Origin: Hoyosella altamirensis
Lineage (GTDB): Bacteria; Actinomycetota; Actinomycetes; Mycobacteriales; Mycobacteriaceae
Assembly: GCF_014191505.1 (NCBI RefSeq)
Contig: NZ_JACHWS010000003.1
Coordinates: forward strand, 124,001-188,000
Direction of reading: 5' to 3'
Length of the DNA stretch: 64,000 bases
Part shown: positions 1 to 64,000 of the stretch, piece by piece
Layout of the letters: each line of letters begins with the position of its first letter
How positions within the stretch are numbered: the stretch's first letter is position 1
Made by a program: the position numbers and the translations under genes
Notes under the pieces: generated by a model
What the model was told of the DNA's origin: nothing
Databases searched by the model: none
The model's input: only the letters and a program-made list of their open reading frames with translations

Positions 1-54
1 CTGTGGTGACGCTGCAGGTTTCCACGTCCACCGCGTAAACGGGATTGGAGTGTC

Positions 55-1665
55 ATGGCTTCAGACGGCGCCACCCAGACAGCACGCACATCGGTCGCCA
101 GCGAACGGCAAGACGTCGGCTTCGCGCCAGCAGTTCCTCAGCAGCCGGTCTCACCAAGACGGTTGTGGACTGGGCGGATCCTCGGGCCGGTGCTTGCCTT
201 GCTGGCGTATTTTCTGATTCCGGCACACGAAGACCTGTCGACTGCAGGACGGACGGCTGCCGCAGTCGCAGTGCTCATGGCGGTCTGGTGGATGACCGAG
301 GCTATCCCTCTCGCCGCAACAGCGCTGATTCCGATCGCCGCGTTCCCGGTCCTCGACGTCATCGCTATCGGCGACGCGACAGCACCCTATGCGTCACCGA
401 CGATCTTCCTTTTCATGGGTGGTTTCATGATCGCCCTCGCGATGCAGAAGTGGAACCTGCATAAGCGGATAGCGCTGCACACCGTGCGCATCGTGGGAAC
501 GCACCCCCGTCAGGTAGTGCTCGGGATGATGATCGCGACTGCGTTCCTCAGCATGTGGGTCAGCAACACCGCGACCACTCTGATGATGCTGCCGATCGCG
601 ATCAGTGTGCTCGCTCTCGTCACCAGCGGGACAGATGCGGCCGAGGACAAGAACATCCGGAACTTCGCGGTGTGCTTGATGCTGGCGATCGCGTACGCGG
701 CCTCCGTCGGAGGCCTCGCAACGATCATCGGCAGCCCGCCCAACGCCATCATGGTCGGGTTCGTCGACGAAAACTACGGCATCACCATCAGCTTCGCCGA
801 CTGGATGAAAATCGGTGTACCGATCGGGGCGGTCTTCCTGATCATCGTGTGGGTGCTCCTGACCTACGTCATCTACCCCACCAAACTGAAACAGATCATC
901 GGTGGAAAAGAGATGATCCACAAGGAAATCCACGAACTCGGGAAGATGTCACACGGCGAGTGGAATGTCCTCATCGTGTTCGCGGTGACAGCCCTGCTCT
1001 GGGTTTTCCGGGACCTCATCGCCGACTTCGACGCACTGACTTCCGTCTTGCCATTTATGGCGAACCTGTCCGATGCCGGTATTGCGATTGCTGCGGCTAT
1101 CGTACTTTTCCTGTTGCCCGCGTCGACCAACGGCAAGAACGGTAACGCCGATAGCGAAGGGGGCACCAAACTGCACGGCACCCTCGACTGGCGGACGGTC
1201 CAGAACGGTCTGCCGTGGGGCGTGCTCCTCCTCTTTGGCGGCGGCCTGAGCCTCGCCGGTGCCGTGCAAGAAACCGGCCTCGACGAGTACATCGGCACTC
1301 AGGTCGGCGGTCTCGGCGCGTTGCCGATCGTGCTGCTAGTGGCGGGTACCTGCGGAATCGTGCTGCTGCTTACTGAACTGACATCGAATACCGCGACCGC
1401 AGCGACCTTCCTGCCGGTGCTCGGCGGTGTCGCACTGGGCCTGGGCATGGATCCGATGCTTCTGCTGCTGCCCGCAGTTCTGGCCGCATCGTGCGCGTTC
1501 ATGCTCCCCGTCGCCACCCCGCCGAACGCGATCGTCTTCGGTTCTGGCCAGGTCACGATCGGCCAGATGATCCGCGCGGGAGTCTGGCTGAACATTGTAG
1601 GAATCGTGCTGATCACGATCGCGGTGTTCGCGCTCGGATCCTGGGCGATGGGGATCTCACTGTAA
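55..1665 (+). CDS. DASS/SLC13-family dicarboxylate or anion:Na+ symporter
   Basis: 536-residue polytopic membrane protein of the divalent anion:sodium symporter family, which imports C4-dicarboxylates, citrate or sulfate. The two family signature loops are visible: SNTATTLMMLP in the first half and its partner SNTATAATFLP in the second, each with a following proline-rich PPNAI element (GSPPNAIM and ATPPNAIVFG). About 12-14 hydrophobic segments span the chain after a 45-residue cytoplasmic N-terminus. The ATG at 55 has a TTGGAG ribosome site just upstream. It is a single gene with no regulator alongside, and it faces the carboxypeptidase gene. The substrate cannot be told from sequence; a di- or tricarboxylate is the usual case. 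Length is normal for the family. Confidence 0.9.
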   Translation: MASDGATQTARTSVASERQDVGFAPAVPQQPVSPRRLWTGRILGPVLALLAYFLIPAHEDLSTAGRTAAAVAVLMAVWWMTEAIPLAATALIPIAAFPVLDVIAIGDATAPYASPTIFLFMGGFMIALAMQKWNLHKRIALHTVRIVGTHPRQVVLGMMIATAFLSMWVSNTATTLMMLPIAISVLALVTSGTDAAEDKNIRNFAVCLMLAIAYAASVGGLATIIGSPPNAIMVGFVDENYGITISFADWMKIGVPIGAVFLIIVWVLLTYVIYPTKLKQIIGGKEMIHKEIHELGKMSHGEWNVLIVFAVTALLWVFRDLIADFDALTSVLPFMANLSDAGIAIAAAIVLFLLPASTNGKNGNADSEGGTKLHGTLDWRTVQNGLPWGVLLLFGGGLSLAGAVQETGLDEYIGTQVGGLGALPIVLLVAGTCGIVLLLTELTSNTATAATFLPVLGGVALGLGMDPMLLLLPAVLAASCAFMLPVATPPNAIVFGSGQVTIGQMIRAGVWLNIVGIVLITIAVFALGSWAMGISL

Positions 1666-1673
1666 CCCGGGGG

Positions 1674-2333
1674 TCAGTCGAGGTTGAAGAAAGTGGCGAG
1701 TTCTGTTTCGGCCGCTGTCACGAGTTCCGCGAGACCAGGAATATCGGGCAGCTCGATCGAGAGAGTACCGGTGCCGCCATCGCTCAGTGTGGTGGGCCGC
1801 GGCCAGCTCGCATCAGGCACCATGGGTGGACAGATACCACCAGGCACGGTAGCCAGTTCGAAATGCCACCACTCGTTTTCGTAGGTGCGGCACAGCCCGT
1901 ACCTGGCGCCATTGCGCTCGAGCCAGCGCGCCCCTTCGACCGGGCCAACATCGATCGCGTGGCCACTGACGTGAGCTGATTCATCGGGGGGAAGGACCCA
2001 CCTGCGGGCAGCGTCAGGGCTGCCGTGAGCGCGAACGCCGTTCTCCCACAACTGCTGCTGCTCAGCGTGCGAGCGTTTGCCGGACGTGATCCACAGCGGT
2101 ACACCTTCTCGGCTGGCGTCCGCTTGGGCCGCGAGAAACGCGCGCGCGAGGACCGGGTCAAGGCCTGCCGTGCCGCTATTCGATGTGAGTCGCACGGACA
2201 CTGGGGCGACGTGGTGATTTTGTCCCGTGAGAGCGAGGACTCCCAGAGCGAACAACATCAGCGTTAGCCCCGCAGCAGCCGTTCGGCGAAAGTTTCCGCC
2301 ATTGATCATGGGAATAGTCATCTGCACCCTCAC
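1674..2333 (-). CDS. VanY-like D-alanyl-D-alanine carboxypeptidase (peptidase M15B)
   Basis: 219 residues with an uncleaved anchor or signal segment at about 15-37 (AAAGLTLMLFALGVLAL), so it should act outside the membrane on peptidoglycan stem peptides. The M15 zinc-site motifs are complete: SGKRSHAEQ, SAHVSGHAIDVG (the SxHxxGxAxD pattern) and EWWHFE. This is the domain that trims terminal D-Ala in VanY and similar enzymes. An in-frame ATG at residue 5 is a possible alternative start. It converges on the DASS transporter with only 8 bp between stop codons. There are no vancomycin-resistance genes nearby, so a housekeeping wall-trimming role is the more likely inference. Confidence 0.88.
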   Translation of the reverse strand: MRVQMTIPMINGGNFRRTAAAGLTLMLFALGVLALTGQNHHVAPVSVRLTSNSGTAGLDPVLARAFLAAQADASREGVPLWITSGKRSHAEQQQLWENGVRAHGSPDAARRWVLPPDESAHVSGHAIDVGPVEGARWLERNGARYGLCRTYENEWWHFELATVPGGICPPMVPDASWPRPTTLSDGGTGTLSIELPDIPGLAELVTAAETELATFFNLD

Positions 2334-2437
2334 CTTTTACTGAGCAGGGCCATGTCGACTAGCTCAGAGTCGATGGCGCTATGCGGGTAGGTCTGTTCAC
2401 GCTATGACACCACCCCAGGTACTGGAAGGAGCGCGCT

Positions 2438-3094
2438 ATGAAGAAAATCCGCAGCGACTTGTGGGAAACCGAACCGGAATATCCTGCACCAGGATTGAGC
2501 ACCCACGCTTATTTGTGGACACCTCCAGAAGGCAACATCCTGTTCTACAACACCACGCACGCGCACGAACTTGATCACATTGCGCAACTCGGCGGTGTCC
2601 GCCACCATTACCTCAGCCACCAAGACGAGATCGCCCCCTCACTTCGCATCATCAAGGAACGTTTCGGCTCGCAACTGCATATTCATCGCGCAGAAGCACA
2701 CCTCGCCGCTGAGAAGGCACCCGTCGACGATCCGTTCTCTGATCGGCATACGGTCGATTCCATCCTCGAAATCATTCCGACGCCCGGGCATACACCTGGC
2801 AGCACCTGCTATTTAGCTAAGGGCGCCGAAGGCACCTACCTGTTCACGGGCGACACGATCTACCGCGGGGCCGATGGACGCTGGTTCGCGGGGTACATCA
2901 AAGGCTTCAGCGATGCGGTTGCGCTGGCTCAAACGCTCTCGGTTCTCGCCTCGCTCGCTCCGGACGTTGTCGTGTCAAGCGCTTTCGCCGGAGACTCCGG
3001 GGTGACAGAGCTCGGGGACGCACAATGGGCCGACATCGCCCGCGGCGTACAAGAGCGCCTGGTTAACCACACTCGCAGATCTGAAGAATCGTGA
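2438..3094 (+). CDS. Metallo-beta-lactamase-fold protein with a degenerate metal motif
   Basis: 218 residues of MBL fold. The late motifs are well kept: PTPGHTPGS (third metal histidine) and FTGDTIY (bridging aspartate). The first motif, normally HxHxDH, reads LSHQDE here, so one histidine and the last histidine of that motif are absent. Related MBL-fold proteins include glyoxalase II-like hydrolases, but with half the first metal site lost the activity is uncertain. A strong ribosome site (GGAAGGAG) precedes the ATG at 2438. The stop codon TGA lies inside the left arm of the 3087-3133 palindrome, where the gene meets the convergent DUF559 gene. No signal peptide, so it is cytosolic. Confidence 0.8.
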   Translation: MKKIRSDLWETEPEYPAPGLSTHAYLWTPPEGNILFYNTTHAHELDHIAQLGGVRHHYLSHQDEIAPSLRIIKERFGSQLHIHRAEAHLAAEKAPVDDPFSDRHTVDSILEIIPTPGHTPGSTCYLAKGAEGTYLFTGDTIYRGADGRWFAGYIKGFSDAVALAQTLSVLASLAPDVVVSSAFAGDSGVTELGDAQWADIARGVQERLVNHTRRSEES

Positions 3095-3133
3095 AAGATT
3101 TACCCTCCTGAGGAGGGATAATCCTTCACGATC
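3087..3133. repeat. 47-bp palindrome, copy 1, at a convergent gene junction
   Basis: Two 23-nt arms around a single G at 3110; 19 of 23 positions pair. The core is CCCTCCTGAGGAGGG and the outer part ATCGTGAA...TTCACGAT. The stop codons of both flanking genes fall in the arms (TCG TGA on each strand). Copy 2 at 4052-4098 matches 42 of 47 positions. It probably serves as a bidirectional terminator and may belong to a dispersed repeat family. Confidence 0.8.
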
Positions 3134-4094
3134 CGCCGGCGGCACAGCGCAGCGCCGTATGGATCTCCGACAAGACGCGGTTTGGCTCATTGTTGAGGTG
3201 ATGCCAGGAGAAGCGCAGAACTCGCCAGCCCGCGTTCACCAGAACGTTCTGCCGTTCCATGTCAGCCCGGAATCGGTGCGCATCGCGGTGCCACGCCCAG
3301 CCGTCCACTTCGATGGCGAGACGCTCCCTGACGAACGCGACGTCAATTTCGTAGCCGCAGCTCCAGAGATGCGACTGCCAGCCGGTAACTCCGGCACGGT
3401 TCAGCAGCTGATGCAGTATTCGTTCAGCCGCCGATGAGCCGCCCTGTTCCGCGACGTCGAGCAGGTGTCGTGCGGCCGCTGCCCCTGCCCTGCCGGGATT
3501 TCGCTCATGAACTGCGCGCAGAATCGACAGCGACGTGTGTTTCTGAAGCGCGCGGTCCAGGAAGACTGATCCCTCGCGCAGTTCTACCGCTGTTTCGAGA
3601 ATCGTGAGTGGAATATCTGTTACGCCGAGTCGGCGCACTTGGGAAACATCGAGTCGATGCAGATCCCGGTACCGAACAGCAGACTCAGGCCGCTTCACCC
3701 GCCGGTCCCGCGGCACCGTGACCGAAGGCTTCGGCGGCGGGTTCGTGAGGAGACCGTGCCACCATGCTGCACTCAGGCCGCTTGCGACTGCTCCCGGTCC
3801 CGCACCATAGACAGCAGCACGCAAGACCACGGCCGCGCTGTGCGAATGATCCGCACGCTGGTACACGCCCCAGCCGAGGCGCCTGAATTCCTGCCTGCGG
3901 ACCTGCCCATCAATGGCTTTCGGCGTCATCCCCGCAGTCAGCATCTGCTGGCGCGTGACAACCCCATCTTGCCTGGCACACAAAGCTCTCACTTCTCGCG
4001 GTAACACGAGAAATGTAGACGCAAACGACGCGGGGATCGGTTCCCCTCCATGATCGTGAAGGATTTTCCCTTCTGAGGAGGGAAAATCCTTCAC
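3126..4094 (-). CDS. DUF559 / AbiEi-like winged-helix and nuclease-fold protein
   Basis: Up to 322 residues. The N-terminal part (REVRALCARQDGVVTRQQM, then GWGVYQR) looks like the winged-helix domain shared with AbiEi-type antitoxins. The C-terminal 110 residues look like DUF559, a Vsr/PD-(D/E)xK relative: YEIDVAF, LAIEVDGWAWH and VLRFSWHHL. The start is uncertain. The GTG at 4094 lies in the right arm of palindrome copy 2, so the first 15 or so residues would be encoded by the repeat; a GTG at 4007 fits the domain start better but lacks a clear ribosome site. No AbiEii toxin gene is adjacent, so this is not a complete toxin-antitoxin pair. Its function is unknown, possibly DNA-related. It is flanked on both sides by the same palindrome. 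Confidence 0.75.
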   Translation of the reverse strand: MKDFPSSEGKILHDHGGEPIPASFASTFLVLPREVRALCARQDGVVTRQQMLTAGMTPKAIDGQVRRQEFRRLGWGVYQRADHSHSAAVVLRAAVYGAGPGAVASGLSAAWWHGLLTNPPPKPSVTVPRDRRVKRPESAVRYRDLHRLDVSQVRRLGVTDIPLTILETAVELREGSVFLDRALQKHTSLSILRAVHERNPGRAGAAAARHLLDVAEQGGSSAAERILHQLLNRAGVTGWQSHLWSCGYEIDVAFVRERLAIEVDGWAWHRDAHRFRADMERQNVLVNAGWRVLRFSWHHLNNEPNRVLSEIHTALRCAAGGS

Positions 4095-4098
4095 GATC
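4052..4098. repeat. 47-bp palindrome, copy 2, downstream of the cupin gene
   Basis: Two 23-nt arms around G at 4075; 22 of 23 positions pair (GATCGTGAAGGATTTTCCC on the left, the complement on the right). It starts 2 nt past the cupin stop codon on the minus strand and covers the upstream GTG of the DUF559 gene. Compared with copy 1 there are five substitutions, mostly of the kind that keep the stem. It is suited to act as a terminator, although no T-run follows. Confidence 0.8.
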
Positions 4099-4099
4099 C

Positions 4100-4435
4100 T
4101 TAATACTGGTTGATCGCGGTGGTGAGGAGCACGGCCGAGTCATCGAGCGCGTCAAGGCTGTGGCGAGCATGTGGAAGGACGAGAAAGTCCCCTTCGCTGA
4201 GCTCAGCCGCCACGCCCTCGGTCTGCAATTGAACCCGGCCCTTGATGACGTAAAGCGTCGCCTCTCCCGGGTTCTCATGCTCGCTCAGTTCTTCGCCCGC
4301 GGTGAGAGCGATGACCATCTGGCGGAGCGTGTGCCCACTGCCCCCGTGCAGGATCTCGGTGTTGCGGCCGTGCGGGGCTTCCGCGGCGCGCGAGATCAGT
4401 TCCTGCGCGAGTTCTCGAAGCGATGCGGTCTCCAC
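4100..4435 (-). CDS. Small cupin-domain protein
   Basis: 111 residues from the GTG at 4435, which has GGGAG six bases upstream and gives the usual cupin N-terminus (ETASLRELAQEL); an open frame reaches 4501 and would add 22 residues. The single beta-barrel carries the cupin signature GEELSEHENPGEATLYVIKG and a second-motif region SEGDFLVLPHARHSLDAL. The metal-ligand histidines are only partly kept (H in SEHEN, H in ARHSL). Proteins of this type are small ligand-binding or sensor-like barrels, and no substrate can be assigned. It is a single gene followed at once by palindrome copy 2. Confidence 0.75.
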   Translation of the reverse strand: METASLRELAQELISRAAEAPHGRNTEILHGGSGHTLRQMVIALTAGEELSEHENPGEATLYVIKGRVQLQTEGVAAELSEGDFLVLPHARHSLDALDDSAVLLTTAINQY

Positions 4436-4501
4436 CGTGAACTCCCATCGGCTATAGCCAGGCGTGCTGCTGTCTTCCAGATCACAGATTAGCGGAACCA
4501 A

Positions 4502-5101
4502 CCGACTTGCGAGCGCGTCTTAACTCCCAGTGCAGGTGAATAGGGGGGTTCCGGGTTCCCTGTGCTCGGTCGCTGCTGGGATGGCGGAAGCCCGTCACTA
4601 TGACTCGCTGCCCGCCGTCCCAGTGGTCACTTCGTGAAATGAGAGAAAGCGCACTCTAGATAAACGATTACGTGAACCAGCGGGCCGGGCAACTGCGTTC
4701 GTCCTGACGTCATGACCAGCAATTGCGTGCGATCAGATCGAGGCAAAAAGTCGACGCGGCAGCGGCCCAGGTCGATCGATTGACGATTCCGCAAAGTTTT
4801 ACCTTCCTTGACGGCACCGCGAGTTCAAAACCACATGTCAAGGCGGCTTCTGCACTTCCAGATGACAAATGCAACGCCATACCGTGGGGGAATTCACACT
4901 CTTCGCAATGAGAAGCAGACCACAGCGAGATTCGATATCTGTTCGTAATCTGTTCGAGACAGATTGGAGTTGTTTTCGAGAATGCAACTCTCAACGCCAA
5001 ACCCTAAGAACTGGGCGCGAGCATTACCACTGACCAATCAGGACTGCCGGGCCACCGAAAGTCCAAGCGCGGCCAATGGAACAAGGAGAGAACCAAACCT
5101 C
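4502..5101. other. 600-bp intergenic region and probable leader of the NlpC/P60 gene
   Basis: No convincing coding frame is seen; short frames here have no domain or coding pattern. Three small inverted repeats are visible: TCACTTCGTGA at 4627-4637, AATCTGT-TCGAG-ACAGATT at 4947-4965, and GAGTTG...CAACTC at about 4967-4990. Leaders of secreted NlpC/P60 genes in actinobacteria often carry a c-di-AMP (ydaO) riboswitch, but its conserved blocks are not recognisable here. Promoter positions could not be fixed. Confidence 0.5.
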
Positions 5102-5644
5102 ATGGCTACCACTCTGAAGCGAACCGCACGCACGGCAATGATCACCGGAATCCTTTCGGCTACCGCACTCATTCCCGCGATGCACGCGTCTGCAGATCCG
5201 GTCACAGTACCGGGCGTCGGTACCTTCGACGTTCCTCCCCAGGCTGCCGCCCAGTTCACTGGGAATACCGCCGTTGACATCGCAGCACCCGCGGTTTCAC
5301 AGGGCCAGGCAATTGCCGATTCCGCTCTCAGCAAGGTCGGGGCGCCGTACTCGTGGGGCGCAGCTGGCCCCGACTCGTTCGACTGCTCGGGCCTCGTCCA
5401 CTGGGCACACGCACAGGCGGGGAAATCCGTGCCCCGCACCAGCCATGACCAAGCATCGGGCGGCAGCCCCGTGAACATCAACGACCTGCAGCCCGGCGAT
5501 GTCGTTCTCATGTACAGCGGAGCGTCACACGCCGCTATCTATATCGGCGGCGGACAGGTTGTACACGCACTCAACTCGTCGGCCCCCGTCAAGGTCGATA
5601 GCCTCGGCGACTTCCCCTTCCACAGCGCGCGCCGCTACCACTGA
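5102..5644 (+). CDS. Secreted NlpC/P60 peptidoglycan endopeptidase
   Basis: 180 residues from the ATG at 5102, chosen because AAGGAGAG lies 12 nt upstream and a classic Sec signal peptide follows (MATTLKRTARTAMITGILSA, with a likely cut after ASA near residue 31). The mature protein is a short linker plus one NlpC/P60 domain: catalytic Cys95 in DCSGLVHW, His143 in SHAAIYIG, and a third polar residue near His155 (VVHALN). Such enzymes cut D-Glu-meso-DAP bonds in stem peptides, as RipA and RipD do in mycobacteria. There is no coiled coil or auto-inhibitory segment like that of RipA. The gene stands alone, with a long leader before it and a strong hairpin just after it. Confidence 0.88.
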   Translation: MATTLKRTARTAMITGILSATALIPAMHASADPVTVPGVGTFDVPPQAAAQFTGNTAVDIAAPAVSQGQAIADSALSKVGAPYSWGAAGPDSFDCSGLVHWAHAQAGKSVPRTSHDQASGGSPVNINDLQPGDVVLMYSGASHAAIYIGGGQVVHALNSSAPVKVDSLGDFPFHSARRYH

Positions 5645-5673
5645 CACGGCGAGTTCGAAAGCGTCGCTGAATT

Positions 5674-5712
5674 CAGTAACCCCCTGTCATTATTTATGGC
5701 AGGGGGTTACTG
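5674..5712 (+). terminator. Rho-independent-like hairpin after the NlpC/P60 gene
   Basis: 17-bp stem (CAGTAACCCCCTGTCAT against ATGGCAGGGGGTTACTG, one G-U) with a 5-nt loop TATTT, 29 nt past the stop codon. There is no long U tract, as is common for actinobacterial terminators. Confidence 0.8.
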
Positions 5713-5773
5713 ATTGCGTTCAAATTGCGTTTTCATCACGGAATTATCAAAACAGAGAGTTGAAAAGTGGATT

Positions 5774-5799
5774 CGTTAGTTAGCCATAGCAAACTAACG
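5774..5799. promoter_or_regulatory. Perfect inverted repeat upstream of the small basic ORF
   Basis: CGTTAGTT and AACTAACG, 8-bp arms with a 10-nt spacer, lying 36 bp before the ATG at 5835. The sequence around it is AT-rich compared with its surroundings. It could be an operator or a leader hairpin; no family match is claimed. Confidence 0.4.
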
Positions 5800-5834
5800 T
5801 ACCAATTGGGACAATTGAGGCAGGTCATCAGTAG

Positions 5835-6008
5835 ATGGCTGATCAGGGGACATCGTCCGAGTGGCGAAGGGATGTGCCTGCCATGTCAATCAACATCGGC
5901 GCCGACATATCAGTGGCAATCGCTACGATGCTGAGCTTACTTTTCGGCTTCCCGCCGCCGAAGAAGCGTCACCATCGTCGTCATCACCGTCCGAAGAAGC
6001 ACTGGTAG
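5835..6008 (+). CDS. Small protein with one hydrophobic segment and a His/Arg/Lys-rich tail
   Basis: 57 residues, not assignable to a known family. From residue 17 (an alternative ATG at 5883, with GAAGGG upstream) it reads as a short amphipathic or transmembrane segment, MSINIGADISVAIATML then SLLFGF, followed by a strikingly basic tail, PPPKKRHHRRHHRPKKHW, to the stop. This ordered layout (polar head, 20-residue hydrophobic stretch, triple proline, cationic tail) is unlikely for a chance frame, and the two overlapping frames read as noise. It lies 163 bp upstream of the MreB-like gene on the same strand, so co-transcription is possible. It may be a membrane- or wall-bound polycation. Existence is inferred from composition only. 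Confidence 0.5.
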   Translation: MADQGTSSEWRRDVPAMSINIGADISVAIATMLSLLFGFPPPKKRHHRRHHRPKKHW

Positions 6009-6171
6009 ATCGAGCAACGCGAAAGTCACGGCATACGCTGCGCCTGGATTGGATCCGGCGCAGCGCTCGTCTGCATCTCGCACTCAGCACCTTGATAGCA
6101 GGTCCGTCGAAAGCCCCTACATGCCAGCAAATCACGGTAGATTTGTGACTACCATCACATTGGGAGGCACT

Positions 6172-7158
6172 GTGGACGGATTAGGTATCGACCTGGGGAC
6201 CGCTAACACCGTTGTGGGGAGCCCGTCGGATGGAATCATCCTGAATGAGCCGTCCGTGATGCTCGTGAAAGCGAAGGATCCATATCGCGCAATGCTCGTC
6301 GGCGCGGACGCGCGAGAGTTGGTGGGGCGCACACCTGCTGGGCTCAGCACGGTGCGCCCGATGCGCGACGGTGTCATCGTCGATCTCGATTCCGCACGTG
6401 CCTTCCTCAAGGCGATCATCAGGAAGGTTGTCCCCCCGTGGCAGCTCGCGCTTCGCCCGAAAGGAGTCATCGCCGTCCCTGCGGGTGCCACGCCGCTGGA
6501 ACGCCGCGCGCTGCTGGAAGTGGGCCAGGAAGCGGGACTTCGGAAGGTGGCACTGGTTCCTGAACCGGTTGCGGGTGCTCTCGGCGCGGGAATCAACCCG
6601 CTTGAGCCGCGCGTGCACCTGGTAGTCGACATCGGCGGCGGCACAGCGGAAATGACGGCCTTCTGCTACGGCGGTATTCTCGCCCACCAAAGCTGCAAAC
6701 TCGCCGGTGACGAGCTGACAAGCGCCCTTTACCATTATCTTCGCGCTGAACACGGAGTGGTCGTGGGCGAACTGACCGCCGAGAACGCGAAGATTCACAT
6801 GCACGACGCTGGCGAACAGTCACTCATTCTCGAAGGCCGCGACGCGTCCACCGGGCGCGTTCGCCTCGTTACACTCAGCACAGACGAAGTGGCGGAAGCG
6901 CTGCGTCCGACCACCACCGAGATCGTGCATGCACTCGCCGCGTGCCAGGAGGAGCTGCCCGCTCAGGCAGTGTGCGATGTGCTCGCTGAAGGGCTCATCG
7001 TCATGGGGGGCGGTGCACTGCTCGGCGGGCTCACCCAATTGCTCGAGGAAGCCTCCGGCTTTCCTGTCAAGGTCGCTGACCATCCGCTGACGTGTGTTGC
7101 TGAAGGTGCTACACGTTGCTTGTCCCAGCCGGAGGTACTTTCCGCGTTCGCGGCGTGA
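6172..7158 (+). CDS. MreB/Mbl-family actin-like rod-shape protein
   Basis: 328 residues from the GTG at 6172, chosen because GGGAGG sits 4 nt upstream and the protein then begins as MreB does (GLGIDLGTANTVV). Actin-fold landmarks are all present: phosphate-1 loop at 4-15, NEPSVM at 25-30, EPVAGALGAG at 131-140, phosphate-2 loop VVDIGGGTAEM at 151-161, and the adenosine motif VMGGGALLGGL near the end. It is slightly shorter than typical MreB (about 340). MreB polymerises under the membrane and positions wall synthesis. Most Mycobacterium and Corynebacterium lack it, so its presence is notable. No mreC, mreD or rodZ is next to it; instead it converges, 6 bp apart, on the SEDS-PBP fusion. Confidence 0.88.
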   Translation: MDGLGIDLGTANTVVGSPSDGIILNEPSVMLVKAKDPYRAMLVGADARELVGRTPAGLSTVRPMRDGVIVDLDSARAFLKAIIRKVVPPWQLALRPKGVIAVPAGATPLERRALLEVGQEAGLRKVALVPEPVAGALGAGINPLEPRVHLVVDIGGGTAEMTAFCYGGILAHQSCKLAGDELTSALYHYLRAEHGVVVGELTAENAKIHMHDAGEQSLILEGRDASTGRVRLVTLSTDEVAEALRPTTTEIVHALAACQEELPAQAVCDVLAEGLIVMGGGALLGGLTQLLEEASGFPVKVADHPLTCVAEGATRCLSQPEVLSAFAA

Positions 7159-7164
7159 TCGCCA

Positions 7165-9996
7165 TCATGGCAGCCCTGGCGGGTCGGAGGTGTGCCGGTT
7201 CTCGGCGTAGAACTGCAGGAGGTCCTTGACGACCGGGCCCGAGGCTGCTGACCCGAACCCGCCACCGCGCACGAATGCGGTAACCACTATTTCTGGCTCC
7301 TCGTAGGGCGCAACGGCTGAGAACCAGGCGTTTGTCCCACCACCTGGAGCAGATGGATCTTCGGCGGTCCCCGTCTTCGCGGCGGAGCTGATCGGCAGGT
7401 CCGCCAACTGTCCGGCAGTGCCGCCCGTGACCGCGGCCCGCATGCCGGCACGGACCGGGCCCAAATTGTCTGCGAACGCGAGCCGCTGAGGCGCGGGAAC
7501 AGGTAGACGGATGTACTCGTCAGTCCCGTACGCATCGGCGATCCTTGGTGTCACCATCGCTCCGGTAGAGATACCGGCTGTCCATCTCGCGACCTGCATC
7601 GGCGTGACGCTGACCGTGCCTTGCCCGATCCCCATCAGCACTGTCGATCCTCCATACCAGGTGCCACCGATGCGGGCGACCGTCTCCGGCGTCCCCAGAA
7701 ACCCGCTTATCTCGCCCGGAAGATCGATACCGGACCGCTCCCCCACGCCAAGAGCCTTGGCAACCTCGGCCATTCGGTCAGGGCCTAGCATCACCCCGAG
7801 CCGGTAGAAGTACACATTGTCGGACCACTGGAGAGCTTGCACCAAGTTGTGTGGGCCCATTGGCTGCCAGTTGCGGAACGTGTGTCCGCCGTAAACGTAG
7901 GCTGCGCCCGTCGGCATGACGTACGCGGGCGAGAGAGCCTGATAGTGAGCGTTCGCGGCAGCGACGACAATCTTGAATGTCGAGCCTGGAGGACCGGCGA
8001 TCTGCGTGACTTTGTTCAGCATCGGATGGCCCGGAGCGTCCGCGAGAGACTGAATCGCGCCGAGATCGGCGGGAGGGCTATACACGTTGTTGTCGAAGCC
8101 CGGCACACTCGCCATCGCAAGCACAGCCCCGGTTCGGGCATCCATGACCTGTACTGCGCCCAGGTCGCCCCCATTGGTGCGGATCGCGTCGGTGAGCGAC
8201 TGCGTCGCCAGACGCTGCATCTCGAGATCTATGTGCAACCGCAGATCATGCCCATGCACGGGGTCAATACGCTCAGCTGGAGCAACGGGAAGGCCAGCAG
8301 GGTCGACAAAAATGCACTGCCTGCCATCGACGCCACGCAGAACCGCATCGTACTGGCGCTCAATACCCGCAGCACCTACTACCGCTCCAAGCGCGAGTTC
8401 AGGCCAGCGCTCCAAGTCATCGGTGCCACCAATCCGCACGAAACCCAGAATCTGCCCGAGGATCTCACCATGCGGATATACACGGTCACCCGACGGTATG
8501 ACTAACACACCGGGCAATCCTGCGTCGATGATCTCCTGGGCCTGGTCGGCGCCAACAGCCCCCGCACTCGCGCTGAGTTCCTCACCGCGCGCGCTGATCA
8601 TCTCAGTGAGTTCGTCTGGCGGCGTCTCCACTAGTGCCGCCAAGTCATCGACATCATCTGCACTGAACATCCCCGGCACTACCTGAACCTGATACTCGTG
8701 AGAATTCGTCGCGAGCGGTGCGCCGTTCCGGTCGAGAATCAGGCCGCGTTCGGCAGGTATCCGGATGCAGCGCGTCATCTGCTCGTCACTGAGGGCCAGC
8801 AACTCGTCCCCACGGTTGTTCTGGAGTTCCCAGATGAAGCCCGACATCACGATCAGCAGTGCGCTGACCAGAAGCGCCCCTGCGCGCGCGCCGCGCGGTT
8901 GAGGATGCGCCCTGCCTGGCGGGATCCACAGCGGCCGTCGCACCCCGTCACGTCGCACGGCAAGAACAAGACCGATCGCGGCCAGGTGCACCGTCATCAC
9001 AGTTCCGCCGTAGCTGAACAACGGAATCGGCAGTCCAGTGTGTGGCAGCAGTGACAGATTGGCCGCGACGGAGACCAGACCGTGCACGCCAAAGAGCACC
9101 GCCACCCCGGAGGCGATCAGGGCGCCCTGCGGCGTCCGCGCCACACGCGCCGCGAGAGCGCAGCGCCACACCACGATCAGGAGCGCAATAATGACCGCTA
9201 GACCCGCCAGCAGGCCCCACGCGTAGACGAGACTGACAAAGGCAAGGTCGTGTTCGCGCTCTGGGACGTAGCTGGCGCGCAGCGGGTAGAGCGGATCCGA
9301 AGCAAGACCGAAGAGACCGCCTGCGCCAATGGCAATTTCGGCTTGCACAGCCGCCCACCCCGAACCTGCTGGATCGTGGTCGCCGCTCAGGAAAACCTGA
9401 ATCCGCTCCAACTGGTAGGGCCGCAGTGCAAGAACCGCGAGCGGCACTGCAGCTATCGCGATGCCAAATAACGGCAGCAGAGGGAGCAGCGGAACGCGAC
9501 CGAGAATCAGAAGCATCACCGATGTCGCACCCAATACAAGCGCCGTGGAAAGGTCTGGCTGCAGAGCCACCAGCCCAATTGGTACACACGCGACGCCCAG
9601 CGCAATGATCAACCGCCATGGCCGATAGCCGCGTCCGAGGACAGTAGCGATCGCGAGCACAACGGCGAGTTTTGCCAGATCAGCGGGCTGCATGCTGATC
9701 GGCCCGATTTCGAGCCACCGCTGGGCGCCCTTCACTGAGACCCCCACGATTGGTACTGCAAGCAGCAAAGCAACCGCTGCCCCGTACAAACTCCAGGAGA
9801 GCAGGGTCAGATCGGCGAGCTTGATTCGCGAAAGCGCAAACACGAGAACGAATCCGACGACAGCGAAAACCGCATGCCGGAGTGCCGTGGAGTCCATCCC
9901 GAGCGTGAGGAGATTGAGAAGCCCGAACAGCACCAGTACCGCCGCGCTGCCCACTAGCAGCGGATCAGATGCGTTCTTTCGCTCTCCTTGATGCAT
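7165..9996 (-). CDS. SEDS (RodA/FtsW) glycosyltransferase fused to a class B penicillin-binding protein
   Basis: 943 residues in one frame. Residues 11-350 are a full SEDS protein with about 10 membrane spans: GAQRWL at 90, QPDLSTA at 146-152, PEREHDLAF at 245-253 (D250 aligns with the catalytic Asp of RodA) and GLPIPLFSYGGT at 321-332. An extra span at 373-390 leads outside to a class B PBP: ERGLILDRNG at 416-425, GAAGIERQYD at 541-550, active-site S672 in STFK, SDN at 725-727, and KTG at 874-876. RodA/FtsW polymerises lipid II and the PBP crosslinks it; normally these are separate genes. The ATG has AAAGG 8 nt upstream. Its start lies 12 bp after the stop of the membrane protein gene at 10009, so the two form an operon. 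Confidence 0.92.
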   Translation of the reverse strand: MHQGERKNASDPLLVGSAAVLVLFGLLNLLTLGMDSTALRHAVFAVVGFVLVFALSRIKLADLTLLSWSLYGAAVALLLAVPIVGVSVKGAQRWLEIGPISMQPADLAKLAVVLAIATVLGRGYRPWRLIIALGVACVPIGLVALQPDLSTALVLGATSVMLLILGRVPLLPLLPLFGIAIAAVPLAVLALRPYQLERIQVFLSGDHDPAGSGWAAVQAEIAIGAGGLFGLASDPLYPLRASYVPEREHDLAFVSLVYAWGLLAGLAVIIALLIVVWRCALAARVARTPQGALIASGVAVLFGVHGLVSVAANLSLLPHTGLPIPLFSYGGTVMTVHLAAIGLVLAVRRDGVRRPLWIPPGRAHPQPRGARAGALLVSALLIVMSGFIWELQNNRGDELLALSDEQMTRCIRIPAERGLILDRNGAPLATNSHEYQVQVVPGMFSADDVDDLAALVETPPDELTEMISARGEELSASAGAVGADQAQEIIDAGLPGVLVIPSGDRVYPHGEILGQILGFVRIGGTDDLERWPELALGAVVGAAGIERQYDAVLRGVDGRQCIFVDPAGLPVAPAERIDPVHGHDLRLHIDLEMQRLATQSLTDAIRTNGGDLGAVQVMDARTGAVLAMASVPGFDNNVYSPPADLGAIQSLADAPGHPMLNKVTQIAGPPGSTFKIVVAAANAHYQALSPAYVMPTGAAYVYGGHTFRNWQPMGPHNLVQALQWSDNVYFYRLGVMLGPDRMAEVAKALGVGERSGIDLPGEISGFLGTPETVARIGGTWYGGSTVLMGIGQGTVSVTPMQVARWTAGISTGAMVTPRIADAYGTDEYIRLPVPAPQRLAFADNLGPVRAGMRAAVTGGTAGQLADLPISSAAKTGTAEDPSAPGGGTNAWFSAVAPYEEPEIVVTAFVRGGGFGSAASGPVVKDLLQFYAENRHTSDPPGLP

Positions 9997-10008
9997 CGCC
10001 AGCGCCTT

Positions 10009-11283
10009 TCAGCACGAGCCACCGTCAGCGGGCACGAGCAGCGGCGCGGAGGCCACGCGATCTGGAGCATAGGTAACGGCTGTAAGCGCGACTGCAGGAC
10101 TGTCGGGCAGCATGACCTGGCTGAGACCGTAAACCTGCCGAGAATTGGGCGGCACCGGCATCGCGACACCCGGATGTTCCACTATCTCGCCAGAGCACCG
10201 GTCGGCAACATGCAATATCCAGCTGCTCAAGCTGACATCCGAATCGGGCTCGAACCGTAAATCCACACGCACAGAACAGGTCTGGGCCTGCTGGCAACCG
10301 CCATCCGCAAATGACGCCGTAACCTGCTCAACTGATCCACCTGCAGGAGGTGCCAGCTCAGGAATCGGCCCCGGCGGCAGACCACCGCCGCGGTCGAATG
10401 GTGGTGAAACCGGCTCTAGCTGCTGGGCGGGCGGATCCGGGTTCATAACCGTGTCCCACGTCGCGCGAAGGTCAGATACGACCCGAGGAATCAGGAGAAG
10501 ACCCGCTACGAGAACCGCAGCGACCAGCAGGGTCAACAGAACGAATCGGCGCGAAGGGAGTCGTATCGTCCGATGCCACACTTTTCCGGTGCGGGACCGC
10601 CGTCCCCGCGGCGCAAGTACCGCGGCAGGCTGAGGGGACGCTGACTGCGAATGACCCTGCGCCGCACGCACCACTGCCGCGAGTTCCGAGCGCAATCGCG
10701 TCTCATCAGCGACACGCAATTCGCTCTCCACGAACGTCACGAGACACCGACTGGCCTCTCCTGTGTCGCCTCCGGTCCGCACCGCGGCGGCGACGACGTC
10801 TGTGAGCGCGGACGCTCGGCGAGTGCGGCTCAGGATCGAGCAAGCAAGTTGGAGTGCGGCAATATCAAGCTCGCATTTCTGTGCGGGCTTCATGGTGCCC
10901 GCATCTGTCGTCGCCACAGTGCCGTTGATCGGAGCTCGAATGGGAGCGGGGCTACCGGCGTAGGCCCCGGACCGCTGCGCGGCAGGCAAGACGGTGGTTC
11001 TGGGTGAGGGTTCATCGCGGCTGCGCCGTGACAACTGCGTGCCGGAAAAGTCGAGGGTGCCATCCGCGGCAATCCGAACCGCTCTTTCCGGCAGCGCAGC
11101 GGGCGCCTGCGCGTGGAGTCGCTCACGATTCGCGCGCTCGACGTGGCTGATCAGGTCATCAAGCAAAAGGGCAGCTTGCTGCGGAGTCAGAAGTGCGACC
11201 GCCAGGAAGCGCTCCAGCCGCATTGACCGCGGCCGGGCTTGAGTTCCTTCCGTCTCGGCTGCAATCGTCGGATCCCCGCCCAC
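10009..11283 (-). CDS. Bitopic membrane protein with a kinase-like cytosolic part, co-operonic with the SEDS-PBP fusion
   Basis: 424 residues, no confident family. One membrane span at 247-268 (FVLLTLLVAAVLVAGLLLIP) separates a cytosolic part from an outer domain of about 150 residues. The outer domain carries a proline-rich stretch and several cysteines (GGCQQAQTCSVRV, ADRCSGEI, GGSC at the end), suggesting disulfides. In the cytosolic part, LTPQQAALLLDDLISHVE, then PERAVRIAADGTLDFSG and later CELDIAALQLACSIL recall helix E, catalytic loop and helix F of a Ser/Thr kinase C-lobe but lack catalytic residues; this is a weak resemblance and an inference. The GTG start has AGGGGG upstream. A partner or regulator of the fused wall synthase is likely from position alone. 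Confidence 0.75.
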   Translation of the reverse strand: MGGDPTIAAETEGTQARPRSMRLERFLAVALLTPQQAALLLDDLISHVERANRERLHAQAPAALPERAVRIAADGTLDFSGTQLSRRSRDEPSPRTTVLPAAQRSGAYAGSPAPIRAPINGTVATTDAGTMKPAQKCELDIAALQLACSILSRTRRASALTDVVAAAVRTGGDTGEASRCLVTFVESELRVADETRLRSELAAVVRAAQGHSQSASPQPAAVLAPRGRRSRTGKVWHRTIRLPSRRFVLLTLLVAAVLVAGLLLIPRVVSDLRATWDTVMNPDPPAQQLEPVSPPFDRGGGLPPGPIPELAPPAGGSVEQVTASFADGGCQQAQTCSVRVDLRFEPDSDVSLSSWILHVADRCSGEIVEHPGVAMPVPPNSRQVYGLSQVMLPDSPAVALTAVTYAPDRVASAPLLVPADGGSC

Positions 11284-11376
11284 AACAACCCCCTGTAAGA
11301 CGAATGTGACCTACGTCATACTTCCACGCTAGCCCAGAAACGATCATGGCGGTAGGGAGACGGAATAGATGGGGCC

Positions 11377-12090
11377 TCAATGATTTCGGCGGCGCTCCAG
11401 TTGTCTGGCACCACGAACCCACGGCCACGTCATCAGCGCCCAGATAGCAACAATGAGTGATCCAGCGACAACGATGTACCACGGCCACGGCCCAAACGCA
11501 TCCAGCAGCGACGGGGTACTGGGCTTCGCGTTCAGGAAACCGTAGTTGGTGCCCGCGAGAGAATTGAACGTCATCGTCACCACCGCCCAGGTCAGCGTCA
11601 CGGCGACGACGGTGCGGAAGCTTCCCCAGTCTGGTCGCATCCCAACTCCCCAGGTCAGGTATATCGCAGCCCAGACAACAACGAGGTGAATAGCCCAGAA
11701 AGCCAAGAAGTGCGGGTGCGGAAAATCCGGGCTTTCAAGCGCGGGGGTCACTAATGCCTGAGTACTCAGCACAAGGCACCAGTAGTAGGTCAGCGCGTAA
11801 GCCCACTGTCGCCGCGACCACAATGCGTACGCCGCGATCACGGTGGCAAGGTCAGTCAGACGCAGAGGTACTGATTGATCAATCGCAGGGGGAAGAAAGA
11901 GCACGCTCATCATGACGACGTAAAGCACGAAAACCGTGAGCCCGAAGCCTCGGCTGAAAAGCGAACTCTTTTCGCCCCGTTCACGACGTCCAATCCAGAC
12001 GGACAGCACGGCCCCGAGTGCAAAGATTCCCAGCACAAACCAGTGAGAAGGACCGTATGCGGTGAAGTCGTTCGGTGCCCCGTCACCCAC
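11377..12090 (-). CDS. TIGR02206/YwaF-type integral membrane protein
   Basis: 237 residues with six or seven hydrophobic segments. The family features recognised are an HW-containing first segment (GPSHWFVLG), RLTDLATVIAAYAL, the segment with NYGFLNAKP, and the C-terminal FGPWPWYI. Members are widespread in Gram-positive bacteria and have no established function. The gene stands alone on the minus strand, 93 bp upstream of the gene at 10009-11283, and is divergent from the PQQ-propeller lipoprotein. It ends in a short basic tail (RGARQLERRRNH) on the cytoplasmic side. Confidence 0.8.
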   Translation of the reverse strand: MGDGAPNDFTAYGPSHWFVLGIFALGAVLSVWIGRRERGEKSSLFSRGFGLTVFVLYVVMMSVLFLPPAIDQSVPLRLTDLATVIAAYALWSRRQWAYALTYYWCLVLSTQALVTPALESPDFPHPHFLAFWAIHLVVVWAAIYLTWGVGMRPDWGSFRTVVAVTLTWAVVTMTFNSLAGTNYGFLNAKPSTPSLLDAFGPWPWYIVVAGSLIVAIWALMTWPWVRGARQLERRRNH

Positions 12091-12190
12091 ATTTACACCT
12101 TAGTGCCTGCGCCATTCCCCTGAATCCTCAAACCGGGTTTTATACGGTGGTGGAGACGATTGTTTTTCCACAGCGGTTCGAGAAAAGTCG

Positions 12191-13636
12191 GTGGGTGCAT
12201 TGCGCGCAGCTCGAAACTTGATGGCGTTGGCCGCGGTTGCAGTTGTCCTGGCTAGTTGCGCGTCACCGGACGATTCGGAGTCCTCAACACAGCCCGGTCC
12301 TGGCGGAGACCAGCCAAGCGAAGTGGACTTTGCGAAACAGCCTGAACTCGCCTGGACAGCGGCCATCACCGACATTCAGCCGGGTGAACGTTTCCTCTCC
12401 CCGCACCGCATGGCAGCGATGTACGAAGTGGCCGACGCGTATGAAGTCGATGGCACCGTGATCGCGGCGGTCAGAGAAGGGCCTTCCGTTCGCCTCGTTG
12501 GTCTCGACGGAGAGGACGGTGCACTCCGGTGGAATGTAGCGCTTGACCTGGAGATTCCCGAGCAGCCGCAGCACGCATCTGATGACCCGACCCTCCTCGT
12601 CCCGGTACCTCAAGAAACGACTGGAATCACCGAGGTTACGTGCGCTGCAGCCTCCCTCGACGGCGCCCTGCCCTGCGTGATCTCCGTATTTGACACCGAA
12701 GCGCAGACAAGATCAGCGAGCATCCACTACTTCACACTCAGTGAGGGCAATGTGGTTGCAACTGTTACTGCTGATCATGCCGATGCTGTGCGCGTCGTCG
12801 ATGACACGATCCTCACTGCTGGCTGGGCCCCAGAGCGCGAGGACCAGAACATCAGCGGCACCATCACCATCGCACGGGGGACGGTGGCCGATCCGGCGGC
12901 TGACTGGATCCGGGAATACCCCATTGCAGGAATCTGCTTCGGCTCCGGTGACGGCTTCACTTTGGGAGCTTTCGGTGATTTCGTGCACTTCAGTAGCGTC
13001 AGCACCGTATTCGTCGATGCCGATACGGGCGAGCCAGTAGTAGACGGTGAGTTGAGCAGCATAAGCGAGTTATCTGGCGATCGTTTCATGGGGACGCGGT
13101 GTGAACCATCTCAGTTGTCGCCGCAGCAGTCACCCGACCGGATCGCAATCGTCGGAGATGGAACAGGTCAGCTGCTGCATGAACATCCCGGACTGCATTC
13201 GTGGAATGAGCCACGTATCAGAACTGCATCCGATGCGCCGTACATCGCTAGCTACTCAGTGTTCGATACCGGTACAGGTGAGGAGACATGGCGCCTCCCC
13301 GCGGGCGATACCAGTCAGGTCGTAGCGGTGACTGGCGAGACGCTCATCGCGTTCCAAGACTCGGTCGACGAACGGCAAACCGTGGGCTACGACCTGCATA
13401 CCGGCGATGAGCGATGGCGTGTTCATGGCGACGACTTCTATCAGTACGAAGGGGCAGACGGTGCTCGCGTCCTTGGGCGCGGTGGCGCGGACATGAACAT
13501 GGTCAGCGCTTTTGATGCGGCAACCGGTGCAATCGTCTGGTCACTCGAAGTGCCGGACGGAGCGAATCTCCGGATCGTTTCTGATGGATTGCTTGTAGCG
13601 ACTCACGAGGAGATCCGCTACTACACATTCGGATGA
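12191..13636 (+). CDS. Lipoprotein with a PQQ-like beta-propeller
   Basis: 481 residues. The N-terminus is a lipoprotein signal (MALAAVAVVLASCASP, lipobox LASC), so it is anchored on the outer face of the membrane. The rest contains repeated PQQ_2-type blades: LDGEDGALRWNVAL, FDTGTGEETWRLPAG, YDLHTGDERWRVHG and FDAATGAIVWSLEVP, each with the blade motif of Asp, Gly, then Trp. Such propellers are usually scaffolds rather than PQQ enzymes; no PQQ dehydrogenase residues are evident. The start is GTG at 12191 or TTG at 12200; both keep the signal peptide. It ends 11 bp before the convergent response regulator gene. The partner is unknown. Confidence 0.82.
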   Translation: MGALRAARNLMALAAVAVVLASCASPDDSESSTQPGPGGDQPSEVDFAKQPELAWTAAITDIQPGERFLSPHRMAAMYEVADAYEVDGTVIAAVREGPSVRLVGLDGEDGALRWNVALDLEIPEQPQHASDDPTLLVPVPQETTGITEVTCAAASLDGALPCVISVFDTEAQTRSASIHYFTLSEGNVVATVTADHADAVRVVDDTILTAGWAPEREDQNISGTITIARGTVADPAADWIREYPIAGICFGSGDGFTLGAFGDFVHFSSVSTVFVDADTGEPVVDGELSSISELSGDRFMGTRCEPSQLSPQQSPDRIAIVGDGTGQLLHEHPGLHSWNEPRIRTASDAPYIASYSVFDTGTGEETWRLPAGDTSQVVAVTGETLIAFQDSVDERQTVGYDLHTGDERWRVHGDDFYQYEGADGARVLGRGGADMNMVSAFDAATGAIVWSLEVPDGANLRIVSDGLLVATHEEIRYYTFG

Positions 13637-13647
13637 GGCGGCACGAG

Positions 13648-14301
13648 CTAAGCGGAACGGCTCAAGTATGTGAGCACCGCCTTCACGCGCCGGTGCTGAT
13701 TATCGTCTTCCATTCGCAGATTGAGCTTGGTGAAGATATTGCGGATGTGCTTTTCCACTGCCCCATCACTAATGACGAGGAGCCGGCCAATCGACCGGTT
13801 AGACCGCCCTTCGGCCATAAGCGCGAGCACTTCCCGCTCACGGGTGGTCAGCGCTGCCACAGGATCATCTTTGCGTCGCCGAACCATTAACTGTGCCACC
13901 ACCTCTGGGTCGAAGACAGTGCCTCCTGAAGCAACCCGCTGAAGCGACTCCAGGAAGTCCTCGACGTCCATTACCCGATCCTTCAGCAAGTACCCGACGC
14001 CGCCACGAGTGTCAGCGAGCAGATCGTCGGCATAGGAAACCTCGACGTACTGCGACAGGATCATGATTGGGGTGCCGGAGACCTGAGCCCGCGCACGTAC
14101 GGACGCTTGCAAGCCCTCATCGGTGAACGATGGCGGCATACGGACGTCAACAATCGACACGTCCGGCTTATAGGTGGTGACAGCGTCGACGAAGCTCTCA
14201 CCGTCGCCGGCCTCGGCGACCACATCGTGGCCGAACTCCTGCAGCAAACTCACCAGTCCTGCGCGGATCAGGACCGCATCGTCGGCGACTACAACTCGCA
14301 C
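13648..14301 (-). CDS. NarL/LuxR-family response regulator
   Basis: 217 residues: receiver domain at 1-120 with phospho-acceptor D52 (SIVDVRMPP), acidic pocket DD at 7-8 and the conserved Lys in LLKDRV, then a LuxR-type helix-turn-helix at about 150-215 (LTTREREVLALMAEGRSNRSI, GAVEKHIRNIF). It binds DNA when phosphorylated. Its start overlaps the end of the sensor kinase gene by 13 bp, so the two are translationally coupled and form one two-component system. The regulated genes cannot be told from the sequence; the neighbouring propeller lipoprotein and membrane proteins are possible targets. Confidence 0.93.
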   Translation of the reverse strand: MRVVVADDAVLIRAGLVSLLQEFGHDVVAEAGDGESFVDAVTTYKPDVSIVDVRMPPSFTDEGLQASVRARAQVSGTPIMILSQYVEVSYADDLLADTRGGVGYLLKDRVMDVEDFLESLQRVASGGTVFDPEVVAQLMVRRRKDDPVAALTTREREVLALMAEGRSNRSIGRLLVISDGAVEKHIRNIFTKLNLRMEDDNQHRRVKAVLTYLSRSA

Positions 14302-15545
14302 GGCACCTCCGCCACTATCACTGTGGGCCCGCCGGGCGGAGAGTCGACCACCAACTCCCCTTCCACAGCGCGCACCCGGTCGACGAGGCCGGCGAGGCCA
14401 TGGCCCTTGGCGATGTGCGCGCCGCCGAATCCGTTATCGCTCACCGATATAAGGACGCTGCCGCCGTGTTGTGAAAGTGACACGGCGGCTCGGGTCGCTC
14501 CCGAGTGCTTCGCGATGTTCGTCAAGCATTCAGCAGCCACGAAATACACGGCGTTCTCCACCGCCGGAGGGTAGCGGCGCTCCGTCTCGACCGCCAGATC
14601 CACGGGCACGATCGAACGTGCCGCGAGTGAAGCGAGCGCGGCGGGCAGCCCACGATCAGTCAGGATCGGCGGCGCAATTCCCCGCGACAGGTTTCGCAGT
14701 TCGCCGAGAGTATCGCGGGTTTCCACGATTGCCTCACTGATGGTCGCATGCGCTGCCTCCGGGTCTGTCGCGAGTTGCCGCTGCGCTTTGGACAACTCCA
14801 TCCCCAGGCGCACAAGGCGTTGCTGTGGGCCATCATGAAGGTCTCGTTCAAGGCGACGCAGGGCGCTCGCCTCCGCGGAAGTGGCAGCGGCCCGGGACTC
14901 TGACAGGTCGCTGATCCGGCCCTGCAGCTCCCCGTACGTCGTCAACAGCACTCTGCCCAGTTGCGCTTGTGCATGTGCACAACCGCGCACAACAAACGGG
15001 AGGGTCACCGCGAAAAGAAGACCGAGCGCGAAATTCAAAGGTTCGGCCAGCCAGTGGCCGCCGGAGATACCTAATGCGCTCGCCGGGCCCATCGCGATAT
15101 CCGGGTCGCTGAAGTCGACCATCCACGACCAGAACGGGTATGTCAGGCCGAACAGTGCAACAAACCACCACACAGTTGCTAGCACGAATGTCGCCGTCGC
15201 AACGGGGAAAATCACGATGCACCAGACGACATCGAACCACGACTGGGTACAAGTCAGTGGCCGCAAGACGCGGAGCAACGGAGAGCTGTGCTGCTTGCGC
15301 TCCTTGTATTGCGGCTCCGGCAACGAGAGCCCGAGCAGGCCGGTGGATCCTCTTCGACCTACCGTCGCGAACCCTCGCGCCACGACAAGCGTGAAAACCA
15401 GGATCGGTATCCCCACCCAGATGATGAGCGTTCCGGCTCCAAGGGACAGTCCAGTAACCATCACAACAAAGCTCGCGACGGCCAGCGGGAAAGACACCAG
15501 CAAAAATGCGCTATCGCGGAGCGTCTGGCGCAGGATCGTGTTCAT
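14289..15545 (-). CDS. NarL-type sensor histidine kinase with an N-terminal membrane sensor domain
   Basis: 418 residues from the ATG at 15545 (an open frame reaches 15575). Four membrane spans lie between residues 12 and 187, the layout of the actinobacterial 'putative sensor' domain. After these comes a HisKA_3 dimerisation helix with phospho-acceptor H237 in ERDLHDGPQQRLV, then a HATPase domain with the N box (ECLTNIAKHS) and G boxes (SDNGFGGAH, GHGLAGLVDRV). It autophosphorylates on His and passes phosphate to the partner encoded just downstream. The stimulus is unknown; four-span sensors of this kind often report membrane or envelope states. Confidence 0.92.
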   Translation of the reverse strand: MNTILRQTLRDSAFLLVSFPLAVASFVVMVTGLSLGAGTLIIWVGIPILVFTLVVARGFATVGRRGSTGLLGLSLPEPQYKERKQHSSPLLRVLRPLTCTQSWFDVVWCIVIFPVATATFVLATVWWFVALFGLTYPFWSWMVDFSDPDIAMGPASALGISGGHWLAEPLNFALGLLFAVTLPFVVRGCAHAQAQLGRVLLTTYGELQGRISDLSESRAAATSAEASALRRLERDLHDGPQQRLVRLGMELSKAQRQLATDPEAAHATISEAIVETRDTLGELRNLSRGIAPPILTDRGLPAALASLAARSIVPVDLAVETERRYPPAVENAVYFVAAECLTNIAKHSGATRAAVSLSQHGGSVLISVSDNGFGGAHIAKGHGLAGLVDRVRAVEGELVVDSPPGGPTVIVAEVPCEL

Positions 15546-15641
15546 GACTCCATGATTGTGTCGCACGCAGGCCATTTCGATCCGGCAGACGGGCGTCTTC
15601 GATGTGGGGTTAGCCCTACCTCGCCGCGCTCCGGCCAGTCG

Positions 15642-19209
<3,568 letters not shown>

Positions 19210-19297
19210 CGATATCCTCCTACACGTGACTTCACTCGCGGATGCGTGAAGCACATTGATTATCTCTCACAGCGCGACGAGTCAGGAGTTCGGGCAC

Positions 19298-19735
19298 ATG
19301 CCAGTTAGTGGATCCATCGAGTTCGACGTCAAAGCACCACCGGAGAAAGTCATGGAGGCGATCGCTGACGTGGAGTCGCTGCCACTGTGGTCCTCTTCGC
19401 ACCGGAAGGTCGAAGTGAAGTCACGTCATGACGATGGCCGTCCAGCTCAGGTGTGGATGGCGATCTCCACCATGGGAGTCAGCGACGAGCAACTCGTTGA
19501 GTATTCATTCGGGGATAACAACGTCAGCTGGGAACTGGTCGAGCCTAGTGGCCAGCAGAAGGCTCAGTCAGGCGCTTACGTGCTGACGCCGTCCGCAAAG
19601 GGCACGTCGGTAAAGTTCGATCTCACGGTAGATCTCAAGATCCCGATGCCAGGTTTCCTTGTCAAGCGAGGCCAAAAGATGGCCTTGGAGACCGCATCTA
19701 AAGGCCTGAAGAAGTTCATCGAGGAAGGCAAGTAG
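19298..19735 (+). CDS. SRPBCC (START-like) family protein
   Basis: 145 residues with the polyketide-cyclase/START-like helix-grip fold: MPVSGSIEFDVKAPPEKVMEAI, then a glycine-poor beta sheet and a long C-terminal helix (GQKMALETASKGLKKFIEE). The ATG at 19298 has AGGAG 9 nt upstream. These small proteins bind hydrophobic ligands; the ligand is unknown. Mycobacterial genomes have many paralogues. It is divergent from thyX and sits 78 bp upstream of the ribbon-helix-helix gene, with an operator-like palindrome between them. Confidence 0.85.
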   Translation: MPVSGSIEFDVKAPPEKVMEAIADVESLPLWSSSHRKVEVKSRHDDGRPAQVWMAISTMGVSDEQLVEYSFGDNNVSWELVEPSGQQKAQSGAYVLTPSAKGTSVKFDLTVDLKIPMPGFLVKRGQKMALETASKGLKKFIEEGK

Positions 19736-19751
19736 CCCACATCAATACAGA

Positions 19752-19803
19752 TGACGCCAAACTGACATCATACTTTCCTTGACTGATGTCAGTTATGGCG
19801 TCA
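19752..19803. promoter_or_regulatory. Long inverted repeat, probable operator of the RHH gene
   Basis: Arms TGACGCC-AACTGACATCA (19752-19770) and TGATGTCAGTT-GGCGTCA (19784-19803); the inner 11 bp pair perfectly across a 13-nt spacer and the outer TGACGCC/GGCGTCA pairs perfectly with one base of slippage between. It ends 10 bp before the ATG of the ribbon-helix-helix gene, the usual place for autorepression. Confidence 0.65.
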
Positions 19804-19813
19804 CTGTGGTGTC

Positions 19814-20386
19814 ATGGATCTTTCCCGGTACACCGATCGCTTCCGCGACGACTTGCTTTCTGCTGCTTCTCTCGGTGATGACCGAGCCAAAGAGGTGGCG
19901 GCGGCGCTTGCCAAAGCGGCAGAGCCGTCCCTGCGGCTCATCTTGATGACCGCTCTCAGCGACCTCGCCAAAGAGGTCTCCGACGAAGTCGACGACCGCA
20001 CAGTCGAGGTGCGCTTGGCAGGTGACAGTATTGACGTCGTTGTGATTCACGACGCCGACGCTGAATCCCCCGAACCTCCCTACGACCCCATCGCAGACTT
20101 CGAGCAGGCCCTCGACGACCTCGGGGGCAACATCTCGCGCGTAACGCTGCGGTTGATGGACAACATCAAGGCACGTGCTGAGGAAGCCGCCAATGCCAAT
20201 GGCGTGTCGCTGAACTCGTGGGTTTCACAGGCTGTCCGTGGCGCGCTGCGCGACCAGGGCAAGTGGTCCTGGGAGCCTCCGCACTCCCGGCCACGCACAC
20301 CAGCACCGGAGCCCGAGACTGGCACAGGCACAGGCTCAGGCACCAGTGAAGCGCCGGAGTCAGGCGGCACTGCCCGGCCGGAGTGA
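19814..20386 (+). CDS. HicB-like ribbon-helix-helix protein
   Basis: 190 residues. Residues 1-50 form a helical domain, 60-80 a short strand pattern (TVEVRLAGDSIDVVVIH), and at about 107-150 a ribbon-helix-helix DNA-binding module is clear (ISRVTLRLMDNIKARAEEAA, then NGVSLNSWVSQAVRGAL). The tail is a low-complexity Pro/Glu/Gly/Thr stretch. HicB-type antitoxins are built this way, but there is no HicA toxin gene beside it, so it appears to be an orphan regulator. The 52-bp palindrome just upstream supports autoregulation. It ends 4 bp before the convergent flavodoxin-fold gene. Confidence 0.8.
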   Translation: MDLSRYTDRFRDDLLSAASLGDDRAKEVAAALAKAAEPSLRLILMTALSDLAKEVSDEVDDRTVEVRLAGDSIDVVVIHDADAESPEPPYDPIADFEQALDDLGGNISRVTLRLMDNIKARAEEAANANGVSLNSWVSQAVRGALRDQGKWSWEPPHSRPRTPAPEPETGTGTGSGTSEAPESGGTARPE

Positions 20387-20390
20387 CGGG

Positions 20391-20846
20391 TCATTCGAGG
20401 AGCGTCACCGCAAGCGTCGCGCCAAGTTCGTAGCATTGCTCTCTCAGTGACGCGTCAGGCTGGCCCTGGAATTCGAGTGGCTTCGCAACCAATTTCAGCG
20501 CCAGCCCCGCGGTGATCTTCTCGACGGATTTCACCGCACCAACCGTGTCTTGATTCCCATGCACCCACAGGCCGAACGGGCGCCCCGCCACTGCGTCGAG
20601 CGCGGGATAATAGACGGAATCGAAGAAATGCTTGAGCGCCCCGGACATATATCCGAAGTTCGCGGTGGTTCCGAATAGGTAGCCGTCCGCGTCAAGAAAA
20701 TCGCTGACGGTCGCGCCGAGAGCCGGAACTGACCGCACGTCGACACCCTCGATCTCGGGATCGCGCGCACCCTCGAGAACCGCCTCCAGCAGCTCCCGCG
20801 TGCCGGGAGAAGGCGTGTGGTGCACGACCAGCAGGGTGGGGCTCAC
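20391..20846 (-). CDS. Flavodoxin-fold NAD(P)H-dependent oxidoreductase
   Basis: 151 residues of flavodoxin-like fold. The first strand and loop LLVVHHTPSPGTRELLEAV match the phosphate-binding site, and TTANFGYMSGALKHFFDSVYY matches the FMN isoalloxazine loop of the FMN-reductase family. It probably binds FMN and reduces a quinone or other small acceptor; the substrate is unknown. It is the last gene in the dapB run, 4 bp downstream of the TPR-like membrane protein gene, an arrangement also found in mycobacteria next to dapB. Confidence 0.85.
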   Translation of the reverse strand: MSPTLLVVHHTPSPGTRELLEAVLEGARDPEIEGVDVRSVPALGATVSDFLDADGYLFGTTANFGYMSGALKHFFDSVYYPALDAVAGRPFGLWVHGNQDTVGAVKSVEKITAGLALKLVAKPLEFQGQPDASLREQCYELGATLAVTLLE

Positions 20847-20850
20847 AACG

Positions 20851-22070
<1,220 letters not shown>

Positions 22071-22087
22071 TCATGGAACTGGCCCGG

Positions 22088-23521
22088 TCAATTGACGCGG
22101 GCAGTCCGGCAGATTCTCTTCAACTGCGCGGGAAGTGCCTCAACTTCACCGTACGGTCCGACAACAGCGGCACCAAACGGACGCCGGAGGAGGTCATTCG
22201 CAACGGCGCGAACATCCTCCGCAGACACCGCGCTGATCCTGCCAACAGTATCGGCGACGGAGAGGTGGTTGCCGTAGCTGAGTTCGCTGCGGCCAATGCG
22301 GTGCATACGTGACGACGAGTCCTCGAGCCCCAGCACGAGCTGGCCCCGCAGATTACCCTTTGCGCGGCGGCACTCGGCCTCACTGATGCCATGCTCGGCG
22401 ACCTCACGTAGCGTCTCCGTGACAAGAGTGATGACGTCACCGAGGCATTCTGGCTGGCACCCTGCGTAGACCGAGAACGCGCCCGCGTCAGCGAAGGTAT
22501 CGACGCCCGAGTACACCGAGTACGCAAGACCACGCTTTTCACGAATCTCCTGGAAAAGCCTGGAACTCATGCCGCCGCCAACGGCAGTGTTTAGTACCGA
22601 CAGCGCCCAACGGCGTGGATCATGGCGGCCGAACGCGCGTACACCCAGAGAGACGTGTGCCTGTTCGCTATCCCTGTCAAGCAGCGCGATCCGCGGGGCG
22701 TGGCGGACCGCCAACTTACCCTCCCGGCGAGGCACCGGCGCGGCATCTGACCTGAGTGCGTCACCAAAGAACGAGCGCACCAGGTCAACCACGGGTTCGT
22801 GGCGGAGGTTCCCTGCAGCCGCGATCACCATGCGATCCGGCCGATAACGGCGTGTATGGAAGCCGTGCAACTGTCGTCGCGTCATGGCTTCAACTGATTC
22901 CGATGACCCGATCACGGGACGGCCGATCGGATGGTTCGCGAAAAGTGCGGAGAGAAAAGCGTCACCAAGCAGATCTTCAGGGTCATCGTCGCGCATCGCG
23001 ATCTCTTCAAGCACGACACTGCGCTCGATCTCAACGTCCTCGCTCCTGCAGCGGCCGCGCAGAACGACGTCGGAGACCAGGTCCAGTGCTAGTGGAAGAT
23101 CGTCGTCAATCACATGCGCATAGAAGCAGGTGTGCTCGCGGGCGGTGAAAGCGTTGAACTCTCCACCCACCGCATCCACTGCTTCGGCGATATCGAGCGC
23201 AGATCTCGTCGGGGTGGCCTTGAACAACAAATGTTCAAGGAAATGCGCCGCCCCGGCGTGGTCAGGGTGCTCGTCGCGTGACCCGACCCCGACCCATAGG
23301 CCAACAGATACTGACCGCACGCCGGGGATGTGCTGGGTCACTACCCTTAGTCCCTCAGGCAGCAGCGAACGCTGTACTGGACCGGGTTCTCCCTCTGCGA
23401 CGAGCAGGCGGCCAGGACCCTCACTGGAATCCTGGGCCGCCTGCGCGCAGTAACTGTTATTCAGCTGCCCGGAACTATTCGTTCGAGGCTGGCTCGCTGG
23501 CAACTGATTCGTTCTGACCAT
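22088..23521 (-). CDS. pepR: M16 family zinc peptidase
   Basis: 477 residues if the ATG at 23521 is used, which overlaps the pnp end by 47 bp; later starts would shorten the variable N-terminus. The inverted zinc motif HFLEH is at 93-97, with the downstream glutamate in the [11 protein letters not shown] region, and the R/Y pair of the second half-domain in [15 protein letters not shown]. It is an insulinase-like processing peptidase of the mitochondrial-peptidase type. In actinobacteria it regularly sits directly after pnp, as here. Its substrates are not established. Confidence 0.93.
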
Positions 23522-25769
23522 CAGTGCTGGATTCTGCTGTCTCTCCGGTCTCGGACTCCTCATCGAGAGGTACGAGACTGATCTTCCCGCGGTTGTCGAT
23601 GTCAGTGATCTCGACGCGCAGCTTGCTGCCGACGCTCACCACATCTTCCACCTTAGCGATCCGCTTTCCGCCACCGAGCTTGGAGATGTGCACGAGCCCA
23701 TCGCGGCCGGGGAGCAGGGAGACAAACGCCCCGAAAGCGGTGGTCTTGACGACCGTGCCCAGGAAGCGATCACCGACCTGCGGCTGCTGCGGGTTAGCGA
23801 TTTGGTTGATTCGGTCGATCGCAGCCTGAGCCGACGGGCCGTCGGTGGCCCCGACGAAAATAGTTCCGTCGTCCTCAATTGAAATCGACGCACCGGTTTC
23901 CTCGGTGATCTGGTTGATGACCTTGCCCTTCGGGCCAATCACTTCACCGATCTTGTCAACGGGGACCTTGATCGTCGTGATTCGCGGCGCATACGGACTC
24001 ATGTCGTCGGGGCGGTCGATCGCCTCAGCCATCACATCGAGAATCGTGAGGCGTGCGTCGCGCGCCTGGCTGAGAGCACCAGCGAGAACCGTCGACGGAA
24101 TACCATCGAGCTTCGTGTCAAGCTGCAGTGCGGTCACGAAGTCCTTGGTTCCCGCTACCTTGAAGTCCATGTCGCCGAAGGCATCCTCCGCGCCGAGGAT
24201 GTCAGTCAGAGCAACGTAGCGGCGCTCTGTCTTCCCGTCCGCGGTCTCGGCGTCCTCGGACACCAGACCCATCGCGATACCTGCGACCGGTGCTTTCAGC
24301 GGCACGCCAGCGTTGAGCATTGACAACGTAGCGGCACACACCGAACCCATCGACGTCGAACCATTGGATCCGAGTGCCTCGGAGACCTGACGAATCGCGT
24401 AGGGGAACTCCTCCACGCTCGGCAGCACAGGCACGAGTGCCCGCTCCGCAAGCGCACCGTGACCGATTTCGCGGCGCTTCGGCGTGCCCACGCGGCCAGT
24501 CTCACCGGTCGAGTAAGGCGGGAAGTTGTAGTGGTGCATGTAACGCTTCGACTTTTCCGGGCCAAGCGAGTCGATCTGCTGCGCCATCTTCACCATGTCC
24601 AGCGTGGTGACGCCGAGAATCTGGGTTTCACCACGCTCGAACAGCGCACTGCCGTGTGCCCGCGGGATAATGGCGACCTCTGCGGCAAGTGAGCGAATGT
24701 CGGTGATGCCGCGGCCGTCGATGCGGAAGTGATCAGTGATGATGCGGCGACGCACCTGCTTCTTCGTCAGCGACCGGAAAGCAGCACCAAGCTCCTTCTC
24801 GCGTCCCTCGAACTTCCCGGCGAGCTGGTCGAGCACCTCGGCCTTGATCTCGTCGAGACGCTCTTCACGCTCATGCTTCCCCGCGATCGTCAGGGCCTGG
24901 ACTAGCGGCTCGGTGGCGATATCCGAGACAGCCGCGTACACGTCCTCCTGGTAGGGCGGGAACAGCGGGAAATCAGCGGTCTCCTTGGCTGCACCGCGTG
25001 CCAGTGCCTGCTGAGCTTCGCACAGCTTGGCAATGAACGGCTTGGCTGCTTCGAGGCCTTCCGCAACGACATCTTCAGTCGGTGCCTGCGCGCCTGCGTC
25101 AATCAGTTTGATCACATCGTCGGTGGCTTCGGCCTCCACCATCATGATGGCGACGTCAGCATTGTCCCCGGAGCCTGAAACGATGCGGCCCGCCACGACC
25201 ATGTCGAACACGGCGTCTTCGAGCTGCTTCACGGTCGGGAATGCAACCCACTGCCCTTCGATCAGCGCAACGCGCACGCCACCGATCGGCCCCGAGAACG
25301 GGAGGCCCGAAAGCTGAGTAGACGCGGAAGCCGCGTTGATGGCCACAACGTCGTACATGTGCTCAGGGTCGAGGCTCATGACCGTGATGACGACCTGGAC
25401 CTCGTTACGCACACCTTCGACGAATGTGGGGCGCAGCGGCCGGTCGATAAGACGGCAGGTGAGGATCGCGTCCGTTGAGGGGCGTCCTTCGCGGCGGAAA
25501 AATGAACCGGGGATGCGGCCCGCCGCGTACATACGCTCTTCGACGTCGACCGTCAGCGGAAAGAAGTCGAAGTGCTCCTTCGGCTGCTTCGACACGGTGG
25601 TGGCCGACAGCAGCATTGTCTCTTCGTCGAGGTACGCGACGACAGCTCCAGCGGCTTGCTGGGCGAGGTGGCCGGTTTCGAAGCGAATCGTTCGCTTGCC
25701 GAATCGGCCGTTATCGAGCACTACCGAGCTTTCGAAGATGCGCGGTTCGTGATCGGTGTTGTCAGTCAT
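23475..25769 (-). CDS. pnp: Polynucleotide phosphorylase
   Basis: 764 residues: two RNase PH-like domains linked by the all-helical PNPase domain, then KH (about 600-660; [18 protein letters not shown]) and S1 ([20 protein letters not shown]). Active-site elements such as [21 protein letters not shown] in the first half and [14 protein letters not shown] in the second half are intact. It degrades RNA from the 3' end with phosphate and was first known in actinomycetes as guanosine pentaphosphate synthetase. It follows rpsO after a strong hairpin and a 0.4-kb spacer, the widespread rpsO-pnp order. Confidence 0.97.
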
Positions 25770-26177
25770 TCAGTATTTCTCACTCTCGAATTTTCTTCTG
25801 TACCGCATGCGCGGTATTTGGGTTCTGGCGCAGCTGTTCCAGTACAGCGCGCACATCGCCCAGCCAGACAAGAGAGCACAGACTGCGTGCTGCGCACGGG
25901 CGTCCGTGCTGCTCACCTCCGCTACCGCGGCCTTCGATCGAAGCGGCCGGAGGACGTCATCCGGCGGCCACTACCGAGGACCGACGCGAGGAGGCAACTC
26001 TGCCCAGCAGAGCGTCGTTCACTCCATGAATGAACCTCCAGAAGACTACCAGTCAACGCCGACACATAATGGTCAAGACGCCACACGGACTGACGAATAC
26101 ATCAACGGGCCCGGTCACCGCCCTAGCGGGCAGCGACCGGGCCCGTCACATCCGACAAGGATGGAAGAGAAACCGGA
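25770..26177. other. rpsO-pnp intergenic spacer
   Basis: 408 bp without a credible gene. It contains the rpsO hairpin at 26105-26146, and the remainder is likely the pnp leader and promoter. Several frames are open through it but show no coding signature. No PNPase autoregulatory hairpin could be identified with confidence. Confidence 0.6.
26105..26146 (-). terminator. Strong hairpin downstream of rpsO
   Basis: Perfect 12-bp stem (ACGGGCCCGGTC with GACCGGGCCCGT) enclosing a second GCCC-TA-GCGGGC element, 31 bp past the rpsO stop codon on the minus strand. No U tract follows. It may terminate or protect the rpsO transcript upstream of pnp. Confidence 0.75.
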
Positions 26178-26447
26178 TCAGCGGCGCAGGCCGAGGCGCT
26201 CGATCAGCGAGCGGTACCGCTGGATGTCGACCTGCTGCAAGTACTTGAGCAGGCGACGGCGACGGCCGACGAGCAGCAGCAGGCCACGACGCGAGTGGTG
26301 GTCGTGCTTGTGCTCTTTGAGGTGCTCGGTGAGGCCAACGATGCGCGTCGTGAGAAGCGCGACCTGTGCCTCGGGGGATCCGGTGTCGCTCTCGTGGAGT
26401 CCATACTCCTTGAGAACGTCCTTCTTTGTCTGGGTATCCAGTGCCAC
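26178..26447 (-). CDS. rpsO: 30S ribosomal protein S15
   Basis: 89 residues, full length. The S15 signature [16 protein letters not shown] and [19 protein letters not shown] are present. It binds the central domain of 16S rRNA early in 30S assembly. The start is GTG with AGGAGA 8 nt upstream. The order with pnp is conserved. The gene is transcribed divergently from the NYN-domain gene across a 279-bp gap. Confidence 0.98.
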
Positions 26448-26726
26448 GGATAATCTCCTGAATCACGTCCGCGCGATGATTATGAACCCGCAGTGAAATG
26501 CCGGTCTAACAGCATTTCCGCGCACGTTCATCGGCACAGCCACCGCGAACCGCAGCCGTACCAGCGGTCAATCGTAACAGAACCGTGCCGCCGGCTCGTA
26601 CCCAGGAATTCTTGCGCCTTCGCACCACCAGCGCTGAACAGGGATTGCGTCAGTCCGGTCCCATACCAGGAGGCGGCAGTGGATGATGGACTGTGAAGCC
26701 GACCGACTTAGTTAGGTGACCCCCAG

Positions 26727-27929
26727 ATGCCCCAGTTCCGGCCCGATAACGCAATTATGTATATCGACGCGGGATACCTGTGGCTCACGCTGCAAGAACT
26801 GACGGGTAAAGCCAATCGTCAGCAACTCGGGATCGACCAGGTCGCGCTGATCCGGCTGATCGGCGAACTCGCTCAGCGGCACCATCCCGAGGTACGCGTA
26901 TTGCGCCAGATGTGGTACGACGCGGAGCCGGACAGCGGGGCTCCGATTATGCACCATCAGCTCATTCGCGACACTCCCGGCGCATGCTTACGCACTGGCA
27001 CTCTCTATTTCGTCGATGGCTTCCCCCGCCAGAAGGGCGTCGATACCCGACTGGTTGCGGACGTGGTCACAGCAGCAATAAAAGGGGCTGCGGCTGAGAT
27101 CATTGTTTTTGCCGGTGATGCGGATCTGATTCCTGCGCTCGAGGCGGCCGCCAGCGAGGGTGTCCGCACCGGCCTGTGGTACCTCGATGGCGGGGACACC
27201 GTATCGCGCCGGCTCAAGGGTGCAGCCGATCATGTGCTCGCACTCGACCCGCAGATATTTCTCGACCTCCAGTACCGTGGACGCCCCGCTGAGGGTCCCG
27301 CGATCGACTTCTCCCTCGGTGAGCATCACATCGCGGACGACGCCGCGGCGGCTCCGCCTGCAGCTACCGATTCACGGACCGTGCAGGCCGCTCCTGCTGC
27401 TGCGGGCGACGCCGGTCATCCCGCGGTATCAGCCCGCACAGCAGAACCAGCCCAGGAGAAAGAATCAGCTGAGGCGAAGGCCGCAGCAGAAGCAAAGCCT
27501 CCTGCACAGCAATCAGCCGGCCCAGACACCGATCCTGAGCCAGCGGGAGAAACTGTGTCCAGCCCGATTCCCTCGCCTGTAGCGATGCCACGATTTATCC
27601 CGAGGAAACGCGCCGTCAAAGAGACAGACTTGATTCCGCTATCCGTGCTCAGTCGCGTTGGCGCCCAGTTGGTCGTGGACACCCAGGGCGAACCCCGCCG
27701 GATTGGTGAGCGGTACGCGCAGCGCTGGTGGGATACGTCATCCAAGGAGCAGCGCGCACGCATCGTGCAGTTCCTCGCGGGTACACCGCAGGTGCCCCAG
27801 CGAGTGGACTCGGATCTCTTGCACCTAGCGTGCGCCGCGATGAGCGTTGAGTTCGTCGCGGAAGATGCCCGGTTCGCATTGCGCGACGGGTTTCTCGCCG
27901 AGATGAAGATGAGAGTCAGACAGCCCTGA
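26727..27929 (+). CDS. NYN-domain (LabA/DUF88) protein, probable RNase
   Basis: 400 residues. The NYN domain at 1-180 keeps the acidic pocket of PIN-like nucleases: YIDAGY, KGVDTRLVADV and FAGDADLIPAL. Next is a 90-residue Ala/Pro/Glu-rich linker (about 205-300), and a C-terminal domain of about 100 residues (FIPRKRAVKETDLIPLSVL to the end) that I do not recognise. NYN proteins are thought to cut or process RNA in a metal-dependent way; no substrate is known here. Its position next to rpsO-pnp fits RNA metabolism but is only context. Its stop overlaps the convergent ribF gene by 14 bp. Confidence 0.85.
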   Translation: MPQFRPDNAIMYIDAGYLWLTLQELTGKANRQQLGIDQVALIRLIGELAQRHHPEVRVLRQMWYDAEPDSGAPIMHHQLIRDTPGACLRTGTLYFVDGFPRQKGVDTRLVADVVTAAIKGAAAEIIVFAGDADLIPALEAAASEGVRTGLWYLDGGDTVSRRLKGAADHVLALDPQIFLDLQYRGRPAEGPAIDFSLGEHHIADDAAAAPPAATDSRTVQAAPAAAGDAGHPAVSARTAEPAQEKESAEAKAAAEAKPPAQQSAGPDTDPEPAGETVSSPIPSPVAMPRFIPRKRAVKETDLIPLSVLSRVGAQLVVDTQGEPRRIGERYAQRWWDTSSKEQRARIVQFLAGTPQVPQRVDSDLLHLACAAMSVEFVAEDARFALRDGFLAEMKMRVRQP

Positions 27930-28911
27930 GTACTTCCTCTGTCTGCGCTACATCGCCGCCCATCGCCTCGATGAGTTCGTCGACGGACCCGAAGCGCCGC
28001 ATCCCCCGCAGCCGCTGGACGAAATCCACGGCCGCGTGCTGGCCGTATAGGTCAGCATCCACCCCAAGGACATAAGCTTCCACCGTTCGCGCGGTACCCG
28101 AAAAAGTGGGATTCGTCCCGACAGATATCGCGGCCATGCACCGCTCCCCTGGGTCTATCGTGCCTTTGACCGCGCCGGGGCCGATCACGGTAAACCAGCC
28201 CGCGTATACACCGTCCGCGGGGATCCCGGTGTACATAGGCGGTGCGACATTGGCAGTCGGATATCCAAGAGACTTTCCGCGGCCATCCCCGCGAACGATG
28301 ACCCCTTCGATCCGGTGCGGACGGCCGAGAGCCTCCGTGGCGGCGTCCATATCCCCTGCATCCACGCACGCGCGAATATAGGTGGACGAGAAGGTGACCT
28401 CGTGTTCGGCAAGCAAGCCGACACCATGCACGTTGAACCCGAAGCGACTGCCAAGGAGGCGCAGCGTGTCAACATCTCCGGCTGCTTTGCGCCCGAACGT
28501 GAAGTTGTCGCCTACGACAACTTCTGCGACGTGAAGTCGCTCAACCAGAATCTCGTGCACGAAGGCTTCCGGGGAGAGACGCGACAGCTCGACGGTGAAC
28601 GGCATGACGCAAAAGACGTCGATGCCTAGTTCTTCAACCAGTTCAGCGCGGCGCGTCAGTGTTGTGAGCTGGGCCGGATGTGAACCCGGGCGTACGACCT
28701 CTGAGGGGTGGGGATCAAACGTCATCAGCACGCTGGGGACCCCGAGGCGCCGGGCCTCCTCGACCGCCTTCTTGATCAGCCTGGCGTGCCCCCTGTGAAC
28801 TCCGTCGAAGACGCCGATTGTGAGCACACATCGGCCCCAGTCCGCCGGAATCGAAGCGAGGCCTCGCCACCGTTGTCCGCCCTGAGCATCTGAAGACCAC
28901 TTCTGCTGCAC
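27916..28911 (-). CDS. ribF: Bifunctional riboflavin kinase/FMN adenylyltransferase
   Basis: 331 residues from the GTG at 28911 (the frame is open to 28947). The N-terminal FAD synthetase domain has TIGVFDGVHRGHARLI, with the nucleotide-transferase GVHxGH motif, and VVGDNFTFGRKAAGD; the C-terminal riboflavin kinase domain has RGDGRGKSLGYPTANV. It makes FMN and then FAD from riboflavin and ATP. In mycobacteria the gene also lies close after rpsO (Rv2786c). Confidence 0.95.
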   Translation of the reverse strand: MQQKWSSDAQGGQRWRGLASIPADWGRCVLTIGVFDGVHRGHARLIKKAVEEARRLGVPSVLMTFDPHPSEVVRPGSHPAQLTTLTRRAELVEELGIDVFCVMPFTVELSRLSPEAFVHEILVERLHVAEVVVGDNFTFGRKAAGDVDTLRLLGSRFGFNVHGVGLLAEHEVTFSSTYIRACVDAGDMDAATEALGRPHRIEGVIVRGDGRGKSLGYPTANVAPPMYTGIPADGVYAGWFTVIGPGAVKGTIDPGERCMAAISVGTNPTFSGTARTVEAYVLGVDADLYGQHAAVDFVQRLRGMRRFGSVDELIEAMGGDVAQTEEVLRAV

Positions 28912-29017
28912 GGTGAAAAGCCTACGACGGCACAGCCACACAAGCACACGCGGACCATCACACAGCGTCTGAGCCTCGGGGCTGGAGTAAGCCGCGACGC
29001 GTGAAGCAGCGAGAATC

Positions 29018-29053
29018 TAGACAATTCCGAGACAACGGAGTATAAATTTCGGC
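29018..29053 (+). promoter_or_regulatory. Predicted promoter for a leaderless metal-transport mRNA
   Basis: TAGACA at 29018-29023 and TATAAA at 29041-29046 with a 17-bp spacer. The expected transcription start, 7-8 bp past the -10, falls on or next to the ATG at 29054, and no Shine-Dalgarno precedes it, so the mRNA is predicted to be leaderless. The spacer holds a weak dyad (TCCG-AGACAA-CGGA) that could be part of a regulator site. Confidence 0.5.
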
Positions 29054-29998
29054 ATGACGAACTTTCCGCTTCGTTCGCCGAAAGTCAGGGTTTGGAGAAC
29101 GCTCATTGCGGCACTAGCCACGATGGGAACTGCAGCGGCAGTGGCATGCAGCGCACCCGCCGCGAGTGATGCTGACGACGAGCGCCCGCTCGTATTGACT
29201 ACGTTCACGGTGCTTGCGGACATGGGCCAGAATGTGGCGGGAGAGCATCTCCGCGTGGAATCCATCACGAAGCCCGGCGCTGAGATCCACGGCTACGAAC
29301 CGACTCCGTCGGACATGCGCACGGCGGAGAACGCGGCACTGATTCTCGACAACGGCCTTGGCCTCGAAAGCTGGTTCGAGAGATTCGTCACGACGGTGCG
29401 GGCACCCCACGTTGTCGTCACCGAAGGAATAGAACCAATCGCGATCCGGGGCGGCGAATACGAGGGGCAAGCCAATCCGCACGCCTGGATGTCACCCACA
29501 GACGCGCAGGTTTACGTGGACAACATCGCGCAGGCATTCGCAGACCTCGACCCCGCAAACAGCGAAGACTTCTACCGCAACGCTGAGTCCTACAAGGCCG
29601 AGATTGCCGCCATTGGCGAGGACCTCGTCTCTGCGCTTACGGAACTGCCCGATGGCCAGCGCGCACTAGTCACCTGTGAAGGCGCATTCAGTTACCTCAC
29701 GCGGGACACCGGCTTGCAGGAGGGCTATCTCTGGGCGGTGAACCAGGAGCAGGAAGGCACCCCGCGCCAGGTCGCGGACCTCGTGAACTTCGTCCGCTCA
29801 AACCACGTCCCTGCAGTGTTCTGCGAGTCGACCGTTTCCGATCGCGCCCAGCGGCAGGTCGCTCGCGAGACCGGCGCAGAGTTCGGCGGCGTCCTCTTCG
29901 TCGACTCGCTGTCCGGACCGGACGGGCCGGTCCCCACCTACCTTGACCTGCTTCGTCACAGTGCCGACGTAATCGTGGAAGGACTGACGGGATCATGA
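29054..29998 (+). CDS. Mn/Zn ABC transporter substrate-binding lipoprotein
   Basis: 314 residues of the cluster A-I (ZnuA/PsaA/MntC) family. Lipobox AVACSAP near residue 34 anchors it outside. Likely metal ligands are the His in IHGYEPTPSDM, the His in NPHAWMSPTDAQ, the Glu in TCEGAFSYLTRDTGL and the Asp in LFVDSLSGPDGP. There is no His-rich loop of the ZnuA type, and the local regulator resembles MntR, so manganese is the more likely cargo, though zinc or iron is not excluded. It is the first gene of a four-gene set, overlapping the ATPase gene by 4 bp. Confidence 0.92.
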   Translation: MTNFPLRSPKVRVWRTLIAALATMGTAAAVACSAPAASDADDERPLVLTTFTVLADMGQNVAGEHLRVESITKPGAEIHGYEPTPSDMRTAENAALILDNGLGLESWFERFVTTVRAPHVVVTEGIEPIAIRGGEYEGQANPHAWMSPTDAQVYVDNIAQAFADLDPANSEDFYRNAESYKAEIAAIGEDLVSALTELPDGQRALVTCEGAFSYLTRDTGLQEGYLWAVNQEQEGTPRQVADLVNFVRSNHVPAVFCESTVSDRAQRQVARETGAEFGGVLFVDSLSGPDGPVPTYLDLLRHSADVIVEGLTGS

Positions 29999-30807
29999 CC
30001 TCTGCCCAGCATGCACAGACGCTCCCCTCTCCCGCCATCGAGGTCCGCTATCTGACGGTCGCCTATCGTTCGCTCGTCGCACTGCAATCAGCGTCGCTCA
30101 CGGTGCCCTGGGGACAGGTATACGGACTGATCGGCACTAACGGTTCCGGCAAATCGACCCTCTTCAAGTCGGTCATGGGCATTCTGCGACCACAAGGCGG
30201 AACGGTCCTGATCAACGGCGGCAGAGCCGCGATTGCGCGGCGCCGCAGCATGATCAGCTACGTCCCGCAAAGCGAAGATGTCGACTGGTCGTTCCCTCTC
30301 AGTGTCCGCGAGGTGGTGATGATGGGCCGCTACGGCGCACAGAATTGGCTCCGCACTCCGCGCCGCAAAGACCGACTTGCTGTAGGCGACGCGCTCGAGC
30401 AAGTTGGGATGGCCGCCTTTGCTGATCGGCAGATCGGCCAGCTATCAGGCGGGCAGCGTAAACGCGTCTTCGTCGCCCGTGCACTGGCCCAAGGGGCTTC
30501 CATTGTGCTGCTCGACGAGCCGTTCACCGGAGTCGACAAAACCAGTGAGGCCACGATCTCCTTCCTGCTGCGCGGGCTGGCTGCCGAGGGAAAGACAATC
30601 CTGGTTTCCACGCACGACCTGCATTCGCTGCCCGGGCTTTGCGACGCGGCTGCGCTCATCAACAAGACTGTCCTCGTGCACGGCACGCCCGCGGAAGTGC
30701 TGAAGCCTGAGAACCTCGCACTCGCTTTCGGAGCCAACCCGTTCGCGGACCACCGAGGCGCCGCGACAGGTGGCGCAACGTTCGTCCACGCACCGCTGGC
30801 AGGCTGA
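29995..30807 (+). CDS. Mn/Zn ABC transporter ATP-binding protein
   Basis: 270 residues. Walker A GTNGSGKSTLFKS, Q loop in YVPQSEDVDWSF, ABC signature LSGGQRKRV, Walker B IVLLDEPFTGVD and the switch histidine in LVSTHDLHSL are all intact. It powers uptake with the binding protein upstream and the permease downstream, and is translationally coupled to the former through ATGA. Confidence 0.95.
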   Translation: MTSAQHAQTLPSPAIEVRYLTVAYRSLVALQSASLTVPWGQVYGLIGTNGSGKSTLFKSVMGILRPQGGTVLINGGRAAIARRRSMISYVPQSEDVDWSFPLSVREVVMMGRYGAQNWLRTPRRKDRLAVGDALEQVGMAAFADRQIGQLSGGQRKRVFVARALAQGASIVLLDEPFTGVDKTSEATISFLLRGLAAEGKTILVSTHDLHSLPGLCDAAALINKTVLVHGTPAEVLKPENLALAFGANPFADHRGAATGGATFVHAPLAG

Positions 30808-30809
30808 CA

Positions 30810-31727
30810 ATGTCCGTGCTGGACCTGATCCTCGACCCCCTGAACTTCGAGTTCATGCGGCGCGCCGTCATCGTCGCCACGGTCGCCTCCATAGTGTGTG
30901 CGCTGCTCAGCTGCTGGCTGATCCTCATTGGGTGGTCGCTTATGGGTGACGCGATCTCCCATGCGGTTCTTCCCGGGGTCGCGCTCGCCTACCTTTTCGG
31001 TGCACCTTTCGCGCTCGGAGCTCTTGTGTTTGCTCTGGCCGCAGTCGCCATGATCGGCACCATCCGGCGAACAAGCAGGGTAAAAGAGGATGCCGCGATG
31101 GGGATCGTCTTCACCGCCCTGTTTGCGCTAGGACTGGTTCTGATTTCGCGCAACCCCGCGCAGGTCGACCTGATGCACATCCTGTTCGGCAACCTGCTCG
31201 GCATTCCCTCTGCTGATCTGTGGCAAGTAGTCATCCTCGGCGCAATCGCCGCAATCGTGCTGATAGCGAAGCGACGTGACCTCACGCTTTATGCGTTTGA
31301 CAAGACCCATGCGCAGGCGATCGGGATCTCGGCCGGCAAGCTGGGTGCACTTCTCCTCGGCCTGCTCGCGGTCACGATCGTCGTGGCGCTGCAAGCCGTC
31401 GGCGTCATCCTCGTGGTGGCGCTACTCATCACGCCAGGTGCTACCGCCTACTTGCTCACCAGCCGCTTCAACAGGATGCTTGTTCTCGCCCCCATCATCG
31501 CTGTGGTGTGCTCATTCGCAGGGATCTACTCCTCCTACTATTACGACGCGTCCACTGGCGGGATGATCGTGCTGGCACAGTCCACTGCATTCGCCCTCGC
31601 GTACCTGTTCAGCCCCAGCCAGGGGCTCGTCACTGGCCTCTTCACTCATCGGCGCACCACGCCGAACACGCCGCGCGATCTCGCGCCCGTGACCCAAACG
31701 GCCGGGCGCGCCGGACCGGAAGGCTGA
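30810..31727 (+). CDS. Mn/Zn ABC transporter permease
   Basis: 305 residues, about eight membrane spans, ABC-3 (ZnuB/MntB) family: MGDAISHAVLPGVALAYL is the conserved cytoplasmic loop that contacts the ATPase, and GVILVVALLITPGATAYLL is the second family signature. It starts 2 bp after the ATPase stop. The C-terminal 30 residues are a polar cytosolic tail. Confidence 0.93.
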   Translation: MSVLDLILDPLNFEFMRRAVIVATVASIVCALLSCWLILIGWSLMGDAISHAVLPGVALAYLFGAPFALGALVFALAAVAMIGTIRRTSRVKEDAAMGIVFTALFALGLVLISRNPAQVDLMHILFGNLLGIPSADLWQVVILGAIAAIVLIAKRRDLTLYAFDKTHAQAIGISAGKLGALLLGLLAVTIVVALQAVGVILVVALLITPGATAYLLTSRFNRMLVLAPIIAVVCSFAGIYSSYYYDASTGGMIVLAQSTAFALAYLFSPSQGLVTGLFTHRRTTPNTPRDLAPVTQTAGRAGPEG

Positions 31728-31766
31728 CCCGGCTTGCCCGGCCAGAGAATGACGCGGTGAGTTGGA

Positions 31767-32555
31767 TTGCCTAAGCTCGAAAGCGTGCCCCATGAGAGAA
31801 CGCAGATCGCGAAGCCGGGCGCGACTGATGGCGCTGCTTCGTCAGCGCTGCCATCGCTCACCCCCGTCGCGCAGGACTACCTCAAGACAATCTGGTCGTT
31901 CTGCGAGTGGTCCGATGAGCGGGTCAGCACCAAGATGCTCGCGGAAAAGATTGGAGTCTCCGCTTCGACTGTCTCCGAGGCGATCAAGAAGCTCGCCGAA
32001 CAGGGCCTCGTGGACCACGCTCGGTACGGTTCGATCGCGCTCACCGAAAAAGGCAAGGCAGCCGCATTGTCCATGGTCCGGCGCCACAGGCTGATCGAAA
32101 CCTATCTCGTTCGGGAACTCGGCTACAGCTGGGATGAAGTGCACGATGAAGCCGAAGTACTCGAACATGCCGTGTCCGAGCGCCTCATCGCCAGGATCGA
32201 CGCAAAACTGGGCCACCCGAAGCGCGACCCGCACGGTGACCCGATCCCCACCGCAGACGGGTCCGTACCGGCACCCGACGCGCGCCCGCTGAGTGACTAC
32301 GTCAACGGCGAAAGCGGCCGGGTCGCACGCATCTCCGATGACGACCCGCAGATGCTCCGCTACTTCGATTCAGTGGGCATCAACCTGGACAGTCATATCG
32401 AAATCGTCGAGCGGAGAGACTACGCGGGGACCGTCGCTGTCCGAATCGACCGCGCCGACACGACACTCGAACTCGGGAGCATCGCTACCAACGCCATTTG
32501 GCTGACCATCACGCAGCGCGGAGCAGCACAGAAGTCGGAGGCAGCGACAACCTAG
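31767..32555 (+). CDS. DtxR-family metal-dependent repressor, MntR/SirR type
   Basis: Up to 262 residues; the start is either TTG at 31767 or GTG at 31785, neither with a strong ribosome site. Domains: DtxR winged helix (DYLKTIWSFCEWSDERVSTKMLAEKIGVSASTVSEAIKK, split here as one run), metal-binding dimerisation domain (RRHRLIETYLVRELGYSWDEVHDEAEVLEHAVSE, with the usual Cys/Met, Glu and His ligands), and a C-terminal SH3-like FeoA domain. It is close to mycobacterial SirR/MntR (Rv2788). It lies 39 bp after the permease gene, so it should sense Mn2+ or Fe2+ and repress the importer. Confidence 0.9.
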   Translation: MPKLESVPHERTQIAKPGATDGAASSALPSLTPVAQDYLKTIWSFCEWSDERVSTKMLAEKIGVSASTVSEAIKKLAEQGLVDHARYGSIALTEKGKAAALSMVRRHRLIETYLVRELGYSWDEVHDEAEVLEHAVSERLIARIDAKLGHPKRDPHGDPIPTADGSVPAPDARPLSDYVNGESGRVARISDDDPQMLRYFDSVGINLDSHIEIVERRDYAGTVAVRIDRADTTLELGSIATNAIWLTITQRGAAQKSEAATT

Positions 32556-32558
32556 CGC

Positions 32559-33458
32559 CTAGGCCAGGCCCGACGGCCGGATCACAAAAACCGGGCTCGC
32601 ACGGCGTCCCCGTTCCTCAAGCAGCGCAAGCGCCTGTCCGGACTGCGCAACCGCGGCGTAAACGCCACCAATTCCAGCCGGCTCAAGCCACCTTCCATGG
32701 CGCAGCACACCTGCTTCGCTGTCCGAGATGCGGCGCACAGGGAACAATCGGGATGCCGCCGAGTCAAGCGACAGGCTCAATTTTGGGACCTCCGCGAGCT
32801 CGTCGAGAGTGAGGGCATCCGCTAGCGACAAGTCACCCACGGTCGTGCGCCGCAGCCGGGTGAGGTGCCCGCCGACTCCCAAAGCGGCTCCAAGATCACG
32901 TGCGAGCGCCCGAATGTACGTTCCGCTCGAACAATCCACCGTCACGTCAAGGTCCAGGTAGCGTCCCTCACGACGGTCTCTATGGACGGCGAACCGGCTG
33001 ACGGTGACTTCGCGCGCCGCAAGGTCGACATCCTCACCGGATCGAACGATGTCATAGGCGCGCCTGCCAGCTACTTTGATCGCGCTCACCGCAGACGGAA
33101 CCTGTTTGATCGTTCCCGTCAGGGCCTCGACAGCCGGGCCGTATTCGGCGGCTGTGATCATGCTTGCGTCCGCGGAGCTGGTCACCTCGCCCTCGGCGTC
33201 ATCAGTACTCGTAGAGGATCCAAGTCGAATGGTCGCTTCATACGATTTCGTGCTGAGGCTCAAAAGTCCGAGCAGTTTCGTCGCGCGGTTGACGCCCAGA
33301 ACGAGTACACCGGTCGCCATCGGGTCGAGAGTGCCTGCGTGGCCTACCTTACGGGTCTTGAAGATGCGCCGGCACCGGCCTACAACATCATGACTGGTAA
33401 GGCCGCCTGGTTTGTCGATGACGACCACGCCACCTAACGCATCCACAAGTTCACTCAT
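32559..33458 (-). CDS. truB: tRNA pseudouridine-55 synthase
   Basis: 299 residues from the ATG at 33458, which overlaps the pptT stop by 8 bp (ATGAGTGA); a longer open frame upstream is not homologous. The catalytic motif HAGTLDPMATGVLVL carries the essential Asp. KPGGLTSHDVV at the N-terminus is also typical. It forms pseudouridine 55 in the T-loop of tRNAs. It converges on the DtxR-family gene with 3 bp between stops. Confidence 0.96.
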   Translation of the reverse strand: MSELVDALGGVVVIDKPGGLTSHDVVGRCRRIFKTRKVGHAGTLDPMATGVLVLGVNRATKLLGLLSLSTKSYEATIRLGSSTSTDDAEGEVTSSADASMITAAEYGPAVEALTGTIKQVPSAVSAIKVAGRRAYDIVRSGEDVDLAAREVTVSRFAVHRDRREGRYLDLDVTVDCSSGTYIRALARDLGAALGVGGHLTRLRRTTVGDLSLADALTLDELAEVPKLSLSLDSAASRLFPVRRISDSEAGVLRHGRWLEPAGIGGVYAAVAQSGQALALLEERGRRASPVFVIRPSGLA

Positions 33459-34134
33459 GTGGCACCACGATAGAGGCGACGACGAGGTCCCCGTCGACGA
33501 GCCACTGTCCGCGGAGCTCCGTGAGTGGAGCCCCCGAAACCACGGTGCCATCAATCAGAATCGTGGACGTAAAGCCACCTGACCTTCCAGTGTCGTCCAC
33601 ACTGAAGGTGATGTGAGCGTCCTCAAAACCCAGCCAGCGCCTCGTTATCGGGAACCACGCTTTGTATGTAGTTTCCTTTGCGCAGAAAAGCAGCTTGTCG
33701 AAGTGAACGTCCGGGCCGTGCTCACGTGCGGCTGATGCCAGCCAGTCGCGCTCCGCGGCGATGCTCACACTCGGCAGCACACCCGAAGGCAATGCGCTGT
33801 GGGGTTCCGCATCAATCCCCACGGACCGGACATCGGAAAGCAAACCGACCACCGCGCTTCGATATCCCGTGCAGTGAGTCATGCTTCCGATTACTCCTTC
33901 CGGCCATGTGGGTGCCCCCCGCTCCCCCTTCAGAATCGGCATCCTGTCACCCCCGGGCACGCCCAACTGCACCATCGCACGGCGAGCAAGGTGACGGACC
34001 GTGAAGAACTCACGTTGCCTGGTGGGAACCGCGCGAGCCACAGCCGCCCGCTCCGCAGACGGAACGAAGGCACTGTCATGATCGGCGAACGCCTCAGCTG
34101 TCACCAGCGGAGCGGAAACGATTCGGTCGATCAC
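33451..34134 (-). CDS. pptT: 4'-phosphopantetheinyl transferase, PptT/Sfp type
   Basis: 227 residues. Mg-binding GIDAEPH and the family motif FCAKETTYKAWFP are present. It transfers phosphopantetheine from CoA to carrier proteins; in mycolic-acid bacteria PptT activates Pks13, fatty-acid synthase I and siderophore synthetases and is essential. It is coupled at both ends: a GTGA overlap with the phosphoesterase gene upstream and an ATGAGTGA overlap with truB downstream. In M. tuberculosis pptT (Rv2794c) and the phosphoesterase Rv2795c (PptH) are paired the same way. Confidence 0.95.
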   Translation of the reverse strand: MIDRIVSAPLVTAEAFADHDSAFVPSAERAAVARAVPTRQREFFTVRHLARRAMVQLGVPGGDRMPILKGERGAPTWPEGVIGSMTHCTGYRSAVVGLLSDVRSVGIDAEPHSALPSGVLPSVSIAAERDWLASAAREHGPDVHFDKLLFCAKETTYKAWFPITRRWLGFEDAHITFSVDDTGRSGGFTSTILIDGTVVSGAPLTELRGQWLVDGDLVVASIVVPHE

Positions 34135-35015
34135 AAGCTCTCCTCACGCCGGAAGCTCGCCGGCAACATCAATGGTGGTGGCGGGTTCTCTGGTGCGGGC
34201 AGAATCTGCCGGAGGATCGGCTTCGGCATGCCCCTCCGCTTCCACTCTGGCGGGTACCCGACCGAAACCTCTTCAAAGCGAACACCATCGTAGAACGTCC
34301 TCCGCGGGATGTGCAGATGCCCGTACACGGCGCACAGCGCGTTGTACCGCACGTGCCAATCAGCGGTGAGATCAGTTCCGCACCACAACGCGAACTCGGG
34401 GTACATGAGCATCTTGGTGGCCGCACGAACGAGGGGCCAATGGTTGATGAGCACAGTCGGCAGTTCTGGATCGAGTTCGTCGAGACGGGACTGCGTATAC
34501 GCAACGCGCGCCTGGCACCAAGCGTCGCGAGTCAAGTACGGCTCGGAGCTGAGGAGGAACTCGTCAGTGGCCATCACACCACGGTCCCGTGCGACGCTCA
34601 GCGCTTCACTGCGGCTCGATGTTCCCTCAGGCCGCCACGTGTAGTCGTATAGCAAGAACATCGGGACAACGGCGACAGGACCTCCCTCTCCCTCCCACAT
34701 GGGGTAGGGATCCTCGGGTGTGAGAACGCCCAGTTCCCGGCACATCCGAACCAGGTAGTTGTAGCGTGCGACGCCTTTCAACTGGCTAGGGTCGCGGGCG
34801 GTAGTCCAGAGTTCGTGGTTGCCCGGCACCCAGATCACGCGGGCGAACCGCTGCCGGATCCTGGCAAGGGCATTGCGGATGTCGTCAGTGCGCTCGGCAA
34901 CATCACCTGCGACGATGATCCAGTCGTCCTTGGACTCCGGCTGAATTTCATCCAGCACGTGCCCATTGCCGCGATGGCCCACATGAATGTCGCTCACCGC
35001 GAAAACCTTCGCCAC
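34131..35015 (-). CDS. Metallophosphoesterase (PptH-like)
   Basis: 294 residues of the calcineurin-like fold: VSDIHVGHRGN (first metal site DxH), VAGDVAERTDD (GDxxx), VPGNHELW (GNHE), LINHWPLV and YGHLHIPRR (GHxH). Known from mycobacteria: the orthologue beside pptT, PptH, removes phosphopantetheine from carrier proteins and opposes PptT. The 4-bp overlap with pptT supports the same pairing here. The GTG start at 35015 follows a GAGG element. Confidence 0.88.
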   Translation of the reverse strand: MAKVFAVSDIHVGHRGNGHVLDEIQPESKDDWIIVAGDVAERTDDIRNALARIRQRFARVIWVPGNHELWTTARDPSQLKGVARYNYLVRMCRELGVLTPEDPYPMWEGEGGPVAVVPMFLLYDYTWRPEGTSSRSEALSVARDRGVMATDEFLLSSEPYLTRDAWCQARVAYTQSRLDELDPELPTVLINHWPLVRAATKMLMYPEFALWCGTDLTADWHVRYNALCAVYGHLHIPRRTFYDGVRFEEVSVGYPPEWKRRGMPKPILRQILPAPENPPPPLMLPASFRREESL

Positions 35016-35110
35016 TCCGCGTCCTCCTCGTCGACGGTGCCGAATCCTATGCGGACCCTAGCGTTTCTCAACACGACGTACTGACAACCCATTCCTCACG
35101 CGCACCGGCG

Positions 35111-36472
35111 TCAGCGCGCTCCCCGCTCCGCACCCGCTATCGCCCAGCGCGCCGACCGCGTACGCCATACCACCGCTCCGGCCCGTAACAGAACGAACGC
35201 AGCGAGACCTGACCAGATCCCGTGGAGGCCCCACTCGAACACCAATGACAGCCAGATCAGCGGCAGGAAACCGGCAAGAGCGGCGAGCAACGTCGACGTC
35301 CGCAGGAATGCGGCATCCCCGCTGCCCAGCAGGACCCCGTCGAGCGCGAAAACCACCCCCGCGACTGGGATCATGATCACGAAGAACCACCAGATCTCCC
35401 CGATGTGGCCCAGTACACCCGGGTCTGCTGTGAATATTCCCGGAACTATCGTGCTCCCAGCTGCGAAAGCGCCCGCAAGGCCCACAGCAAAAACAATCGA
35501 CCAACGCATGATCCGCCATGCCGCTGCTTTCGCAGCGACGACCACCCCAGATCCAAGCAGCGCACCAATAATCGCTTGTGCCGCGATAGCGAGTGAATCG
35601 AGAGTCAGGGCAACAAAGTTCCACAAGTGGAGTACAACCTGGTGAGCGCCCACAGCGCCCGCCCCGAATCGAGACGCCACCGCGGCGGCGGAGAGAAAGC
35701 ACGCCTGAAAAGCAAGGCTGCGCAGAATCAGGTCCCTCCCGAGGATGATCTGGGCACGAATAACGCCCACATCTGGCCGGATTGGCGTTTGTGCCGGCGC
35801 CGCACGCCGCTCCGCAGCGAGCGCACCGATAAAGAACACCGCGGTGACCGACTGGCCAACTACGTTCGCAACTGCGGACCCGGGCAGCCCCAATGCCGGA
35901 AAACCGGCGAGGCCGTGGACGAGCACTGGGCAAAGCACGGCTGATGTGGCTAGGCCGGCGACGACGAACCGCAACGGCCGCATCGTATCGTGGACGCCTC
36001 GTAGCCAGCCATTGCCGGCCATGGCGATCAGAATGAGTGGTGCCCCGAAAATCCCTATGCGCAGCCAGCTTTCTGCTGCCGCCGCAATGTCAGCATCCCC
36101 GGTGAGGACGCTAAGAACCGGGCTGGCCACCGCGAACACCAGTGCCACTACCGCCATACCTGCCGCGATCCCGAGCCAGGTCGCTTGTATGCCTTCCCGA
36201 ACGGCGGCAGCACGGTTGCCAGCACCGTGATAGCGCGATGCGCGCGCCGTCGTGCCGTACGTAAGGAACGTCAGCTGTGTGGTGACCTGTGCGAGTACGA
36301 GACCCCCGATCGCGAGTCCAGCAAGTGCAAGACCACCGAGTCTGCCGACAACCGCAAAGTCATACAGCAGGTAGAGCGGTTCCGCGGCGAGTACCGGCAA
36401 CGCAGGTAACGCAAGGCGCAACACCGCCCGAGGTGTTGGGGGGTGAGCCTCAGGCGTTTTATCCGAGTTCAC
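35111..36472 (-). CDS. dinF: MATE-family efflux protein, DinF type
   Basis: 453 residues from the GTG at 36472, overlapping the nrnA stop by 14 bp; the frame continues upstream but only through nrnA. Twelve membrane spans in two MatE halves; LPALPVLAAEPLYLLYDFAVVG is split across span 1, and the second half repeats the pattern at about residue 240. MATE proteins export drugs or organic cations by Na+ or H+ antiport. The coupling with nrnA is the same as in mycobacteria (Rv2836c-Rv2837c). Confidence 0.92.
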   Translation of the reverse strand: MNSDKTPEAHPPTPRAVLRLALPALPVLAAEPLYLLYDFAVVGRLGGLALAGLAIGGLVLAQVTTQLTFLTYGTTARASRYHGAGNRAAAVREGIQATWLGIAAGMAVVALVFAVASPVLSVLTGDADIAAAAESWLRIGIFGAPLILIAMAGNGWLRGVHDTMRPLRFVVAGLATSAVLCPVLVHGLAGFPALGLPGSAVANVVGQSVTAVFFIGALAAERRAAPAQTPIRPDVGVIRAQIILGRDLILRSLAFQACFLSAAAVASRFGAGAVGAHQVVLHLWNFVALTLDSLAIAAQAIIGALLGSGVVVAAKAAAWRIMRWSIVFAVGLAGAFAAGSTIVPGIFTADPGVLGHIGEIWWFFVIMIPVAGVVFALDGVLLGSGDAAFLRTSTLLAALAGFLPLIWLSLVFEWGLHGIWSGLAAFVLLRAGAVVWRTRSARWAIAGAERGAR

Positions 36473-37466
36473 GGACGATAGCGGCGACGATGTGCTCAGC
36501 CGTGTCGTCCTCAGCGGTGAAGCCCGCTGAGCGCGCGTGCCCGCCACCTCCGAGGGCCTTCGCGACCTTGGCGACATCCACCGACTGCTTAGACCTCAGG
36601 GACACCGACCATCGGCCTGGACTAAGTTGTTTGAGGACTGCGGCAACTTCAGCCTCGCCCGTGGTGCGGACAATATCAACGACCGTCTCACGCTCATCCT
36701 CGGGCAACCCGGCCATGTCCTGAACCCGGACCACCGTGTACACCAGTCCCTGGCCATCCGCCGCGTCTGGAACGAGCTGCGCTTCGCCGAGCACCGCGGA
36801 GAGCATGGCGAGCCGACCAAACGGATGTGTATCCAGCAGCGCACGCGTGATTGCGGGTGCATCGATACCGGTTCCGAACAGACGGGCCGCGAGAAGGTGC
36901 GCCTCAGGACCGCACCAGCGAAATGAACCAGTGTCGGTCACGAGTCCCGCGTACAGGCAATGCGCGACATCGGCGTCGATCGTCTCCCCTAAGCAGTCAT
37001 AGAGACGCGCGATGAGCATGCTGGTCGAATCCGCAGACGGATCGACATAGTTGATCGACCCGTACCTCGTATTCGACCGGTGGTGATCGATGACGATGGA
37101 AGTCCGCGCACCACTCATCCGGTCAGCAAGAATGCCCAGCCGGTCGGCGCTTCCGGAGTCGACGGCGACGACGACGTCGGCTTCAGCCGCGACGGCATCG
37201 GGGCTGACGAGGAGTTCCGAATGCGGCAATTCGGCGAAAACTTCAGGAAGCCCGAGCGGCTCACCGAACGAAACTTGCACGGGGACACCCCATCGCTTCA
37301 GCGCTATGGCAACCGCGAGCCCACTGCCGAGCGTGTCGGCGTCCGGAAAAACGTGGCAGAGAACCGTTGCAGTGCGCGCGCTGCGGAGCTCCTCGGCGAT
37401 CCGCTCGAGCGCCTGCTGGTTGTCTGCTTCGGGGTGTGCGCCGCTACTGGCCATCACCGCTGCCAC
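36459..37466 (-). CDS. nrnA: DHH/DHHA1 phosphoesterase, NrnA-like
   Basis: 335 residues. DHH domain motifs: HVFPDADTLGSGLA, VVAVDSGSADRLG and DHHRSNTRYG; DHHA1 domain: GGGGHARSAGF at the end. It degrades short oligoribonucleotides, cyclic-di-AMP breakdown products and pAp. The start GTG shares one base with the rbfA stop codon. Orthologous to the mycobacterial NrnA/CnpB gene Rv2837c, which hydrolyses c-di-AMP. Confidence 0.94.
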   Translation of the reverse strand: MAAVMASSGAHPEADNQQALERIAEELRSARTATVLCHVFPDADTLGSGLAVAIALKRWGVPVQVSFGEPLGLPEVFAELPHSELLVSPDAVAAEADVVVAVDSGSADRLGILADRMSGARTSIVIDHHRSNTRYGSINYVDPSADSTSMLIARLYDCLGETIDADVAHCLYAGLVTDTGSFRWCGPEAHLLAARLFGTGIDAPAITRALLDTHPFGRLAMLSAVLGEAQLVPDAADGQGLVYTVVRVQDMAGLPEDERETVVDIVRTTGEAEVAAVLKQLSPGRWSVSLRSKQSVDVAKVAKALGGGGHARSAGFTAEDDTAEHIVAAIVRELG

Positions 37467-37948
37467 TAGTTCTGCCGATCGTCAGAGGACACGTCCACAG
37501 GTCCCTCTTCCTCTTCCTCATCATGGGTGCGATAAGGATCGGGATCGCCCGCATAGGTCGCATTTTCCCGCACCTTCGCGACTTCCTCATCGGCGGCACG
37601 CGCCTTGGCTAGTAACTCCTCCATATGACGGGCAGCGTCAGGGACGGAATCCAGCTCGAATGCCAAGGTGGGTGTGAACCGCACGCCGGTACCGGCCCCG
37701 ACCCGGGTACGTAGCTGACCGCGAACTTTCTCGAGTGCGATCGCTGCGCCTTCAAGGTCCGGTTCAGTATCTAGCCGTGGCCCGCGCACCGTGTAGAACA
37801 CAGTCGCATCACGCAGGTCGTTCGTCACGCGCGCATCAGTGATGGTGACAAACTCAAGACGCGGGTCTTTCACTTCATGCTCGATGGCGGTGGCGACAAT
37901 GGCCATGATCCGCTTCGCGAGGCGGCGCGCACGGGGTGGGTCAGCCAT
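37466..37948 (-). CDS. rbfA: 30S ribosome-binding factor A
   Basis: 160 residues from the ATG at 37948, with AAGGAAGG upstream; an ATG 9 bp earlier is also possible. KH-like fold of Rbf[42 protein letters not shown] and [13 protein letters not shown]. Needed for late 30S maturation. The C-terminus adds an acidic tail ([16 protein letters not shown]). It is downstream of ylxP and coupled to nrnA. Confidence 0.95.
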
Positions 37949-38028
37949 GGTGACCATCCTTCCTTACTCGATCGGAACTCTGACATATCCATGAGGCACC
38001 ATGCTTTAGGCCTGCACCGTTCGCGGGA

Positions 38029-38319
38029 TCAGTCCTCCGGTCCGAGGATACGGCGTCGGACTGACAACAGTTCCAGCTCAGGTTTGGCCGCGACGTGACG
38101 TTCACACCGGTCCAGCACTTCGTGCACGTGGCCGATCTCGCCGCTCACGGCCGCAATACCGAAAATGGCACGGCGCAGCCGGTTGGCATCGCCGACCTCG
38201 CTCGCGGCGACCGCGAACTTCTTCAGCTCAGCGAGAATAGGCTTCACCTGAGAGCGCTTTTCCTTCAGCGAACGGATATCGCCGAAGAGCACGTCAATTT
38301 CCAGTGCGCCGACGTACAT
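38029..38319 (-). CDS. ylxP: DUF503 / YlxP-like protein
   Basis: 96 residues from the ATG at 38319, preceded by GGGGAG; the open frame extends upstream without homology. The DUF503 start MYVGALEIDVLFGDIRSLKE and KRSQVKPIL are diagnostic. The gene regularly lies between infB and rbfA. The biochemical role is unknown; a ribosome-assembly link is inferred from position. Confidence 0.9.
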   Translation of the reverse strand: MYVGALEIDVLFGDIRSLKEKRSQVKPILAELKKFAVAASEVGDANRLRRAIFGIAAVSGEIGHVHEVLDRCERHVAAKPELELLSVRRRILGPED

Positions 38320-38348
38320 GACTCCCCTTTTGGCGTGACCTGAGGTGC

Positions 38349-38379
38349 GTGAGGGGGCACCTGAATGGTGCCCCCTCAC
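38349..38379 (-). terminator. Hairpin between infB and ylxP
   Basis: Perfect 13-bp stem, GTGAGGGGGCACC against GGTGCCCCCTCAC, with a TGAAT loop, 8 bp past the infB stop. No U tract. It probably ends or attenuates the nusA-infB transcript before ylxP-rbfA-nrnA-dinF. Confidence 0.78.
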
Positions 38380-38387
38380 ATTGCACA

Positions 38388-41300
38388 TCAGTCGCGCGGC
38401 TTCTCGCGCATCTCGTAGACCTCGATGACGTCGTCGACCTTGATGTCTGAGTACGAGAGGGTGAGACCACACTCGAAGCCCTCGCGGACCTCAGTGACGT
38501 CGTCTTTCTCTCGACGCAGGGTTTGGATCGACATCGTCTCAGCGACGACTGCGTTGTCTCGAAGGAGCCTCGCCTTGGCGTTGCGGCGCACGACACCTGA
38601 CTGGACCATGCAGCCCGCGATGAGACCGATCTTGGACGACTTGAAGATCGCACGGATCTCCGCGCGCCCAAGCTCAACCTCTTCGTAGATCGGCTTGAGC
38701 ATGCCCTTGAGAGCCTTCTCGATCTCGTCGATCGCCTGGTAGATCACCGAGTAGTACCGGATCTCCACGCCTTCGCGGTTAGCAAGCTCGGTAGCTTTAC
38801 CCTCAGCCCGGACATTGAACCCGATGATGATGGCGTTCGATGCCGATGCGAGGTTGACGTTGGTCTCGGTCACGCCACCGACACCGCGGTCGATCACGCG
38901 AAGTTCGACCTCATCACCAACGTCGATGCCCAGAAGCGCCTCTTCGAGGGCCTCCACCGTTCCGGAGTTATCGCCCTTGAGGATGAGGTTCAGCTGATGA
39001 GTTTCCTTCAGTGCTGAATCGAGATCCTCGAGACTGATCCGTTTCCGGCTCTTCGCCGCCAGCGCATTGCGCTTGCGTGCGTTGCGCCGGTCAGCGATCT
39101 GCCGGGCGATTCGATCCTCGTCCACAACGAGGAGGTTGTCGCCCGCACCAGGCACAGACGTAAAGCCAATGACCTGGACGGGACGCGAAGGCAGCGCCTC
39201 GTTAACGTCGTGACCGTTCTCGTCGAGCATTCGCCGCACGCGGCCATATGCATCGCCAGCGACGATCGAGTCGCCAACACGCAACGTGCCGCGCTGGATG
39301 AGGACTGTCGCAACAGGTCCGCGGCCACGGTCGAGGTGGGCTTCGATCGCGACACCCTGTGCGGGCATGTCCGGGTTGGCCCGCAGATCCAGTGTGGCAT
39401 CTGCGGTCAGGAGGACCGCTTCGAGCAGCGCGTCGATGTTGAGACCCTGCTTCGCCGAAATCTCGACGAACATGGTTTCGCCACCGTATTCCTCGGCAAC
39501 AAGACCGTACTCGGTCAGCTGCTGACGAATCTTGTCCGCGTTAGCTCCCTCGACATCGATCTTGTTCACCGCGACCACGATCGGGACATCAGCGGCCTGC
39601 GCGTGGTTCACCGCTTCAACGGTCTGCGGCATCACACCGTCATCCGCCGCGACCACGAGGATTGCCACATCCGTCGCCTTGGCACCACGGGCACGCATCG
39701 CGGTGAACGCTTCGTGACCCGGGGTGTCAATAAAGGTGATGAGACGCTTGACACCTTCAAGATCGGACTCGACCTGGTAGGCACCGATGTGCTGAGTGAT
39801 GCCACCGGCTTCACCTTCACGCACATTCGTCTTACGGATCGTGTCAAGCAGTCGCGTCTTACCGTGATCGACGTGACCCATGACGGTCACCACCGGCGGC
39901 CGCTGCTCGAGATCTTCTTCCTCGCCATCGTCCTCCCCATAGGAAAGATCGAAGGACTCGAGGAGTTCCCGGTCCTCGTCCTCAGGACTGACGACCTGAA
40001 CGTTGTAGTTCATCTCGCCACCGAGGAGCTCGAGAATCTCGTCGCTCACCGACTGTGTTGCCGTCACCATCTCGCCGAGATGGAATAGCGCTTGCACCAA
40101 GGCTGACGGGTTCGCATCGATCTTCTCAGCGAAGTCAGCAAGTGACGCGCCACGTGCTAGCCGCACCGTCTCGCCGTTGCCCCGTGGCAAACGAACGCCG
40201 CCGACGCTGGGCGCCTGCATTGAATCGTATTCCTGGCGCTTCTGACGCTTCGACTTCCGTCCCCGGCGCGGAGCACCACCTGGACGGCCGAATGCACCTG
40301 CGGCACCGCCGCGGCCACGGCCACCCCCACCGGGGCGACCGCGGAAACCGCCCGGCGCGCCACCGGGGGCACCTCCTGGGGCGCCGCCGCCACCTGGAGC
40401 ACCGGCACCCGCGGCAGGAGCGCCGCGGAATCCACCGCGACCGCCACCACCGCCGCCGCCGCCGGGACCGCCACCTGGGCGCCCCGGCCGCGCACCGGCG
40501 GCTCCACCACCTGGGCGAGGTGCCCGTGAAGGCATCTGTCCCGGAGTTGGACGCGACGGCATTGAGCCGGGACTAGGGCGTGACGGCATCTGGCCTGGAG
40601 ATGGACGTGGTCCGCCCTGACCTGCTGGAGGACGACCGGTTCCGCCGGGAGCTGGCCGCCCACCGCCTGGCGCGGGACGCGCGTTCGGGCGTGACGGCAT
40701 CTGGCCAGGAGTTGGCCGTGGTCCGCCCTGACCTGCTGGAGGACGACCGGTTCCGCCGGCGGGCGGCCGGGGTGCGGGCCGGCCTGCGCTCGGCGCGGGC
40801 CGCGGCGGAGGTGCGTCACTAGGAGCGCTGAACGGATTGTTCCCAACGCGCGGTGCGCGCTGGCCGCCCGGTTTAGGTGCGCCCGGTCGCGGGGCACCTG
40901 GTGCGGGAGCACCTGGCGCAGCGTCACTGGGGGCACTCGGCGCGCTGGCTGCTGGAGCCTCAGGCGCGGCGGGTGCTGAACTGGCTGCGGCGGGACGAGG
41001 CTGTCCTGGCTTGGGCCCACCGGCACTGTCGCCTGGCTTCGGCCCACTTGGTGCCGGTTTCCCGGCATCTAGTGGCGCTGCAGGCTGCACAGGTGCGGCT
41101 GCCGCAGGTGCCTCAGGGGCTGCCTTCGGCGCTGCCGCAGGTCCGGGCTTGGGACCAGGTTTGGCGGCTTCCTCACCGCTGGGCTTCGGAGCAGGCCTGG
41201 CACCGCCGGGTTTAGCCGGTTTGCCGGGCGTCTTTGCAGGCGCAGCAGATTCTTTGGGTGACGCAGCCTGAGTCGAGTACGCCTCACGCAGCCGACGGGC

Positions 41301-41444
41301 AACGGGGGCTTCGACGGTTGACGAGGCGGACTTGACGAACTCGCCTTGTTCTTTGAGTTTGGCCAGAAGTTCTTTACTTGTGACCGTATGTCCTGATGTG
41401 CTGAGCTCTTTCGCTAGCTCGTGCACGCGGATCTTGCCTGGCAC
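38388..41444 (-). CDS. infB: Translation initiation factor IF-2
   Basis: 1018 residues from the GTG at 41444, which has GAGGAG 5-6 nt upstream. N-terminal IF2N fold ([20 protein letters not shown]), then a very long Pro/Gly/Ala/Arg-rich linker at about 65-390, a second IF2N motif near 440, and the G domain from about 520 with [16 protein letters not shown] and NKID. Domains for fMet-tRNA binding follow. It brings initiator tRNA to the 30S subunit. Linkers of this sort are usual in actinobacterial IF-2, though this one is long. Confidence 0.97.
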
Positions 41445-41629
41445 TACTCTCCTCACTAGTGAGGCCGAGCGGTGTCAGGTTCCGCACGACCTCGGGTTAT
41501 CGCGGATGGTTACTCATCGCGGGTACTTCATGGTCTGCTCATAAGTGCTCGTGCCTACCCTTCTCGCAGGTCATGCTTCATGATTCGCGCGCGCTCCAGC
41601 CGTTACAGCTGAGCTGACAGTTCAGCAGC

Positions 41630-41974
41630 CTAGCTGAGATGCCCGCCGCAAGTCTCCTCACTGACATGAGCGCCGCTCGCCAAAATGATGCTAGCGAGCG
41701 CTGCCACGTCAGTCTCACCCGACACTCGAAGTGCTCGACCAAACGCTCGTCGCTTCTCCGCCTTAGCCAGACACCTCGGGTCGAGGTGCAACCATGCACC
41801 CCGGCCTGGCATCCGCCGGTGCGGATCGGGAAGAACAGTGATGCGAGATGAATCGCCCCGCTGCGCCACGACCCTTAGCAGATCAGCGGCTAACGCTCGG
41901 CGCCGACACCCCACGCAAGTCCGGACCGGTGCTGCCGGTCGCGGGTACGTTTCGGAAATCGAGCGGATACTCAC
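41630..41974 (-). CDS. ylxR: YlxR/DUF448 RNA-binding protein
   Basis: 114 residues. The signature RTCVGCRRRALAADLLRVV and GRGAWLHLDPRCL are present, with three cysteines kept. It lies between nusA and infB as usual. The start GTG at 41974 is not well supported by a ribosome site; a later start is possible. There are 185 bp to infB, with no gene in it and only weak short dyads. Known in other bacteria to influence transcription and RNase P; role here is inferred. Confidence 0.9.
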   Translation of the reverse strand: MSIRSISETYPRPAAPVRTCVGCRRRALAADLLRVVAQRGDSSRITVLPDPHRRMPGRGAWLHLDPRCLAKAEKRRAFGRALRVSGETDVAALASIILASGAHVSEETCGGHLS

Positions 41975-42097
41975 GTTGAACCACCCAACACTCTACCGCG
42001 AATTCAGATTGCGCGTTAACCGCCCTGGTGGCGGCACGCCATGCGTCGCTTTGAGCTGCGACGGCGTGGCGCGTTCCTGCGAACCGCCGCGCGTCAG

Positions 42098-43111
42098 CTA
42101 TCTATTGGATTCGCCAGCAACGGAGTCACTAGCGTCGCTTCGAATGTCGATACGCCACCCGGTCAGGCGCGCCGCGAGGCGCGCGTTCTGACCTTCCTTG
42201 CCGATCGCGAGCGAGAGCTGGAAATCGGGCACAACCACCCGGGCTGCCCGCGCGGCGAGATCGACGATGGAAACGGAGACCACACGCGATGGCGACAGCG
42301 CGTTTGCGACAAACTTCGCCGGATCGTCGTCATAGTCGATGATGTCGATCTTCTCACCGGCCAGTTCGCTCATCACGTTGCGCACCCGCTGCCCCATCGG
42401 TCCGATGCATGCACCCTTCGCGTTCAGGCCGGGCACGTGCGAGCGAACCGCGATCTTTGACCGATGCCCTGCCTCGCGCGCTACCGCGACAATCTCCACT
42501 GAGCCGTCTGCGATCTCCGGGACTTCCAGTGCGAACAGCTTCCGGACGAGGTTTGGATGAGTTCGTGACAGCGATATCTGAGTACCGCGCGGGGTGCGTG
42601 AGACGCCTACGACATAGCACTTCAGGCGGACGCCGTGCTCATAACTCTCGCCTGGAACTTGCTCCGCGGACGGCAGTACGCCCTCGGTCTTGCTGATGTC
42701 GCTGCCGATCCGCACGATAACGAGCCCTCGGGCGTTCGCGCGTGTATCCCGCTGGACAACGCCGCCGACGATCTCGCCCTCATGAGTGGCGACCTCTCCG
42801 TACGTCCTATCATTCTCAGCGTCGCGGAGACGCTGCAAGATGACTTGCCGGGCCGTGGTGGCCGCGATGCGGCCGAAACCCTCAGGCGTATCGTCCCACT
42901 CTGCAACGAGGTTCCCCTCCTCGTCGTACTCACACGCAATAACGCTGACGATTCCTGTCTTACGGTCGATATCGATCCGCGCGTGCGGCTGGTGGCCCGC
43001 CGTGTGCCGATATGCCGTCAGCAACGCCGTCTGGATGGCTTCAATGACGGTGTCAACGGGGATGCCCTTGTCATCCTCGATCGCGCGCAGGGCCGAGATA
43101 TCGATGTTCAC
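42098..43111 (-). CDS. nusA: Transcription termination/antitermination protein NusA
   Basis: 337 residues: N-terminal RNA-polymerase-binding domain, S1 domain ([20 protein letters not shown]), KH1 ([20 protein letters not shown]) and KH2 ([20 protein letters not shown]). Actinobacterial NusA lacks the acidic C-terminal repeats of E. coli, which fits this length. Its start overlaps rimP by 4 bp. Confidence 0.97.
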
Positions 43112-43665
43112 TTGTTTCGCTCCTTATGTCCGCCGCCAGCTCCACCCGCACCCTGCACCCCTTGTGCGAGTTGAACCTCCCGTGGATCTGGCTCCGAGAA
43201 CTCTACCTGCACGACGGCTTTCCCAATCTCCGCCAGTGCCACCACTCGGACCTGCGGACCTGGTTTACCAGGCACGACAATTTCAACGCTCTGCGGGTCC
43301 GGCTCAGGAATGAGAGCACCGACACGGCCGCGAACCGCTTTGCCGTTAACCGTCATCTGCACTTTCCGGCCCCTGGCGCGGCGCCAGTGGCGTGGCGCCG
43401 TCAGCGGACGATCAACCCCAGGCGAGGTGACTTCCAATACGTACGGCGCCTCTCCAAAGGTGTTAGCCGCATCGAGGACCTCGGAAATCTCGCGGCTCAA
43501 CGTCGCCAGCGCATCAATATCCGGCCTCGAATCCGCGTCCACGACCACCGAGATCATGCTGCGTTTCCCTGCGGGAGCGACACGAACCTCTTCGAGGTCA
43601 AGTCCGCGCCGCTCCACATGGGGAGCCACAATTCCGACCACGTCTTCCCGGGACGGCACCGGCAT
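43108..43665 (-). CDS. rimP: Ribosome maturation factor RimP
   Basis: 185 residues. The two RimP domains are visible: [33 protein letters not shown], and [14 protein letters not shown] with the following RNA-binding SH3-like domain. Needed for 30S maturation. It heads the rimP-nusA-ylxR-infB run and is coupled to nusA by 4 bp. The C-terminus is a glycine-rich tail. The operon promoter should lie in the 111 bp to the divergent lipoprotein gene. Confidence 0.94.
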
Positions 43666-43776
43666 GTATGCACCCTTCGCCTCGATGTTGATGTTTCGCG
43701 CGTTCCAGCGTCACGTGAGCATCCTCGCACCCCGTGGCCACCTAGCTTAACGCGCCAGTGATGGCAGGATGATCGT

Positions 43777-44736
43777 GTGCACGACGCAGAGGAGTTCCCC
43801 GGCCTGTCTCGCCGAGCTGTTTTCCAGGTCACAGCATTACTCCTGGCGGGCGCCGTCATCCCCGGTTGCGCCACCGAGATCAGCGAGCCCGAGCCAGACC
43901 CCCTCATCGCGCAGCGTGAACTCGCCTTGCGCGACGCTCGCGCGGCAGCGGCGCAGGATTTTTCTGACACCGAGTGGGCCGCCGCCGTCGCTGACCAGCG
44001 TGCGGCACACGCGACTGCTCTCGATACGGAAATCCGTCGGCTTGCGCGGCCCAGCACCGATACCGCTGAAACTGAATCCGGCGACGGCGAGCCCGATGGC
44101 GGAGCCGCGCCCGTCAGCACCACCGAACTTGAGGCGTACCTGGAGGACAGCTCCCGTTCGGCGCGCGATGCAGTGTCGGCCCTTATTGGCTACAGGGCTG
44201 GGCTGCTGAGTTCAGTAAGCGCGAATTGTGCGACATATTTCGCTCTTGCCACTGAGCAGTCTCCGCCCGCTGCGTCAGTGCCGGATGCCCTCGCCATCGC
44301 CGGCGATCCAGGGTTGGATTCGCTGCGCACGGCACTCGAACGCGAGCACGCGGCAGTATTCAGCTACGGGGTTGTGGCTGCGTTCAGCCTTTCCGAGCGG
44401 CGCGAGTTCACTGCGGCCGGGGCCGAGGAGCACCGCGCACGTCGCGACGCTGTGTCGGGGCTGCTTGCTCGCGCTGGCGGCGAGATACCGTTGGCTGCCC
44501 CTGCTTACGAGCTCCCCGTGAATGTGGACTCACCAGTGACCGCGGCGGAACTGGCGGTCTTTGCGGAGCAGGAGTGCGCGGCAGCCTGGCGTGCCGTGAC
44601 TGAACGGGCTGACAACGGCGATTTGCGGGAGTTCAGCGTTGGCGCGCTCACCGAGTGCGCGCTGCGCACCGCACGGTGGCGCGGTGTGCTCGGTGCCGCG
44701 CCCATTCCGGATCCCTTTCCTGGCGAGCTGGTCTAG
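43777..44736 (+). CDS. DUF4439 ferritin-like lipoprotein
   Basis: 319 residues. The start GTG at 43777 leads to a Tat-like or lipoprotein signal (LSRRAVFQVTALLLAGAVIPGCAT, with cysteine after VIPG). A variable helical region comes next, and residues 180-319 form a four-helix ferritin-like domain with EREHAAVFSYG, AEEHRARRDAV and EQECAAAWR, whose Glu and His residues could hold a di-metal site. Orthologues sit divergently from rimP in mycobacteria (Rv2844 area). Function unknown; binding of metal is inferred. Confidence 0.83.
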   Translation: MHDAEEFPGLSRRAVFQVTALLLAGAVIPGCATEISEPEPDPLIAQRELALRDARAAAAQDFSDTEWAAAVADQRAAHATALDTEIRRLARPSTDTAETESGDGEPDGGAAPVSTTELEAYLEDSSRSARDAVSALIGYRAGLLSSVSANCATYFALATEQSPPAASVPDALAIAGDPGLDSLRTALEREHAAVFSYGVVAAFSLSERREFTAAGAEEHRARRDAVSGLLARAGGEIPLAAPAYELPVNVDSPVTAAELAVFAEQECAAAWRAVTERADNGDLREFSVGALTECALRTARWRGVLGAAPIPDPFPGELV

Positions 44737-44751
44737 TAGCTTCCAGCGTGC

Positions 44752-45441
44752 CTACGTGACGAGTGCAATGGCGAAACCATCCCATCCCTTGGATCCCACT
44801 GTCTGAATCGCGGTAGCCGTGAGCCGCGGATGTCGCCCGATCGCTTCGAGACCGCGTCGCACTCCTATCGCGGCCGCGTCAGCAGAGTCCGGATTGAGGA
44901 TGGCACCGTGCCACACCGCGTTGTCCAGTATCAAAACCGCACCTGGCCGCGCGAGTTCGACAGCGGCATCGATGTAGGCCGGAATGTTCTCTTTATCGGC
45001 GTCGATAAAGATGAGATCGAACGGTTCCGCACCAGAGCTCCTGAGATCGGCCAGCGTGTCGAGCGCTGGACCCACCCTGATTTCAGCTCGATCAATGAGT
45101 CCAGCTGCTGTGATGCTCTCGGCAGCCACCTCCGCGTGGCGCGCTTCCAGTTCGAGCGAGACAACGGTGCCACCCGGCTGAATACCGCTGGCCAGCCAAA
45201 TCGTGCTGTAGCCGCCCAGGGTCCCAATCTCTAGCACCCGTCGGGCGTGCGTCATCTGCACGAGAAGCTCCAGGAGCTTGCCGTGGTTCGGCATCACCTC
45301 GATGCGGGGCATCCCCGCGTCGTCAGCGCGCTCGATGGCCGCACGGCGGCTGCTCGCTTCCGGAACCAGTGTTTCGGTCAGGAACTCCTCGACAGCGTCG
45401 AAGTCCGTCTGCGTACCCGGAGGATGATCGTTAATCGCCAT
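44752..45441 (-). CDS. Class I SAM-dependent O-methyltransferase (family 3)
   Basis: 229 residues from the ATG at 45441. The SAM-binding motif VLEIGTLGGYSTIWLA and FDLIFIDADKENIPAYI, followed by LILDNAVWHGAI, place it with the catechol/caffeoyl-CoA O-methyltransferase group that uses a divalent metal. The substrate is unknown. It lies 14 bp downstream of proS on the same strand and probably shares its transcript. Confidence 0.88.
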   Translation of the reverse strand: MAINDHPPGTQTDFDAVEEFLTETLVPEASSRRAAIERADDAGMPRIEVMPNHGKLLELLVQMTHARRVLEIGTLGGYSTIWLASGIQPGGTVVSLELEARHAEVAAESITAAGLIDRAEIRVGPALDTLADLRSSGAEPFDLIFIDADKENIPAYIDAAVELARPGAVLILDNAVWHGAILNPDSADAAAIGVRRGLEAIGRHPRLTATAIQTVGSKGWDGFAIALVT

Positions 45442-45455
45442 AGCCCGATCATGCC

Positions 45456-47204
45456 TCAAGACAGTTTTGTCAGCTCCGAAACGACTTCCGCAGCGGTCAC
45501 TTCTCTGCTCTCACCGGTGATGCGATCCCGGATCTCGACCAGGCCGTTCGCCCAGCCCCGCCCCACGACGGCGACCCGCGGAATGCCAAGCAGCTCGGCG
45601 TCCTTGAACTTCACCCCCGGGGAGGCTTTCCGGTCATCGAGGATGACGCGCACGCCCGCCGCATCGAGAGCTGCAGCGATCTCCTCGGCGCCGCTCCACG
45701 CTGCTTCATCCTTATTCGCGATCACGATGTGCACATCTGCTGGTGCCGCTTCGCGCGGCCACCGCAGCCCCTTCTCATCGTGCATTTGCTCCGCGATGAC
45801 GGCTACCAGCCGCGAAACCCCAATTCCGTAGGACCCCATGGTCACCCGTGCGGGCTTGCCGTTCTCGGCGAGGACGTCGAGTTCAAAAGCATTCGCGTAC
45901 TTGCGCCCGAGCTGGAAGATGTGGCCGATCTCGATTCCCCGCGCGGAAACCAAAGTGCCCTTGCCGTCCGGGGAGGTGTCACCGTCACGTACTTCGGCCG
46001 CCTCGATCGTGCCATCTGCTTCGAAGTCCCGGCCGGCAACGAGATCGACAACGTGCTTCCCGTCTTCGTCCGCGCCCGTGATCCAGCGGGTGCCCGCGAC
46101 AACTCGAGGATCCACCAAGAACCGGACTTTGTTGGCGATCAGCGCTTGTGGGCCGATATAACCCTTGACGAGGAACGGGTATTTGGAGAAGTCGTCGAGG
46201 ATCTCGAACTCGGCAGGCGAAATCGCCGCCTCGAGACGCTTCAGATCGACTTCACGGTCGCCCGGGACTCCCACCGCGAGCAATTCCCACTCGCCGCCTG
46301 GCTGCCGCACCCTCACAAGGATGTTCTTCAGTGTGTCCGCTGCGGTCACCGGCCTGCCGAGCCGCTCCGAGACCTCCGGTACACCGTTCGCCCAGTCCAC
46401 GAGTGTTGCGATTGTCGGCGTTCCGGGAGTATCGAACACCTTCGCTGCGGGCAGACCGTCGATTGGATGCGGGGGCGGCGGTGTTGTTGTCACGGCCTCC
46501 ACATTCGCGGCATAGCCGGATTCTGGGCAGCGCACGAAGGTATCCTCACCGAATTCACTCTCAGCGAGGAACTCTTCAGAGGCGCTGCCGCCCATCGCGC
46601 CGGAGGTTGCCGCCACGATGACGTACTTCAGCCCCAGCCGATCGAATATCCGCTGATACGCAACGCGATGCTTCCGGTAGGACTCAGCGAGACCCTCATC
46701 GGTGACATCAAAGGAGTATGAGTCCTTCATGATGAACTCGCGGCCACGGAGAATGCCGGCCCTGGGGCGCTCTTCGTCACGGAATTTTGTTTGGACCTGG
46801 TAAAGGATGACCGGCAGATCCTTGTACGAGGAGTACTCCCCCTTGACTGTCAGCGCGAAGATTTCCTCGTGTGTAGGGCCAAGCAAGTAATCGGCCTTCT
46901 TACGGTCTTTCAGCCTGAACAGTCCGCCCCCGTATTCGGTCCACCGGTTTGTTGCCTCGTACGGTTCCCGCGGCAACAGTGCGGGCAGGGAGATCTCCTG
47001 GCCCCCCATCGCGTCCATCTCTTCCCGCACGACACGCTCGACTTCCCGCAGTACGCGCAATCCGAGCGGCAGCCACGAGTAGATCCCTGGTGCTACGCGG
47101 CGGATGTAGCCCGCGCGCACAAGCAGTTTGTGGCTGGGCACCTCAGCGTCGGCAGGGTCGTCGCGGAGCGTGCGGAGGAAGAGGTGAGACAAACGGGTGA
47201 TCAC
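45456..47204 (-). CDS. proS: Prolyl-tRNA synthetase
   Basis: 582 residues from the GTG at 47204, which matches the family N-terminus ([20 protein letters not shown]); the frame runs on to 47240. Bacterial type with an editing INS domain between motifs 2 and 3: motif 2 region [19 protein letters not shown], motif 3 [10 protein letters not shown], and a C-terminal anticodon domain. There is no clear ribosome site at the GTG, so a leaderless mRNA is possible. It is divergent from yaaA. Confidence 0.96.
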
Positions 47205-47264
47205 GAGGAGCCAGACTATCGCGTTTCTCTGACAAAACACGAAAAGGAATAACCGATAAGGTGA

Positions 47265-48014
47265 GTGCCCGTGCTTATCCTGCTTCCGCCGTCCGAGACG
47301 AAGGCCACCGGTGGCGAAGGCCCACCGCTGCGCCTTGATCAGTTGTTCCTGCCTTCGCTGACCAAGGTTCGTGAAACGATTCTCGACGCTCTGGTCACGG
47401 TTTCCGCATCACCGAATGAGGCAGCAGCCGCTCTGAAGCTCGGGCCGAAGCAGCTGGGCGAAATCGAGCACAATAGTGTGCTGCGAAAGGCGCCCACAAT
47501 GGCCGCGATCGAGCGCTACACCGGGGTGCTGTACGACGCTCTCGATGTAGGTTCCATGACTCTCTCGCAGCGTGGACGGGCGAGCGAACGGCTCGCGATC
47601 GGATCTGCGCTCTTCGGCATTGTGGCAGCTGACGACCCGATTCCCTACTACCGCCTGTCGGCAGGGTCCAGGCTTCCCGGTCTCACCTCACTGAGGTCGC
47701 TGTGGCGTCCACTTCTCGGTGACGCGATCCAGCGCGAAGACTCACGCCTCATCGTCGACCTGCGTTCGGGCGGCTATACAGCGCTCGGGCCGGTCGAATC
47801 CGCGATCACCGCGACAGTGCTGACCGAACGGCCGGACGGAACACGCTCAGTCGTCAGTCACTTCAACAAACATCACAAGGGCTTGCTGGCGCGCGCGCTT
47901 GCGATAACTCGATCGGAGCCACGAACAATCCACGCGGTCGCACGAGTCGCGGCGCGGGCGGGTCTCAAGGTAGAAATCGCTGGTGACCGGGAGCTAGTCG
48001 TTCTCACGAGTTGA
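47265..48014 (+). CDS. yaaA: YaaA (UPF0246) family protein
   Basis: 249 residues. Start GTG at 47265 or 47271. [16 protein letters not shown] at the N-terminus and the central [14 protein letters not shown] and [13 protein letters not shown] motifs are the UPF0246 hallmarks. In E. coli YaaA limits free iron and peroxide damage; the actinobacterial member is a distant relative, so the role here is inferred. It ends 2 bp before the convergent MFS gene. Confidence 0.9.
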
Positions 48015-48016
48015 GC

Positions 48017-49630
48017 TCAAAGGCTGGTTGATTCGTTCTGAGCTGAGCCCTGCGCGGCACGGCCCTGGGCGACCTCCGCAGGTGTGAACCGCATCCAGAT
48101 CGCAACAACCACAGTCAGGAGCAACGCAATAACTGAGCTGATCACTAAGGCAAAGAGATAGCCCTCGCCCAGAGCGACAAGCTGCACCTCGTTCATCGCG
48201 CTCGCAGGCCCGGTGGACCCGCCGAGCGACAGAGTGCGTGCCGTTGCCAGCGCACCAACTGCACCCAGGCCCAGCGCGCCACCCAGCGTCTGCGCGACGA
48301 GCGCAATCGCCGTCAACGGGCCAATCTCCGAGGACCTGACACCAGCGACAGCGCAGAGCGTGAGCGGGACAACGCTCATCCCGACACCGGCGCCCACCAT
48401 CACGATTGGCACGAACAGGTCAGGGAAGTAGGACGAATGCTGATCCATTGTCGACGCGTAGGCCAGGCCCGCTGCAACGAGGAGGCCCCCCGTCGCGACC
48501 AGCCAGCGCGGCTGGATGCGCATCGCCAGCTTGGACGCCACTTGCGCTGTGAGGCCAAGCGCGAACGCGAAGGGCACGAAAGAGAGACCCGCTTCGAGCG
48601 GACTGAACAGCAGCACATCCTGGACGAACAGGGCGACGAACACAGCCATACACATGGTGATGGCACCGGCCAGCATGATCGCCACGAATGTGGCGACCCG
48701 GTCCCGGTTACGGAACAGAATGAATGGCAATAGCGGATTCTCTGCCGTGCGCTCCACTGCCAGGAAGGCCGTCAGCAGCAGTACACCAAGCACGAGGGCG
48801 AGGATCACCGGCGCGGAGTTCCACCCGCTCTCCGCGCCGTGCTGCAGGCCGTAGACCAGCGCCGTGCAGCCGGTAGTCGCGAGAATGGCTCCTGGCACGT
48901 CGAGGCTGCGGCGCGGACCCTGAGATTCTGGAAGCGACGTTCGGGCCATGAAGAGGATGAAAGCGCCAACTGGCAGGTTGACCAAGAAGATCCACCGCCA
49001 CGAGATTTCGGTCAGCGCGCCACCCAGCAGCAAACCGGAGACAGAACCGAGGCCGGTCATCATCGCAAAGATGGCGAACGCCTGGTTGCGCACGGGACCT
49101 GGCGCGAACGTGGTGGCGACGAGAGCGAAAGCGGTGGGCGAGGCGACAGCAGCACCTGCCCCTTGCAGAACGCGAGCGGCAATCAGGGTGATGTCCGTCG
49201 TGGCCAGGCCAGCGATCAGCGACGCGACGGTGAACACAGCGACCCCGTACATGAACATCCGCTTGCGCCCGAATGTGTCGCCCAGCCGGCCGCCGAGCAG
49301 CATCAGGCCACCGAAAGCGAGTGCATAACTGGTCACGACCCAGGTTCGGCCGCTATCGCTCAGCGCGAGATCGTCCTGAAGGCGCGCAAGCGCGAGGTTG
49401 ACGACTGTTCCGTCGAGCACGACCATGAGCTGAAGCGCGCTGAGCACGACGATCGCCCAGCCGAGCACTTTGGTCGCGGCAGCTTTCTGAATCACCAGAT
49501 CACTGCCTCCGCCCACGCTGGCCTCCGCTGAATCGGTCCTCCCCTGAGTAGGCCCCAAGGTAGCCGACTTCAAGGATCCAGACCCGTCGGCATCGCTGTG
49601 CCGATATTTTGCTTCTGAGGAAGCATCCAC
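48017..49630 (-). CDS. DHA2-family MFS multidrug exporter, EfpA-like
   Basis: 537 residues, 14 predicted membrane spans. Motif A (GGRLGDTFGRKRMF), motif B (LIAARVLQGAGAA) and motif C (GLGSVSGLLLGG) of drug:H+ antiporters are present, as is MVVLDGTVVNLAL with its conserved Asp in span 1. The GTG start has AAGGAG 8 nt upstream. EfpA (Rv2846c) occupies the same place next to proS and cysG in mycobacteria. The N-terminal 50 residues are a polar cytosolic head. Confidence 0.92.
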   Translation of the reverse strand: MDASSEAKYRHSDADGSGSLKSATLGPTQGRTDSAEASVGGGSDLVIQKAAATKVLGWAIVVLSALQLMVVLDGTVVNLALARLQDDLALSDSGRTWVVTSYALAFGGLMLLGGRLGDTFGRKRMFMYGVAVFTVASLIAGLATTDITLIAARVLQGAGAAVASPTAFALVATTFAPGPVRNQAFAIFAMMTGLGSVSGLLLGGALTEISWRWIFLVNLPVGAFILFMARTSLPESQGPRRSLDVPGAILATTGCTALVYGLQHGAESGWNSAPVILALVLGVLLLTAFLAVERTAENPLLPFILFRNRDRVATFVAIMLAGAITMCMAVFVALFVQDVLLFSPLEAGLSFVPFAFALGLTAQVASKLAMRIQPRWLVATGGLLVAAGLAYASTMDQHSSYFPDLFVPIVMVGAGVGMSVVPLTLCAVAGVRSSEIGPLTAIALVAQTLGGALGLGAVGALATARTLSLGGSTGPASAMNEVQLVALGEGYLFALVISSVIALLLTVVVAIWMRFTPAEVAQGRAAQGSAQNESTSL

Positions 49631-49669
49631 GGTCCGGGCTCCTTAGTGTCGTAAACGGCATCTCCTTGA

Positions 49670-50920
49670 TCAATCGTTCACTGAACCGTGATTCGTTTCA
49701 GCCAAATTCAGTGCGAGTCCCGCCACAGGGCCGATAACGATGATCGCAGGAGGCCGGATTTCCTCCTTTTTGACCGTTTCTGCAACGCTGCCGAGCAGCG
49801 AGTGAGCAACCCGCTGTGTGCGAGTGGTCCCCTCCTGGATGACTGTCACTGGTGTGGTCTCGTCACGCCCGCCAGCAATGAGTGCAGTAGCGAATTGATC
49901 GATCCGTTCGACCCCCATGAGCAGCACGATCGTGCCTTTCATGCGGCCTAGCGCTGCCCAGTCGACAAGCGATTGGGGATGACCGGGCGGTACGTGTCCG
50001 CTGACGACCACGAACTCATGCGAGACACCTCGATGAGTGACCGGAACTCCGGCTGCCGCGGGCACCGCGATCGCACTTGTGATTCCTGGCACAACTGTGA
50101 CGGATATCCCAGCTTCTGCGCACGCGAGCAGCTCTTCGTAACCGCGCCCGAATACGTATGGGTCGCCGCCTTTGAGCCGCACGACGAATTTCCCGGCGCG
50201 GGCACGCGAAATCAGGGTGTCATTGATTGCTTCCTGAGCCATTGCCCGGCCGTAGGGGATCTTCGATGCGTCGATCACCTCGACGTGCGGGCCCAGTTCC
50301 GCGAGAAGTTCCGGCGGCGCTAGCCGGTCAGCGACGACCACGTCGGCCTGCGCAAGCAGCCGGCGGCCGCGCACGGTGATCAGGTCCGGGTCGCCCGGCC
50401 CGCCACCGACAAGAGCGACACCACTGCGCCGTGCGTCGTCCTCCGGGTGGTCGTCGACGACGCCGGATTGCAGGGCTTCCAGGATGGCGGAGCGGATTGA
50501 GGCGGACCGGCGATGGTCTCCCCCAGCGACCACGCCGACATTCAGTCCCTCATAGGACATTGAAGCAGGGGTGACAGCAGTGCCCTCGCGAGCGTTGTCA
50601 GCCCGCACGCAGAAGATCCGCAGCCCCTCCGCCTCGGCGACGATTGCGGCATTGACGGCCGGGTCATTAGTGGACGCAATCGCGTACCAAGCGTCGGCGA
50701 GGTCACCTGGCGCGTAGTCGCGCAGCGTGAGCGTGATGTGGCCTGACGCGGCCATCCCCTCGACAGCGGCGGTCGCTTCACGCGTGATGACTTCGACCTC
50801 GGCACCAACGGAAACAAGTAACGGCACTCGCCGCTGAGCCACCGACCCGCCGCCAACAACGACGACTCGCCGCCCAGCAAGCGCAAGACCCGCCAGATAC
50901 ACAGGATTGTCCCCGGCCAC
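49670..50920 (-). CDS. cysG: Siroheme synthase / uroporphyrinogen-III C-methyltransferase
   Basis: 416 residues from the GTG at 50920, with GAGGGAG 5-6 nt upstream; the open frame to 51070 is not homologous. N-terminal precorrin-2 dehydrogenase/ferrochelatase domain (VVVVGGGSVAQRRVPLL, with NAD site), C-terminal SUMT domain (VGGGPGDPDLITVRG, VVRLKGGDPYVFGRG, VVPGITSAIAVPAAAG). It turns uroporphyrinogen III into precorrin-2 and on to sirohydrochlorin/siroheme, the branch point to cobalamin. The middle CysG dimer domain seems shortened. It is close to cobB-cobO on the same strand. Confidence 0.93.
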   Translation of the reverse strand: MAGDNPVYLAGLALAGRRVVVVGGGSVAQRRVPLLVSVGAEVEVITREATAAVEGMAASGHITLTLRDYAPGDLADAWYAIASTNDPAVNAAIVAEAEGLRIFCVRADNAREGTAVTPASMSYEGLNVGVVAGGDHRRSASIRSAILEALQSGVVDDHPEDDARRSGVALVGGGPGDPDLITVRGRRLLAQADVVVADRLAPPELLAELGPHVEVIDASKIPYGRAMAQEAINDTLISRARAGKFVVRLKGGDPYVFGRGYEELLACAEAGISVTVVPGITSAIAVPAAAGVPVTHRGVSHEFVVVSGHVPPGHPQSLVDWAALGRMKGTIVLLMGVERIDQFATALIAGGRDETTPVTVIQEGTTRTQRVAHSLLGSVAETVKKEEIRPPAIIVIGPVAGLALNLAETNHGSVND

Positions 50921-51106
50921 GCGCGCTCCCTCTTTCCCGGTTATTCGCCACCAACCGCGATTACGTCTGCAACTACGGGTATAGACACTAGTGCGGCGAA
51001 CAAAGCGTCCATAATGCGAGGCTCCGGCGTGCGGCCGTGCGTACCCGTTGTGTGCACAGACGTGCAGCATCCGCGCGGAAATTCTGCGAGTTTGCGCACA
51101 GAAGCG

Positions 51107-51634
51107 TCAGGGGTGCCTCCAGCTCGCGACAGCGACAGCGCCGGTCACGAGGTTTCCTGTTGTTTTTGGGACGCGGACATGTATACAGGCATGCACATCG
51201 GGGCCCAGCGCCGCCATCACCGGAATGAGGTCCTTCCGCCACGCCGAGTCGCAGCACGTTCCGTAGACGCAGCTCTCACCGAGTACGTATTCCGTGTGAG
51301 CAACCGCCTCCGCATACCGCAGCGCAGCACAGATGGCCGCGGCCTCGGCAACGCTGGCCGTGCCAGTGTGAGATGCGACGCGCAGACTGGGGTGCGGGAC
51401 GGGAATGTCGTCGAGGACCGCCGCAGCGAAACCCTTAACCGCGATGAGCCCGAAGTTCTGCACGCCGTCAACGAGCGCGGGCAGGTGTTTCCGCTGGTCC
51501 AGCGTGCCCACCGCGTCGAAGGTGACGATCCCGGCCTGCTCGGCCAAGCCCCGGAGCATCGTCGTGACGTCGTCGGCCTGAGCGCGCAGCGATACCCCGA
51601 TCCCTGCTGCGGCAATCGTGGCGGGAACGGTCAC
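51107..51634 (-). CDS. CobE / CbiG C-terminal-domain-like cobalamin protein
   Basis: 175 residues. Residues 10-130 follow the CobE/CbiG_C pattern: GIGVSLRAQADDV at the N-terminus, DAVGTLDQRKHLPALV (cf. the 'ATxDxK' motif) and PHPSLRVASHTGTASVAEAAAI. The final 50 residues, with CVYGTCCDSAW, go beyond the usual end of the domain and have three cysteines. CbiG opens the precorrin/cobalt-precorrin-5 lactone; the stand-alone domain (CobE) is of unclear function. Its start overlaps cobB by 4 bp, which supports a corrin role. Assigned by pattern and context. Confidence 0.72.
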   Translation of the reverse strand: MTVPATIAAAGIGVSLRAQADDVTTMLRGLAEQAGIVTFDAVGTLDQRKHLPALVDGVQNFGLIAVKGFAAAVLDDIPVPHPSLRVASHTGTASVAEAAAICAALRYAEAVAHTEYVLGESCVYGTCCDSAWRKDLIPVMAALGPDVHACIHVRVPKTTGNLVTGAVAVASWRHP

Positions 51635-53037
51635 GGCGCGGACGCTGCTCGCGGATGCGCCACTGGCTGAGTCGCTCGCGCGGCCGCAACGAAACGCGCA
51701 ACTGCTGACGGATGACCGGCCGGATGAGTGTGAAGATACGACGCATGAACTGACTTACCGACGAATCCTTCACGAACTAACGCGCCTGCGTGGTCCCGCC
51801 ACCCCCACGCCGCGTCCGTTCCCTCAGCTTCTAGTAAATGCGTCCGGTGGAATTCGTGTCCAGTGACGCGTTCGCCCGCACGGAATGTGACGGAGTCGGA
51901 CAGCGCTGCGGCGTCTCGGTACCCGAGAACCAGGCGCTTGCCGAACACCGCATCAACGGCGATGACGCCCGCCATCGGGTACGCATCAACCTTGCGAGCG
52001 AGGTAGAGCAAACCTGCGCATTCGGCGACCACAGGCACCCCAGCCGCCGCTGCGTCGCGCACCTGGCTCAGCAGCGCCACGTTTTCCGCAAGCGCTGCCG
52101 CGTGGAGCTCTGGGAAACCACCTGGCAGTACGATCCCGGTGGTGCCGTCCGGCAGACCATCGGACAACGGGTCGAAGGTGGCAATGTCCGCTCCCGCTGC
52201 GCGCAGCAGCTCGTCGTGCTCCGCGTACCGGAACGTGAAGGCAGGCCCACTCGCCACAGCGATCAGGGGGCGGCATTGATGTGCAGCTCCGCTGCTCTCC
52301 CCCAGGGCAGCACCGGGGTCCCATGCCTCAGCCAGCACCGAAGACCGGGCGATCTGCCGGAGACCTGGCAGATCGATGCACGAGCGCGCTAATTCCCCCA
52401 TCGCGCGGATAGCCACGTCCGCTGCGCCTCCGTGCTCGGCAGCCGTCACGAGCCCTAGGTGCCGTGACGGCAGCGAAACCTCGCCATCACGCGGCACAAC
52501 GCCGAGAACACGCATTCCAGCGCGGTCACATGCTTCACGCAGGACGTGTTCGTGGCGATCACTTCCCACTTGATTGAGTATCACTCCGGCGATCCGGACC
52601 CTCGGATCGAAAGTCGCGAACCCGTGCAGCAGCGCGGCCAGACTCTGACTGTGCCCGCGAACATCAACAACCAGTACGACTGGGGCTCCGAGCAGCGCAG
52701 CTACCTGAGCGGTCGAGCCCTCGGCTAGCTCAGCGGAGCCGATGCGCCCGTCGAATAGCCCCATCACCCCTTCGACGATGGCGATATCGCACCCGACAGA
52801 GCCATGCTGGAACAGGGGGCCGACGAGCTCCGGTCTGGTCAGCACAGGATCGAGATTGCGTCCCGGCCGTCCTGTGGCGAGCGAATGGTACCCAGGGTCG
52901 ATGTAGTCGGGTCCGACCTTGAACGGCGCGACGCGTAGTCCTGAAGCCCGCAGCGCCGCCATGATCCCAGTGGCCAGTGTTGTTTTTCCGCTACCGGACG
53001 AGGGCGCGGCCAGAACAACGGCGGGGATGGTCACCAC
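51631..53037 (-). CDS. cobB: Hydrogenobyrinic/cobyrinic acid a,c-diamide synthase
   Basis: 468 residues from the first of two tandem GTG codons (53037 or 53034); the second gives a GTGA overlap with cobO. The amidoligase domain has a P-loop (APSSGSGKTTLATG), KVGPDYIDPGYH, and VEGVMGLFDG; the class I glutamine amidotransferase domain has the nucleophile in VAECAGLLYL and the histidine in TGHEFHRT. It amidates the a and c carboxylates of the corrin ring using glutamine and ATP. Downstream of cobO, as in Rv2849c-Rv2848c. Confidence 0.95.
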   Translation of the reverse strand: MVTIPAVVLAAPSSGSGKTTLATGIMAALRASGLRVAPFKVGPDYIDPGYHSLATGRPGRNLDPVLTRPELVGPLFQHGSVGCDIAIVEGVMGLFDGRIGSAELAEGSTAQVAALLGAPVVLVVDVRGHSQSLAALLHGFATFDPRVRIAGVILNQVGSDRHEHVLREACDRAGMRVLGVVPRDGEVSLPSRHLGLVTAAEHGGAADVAIRAMGELARSCIDLPGLRQIARSSVLAEAWDPGAALGESSGAAHQCRPLIAVASGPAFTFRYAEHDELLRAAGADIATFDPLSDGLPDGTTGIVLPGGFPELHAAALAENVALLSQVRDAAAAGVPVVAECAGLLYLARKVDAYPMAGVIAVDAVFGKRLVLGYRDAAALSDSVTFRAGERVTGHEFHRTHLLEAEGTDAAWGWRDHAGALVREGFVGKSVHASYLHTHPAGHPSAVARFVAAARATQPVAHPRAASAP

Positions 53038-53651
53038 TCGATACCCCGCTGGCCCTTGCGGCCAGCGTCCATAGGGTGCTTCACCTTCGTCATTTCTGTC
53101 ACCAGGTCGGCAGCTTCGATGAGTTCCTGCGGTGCATCGCGCCCAGTGATCACGACATGCTGTCTGCCTGGTCGGCTCCGCAGCGTATCGACGACCTCTC
53201 CGACGTCGACCCAGCCCCATTTCAGCGGGTACGTGAATTCGTCGAGGACGTAAAACCGGTGTGTTTCGGCCGCGAGCCGGCGCTGGATCTCGCGCCAGCC
53301 ATCCCGGGCAGCCTCCGCGTGATCAGCGTTGTCGCCGTGCTTTCGGATCCACGACCAGCCCTCACCCATCTTGTGCCACTCGACGGGAGCGCCCTGCCCT
53401 GTAGTGGTGTAGAGATCGCCGAGGGCGCGCAGTGCAGCTTCTTCCCCAACGCGCCACTTTGCACTCTTCACGAACTGGAAGACGCCAACATTGAAGCCCT
53501 GATTCCACGCGCGCAATGCCATTCCGAACGCAGCAGTTGATTTGCCCTTGCCGGGGCCGGTATGAACCGCGAGGACCGGTAAATTCCGGCGTTCACGTGT
53601 CGTCAGCCCATCGTCGGGAACGGTTCCAGCAACGGGCACACCCTTCGGCAT
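53031..53651 (-). CDS. cobO: Cob(I)yrinic acid a,c-diamide adenosyltransferase
   Basis: 206 residues from the ATG at 53651 with AAAGG 6 nt upstream; the longer open frame is unrelated. BtuR/CobO family: P-loop TGPGKGKSTAAFG at 31-43, VGVFQFVKSAKWR, and VLDEFTYPLKWGWV. It adds the adenosyl group to cobalt. It lies 46 bp downstream of the chelatase gene, in the order of mycobacteria. Confidence 0.95.
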   Translation of the reverse strand: MPKGVPVAGTVPDDGLTTRERRNLPVLAVHTGPGKGKSTAAFGMALRAWNQGFNVGVFQFVKSAKWRVGEEAALRALGDLYTTTGQGAPVEWHKMGEGWSWIRKHGDNADHAEAARDGWREIQRRLAAETHRFYVLDEFTYPLKWGWVDVGEVVDTLRSRPGRQHVVITGRDAPQELIEAADLVTEMTKVKHPMDAGRKGQRGIEW

Positions 53652-53697
53652 CGGCATCCTTTCGTCACGAGTACTGCCAACTGAGCTGGCTGCCAGA

Positions 53698-55677
53698 CTA
53701 TGCGGCTGCGCGGACAACACCCGTGACAGCATCCGCTGAAAGCTCGGCCAGCCGCACGTACCCACCTTGGAGATGACGGGAAAGATCGGCCGCCAGCCCG
53801 AGGCGGACCATTCCATGTTCACAGTCCACGGTGACGGACGCAATCCGCGCGCCCACCACAAGCCCTGCGGCCCGGTGCGCTCGTTTCACCGGTTCCGTTC
53901 CCGCAGTGGCGCGCCCATCCGTCAGGAGGACCACGAGTGCGCGTCGCTGCGCGTCACGGATACGCTCGCGCAACACCACCTCGCGTGCTTTGAGAAGACC
54001 TTCAGCCAGTGGCGTGCGACCGCCTGTGCGCAGCGCATCGAGGCGGCGAACCGCGATATCAATCGACGATGTAGGAGGCAAGACGAGTTCAGCCTGACGG
54101 CCCCGCAAAGTGATCACTGCCACCTTGTCTCGGCGCTGGTAAGCGTCACGAAGCAGGGAAATGACTGCTCCCGTCACGGCTGAAAGGCGGTCACGGGCCG
54201 CCATCGAGCCCGAGGCGTCGACAACGAACACTACGAGGTTGCCTTCCCTGCCTTCGTGCTCGGCGCCCCGCAAGTCTCTGGGCCGCACTGAGAAGCGGCC
54301 GCGGCTCGGCAGCTGCGCCGCGGCTTCGAGAATCGTCGCTGGTACATGCAACGCCCGCCCGCGAAACGCCGCAGGACGCACAATCCGTCCTCGCTGGGAC
54401 CGTGCACGCGAACGACGCCCGGGCGCCCCTTCTCCGGTTCCGGGTATCTCGAGCAGACGTGCCCGGAACGAACCCTGAGGAGGCGCGGAGCTGCGCTCGG
54501 GCGCGTTGCCTGAGGGACCTTCAGTGCCGCGGTCATCTGCACTCTCGGCAGCCGGGTCGCCGTCGGGAGGAGTTTGTCCGCCAGAAGGCGGCGGGCCCGG
54601 GTCTTCGGGGCCAGGGCCGTCTGGGCCAGGGCCGTCTGGGCCGGGATCGTCTGGGCCGGGGTCATCCGGGTCAGGCTCGGGCCCCCCAGCTTCCGCATCC
54701 TGGGCTGCCTTCGTCATCGCGTCGTCAAGCTGGTTCTGATCGAGACCGGGCTCGTCGAAGGGGTCCCTCCGCTGCCGGTGCGGCAGGGTGAGTTCCGCGG
54801 CAGCGCGGACATCGCCTTCTCCTACTTCGACCCCACCACGCCATGCCGCGTGCGCGATCGCGGTGCGTGCCATCACCAGGTCGGCGCGCATTCCGTCGAC
54901 ACCGAACTCCGCGCACAGTGATGCGATGCGCCGCACCTCCCGGTCAGGCAGGTTGACCGAAGCGAGCGCGTCTCGCGCCACTGCGATGCGCTCCGCCAGT
55001 TCGATGTCCTGCCCGTCGAATCGAGCGGCGAACCGATCGGGGTCGCGTTCGTAGTCAAGGCGGCGCCGGATCACCTCCGCTCGCACCCCCACATCACGTG
55101 AAGCGGAGACGTCGACGGTCAGGCCGAATCGGTCCAGCAACTGGGGCCTAAGCTCACCCTCCTCCGGGTTCATGGTCCCCACGAGAACGAACCTTGCGGG
55201 ATGCGTGTGCGAGAAACCATCGCGTTCGACGTGCACCCTGCCCATCGCGGCCGCATCGAGCAGAACGTCGACCAGGTGATCGTGCAGCAAATTCACTTCG
55301 TCTACGTACAGCACACCTTCGTGTGCATGCGCCAGCAGACCGGGCTGAAATGCCCGTTCCCCATCGCGGAGCACGCGCTCCAGGTCGATGGACCCGACCA
55401 CACGGTCCTCGGTGGCACCCACTGGCAGTTCCACGAGTCGCGCCGCACGGGGACCGTCCGGTGATCGAACGGGAGGCAGCAGCCTGGCGAGGGCGCGAAC
55501 TACTGTCGATTTGGCGGTGCCCTTTTCGCCACGGACGAGCACACCACCGATACCGGGGTGGATCGCACACAGAACCAGCGCGAGGCGCAACTGATCCTGC
55601 CCGACGATTGCGCTGAAGGGGAACCCTCGTTCAGCAGTCACGGCGTGGGTCATGGGGCACTCACTGAGGACGCTCAC
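53698..55677 (-). CDS. Magnesium/cobalt chelatase, fused I and D subunits (ChlI-ChlD type)
   Basis: 659 residues: AAA+ domain at about 10-330 with Walker [11 protein letters not shown], Walker [11 protein letters not shown] and [18 protein letters not shown]; a Pro/Asp/Gly-rich linker at about 345-420 that contains repeated DPGPD units; and a von Willebrand A domain with MIDAS DASGSM, plus T and D partners (TDGRATAG). As no photosynthesis genes are present, the likely role is cobalt insertion into the corrin ring with a CobN-type subunit, which is not in the window. Alternative start: the ATG at 55653. Corresponds to Rv2850c. Confidence 0.9.
54593..54675. repeat. 15-bp tandem repeat encoding the DPGPD linker
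   Basis: Consecutive 15-bp units, the two exact ones being GGGCCAGGGCCGTCT at 54608-54622 and 54623-54637, with diverged copies on either side. In frame with the chelatase gene, so repeat number would change linker length without frameshift. Confidence 0.75.
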
Positions 55678-55706
55678 CTACTGCTTTCGTTTGCCGACAA
55701 ACACTC

Positions 55707-57293
55707 TTATGTCGCAGGTTCAGCATCTTCGGGCACAGCAGGAACAGTGTCCTCTTGCGTTGTGAGCTTGAGAACCTTGTTGCTGTAGTCCCACACCTCA
55801 CGGTAGAGACTGGCGTTCTCGTTCAGCGACTGGCCGATCGACGGGATCGCGCCCTGCAAGTCCGTCTCCCACTTCTGATACCTGTCACCGAAGCAGCGCT
55901 CCAGCACCTCGAGCATCGCTGAGACACAGGTGGAGGCACCCGGCGACGCGCCCAGCAGACCAGCGATCGTGCCGTCCTCGGCTGCCACGATCGCGGTGCC
56001 GAGTTCGAGGGTGCCCTTCGTTTCTTTACCCGGACGAATCATCTGAACGCGCTGACCTGCAGTGATGAGTTCCCAGTCGCTTGCTTCAGCTTCCGGCACG
56101 AACTCTGCTAACGCGCCGATACGCGTGTCGTTCGACTGCAGAACCTGCTCAACCAGGTACTTCGTGAGGCCCATCTCGTTAAGACCCACACTCATCATCT
56201 GGAAAACGTTGTTGGGCTTAACCGAGAGGAACAGGTCCGAAAGGTGGCCTTCCTTGAGGAACTTCGGTGTCCAGCCCGCGTAGGGTCCAAACAGGAGTCC
56301 CCGATCGCCCCCGATCACCCGCGTATCGAGGTGCGGCACAGACATCGGCGGAGCACCGACCGCAGCTTTTCCGTAGACCTTCGCGTTGTGCGCTGCGATG
56401 AGGTCCGGGTTAGTGCACCGCAGGAACTGCCCGCTCACGGGAAATCCGCCGAAACCTTTGATTTCCTTGATTCCGGACTTCTGAAGGAGCGAGAGCGCGC
56501 CGCCTCCCGCGCCGACGAACACGAAACGAGCGCGGACGATGCGCTTGTCACCCGTTCGGACGTTTCGGATCGTCAGCTTCCAGCGTCCGTCGCTTTCCTT
56601 ACGCACGTCGCGCACTTCGTGGCCGAAACGAATGTCGCAGCCCGCCGCGCCCAGATACGTGAGGAGCTGACGCGTCAAAGCACCAAAGTCGACGTCGGTA
56701 CCGAGATCGAACCGGTTCAGTGCGACAGGATCGCTGAAATCCCGTCCTTGCGCCATCAGCGGTACCCACTCCGAGAACGCGTGCTTGTCCTCGGTGTACT
56801 CCATGCCCTCGAACAGGGTCTGGCTGGCAAGGGCGTCATACCGTGCGCGCAGGTACTTCACGCTGTCTTCACCATGCACGAAACTCATGTGCGGGATCGG
56901 GTTGATGAAGTCCTTGGGATTGCTGAGGATGCCCTTGTCGACGGCGTATGCCCAGTACTGCCGTGACACCTGGAAGCGCTCATTGATGTCGACGGCCTTG
57001 TCGACCGCAACGCTGCCGTCAGGCTGCTGTGGCGTGTAGTTCAGCTCGCACAGCGCCGAGTGGCCGGTGCCCGCATTGTTCCAGGGGTCGCTGCTCTCCG
57101 CGGCGGCGGCATTCAGCCTTTCGTACAAAGCAACTGACCAGTTGGGTTCGAGTTCGCTCAGCAGCGCACCCAGCGTGGCGCTCATGATTCCGGCGCCGAT
57201 TAGCGCTACATCGACCGACTGCTCGGTGCTGGTCGGTGCGCGGTCTGTCGAGTCGTCCCGCTTCCGCTCGTCATGTTTTGCCACTGGACTCAA
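55707..57293 (-). CDS. mqo: Malate:quinone oxidoreductase
   Basis: 528 residues. FAD-binding [19 protein letters not shown], then the family block [20 protein letters not shown] and the C-terminal [17 protein letters not shown]. It oxidises malate to oxaloacetate with electrons going to menaquinone at the membrane. The start is TTG at 57293, or GTG three codons later. No lipobox or membrane span is seen; it is peripheral. It is divergent from the hydrolase gene, in the order of mycobacteria (Rv2852c). Confidence 0.96.
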
Positions 57294-57425
57294 CTTTCTT
57301 GTCCGGTCGTTCGGCGCCGGTCGGCCTTCTCCTGACAGTGTGTACTACCGGTGGGTAGGTTTCCCACACAGCGGTACCATCCTGCCCCAAATGTTCCCCT
57401 GCAGTATGCGCGATAGGGTGTGGGT

Positions 57426-58502
57426 GTGACGACATGGCGTGCTGACGTTTTGGGTGATTATTACCAACAGCACACGATCGAGCTCGGTTCCGATCCGGAC
57501 GGCGAGGGTGAGATCGTTGCGACGCTTGTTCGATATGTCCCGCCTGAAAACGCTGTTCCTGCACCTCACAGCACTGTCCTGTATGTCCATGGATACTCCG
57601 ACTATTTCTTCCAGCGGCATCTTGCTGACAGGTTCGCTGCCCAGGGTTACCGCTTCTATGCGCTTGACCTCCGAAAGTGCGGCCGGTCGCAGCGGCCCGG
57701 TCTCACGCCCCACTTTGTGACAGATCTCGCTCTCTACGACGAAGAGCTGAACGAGGCTTTGCGCCTCATCCGTATTGATGCGCAGGGGGACAATGCAGGG
57801 AAAGGCGATGCGGGGACGCGCGTCATCGTCGCTGCGCATTCGACAGGGGGGCTGATCGCCCCATTGTGGGTCGACCGCCTGAACAGAGAGCCCGGCGGTG
57901 CAAAGGGCGCAGGGATCCGGGGTCTCGTTCTCAACAGCCCATGGCTCGACATGCAGGGCTCATGGTGGCTGCGCAGCATCGGGACTGCCGCAATCGAGGC
58001 CGTCGGGCGAGTCCAGCCGATGAGGATCGCGCAGGACGCGAAGTTCGACGGCTATGGGACCAGCCTCCATACCGATCGCAAGGGCGAGTGGGAATACAAT
58101 CTCGACTGGAAACCCCACGGCGGTTATCCCGCCCGGTTCGGCTGGCTGCGCGCGATCCGGCGCGGGCATTTTTCCCTGCAGCGTGGGCTCGACGTGGGTG
58201 TGCCCGCACTGATCTTGAGGTCTTCGAAGACGTGGTTCTCGCCGCACTACGTTGCTGAGATCGATTCGGTGGACTGTGTTCTCGATGTCAGGCAGATCGC
58301 GCGATGGGCGGGCTGCATGGGCAATCGCACCGTTATCGTGCCCGTCCCGGGCGCACGGCACGACGTGTTCCTCTCGCAAAAGGGCGCACGCGAGACAGCT
58401 TTTCGTGAACTCGACGAGTTCCTCTCCTGGATTTCTGCAACCGACGGTCTAGCGAGCACGGACAGCGCCGCAATCCCCACGAGCACCGCAGTCGTATCCT
58501 GA
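57426..58502 (+). CDS. Alpha/beta hydrolase (lysophospholipase-like)
   Basis: 358 residues from a GTG at 57426 (another GTG lies at 57420). Hydrolase-fold motifs: VLYVHGYSDYFFQ (oxyanion side), YALDLRKCGRS, nucleophile Ser in VAAHSTGGLIAPL, Asp likely in the SVDCVLDV region and His in PGARHDVFLS. The layout fits monoacylglycerol-lipase-like serine hydrolases, and a homologue sits before mtr in mycobacteria (Rv2854). The substrate is unknown. No signal peptide. It ends 41 bp before mtr on the same strand. Confidence 0.87.
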   Translation: MTTWRADVLGDYYQQHTIELGSDPDGEGEIVATLVRYVPPENAVPAPHSTVLYVHGYSDYFFQRHLADRFAAQGYRFYALDLRKCGRSQRPGLTPHFVTDLALYDEELNEALRLIRIDAQGDNAGKGDAGTRVIVAAHSTGGLIAPLWVDRLNREPGGAKGAGIRGLVLNSPWLDMQGSWWLRSIGTAAIEAVGRVQPMRIAQDAKFDGYGTSLHTDRKGEWEYNLDWKPHGGYPARFGWLRAIRRGHFSLQRGLDVGVPALILRSSKTWFSPHYVAEIDSVDCVLDVRQIARWAGCMGNRTVIVPVPGARHDVFLSQKGARETAFRELDEFLSWISATDGLASTDSAAIPTSTAVVS

Positions 58503-58543
58503 AGCCTCGCGCTCACCACTGCATTGCGGGAGGGAAGCACTGA

Positions 58544-59920
58544 ATGGACCATTTCGACATCGCCATCATCGGTGCGGGCTCCGGCAACATGATCGTGAAC
58601 CGCCGGTTCGCCGACAAGTCAGTCGCGATCATCGAAGCGAACCGTTTCGGGGGTACGTGTCTCAACGTCGGGTGTATTCCGACGAAAATGTTCGCCTACA
58701 CCGCTGACGTGGCCGCTTCGATCGACAGTGCTTCCCGATTTGGCATCGACGCGGAAATTCACGGCGTCGACTGGCAGGCAATAGTGAAGCGCGTCTTCTC
58801 CAGAATCGACGGCAACGCTGCTGCTGCTGAACAGTTCAGGCAAGACAACCCGAACGTGACGGTCTTCAAGGAACACGCGAGCTTCACCGGCCCCAGCACG
58901 CTGGAGTTGTCCAGCGGACACCGCATCACCGCGGATCAGATCGTGATCGCTACAGGCGCCCGGGCGACGGTGCCTGAAGGTCTTCCGCGCCCCAGCGAGT
59001 CTCCCAAAGACTTGCGCCCGATCTATACCTCAGACACCATCATGCGCGCTGAGACATTTCCGCAGCGTCTGGTGATTCTTGGTGGCGGTTTCATCGCGGC
59101 CGAGTTCGCACACATATTCTCGTCGCTCGGCAGCGCCGTCACCCTGATATCTCGTGGCGAGCGGCTGCTGCGCCATCACGATGCGGCGGTTTCGGGTGTG
59201 TTCACCGATGTTGCGCGGTCACGCTGGGACGTGCGCCTGTGTTCGACTGCCGAATCTGTCGAGTCATCAGCGGATGAGGTGACCGTTGTGCTGGACGACG
59301 GTTCACGCGTGCAGGGCGATGCTCTCCTCCTGGCCCTCGGACGGCGTCCGAACAGCGACAATCTGGGCCTCGAGAACGCGGGTGTCTCGGTGCATGTTGA
59401 TGGTCGCGTGGTGGTTGACGACTATCAGCGAACGACAGCTGCCGGAGTTTGGGCGCTTGGTGACGTCTGCGCGCCGATACAGCTGAAGCACCTCGCCAAT
59501 CACGAGGCGCACGTCGTCGCTCACAATCTGCTCAATCCCGCGTCACCCAGGGCTGCCAATCACCGTTTCATCCCGTCCGGGGTCTTCACCTATCCGCAGA
59601 TCGCGAGCGTTGGGCTCACGAGTGAACAAGCAGAGGATGCGGGAATTGACTTCGCTGAATCGACCCATCATTACAAGGACACGGCGTTCGGGTGGGCCAC
59701 AGAGGACGCGCCTGGCTTTTGCAAGGTGCTCGCCGACCGTTCCACTGGGCAACTGATCGGCGCGCACGTCATCGGAGCGCACGCGACCACTGTTATTCAG
59801 CCGCTGATACAGGGAATGGTATTCGGCACCACACCGAAGCGGCTGGCCCGGGACCAGTTCTGGATCCACCCAGCGATCGCCGAAGTGGTGGAGAATGCGC
59901 TGGTCGGGCTGCGTATTTAA
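58544..59920 (+). CDS. mtr: Mycothione reductase
   Basis: 458 residues of the flavoprotein disulfide reductase family. FAD motif IAIIGAGSGN, redox-active Cys39 and Cys44 in GGTCLNVGCIPTK, NADPH motif VILGGGFIAAEFA, second FAD motif VWALGDVCAP, and the C-terminal base His with Glu in FWIHPAIAEVVENAL. It keeps mycothiol reduced, the thiol of actinobacteria. There is a GGAGGGAAG ribosome site before the ATG. This gene is a good marker for the actinobacterial origin. Confidence 0.96.
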   Translation: MDHFDIAIIGAGSGNMIVNRRFADKSVAIIEANRFGGTCLNVGCIPTKMFAYTADVAASIDSASRFGIDAEIHGVDWQAIVKRVFSRIDGNAAAAEQFRQDNPNVTVFKEHASFTGPSTLELSSGHRITADQIVIATGARATVPEGLPRPSESPKDLRPIYTSDTIMRAETFPQRLVILGGGFIAAEFAHIFSSLGSAVTLISRGERLLRHHDAAVSGVFTDVARSRWDVRLCSTAESVESSADEVTVVLDDGSRVQGDALLLALGRRPNSDNLGLENAGVSVHVDGRVVVDDYQRTTAAGVWALGDVCAPIQLKHLANHEAHVVAHNLLNPASPRAANHRFIPSGVFTYPQIASVGLTSEQAEDAGIDFAESTHHYKDTAFGWATEDAPGFCKVLADRSTGQLIGAHVIGAHATTVIQPLIQGMVFGTTPKRLARDQFWIHPAIAEVVENALVGLRI

Positions 59921-59952
59921 GACTCTGATGGCCCCGTCGCCGACCCCAATCA

Positions 59953-60007
59953 GGTCAAGTGGTCTTACCACTTGACCTCTTACCGGCTGACGTCTAATCT
60001 CGTTTCT
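59953..60007 (+). promoter_or_regulatory. FadR-type operator overlapping a leaderless promoter
   Basis: Perfect 25-bp palindrome at 59953-59977 with 11-bp arms GGTCAAGTGGT and ACCACTTGACC around CTT; its centre TGGTCTTACCA is the TGGTnnnACCA half-site pair of FadR/PdhR-type GntR regulators. The right arm contains -35 TTGACC (59972-59977), 17 bp precede -10 TAATCT (59995-60000), and the ATG at 60008 is at the expected transcription start. Binding would block RNA polymerase, implying autorepression. Confidence 0.75.
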
Positions 60008-60727
60008 ATGTTTGAAGCGATCGCCCGAACGTCTGCGTCAGCCGCCGTGTTCGACCAGATCTCTGCCCGCGTTCTTAGTGGTGAACTCGCCCCTGGCGAT
60101 GACCTGCCAAGCGAGCGTCGCCTCGCCGAGGCGTTCGGAGTCTCGCGGCCTGCTATCCGGGAGGCGATTCAGAAGCTCTCGCAAGCTGGACTTGTGGAAG
60201 TCCGCCAGGGGGACGCGACGTCTGTGCGTGACTATCGCGCGAACGCGGGCCCAGAATTGTTGCCGCAACTTTTGCTCCGCCAGGGCGAACCCGATGTTGC
60301 AGTCGCGCTGAGCGTGGTCGAGGCACGCCAGATTGTCGGCGTGAAAGTTGCCGAACTCGCCGCGCAGCGCGTGACGCCTGACCAGGCTGCACAGCTTCAC
60401 AGCGCCGCGAACGCAATGTCCCAGAACGCCGACTCGGTCGATTTGCAGTTCCGCGCATTGAGGTTCTGGGACGTCGTCGTCGATTCGGCTGATTCGATCG
60501 CGTTCCGGCTGATCTTCAACAGCCTGCGAAGCGCATACGAGCCGATGATCACCGTTCTTGCGCCGGTAATGGAGGCCGAAGTAAGCAACGCCGACGCCTA
60601 CCACCAGCTCGCCGCGGCGATCGCGGCAAATGATCACCAACTGGCGGGCACACGGGCAGAGGCCCTGCTTTCCGCTGGAACACTCGCCCTCAGTTCAGTT
60701 CTCAACTCGATCAAGGACGCTCGATGA
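60008..60727 (+). CDS. GntR/FadR-subfamily transcriptional regulator
   Basis: 239 residues from the ATG at 60008; the frame is open 12 codons earlier but that part overlaps the promoter. N-terminal winged helix: DDLPSERRLAEAFGVSRPAI, REAIQKLSQAGLVEVRQG. C-terminal FCD-like all-helical effector domain (EARQIVGVKVAELAAQRVT..), which in relatives binds carboxylates or acyl-CoA, often with a metal; the usual His metal ligands are poorly kept. It overlaps the fatty-acid hydroxylase gene by 4 bp and carries its own operator, so it probably controls this pair in response to a lipid or acid ligand. Confidence 0.9.
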   Translation: MFEAIARTSASAAVFDQISARVLSGELAPGDDLPSERRLAEAFGVSRPAIREAIQKLSQAGLVEVRQGDATSVRDYRANAGPELLPQLLLRQGEPDVAVALSVVEARQIVGVKVAELAAQRVTPDQAAQLHSAANAMSQNADSVDLQFRALRFWDVVVDSADSIAFRLIFNSLRSAYEPMITVLAPVMEAEVSNADAYHQLAAAIAANDHQLAGTRAEALLSAGTLALSSVLNSIKDAR

Positions 60728-61386
60728 GACCTAAAGACACACGCCCCTCGCTCATTTCGCTGAGCGACGCCGCCCATACCTTTCGTCAGCAACCCACACC
60801 GTGGATGCTGGGCGCGACAATCGCTATTGCTTTCGTGGCGAGGATCTCGGTCGGTGACTGGCAGCTGAGCGACATCCTTGTGCCGCTCGCCGTCATTGCG
60901 ATATTCCCGTTCATCGAATGGGTCATTCACGTATGTGTATTGCACTGGCGGCCGCGGACGATAGCAGGGAAAACCCTGGATTCACGGCTGGCGCGCAGCC
61001 ACCGGGCTCACCATGCCGACCCGAAGAACGTGCCGCTGATATTCATTCCATGGCAGACGCTCACACTCGTGATCCCCACACTGGTAGCCGCTGCTTTCCT
61101 GGCTTTGCCGCGCCCCGGCCTGGCGCTCACTTTCATCCTCACAATGAGCGCAATTGGACTCGCCTATGAGTGGACGCATTTCCTGATCCACAGCAACTAC
61201 CGCCCGCAATCACGCTTCTACCGTGCGATCTGGCGCAACCACCGTAACCATCACTTCAAGAACGAGCACTATTGGTTCACGGTGACCACATCGGGAACAG
61301 CAGATCGGGTCCTCGGGACCTACCCCGACCCGAAAGCCGTGGAAACATCACCCACGGCAAAAAACCTGCATTTCACCAGGGGTTAG
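60724..61386 (+). CDS. Membrane fatty-acid hydroxylase / sterol-desaturase family protein
   Basis: 220 residues with four membrane spans and the eight-or-more histidine di-iron pattern: EWVIHVCVLHW, RSHRAHHADP, THFLIHSN and RNHRNHHFKNEH. Family enzymes hydroxylate or desaturate fatty acids or carotenoids with oxygen. The substrate is unknown; a lipid of the envelope is plausible in a mycolic-acid bacterium. It is translationally coupled (ATGA) to the FadR-like regulator. Its end overlaps the convergent gene by 14 bp. Confidence 0.9.
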   Translation: MRPKDTRPSLISLSDAAHTFRQQPTPWMLGATIAIAFVARISVGDWQLSDILVPLAVIAIFPFIEWVIHVCVLHWRPRTIAGKTLDSRLARSHRAHHADPKNVPLIFIPWQTLTLVIPTLVAAAFLALPRPGLALTFILTMSAIGLAYEWTHFLIHSNYRPQSRFYRAIWRNHRNHHFKNEHYWFTVTTSGTADRVLGTYPDPKAVETSPTAKNLHFTRG

Positions 61387-61939
61387 AACGCAGAACCACT
61401 TCCGTCGCAACGATCGCCGCGACATCCTGCCCCGAAGATCCCTCGGAGCTCGCCGAGACGATGCGGAGGTCCCCCCGCACGAATGGTCCGCTCGCTTTCG
61501 CCTGCACCATTTCGGCGGGGCTCGTCGAGATGATGGTGGTTCCCACCTCGACCGGCGGACACTCTGAATCCTCTGCAGGGGCATTCGCGGTCGGAGCTGC
61601 CGGATGCGCGGCCCCAAGGACCACGAGGCTTGATACGCGATTGAAGTGCCGAGCAGCGAATTGCCATGCGACGGTGGCCCCGGCTCCGTAGCCCGCTACG
61701 TTGACCCAAGCAGCCTTCGCCGCGTCTACCGCTGCGAGCGCGGCCCGATGATCGATTCCGGGACTGTAGGGCAGAGTGATAGTAGGAAGACCTGAGTTGT
61801 GCAGGCGCGCGCAAAGGTCGTCATATAACTCAGCGGCGACTCCTGCTGATCCGATGATCAGCACGGCGCCACTGCGGTGATCCCCGTCGCAGCGAACCTC
61901 ATACTCAGTGTCTCCAACTGAGACCGAGACGAGTTCCAT
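61373..61939 (-). CDS. Alpha/beta hydrolase-fold protein lacking the nucleophile
   Basis: 188 residues from the ATG at 61939. The fold is suggested by AVLIIGSAGVAAELYDDLC, LPTITLPYSPGIDHRAAL, and VNVAGYGAGATVAWQFA followed by SSLVVLGAAHP. The nucleophile-elbow reads GYGAG, where the GxSxG serine is replaced by glycine, so it should not be an ordinary esterase. The chain is also short for a full hydrolase. It may be a binding protein or a decayed enzyme. It lies opposite the fatty-acid hydroxylase. Confidence 0.68.
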   Translation of the reverse strand: MELVSVSVGDTEYEVRCDGDHRSGAVLIIGSAGVAAELYDDLCARLHNSGLPTITLPYSPGIDHRAALAAVDAAKAAWVNVAGYGAGATVAWQFAARHFNRVSSLVVLGAAHPAAPTANAPAEDSECPPVEVGTTIISTSPAEMVQAKASGPFVRGDLRIVSASSEGSSGQDVAAIVATEVVLRSNPW

Positions 61940-62074
61940 GCAGTGCACGTTACGCGACTTCCGCTGCCGCTACCTGCACAGTTGTGCGATATCACGAAGA
62001 TTGTCCCTTAGGACCCAGCACACACGAGTGCTCCGGCCCCGCTTGCGGGCTGCCGCCGATAGCTCTATGGTTAG

Positions 62075-62112
62075 TTACATCAGTAATGAACCGCTTAAGC
62101 AGTTAAGCAGTT
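62075..62112. promoter_or_regulatory. Possible operators before the YtrA-type regulator
   Basis: TTAC-ATCA-GTAA at 62075-62086 and the near-palindrome AACCGCTTAAGCAGTT at 62089-62104 (one mismatched pair), followed by a further AAGCAGTT at 62105-62112, so that TAAGCAGT occurs twice in direct repeat. A plausible promoter is TTGCGG (62043-62048), 17 bp, TATGGT (62066-62071), which would put the transcription start inside the operators. Confidence 0.45.
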
Positions 62113-62134
62113 CCCCTTGGGGAAGCAGGTGACG

Positions 62135-62494
62135 ATGGACGATGGACGCCCGCTGTTTCAGCAGATCGCCGAGATGGTCGAAAACTCGATCATTGATGGG
62201 ACGCTCGCGGAAGAAGAGCAAGCACCTTCGACGAATGAGCTCGCAGCGTTCAACCACATCAATCCAGCAACCGCCGCCAAAGGGCTGAACCAACTCGTTG
62301 CCGACGGGGTTCTCTACAAGAAGAGGGGCATCGGGATGTTCGTCACGACTGGCGCTCGGGATCAGCTCCGCCGTCGGCGCCAGGAGGGATTCGCGCGCCA
62401 ATACGTCGAACCCCTGATCACCGAAGCACGCAAGCTGGGCATTTCGCTCGCCGACCTCAAGAAGATGCTTGACCAGCAGGAGGTAAACCAATGA
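62135..62494 (+). CDS. YtrA-subfamily GntR transcriptional regulator
   Basis: 119 residues from the ATG at 62135. Winged helix with PLFQQIAEMVENSIIDGTL, APSTNELAAFNHINPATAAKG and GVLYKKRGIGMFV, followed by a short C-terminal helix pair (the YtrA form lacks a large effector domain). Such repressors control ABC transporter genes in the same operon and often respond to cell-wall antibiotics. It overlaps the ABC ATPase gene by 4 bp. Confidence 0.92.
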   Translation: MDDGRPLFQQIAEMVENSIIDGTLAEEEQAPSTNELAAFNHINPATAAKGLNQLVADGVLYKKRGIGMFVTTGARDQLRRRRQEGFARQYVEPLITEARKLGISLADLKKMLDQQEVNQ

Positions 62495-63369
62495 CCGCAC
62501 CCGCCGCGCGCTGCCGCGCCGTGACCAAGAAATACGGCTCCGTGCTGGCAGTCGACGACGTGAGCTTCGAATTGAAGCCGAACACTATTCACGGACTTCT
62601 CGGCCGCAACGGCGCTGGTAAAACCACTCTGATGCGCATGATGACCGGCCAGGAGTTCCTCACCAGCGGTTCAGTGGAAGTACTCGGTGAAACGCCAACA
62701 GAGAACGCCAGCGTCCTGTCACAGATCAGCTTCATCCGGGAAAGCCAGAAGTACCCGGACGACTACACCGTCAAGCACGTACTCTCCACGGCCAGCTACC
62801 TGCTTCCCCATTGGGACCAGAAACTGGCGGATACCTTGCTCGACGACTTCCAGCTGCCGCTCAAGCGAAAGGTCAAGAAACTATCGCGCGGCATGCTGTC
62901 CGCACTCGGTGTCATTGTCGGACTCGCCTCCCGCGCACCGCTGACATTTTTCGATGAACCGTATCTCGGCCTCGATGCCGTGGCCAGGCACATGTTCTAC
63001 GACCGGCTCCTCGCCGATTACGCGGAGCATCCCCGCACCGTGGTGCTCTCCACGCATTTGATCGATGAAGTAAGCAACTTGATCGAGCACGTCATAGTGA
63101 TCGATAAGGGGCGTATCTTGCTCGACGATTCGGCCGACAACCTGCGGTCCCGCGCAGCGGTCGTTACCGGGGAAGCCTCATCGGTCGCGGAATTCGTCGG
63201 TTCCGCACCCGTTCTGGCCCGGGAAACGCTCGGCAGCCAGGCGAGAGTGACGGCTGAACTCTCCTTCAGCGAGTTGCGCAAGGCTGACGCGCATCGCGGC
63301 GGCCTCACCGTAGAACCCGTGTCATTGCAGCAACTGGTCGTCCACACCACCACGAAGGGGGCAGCATAA
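62491..63369 (+). CDS. ABC transporter ATP-binding protein
   Basis: 292 residues. Walker A GRNGAGKTTLMRMM, signature KLSRGMLSAL (LSRGM, a variant of LSGGQ), Walker B APLTFFDEPYLGLD and the switch His in VVLSTHLIDE. It belongs to the CcmA/YtrB-like group that pairs with GntR regulators. The C-terminal part (about 220-292) is an accessory domain. The next gene begins on the last base of its stop codon. Confidence 0.93.
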   Translation: MTAPAARCRAVTKKYGSVLAVDDVSFELKPNTIHGLLGRNGAGKTTLMRMMTGQEFLTSGSVEVLGETPTENASVLSQISFIRESQKYPDDYTVKHVLSTASYLLPHWDQKLADTLLDDFQLPLKRKVKKLSRGMLSALGVIVGLASRAPLTFFDEPYLGLDAVARHMFYDRLLADYAEHPRTVVLSTHLIDEVSNLIEHVIVIDKGRILLDDSADNLRSRAAVVTGEASSVAEFVGSAPVLARETLGSQARVTAELSFSELRKADAHRGGLTVEPVSLQQLVVHTTTKGAA

Positions 63370-64000
63370 TGGCAACGACAACACTCACCCGCACGTCAGC
63401 CACCCAGCGCATCCAGCGGTCGATGCACCTGCACACCGCTACCCTGCCGCAGATGGTCCTGTGGATCGCCGCGATTCTGGCTGCAATCTTCGTCGTCCAG
63501 TACGCGATCGTCGTCGCGATCGGCAATGCGGATGCCTCGATGAACACATCCACCCCGATCGTGCTGTCAATTTTTCTGTTCGTATTCGGGGTGCAGGCGT
63601 TAGCGCAGACCTTGCCATTCGCGCTGAGCCTCGGGCTGACCAGGCGTGCCTTCTTCTGCAGCACGATCCTCTACATCGCCGCGCTGAGCATCATCCTGTC
63701 GCTCGCCACGGGAATAATGGCTTCTCTCGAGGAGGTCACCGGCGGGTGGGGTCAAGAATTCACCTTCTTCCGGGCGGCGACGATAGTCCCTGTTGTCCCC
63801 ATCGCCCAGTGGATGCTGGTCCCACTCGTACTCATCACAGGCGGTCTGCTCGGCATGTTCTTCGGTGCCGTCTACCAACGATGGAGCACCACCGGGGTAT
63901 GGAGCGTCGCACTCACTCTCGTGCTGTTTGGCGGATTGGTCACGGTCGTCAACATCTGGCAGGGCTGGTGGCCCGCCATCTGGCAGTGGCTGAACGACAT
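63369..64000 (+). CDS. ABC transporter permease (cut by the window end)
   Basis: At least 210 residues, open to the right edge. The ATG shares its A with the TAA of the ATPase gene (TAATG). Five hydrophobic segments are seen so far: QMVLWIAAILAAIFVVQYAI, PIVLSIFLFVFGVQALAQ, FFCSTILYIAALSIILSLA, a pair around VPIAQWMLVPLVLITGGL, and WSVALTLVLFGGLVTVVN. It has no catalytic motif; it forms the membrane channel with the ATPase. Substrate unknown. Confidence 0.85.
   Translation, partial: MATTTLTRTSATQRIQRSMHLHTATLPQMVLWIAAILAAIFVVQYAIVVAIGNADASMNTSTPIVLSIFLFVFGVQALAQTLPFALSLGLTRRAFFCSTILYIAALSIILSLATGIMASLEEVTGGWGQEFTFFRAATIVPVVPIAQWMLVPLVLITGGLLGMFFGAVYQRWSTTGVWSVALTLVLFGGLVTVVNIWQGWWPAIWQWLND

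Follow-up and report, generated by a model that had tools for sequence, protein, structure and literature searches.

A conserved unit of three genes at positions 6172-11283 of the window (the whole 64-kb stretch of DNA analyzed here) encodes an MreB, a natural fusion of RodA and PBP2, and a bitopic protein that we call BITOP. The module resembles a pared-down form of the side-wall-building machine of other bacteria, and we consider it probable that it is a self-contained reduced Rod system, with MreB positioning the fused RodA-PBP2 and BITOP acting as an adaptor that replaces MreC, MreD and RodZ. An earlier, preliminary description had MreB converging within 6 bp on a SEDS-PBP fusion with a bitopic gene alongside, and coordinates and domain profiles confirm this three-gene layout; its region, which began at 5835, started too early. 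The features are as follows.

5883..6008, + strand: small basic single-TM ORF, 41 aa, outside the conserved module
6144..6159, + strand: CRP/GlxR-like palindrome TGTGACTACCATCACA, upstream of mreB
6172..7158, + strand: divergent MreB, 328 aa, assigned from family profiles, motifs and tree clade
7165..9996, - strand: RodA-PBP2 (SEDS-class B PBP) natural fusion, 943 aa, assigned from domain profiles, residues and PDB sequence matches
10009..11283, - strand: BITOP, bitopic protein, 424 aa, described from an orthologue alignment and an AlphaFold2 model
11305..11320, + strand: CRP/GlxR-like palindrome with one mismatch, upstream of the BITOP-fusion unit

The MreB and fusion genes are convergent, with their stop codons 6 bp apart, and the fusion gene lies downstream of the BITOP gene on the same strand.

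Gene products of the module

MreB scores 300.5 bits against PF06723 (cut-off 27), 302.9 against NF010539, above the cut-off of 293, and 284.7 against TIGR00904, under the cut-off of 365.75; its closest PDB sequence match, at E 1.6e-70, is likewise an MreB. Translation probably begins at GTG 6172, which follows GGGAGG. The segments GIDLGTANT and VVDIGGGT, which we take to be phosphate-1 and phosphate-2, are intact, as is the Glu in LVPEPVAG. Module MreBs form a single clade, separate from the canonical MreBs with support of 100/100, in a tree that omits loci lacking an MreB match and three with a short best domain (L043, L129, L158), enters the MreB of L094 as L185, and contains no Streptomyces Mbl. 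Of 46 module MreBs, 11 have N or S in place of the phosphate-2 Asp and eight have another residue at the conserved Glu, so that some lineages may not depend on ATP turnover; one clade with the phosphate-2 loss is still under purifying selection. Pairwise dN/dS is 0.01-0.13. A phage origin was rejected, since matches in PHROGs (to MreB alone) are to two families of unknown function, and the 25 matches in phage records all have <60% identity; the 57 MreB matches in plasmid records are likewise all <60% identical.

The fusion carries PF01098 (residues 36-349), PF03717 (413-569) and PF00905 (613-928) within its 943 residues, so that one ORF holds both the SEDS segment (about 14-351) and the PBP segment (373-933). 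It contains S672xxK675, S725DN727, K874TGT and, in the SEDS part, D250, presumably the catalytic Asp. The SEDS part scores 234.5 bits as RodA versus 193.8 as FtsW, under the RodA equivalog cut-off of 336.7, and the PBP part 400.7 bits as PBP2 versus 190.8 as SpoVD, under the PBP2 equivalog cut-off of 455; the closest solved sequence relatives are the PBP2 and RodA of entries 8tj3 and 6pl5. The AlphaFold model is of low quality, averaging pLDDT 63 and falling below 50 over much of the transpeptidase part. With this model a Pseudomonas PBP3 came first in the fold search, but sequence says PBP2 and the PBP3 reading was dropped. SEDS and transpeptidase share one frame at all 47 module loci, where S672, K675, S725, K874, G876 and D250 are kept throughout; four of 13 named loci repeat genomes already counted, leaving 43 distinct sequences. 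Pairwise dN/dS is 0.05-0.14, and the fusion alignment omits L094. Five fusions (G051, G110, G320, G247 and G168) were marked by the genome search as carrying a stop; each is nevertheless a single open ORF, and the marked stops presumably fall outside it.

BITOP has no Pfam or NCBIfam match, and its best match among PDB sequences reached only E 0.21. A single hydrophobic segment spans residues 247-265, and the AlphaFold2 model, built on an alignment without L090 and L093, gives the C-terminal domain as a seven-strand beta sandwich, mostly at pLDDT >=90. The helical N-terminal part is predicted to be cytosolic, with one transmembrane segment at about 247-265 and the beta sandwich extracytoplasmic. 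Four Cys (330, 336, 363 and 424) are invariant in the alignment of 22 of the 29 family orthologues; pairwise dN/dS is 0.27-0.35. Neither HTH_25 nor PF04085 (MreC) matched any of the 22 orthologues at E up to 0.5. At the head of the 50 Foldseek matches listed stand beta sandwiches from unrelated proteins (best E 8.7e-4, target-normalised TM 0.34), and RodZ is absent from these 50. Identity with RodZ or MreC was rejected, as family, PDB sequence and fold searches all failed to support it; the idea that the N-terminal part is a degenerate kinase lobe was abandoned for want of support from fold and family searches.

Distribution and linkage

Three separate surveys, one for each gene, found MreB, the fusion and BITOP in the same 29 of 151 sampled genomes of the GTDB family, and for this reason the linkage of the trio is not chance. 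The BITOP profile was built from 22 of the 29, so that its informative part is seven further finds and 122 genomes with no match. Gene order is identical in all 29 carriers, and presence is all-or-none within the sampled genera g10 (8/9 genomes), g22 (5/6), g24 (4/9) and g27 (8/9). Flanks differ between genera: no family of ORFs >=100 aa borders the module in as many as three of the six family genera, and 11 do so in two. The 15 families of a first flank survey proved, on reading, to be the trio and other-frame ORFs overlying it. The preliminary description is upheld as to a compact gene set in an actinobacterium with mycolic acids and a link between the strands: the neighborhood is conserved, the trio co-occurs in fixed order and, within this genus alone, a CRP/GlxR-like palindrome lies upstream of both units.

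Membership of the small basic ORF, the fourth gene of that description, did not hold up. A tblastn search with E up to 1e-3, which has little power for a query of 41 aa, found it at one of the loci of 28 relatives, that of the sister genome G050. The ORF differs from that of G050 by three changes, all synonymous, and is probably real; it is known from two genomes of the genus only and is not part of the conserved module.

TGTGACTACCATCACA is the only match without mismatch to the palindrome, presumably of CRP/GlxR type, in the 64-kb window. This site and the one at 11305-11320 are each kept in 3/3 genomes of the genus, which are the only ones of the 29 family carriers with such a palindrome upstream of both transcription units. 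With up to one mismatch allowed, none occurs in either region of the other 26 (the mreB side of L041 being excluded); one match with two mismatches lies near BITOP in L039.

Beyond the family, the three genes are also found together in Jiangellaceae, Geodermatophilaceae and Pseudonocardiaceae. The identical arrangement was found in 5/5 further genomes from a class survey of 394 and, among the matches listed, in 12 of the 13 named loci (with the four repeats noted above). In Blastococcus TF02-09 MreB is about 7 kb away, on a contig of equal length, and three Rhodococcus plasmids carry the fusion with no MreB within the 18.8-kb stretches read. Weak BITOP matches (46-108 bits) occur in Pseudonocardia, Geodermatophilaceae and Amycolatopsis. 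Some of the module carriers are soil actinobacteria that grow from their tips.

Trees were compared for 22 of 25 genomes; the other three were G047 and G145, in which the module is absent, and G023, whose DnaK-like sequence was considered a paralogue. Alignments of the 29 family loci comprised 18 (A1), 11 (A2) and 22 (A3) sequences. G107 adjoins g10 in the MreB and fusion trees and lies within g22 in the DnaK tree, as if MreB and the fusion had travelled together. The correlation of tree distances between MreB and fusion (0.879) is hardly above that between DnaK and fusion (0.871), and G094 (locus L047), whose BITOP lacks the N-terminal part, is placed differently in the MreB and fusion trees.

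The absence of mreC, mreD and rodZ had also been proposed. The MreC model matched none of the 151 family genomes, the window's own included; nor did the MreD model, a less sensitive test that finds MreD in 5/14 control genomes. For RodZ, searched in the window's genome only, nothing convincing appeared: two partial HTH_25 matches of 26.6 and 23.1 bits, which span positions 1-33 and 2-33 of the profile. Of 19 module genomes tested, 17 have no MreB at E 1e-30 other than that of the module; two of the 19 have MreC, both with a second, canonical MreB. The window's genome also has a separate rodA-pbpA and ftsW. Co-occurrence, fixed order, kept catalytic residues and purifying selection lead us to regard the module, as far as sequence can tell, as conserved and stand-alone, not decaying. 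The contrary outcomes named beforehand, an unconserved neighborhood or a full mre set elsewhere with this one decaying, were not seen.

Comparison with known wall-building systems

Like the Rod complex of E. coli and B. subtilis (MreBCD, RodZ, RodA, PBP2), the module combines an actin-type MreB, a RodA-type SEDS protein and a PBP2-type transpeptidase. It differs in that RodA and PBP2 are one polypeptide, in that BITOP is found instead of MreC, MreD (neither matched) and a recognisable RodZ, and in that its MreB is convergent rather than on the same strand and belongs to a separate clade. RodZ connects MreB with PBP2/RodA (PMC6946637), and BITOP resembles it in being bitopic with a predicted cytosolic domain and a predicted extracytoplasmic beta domain; unlike RodZ, it has no HTH_25 match.

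The Streptomyces spore wall synthesising complex is likewise an MreB-linked PBP2 and RodA homologue in a tip-growing actinobacterium (PMC4416010). That complex keeps mreC and mreD, with separate pbp2 and sfr, and the module does not match the mreBCD-pbp2-sfr cluster in content (mreC and mreD unmatched) or arrangement. If the family f21 is, as we suppose, Streptomycetaceae, the Streptomyces MreB falls in the canonical clade, unlike the module MreB.

Engineered RodA-PBP2 fusions also place SEDS before PBP in one chain and are active (PMC10449877, PMC6207328); they have synthetic linkers, whereas the present fusion is natural. Single-ORF SEDS-PBP fusions are already on record (PMC10449877), so a natural fusion as such is not new. 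The trio itself is undescribed in the titles and abstract openings of the best-matching open-licence PMC papers.

Proposed function and alternatives

In the proposed reduced Rod system, MreB filaments at the inner membrane face would position the fused synthase, and the covalent fusion would set a 1:1 pairing of polymerase and cross-linker. BITOP may couple MreB to the fusion, switch PBP2 on, or both, and so stand in for RodZ and MreC/MreD; its topology and linkage suggest this adaptor role. Because a separate RodA-PbpA and FtsW coexist in the genome, the module probably serves as a second synthase, used conditionally or locally, and not as the main polar elongation machine. Its use may be lateral, septal or stage-specific.

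The presence of a separate RodA-PbpA and FtsW also suits a conditional wall-repair or stress peptidoglycan synthase, an auxiliary PBP2-RodA (responding in Hoyosella, for example, to carbon or cAMP state) that MreB and BITOP regulate or localise with no cell shaping. The patchy distribution, the solo fusions on three plasmids, the CRP/GlxR-like sites in the genus and the purifying selection on an MreB clade with phosphate-2 loss all fit such a role. However, MreB stands beside the fusion in all 29 family carriers and a spare PBP would need no actin subfamily of its own, and we think this explanation rather unlikely. A spore- or resting-cell-wall machine in hyphal or rod-coccus genera is improbable. 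Among the matches listed, carriers do include Pseudonocardia, Geodermatophilus and Amycolatopsis, which have a mycelial or multicellular habit, but the Rhodococcus and Hoyosella carriers are, to our knowledge, not spore formers. A parallel exists in Streptomyces, where MreBCD, PBP2 and Sfr serve to thicken the spore wall and tip growth proceeds without them (PMC4416010). Also against this reading, no gene family accompanies the present module in three or more of six family genera.

That the module is a decayed remnant of an ancestral mreBCD-pbp2-rodA operon seems very improbable, even though MreC and MreD are missing and MreB motif residues are altered in some lineages. Decay is already contradicted by strong purifying selection, by the catalytic residues of all 47 fusions and by the deep, separate MreB clade, which coexists with canonical MreB and MreC in two genomes; furthermore, mreB is convergent here, whereas mreB and the PBP match always share a strand in the other loci with an mreB (39/67 among the matches listed). 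Opposite strands and solo plasmid fusions might suggest a chance adjacency of two unrelated units, which is scarcely credible: the linkage in 29/29 genomes and all-or-none presence contradict it, as do flanks that differ between genera.

The reduced Rod system thus remains our preferred reading, and a bolder form of it is offered tentatively: a minimal machine independent of MreC, MreD and RodZ, with a separate MreB subfamily, a fused RodA-PBP2 and a single new adaptor, that may have been exchanged between actinobacterial genera as a unit, may in one Rhodococcus-type clade have an MreB free of canonical ATP hydrolysis, and may give tip-growing bacteria an additional growth mode guided by actin. 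The textbook view of mycolic-acid actinobacteria is of tip growers without MreB, and the module raises a second, actin-guided growth zone in some tip-growing actinobacteria as a testable question. In genomes that mostly show no MreC, a conserved MreB, fused RodA-PBP2 and BITOP would amount to a minimal Rod system made by nature; it bears on the roles of MreC, MreD and RodZ and allows a test of which Rod components can be dispensed with after synthase and cross-linker have been joined covalently. As the module is all-or-none within the sampled genera, cell shape can be compared between close relatives that have it and ones that lack it.

Gene content and conserved order

The module spans positions 6172-11283 of the window, in a genome of 4.76 Mb, and comprises three genes, with a small ORF in front:

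5883-6008, small basic ORF upstream of mreB, 41 aa, single TM segment
6172-7158, + strand, mreB
7165-9996, − strand, SEDS-PBP (RodA-PBP2) fusion
10009-11283, − strand, BITOP, a bitopic membrane protein of 424 aa

The domain matches of MreB and the fusion are unambiguous; BITOP has no match in Pfam or NCBIfam. RodA outscores FtsW in the SEDS half of the fusion and PBP2 outscores SpoVD in the PBP half, yet both scores fall below the equivalog cut-offs; PBP2 and RodA are also its best sequence relatives among solved structures.

The same 151 genomes from 31 genera of the GTDB family were surveyed three times, using the window's own MreB and fusion as queries and a profile of 22 orthologues for BITOP. 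MreB matched strongly (E 6.4e-135 or better) in 29 genomes, the remaining 122 giving 1e-10 or weaker; a full-length fusion occurs in 29, the rest showing SEDS or PBP matches at E 6.8e-34 or weaker; and BITOP occurs in 29. These are one identical set of genomes.

Carriers of the trio by genus (genera of the family sample)
g1: 3/3
g10: 8/9
g22: 5/6
g24: 4/9
g26: 1/1
g27: 8/9
other 25 genera: 0

In every carrier mreB converges on the fusion and BITOP lies upstream of the fusion. Over the 29 family loci the median gap between mreB and the fusion is 21 bp; the gap is 50 bp or less in 20 and at most 1145 bp. For the flanks, ORFs of at least 100 aa in fetched stretches of 14-16 kb were compared at >30% identity and >60% coverage, leaving out those overlapping the trio; no family is shared by three or more of the six carrier genera, and 11 are shared by two. 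The conserved entity is a three-gene island whose surroundings vary between genera, and the trio is a selected unit.

The 41-aa ORF, which the preliminary description had counted as a member, is not part of this island: it was found in only one of the 28 relatives' loci, that of G050, the nearest relative among the genomes surveyed. It is probably a real gene, because window and G050 versions differ by three synonymous changes and no others. None of the three forward frames at the corresponding locus in the third genome of the genus contains its PPKKR stretch.

The sole perfect TGTGA-N6-TCACA palindrome of the 64-kb window is placed 13-28 bp ahead of mreB; BITOP is preceded, at 22-37 bp, by a copy with one mismatch. 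At up to one mismatch the window holds five against 1.9 expected, a count reached in 5 of 100 shuffles. Both palindromes are retained in all three genomes of the genus; at the other 26 family loci none was found at up to one mismatch, the scan at L041 covering the BITOP side only.

Several neighbouring genes were noted. In both the window (11377-12090) and G050 a TMEM164-related membrane acyltransferase sits directly upstream of BITOP. At locus L039 a homologue sits directly upstream of mreB; the gene was not found in the remaining fetched family stretches. Near the module are also an NlpC/P60 wall hydrolase (5114-5644; best NCBIfam match RipC, below cut-off) and a putative VanY-like carboxypeptidase (1674-2333; named by reading the sequence), neither of which recurs beside the module in three or more genera.

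Missing Rod partners and the three proteins

Models for MreC and MreD each matched none of the 151 family genomes, the window's own included, while recovering 8 and 5, respectively, of 14 reference genomes as positive controls; the early proposal that the set lacks mreC and mreD is supported. Caulobacter has MreD and was missed by the MreD model, so a negative from that model does not prove absence. A search of the own genome with HTH_25, the domain of RodZ, gave no more than two partial matches. Of 19 module genomes tested, 17 contain just one MreB at E 1e-30. The other two, G278 and G505, contain a second of about 500 bits and alone among the 19 carry MreC, which lies beside the non-module MreB; the module therefore does not belong to a complete mre set.

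An unrooted tree of 115 MreB sequences (108 different) included 46 from module loci (four repeats), 32 other actinobacterial and 37 further sequences, Streptomyces Mbl being absent. The module MreBs form one clade apart from the others (support 100/100, stem 0.92), in which several branches are long and five members (L088, L089, L090, L092, L093) are odd in composition. The window MreB retains the nucleotide motifs. The phosphate-2 Asp and a conserved Glu of MreB would be needed for ATP hydrolysis. The Asp is replaced by Asn or Ser in 11 of the 46 (one change on the tree; L045, L046, L048, L050-L053, L055, L057, L058, L060) and the Glu in 8 (four changes). Canonical MreBs, so labelled from Pfam scores or an adjacent PBP, with MreC checked in only two, keep the Asp in 67/69 and the Glu in 62/69. 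MreB of the Asn/Ser clade is under purifying selection, since dN/dS is 0.03-0.08 in four sequence pairs. At L047 (genome G094) MreB has Val at the Glu and BITOP is without its N-terminal cytosolic part; this module is possibly a decaying copy.

In all 47 module fusions (43 distinct) S672, K675, S725, K874, G876 and SEDS Asp 250 are kept; N727 is Asp in seven and T875 is Ser in one, and Cys410 and Cys561 never vary. Between sequence pairs, Nei-Gojobori dN/dS ranges over 0.05-0.14 in the fusion and 0.27-0.35 in BITOP, for which one saturated pair gave no value. From their sequences the enzymes of the trio look competent. The own genome also has apparent FHA-PstP-RodA-PbpA-kinase and murD-ftsW-murG-murC clusters, their non-SEDS genes named by reading the sequence, and the fusion is therefore an additional synthase.

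BITOP aligns as a variable, probably cytosolic region that carries an LTPAQAALL-like helix, followed by a basic stretch, a single TM segment and a C-terminal domain in which four Cys are invariant. Its AlphaFold model is helical in the N-terminal part and shows a long helix at 245-280 and a seven-strand sandwich that mostly exceeds pLDDT 90; relative domain placement is not informative, because the whole model reaches pLDDT 73.6 and pTM 0.43. Fold and family searches gave no identity.

Proposed working

We propose that MreB polymers position the fused RodA-PBP2, and that BITOP would couple the two across the membrane, the machine perhaps being used in a zone or under a condition distinct from routine polar elongation. 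Passages in the literature describe E. coli MreC and MreD as acting on the PBP2-RodA interaction (PMC7793260) and RodZ as connecting MreB with PBP2/RodA (PMC6946637). A covalent fusion with one adaptor could make all three dispensable. M. tuberculosis and relatives are described, in the passage concerned, as having no Rod components except RodA-PBP2 (PMC8262863), and natural single-ORF SEDS-PBP fusions receive a mention, there without detail (PMC10449877). None of the papers listed in literature searches on the subject describes the trio, which we call a new variant of Rod-type system.

Possible exchange, plasmids and wider distribution

MreB, fusion and DnaK trees were compared for 22 genomes. 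G107, of genus g22, groups with g10 in the MreB and fusion trees (support 100/99 for MreB in the 115-sequence tree), and DnaK puts it next to G094 in g22. This single case agrees with the whole module having been exchanged together. Against strict joint descent of MreB and fusion count, in these trees, the differing positions of G094 for the two proteins and the hardly different distance correlations (DnaK-MreB 0.846, DnaK-fusion 0.871, MreB-fusion 0.879). The loci of G107 (L053) and G094, close by DnaK, carry clearly different module versions.

A full-length fusion, 62% identical, is carried by three plasmids from Rhodococcus, roughly 300-350 kb in size (NZ_CP046575.1, L221; NZ_CP021356.1, L222; NZ_CP070615.1, L223). 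Since the 18.8-kb stretches around it hold no MreB, and only one holds a broken BITOP remnant, the fusion can be maintained where its partners are not adjacent, an argument against strict interdependence of the trio.

In a class survey the fusion (E 1e-150 or better) was found in 6 of 394 genomes, the own genome included; the five others belong to two further families, all with mreB convergent and BITOP upstream. A named scan gave at least 13 module loci, in Rhodococcus (four: R. jostii, R. wratislaviensis, R. coprophilus and a metagenome bin), Skermania, Phytoactinopolyspora, Pseudonocardia (three), Geodermatophilus, Blastococcus (two) and Amycolatopsis; four have fusions identical to those of genomes already counted in other surveys. 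Among the matches listed, the other 67 loci have no BITOP match, and 39 have an MreB, in each case encoded on the strand of the PBP match. At 12 of the 13 module loci among these matches MreB lies next to the fusion and converges on it; in Blastococcus TF02-09 MreB is a partial match about 7 kb away.
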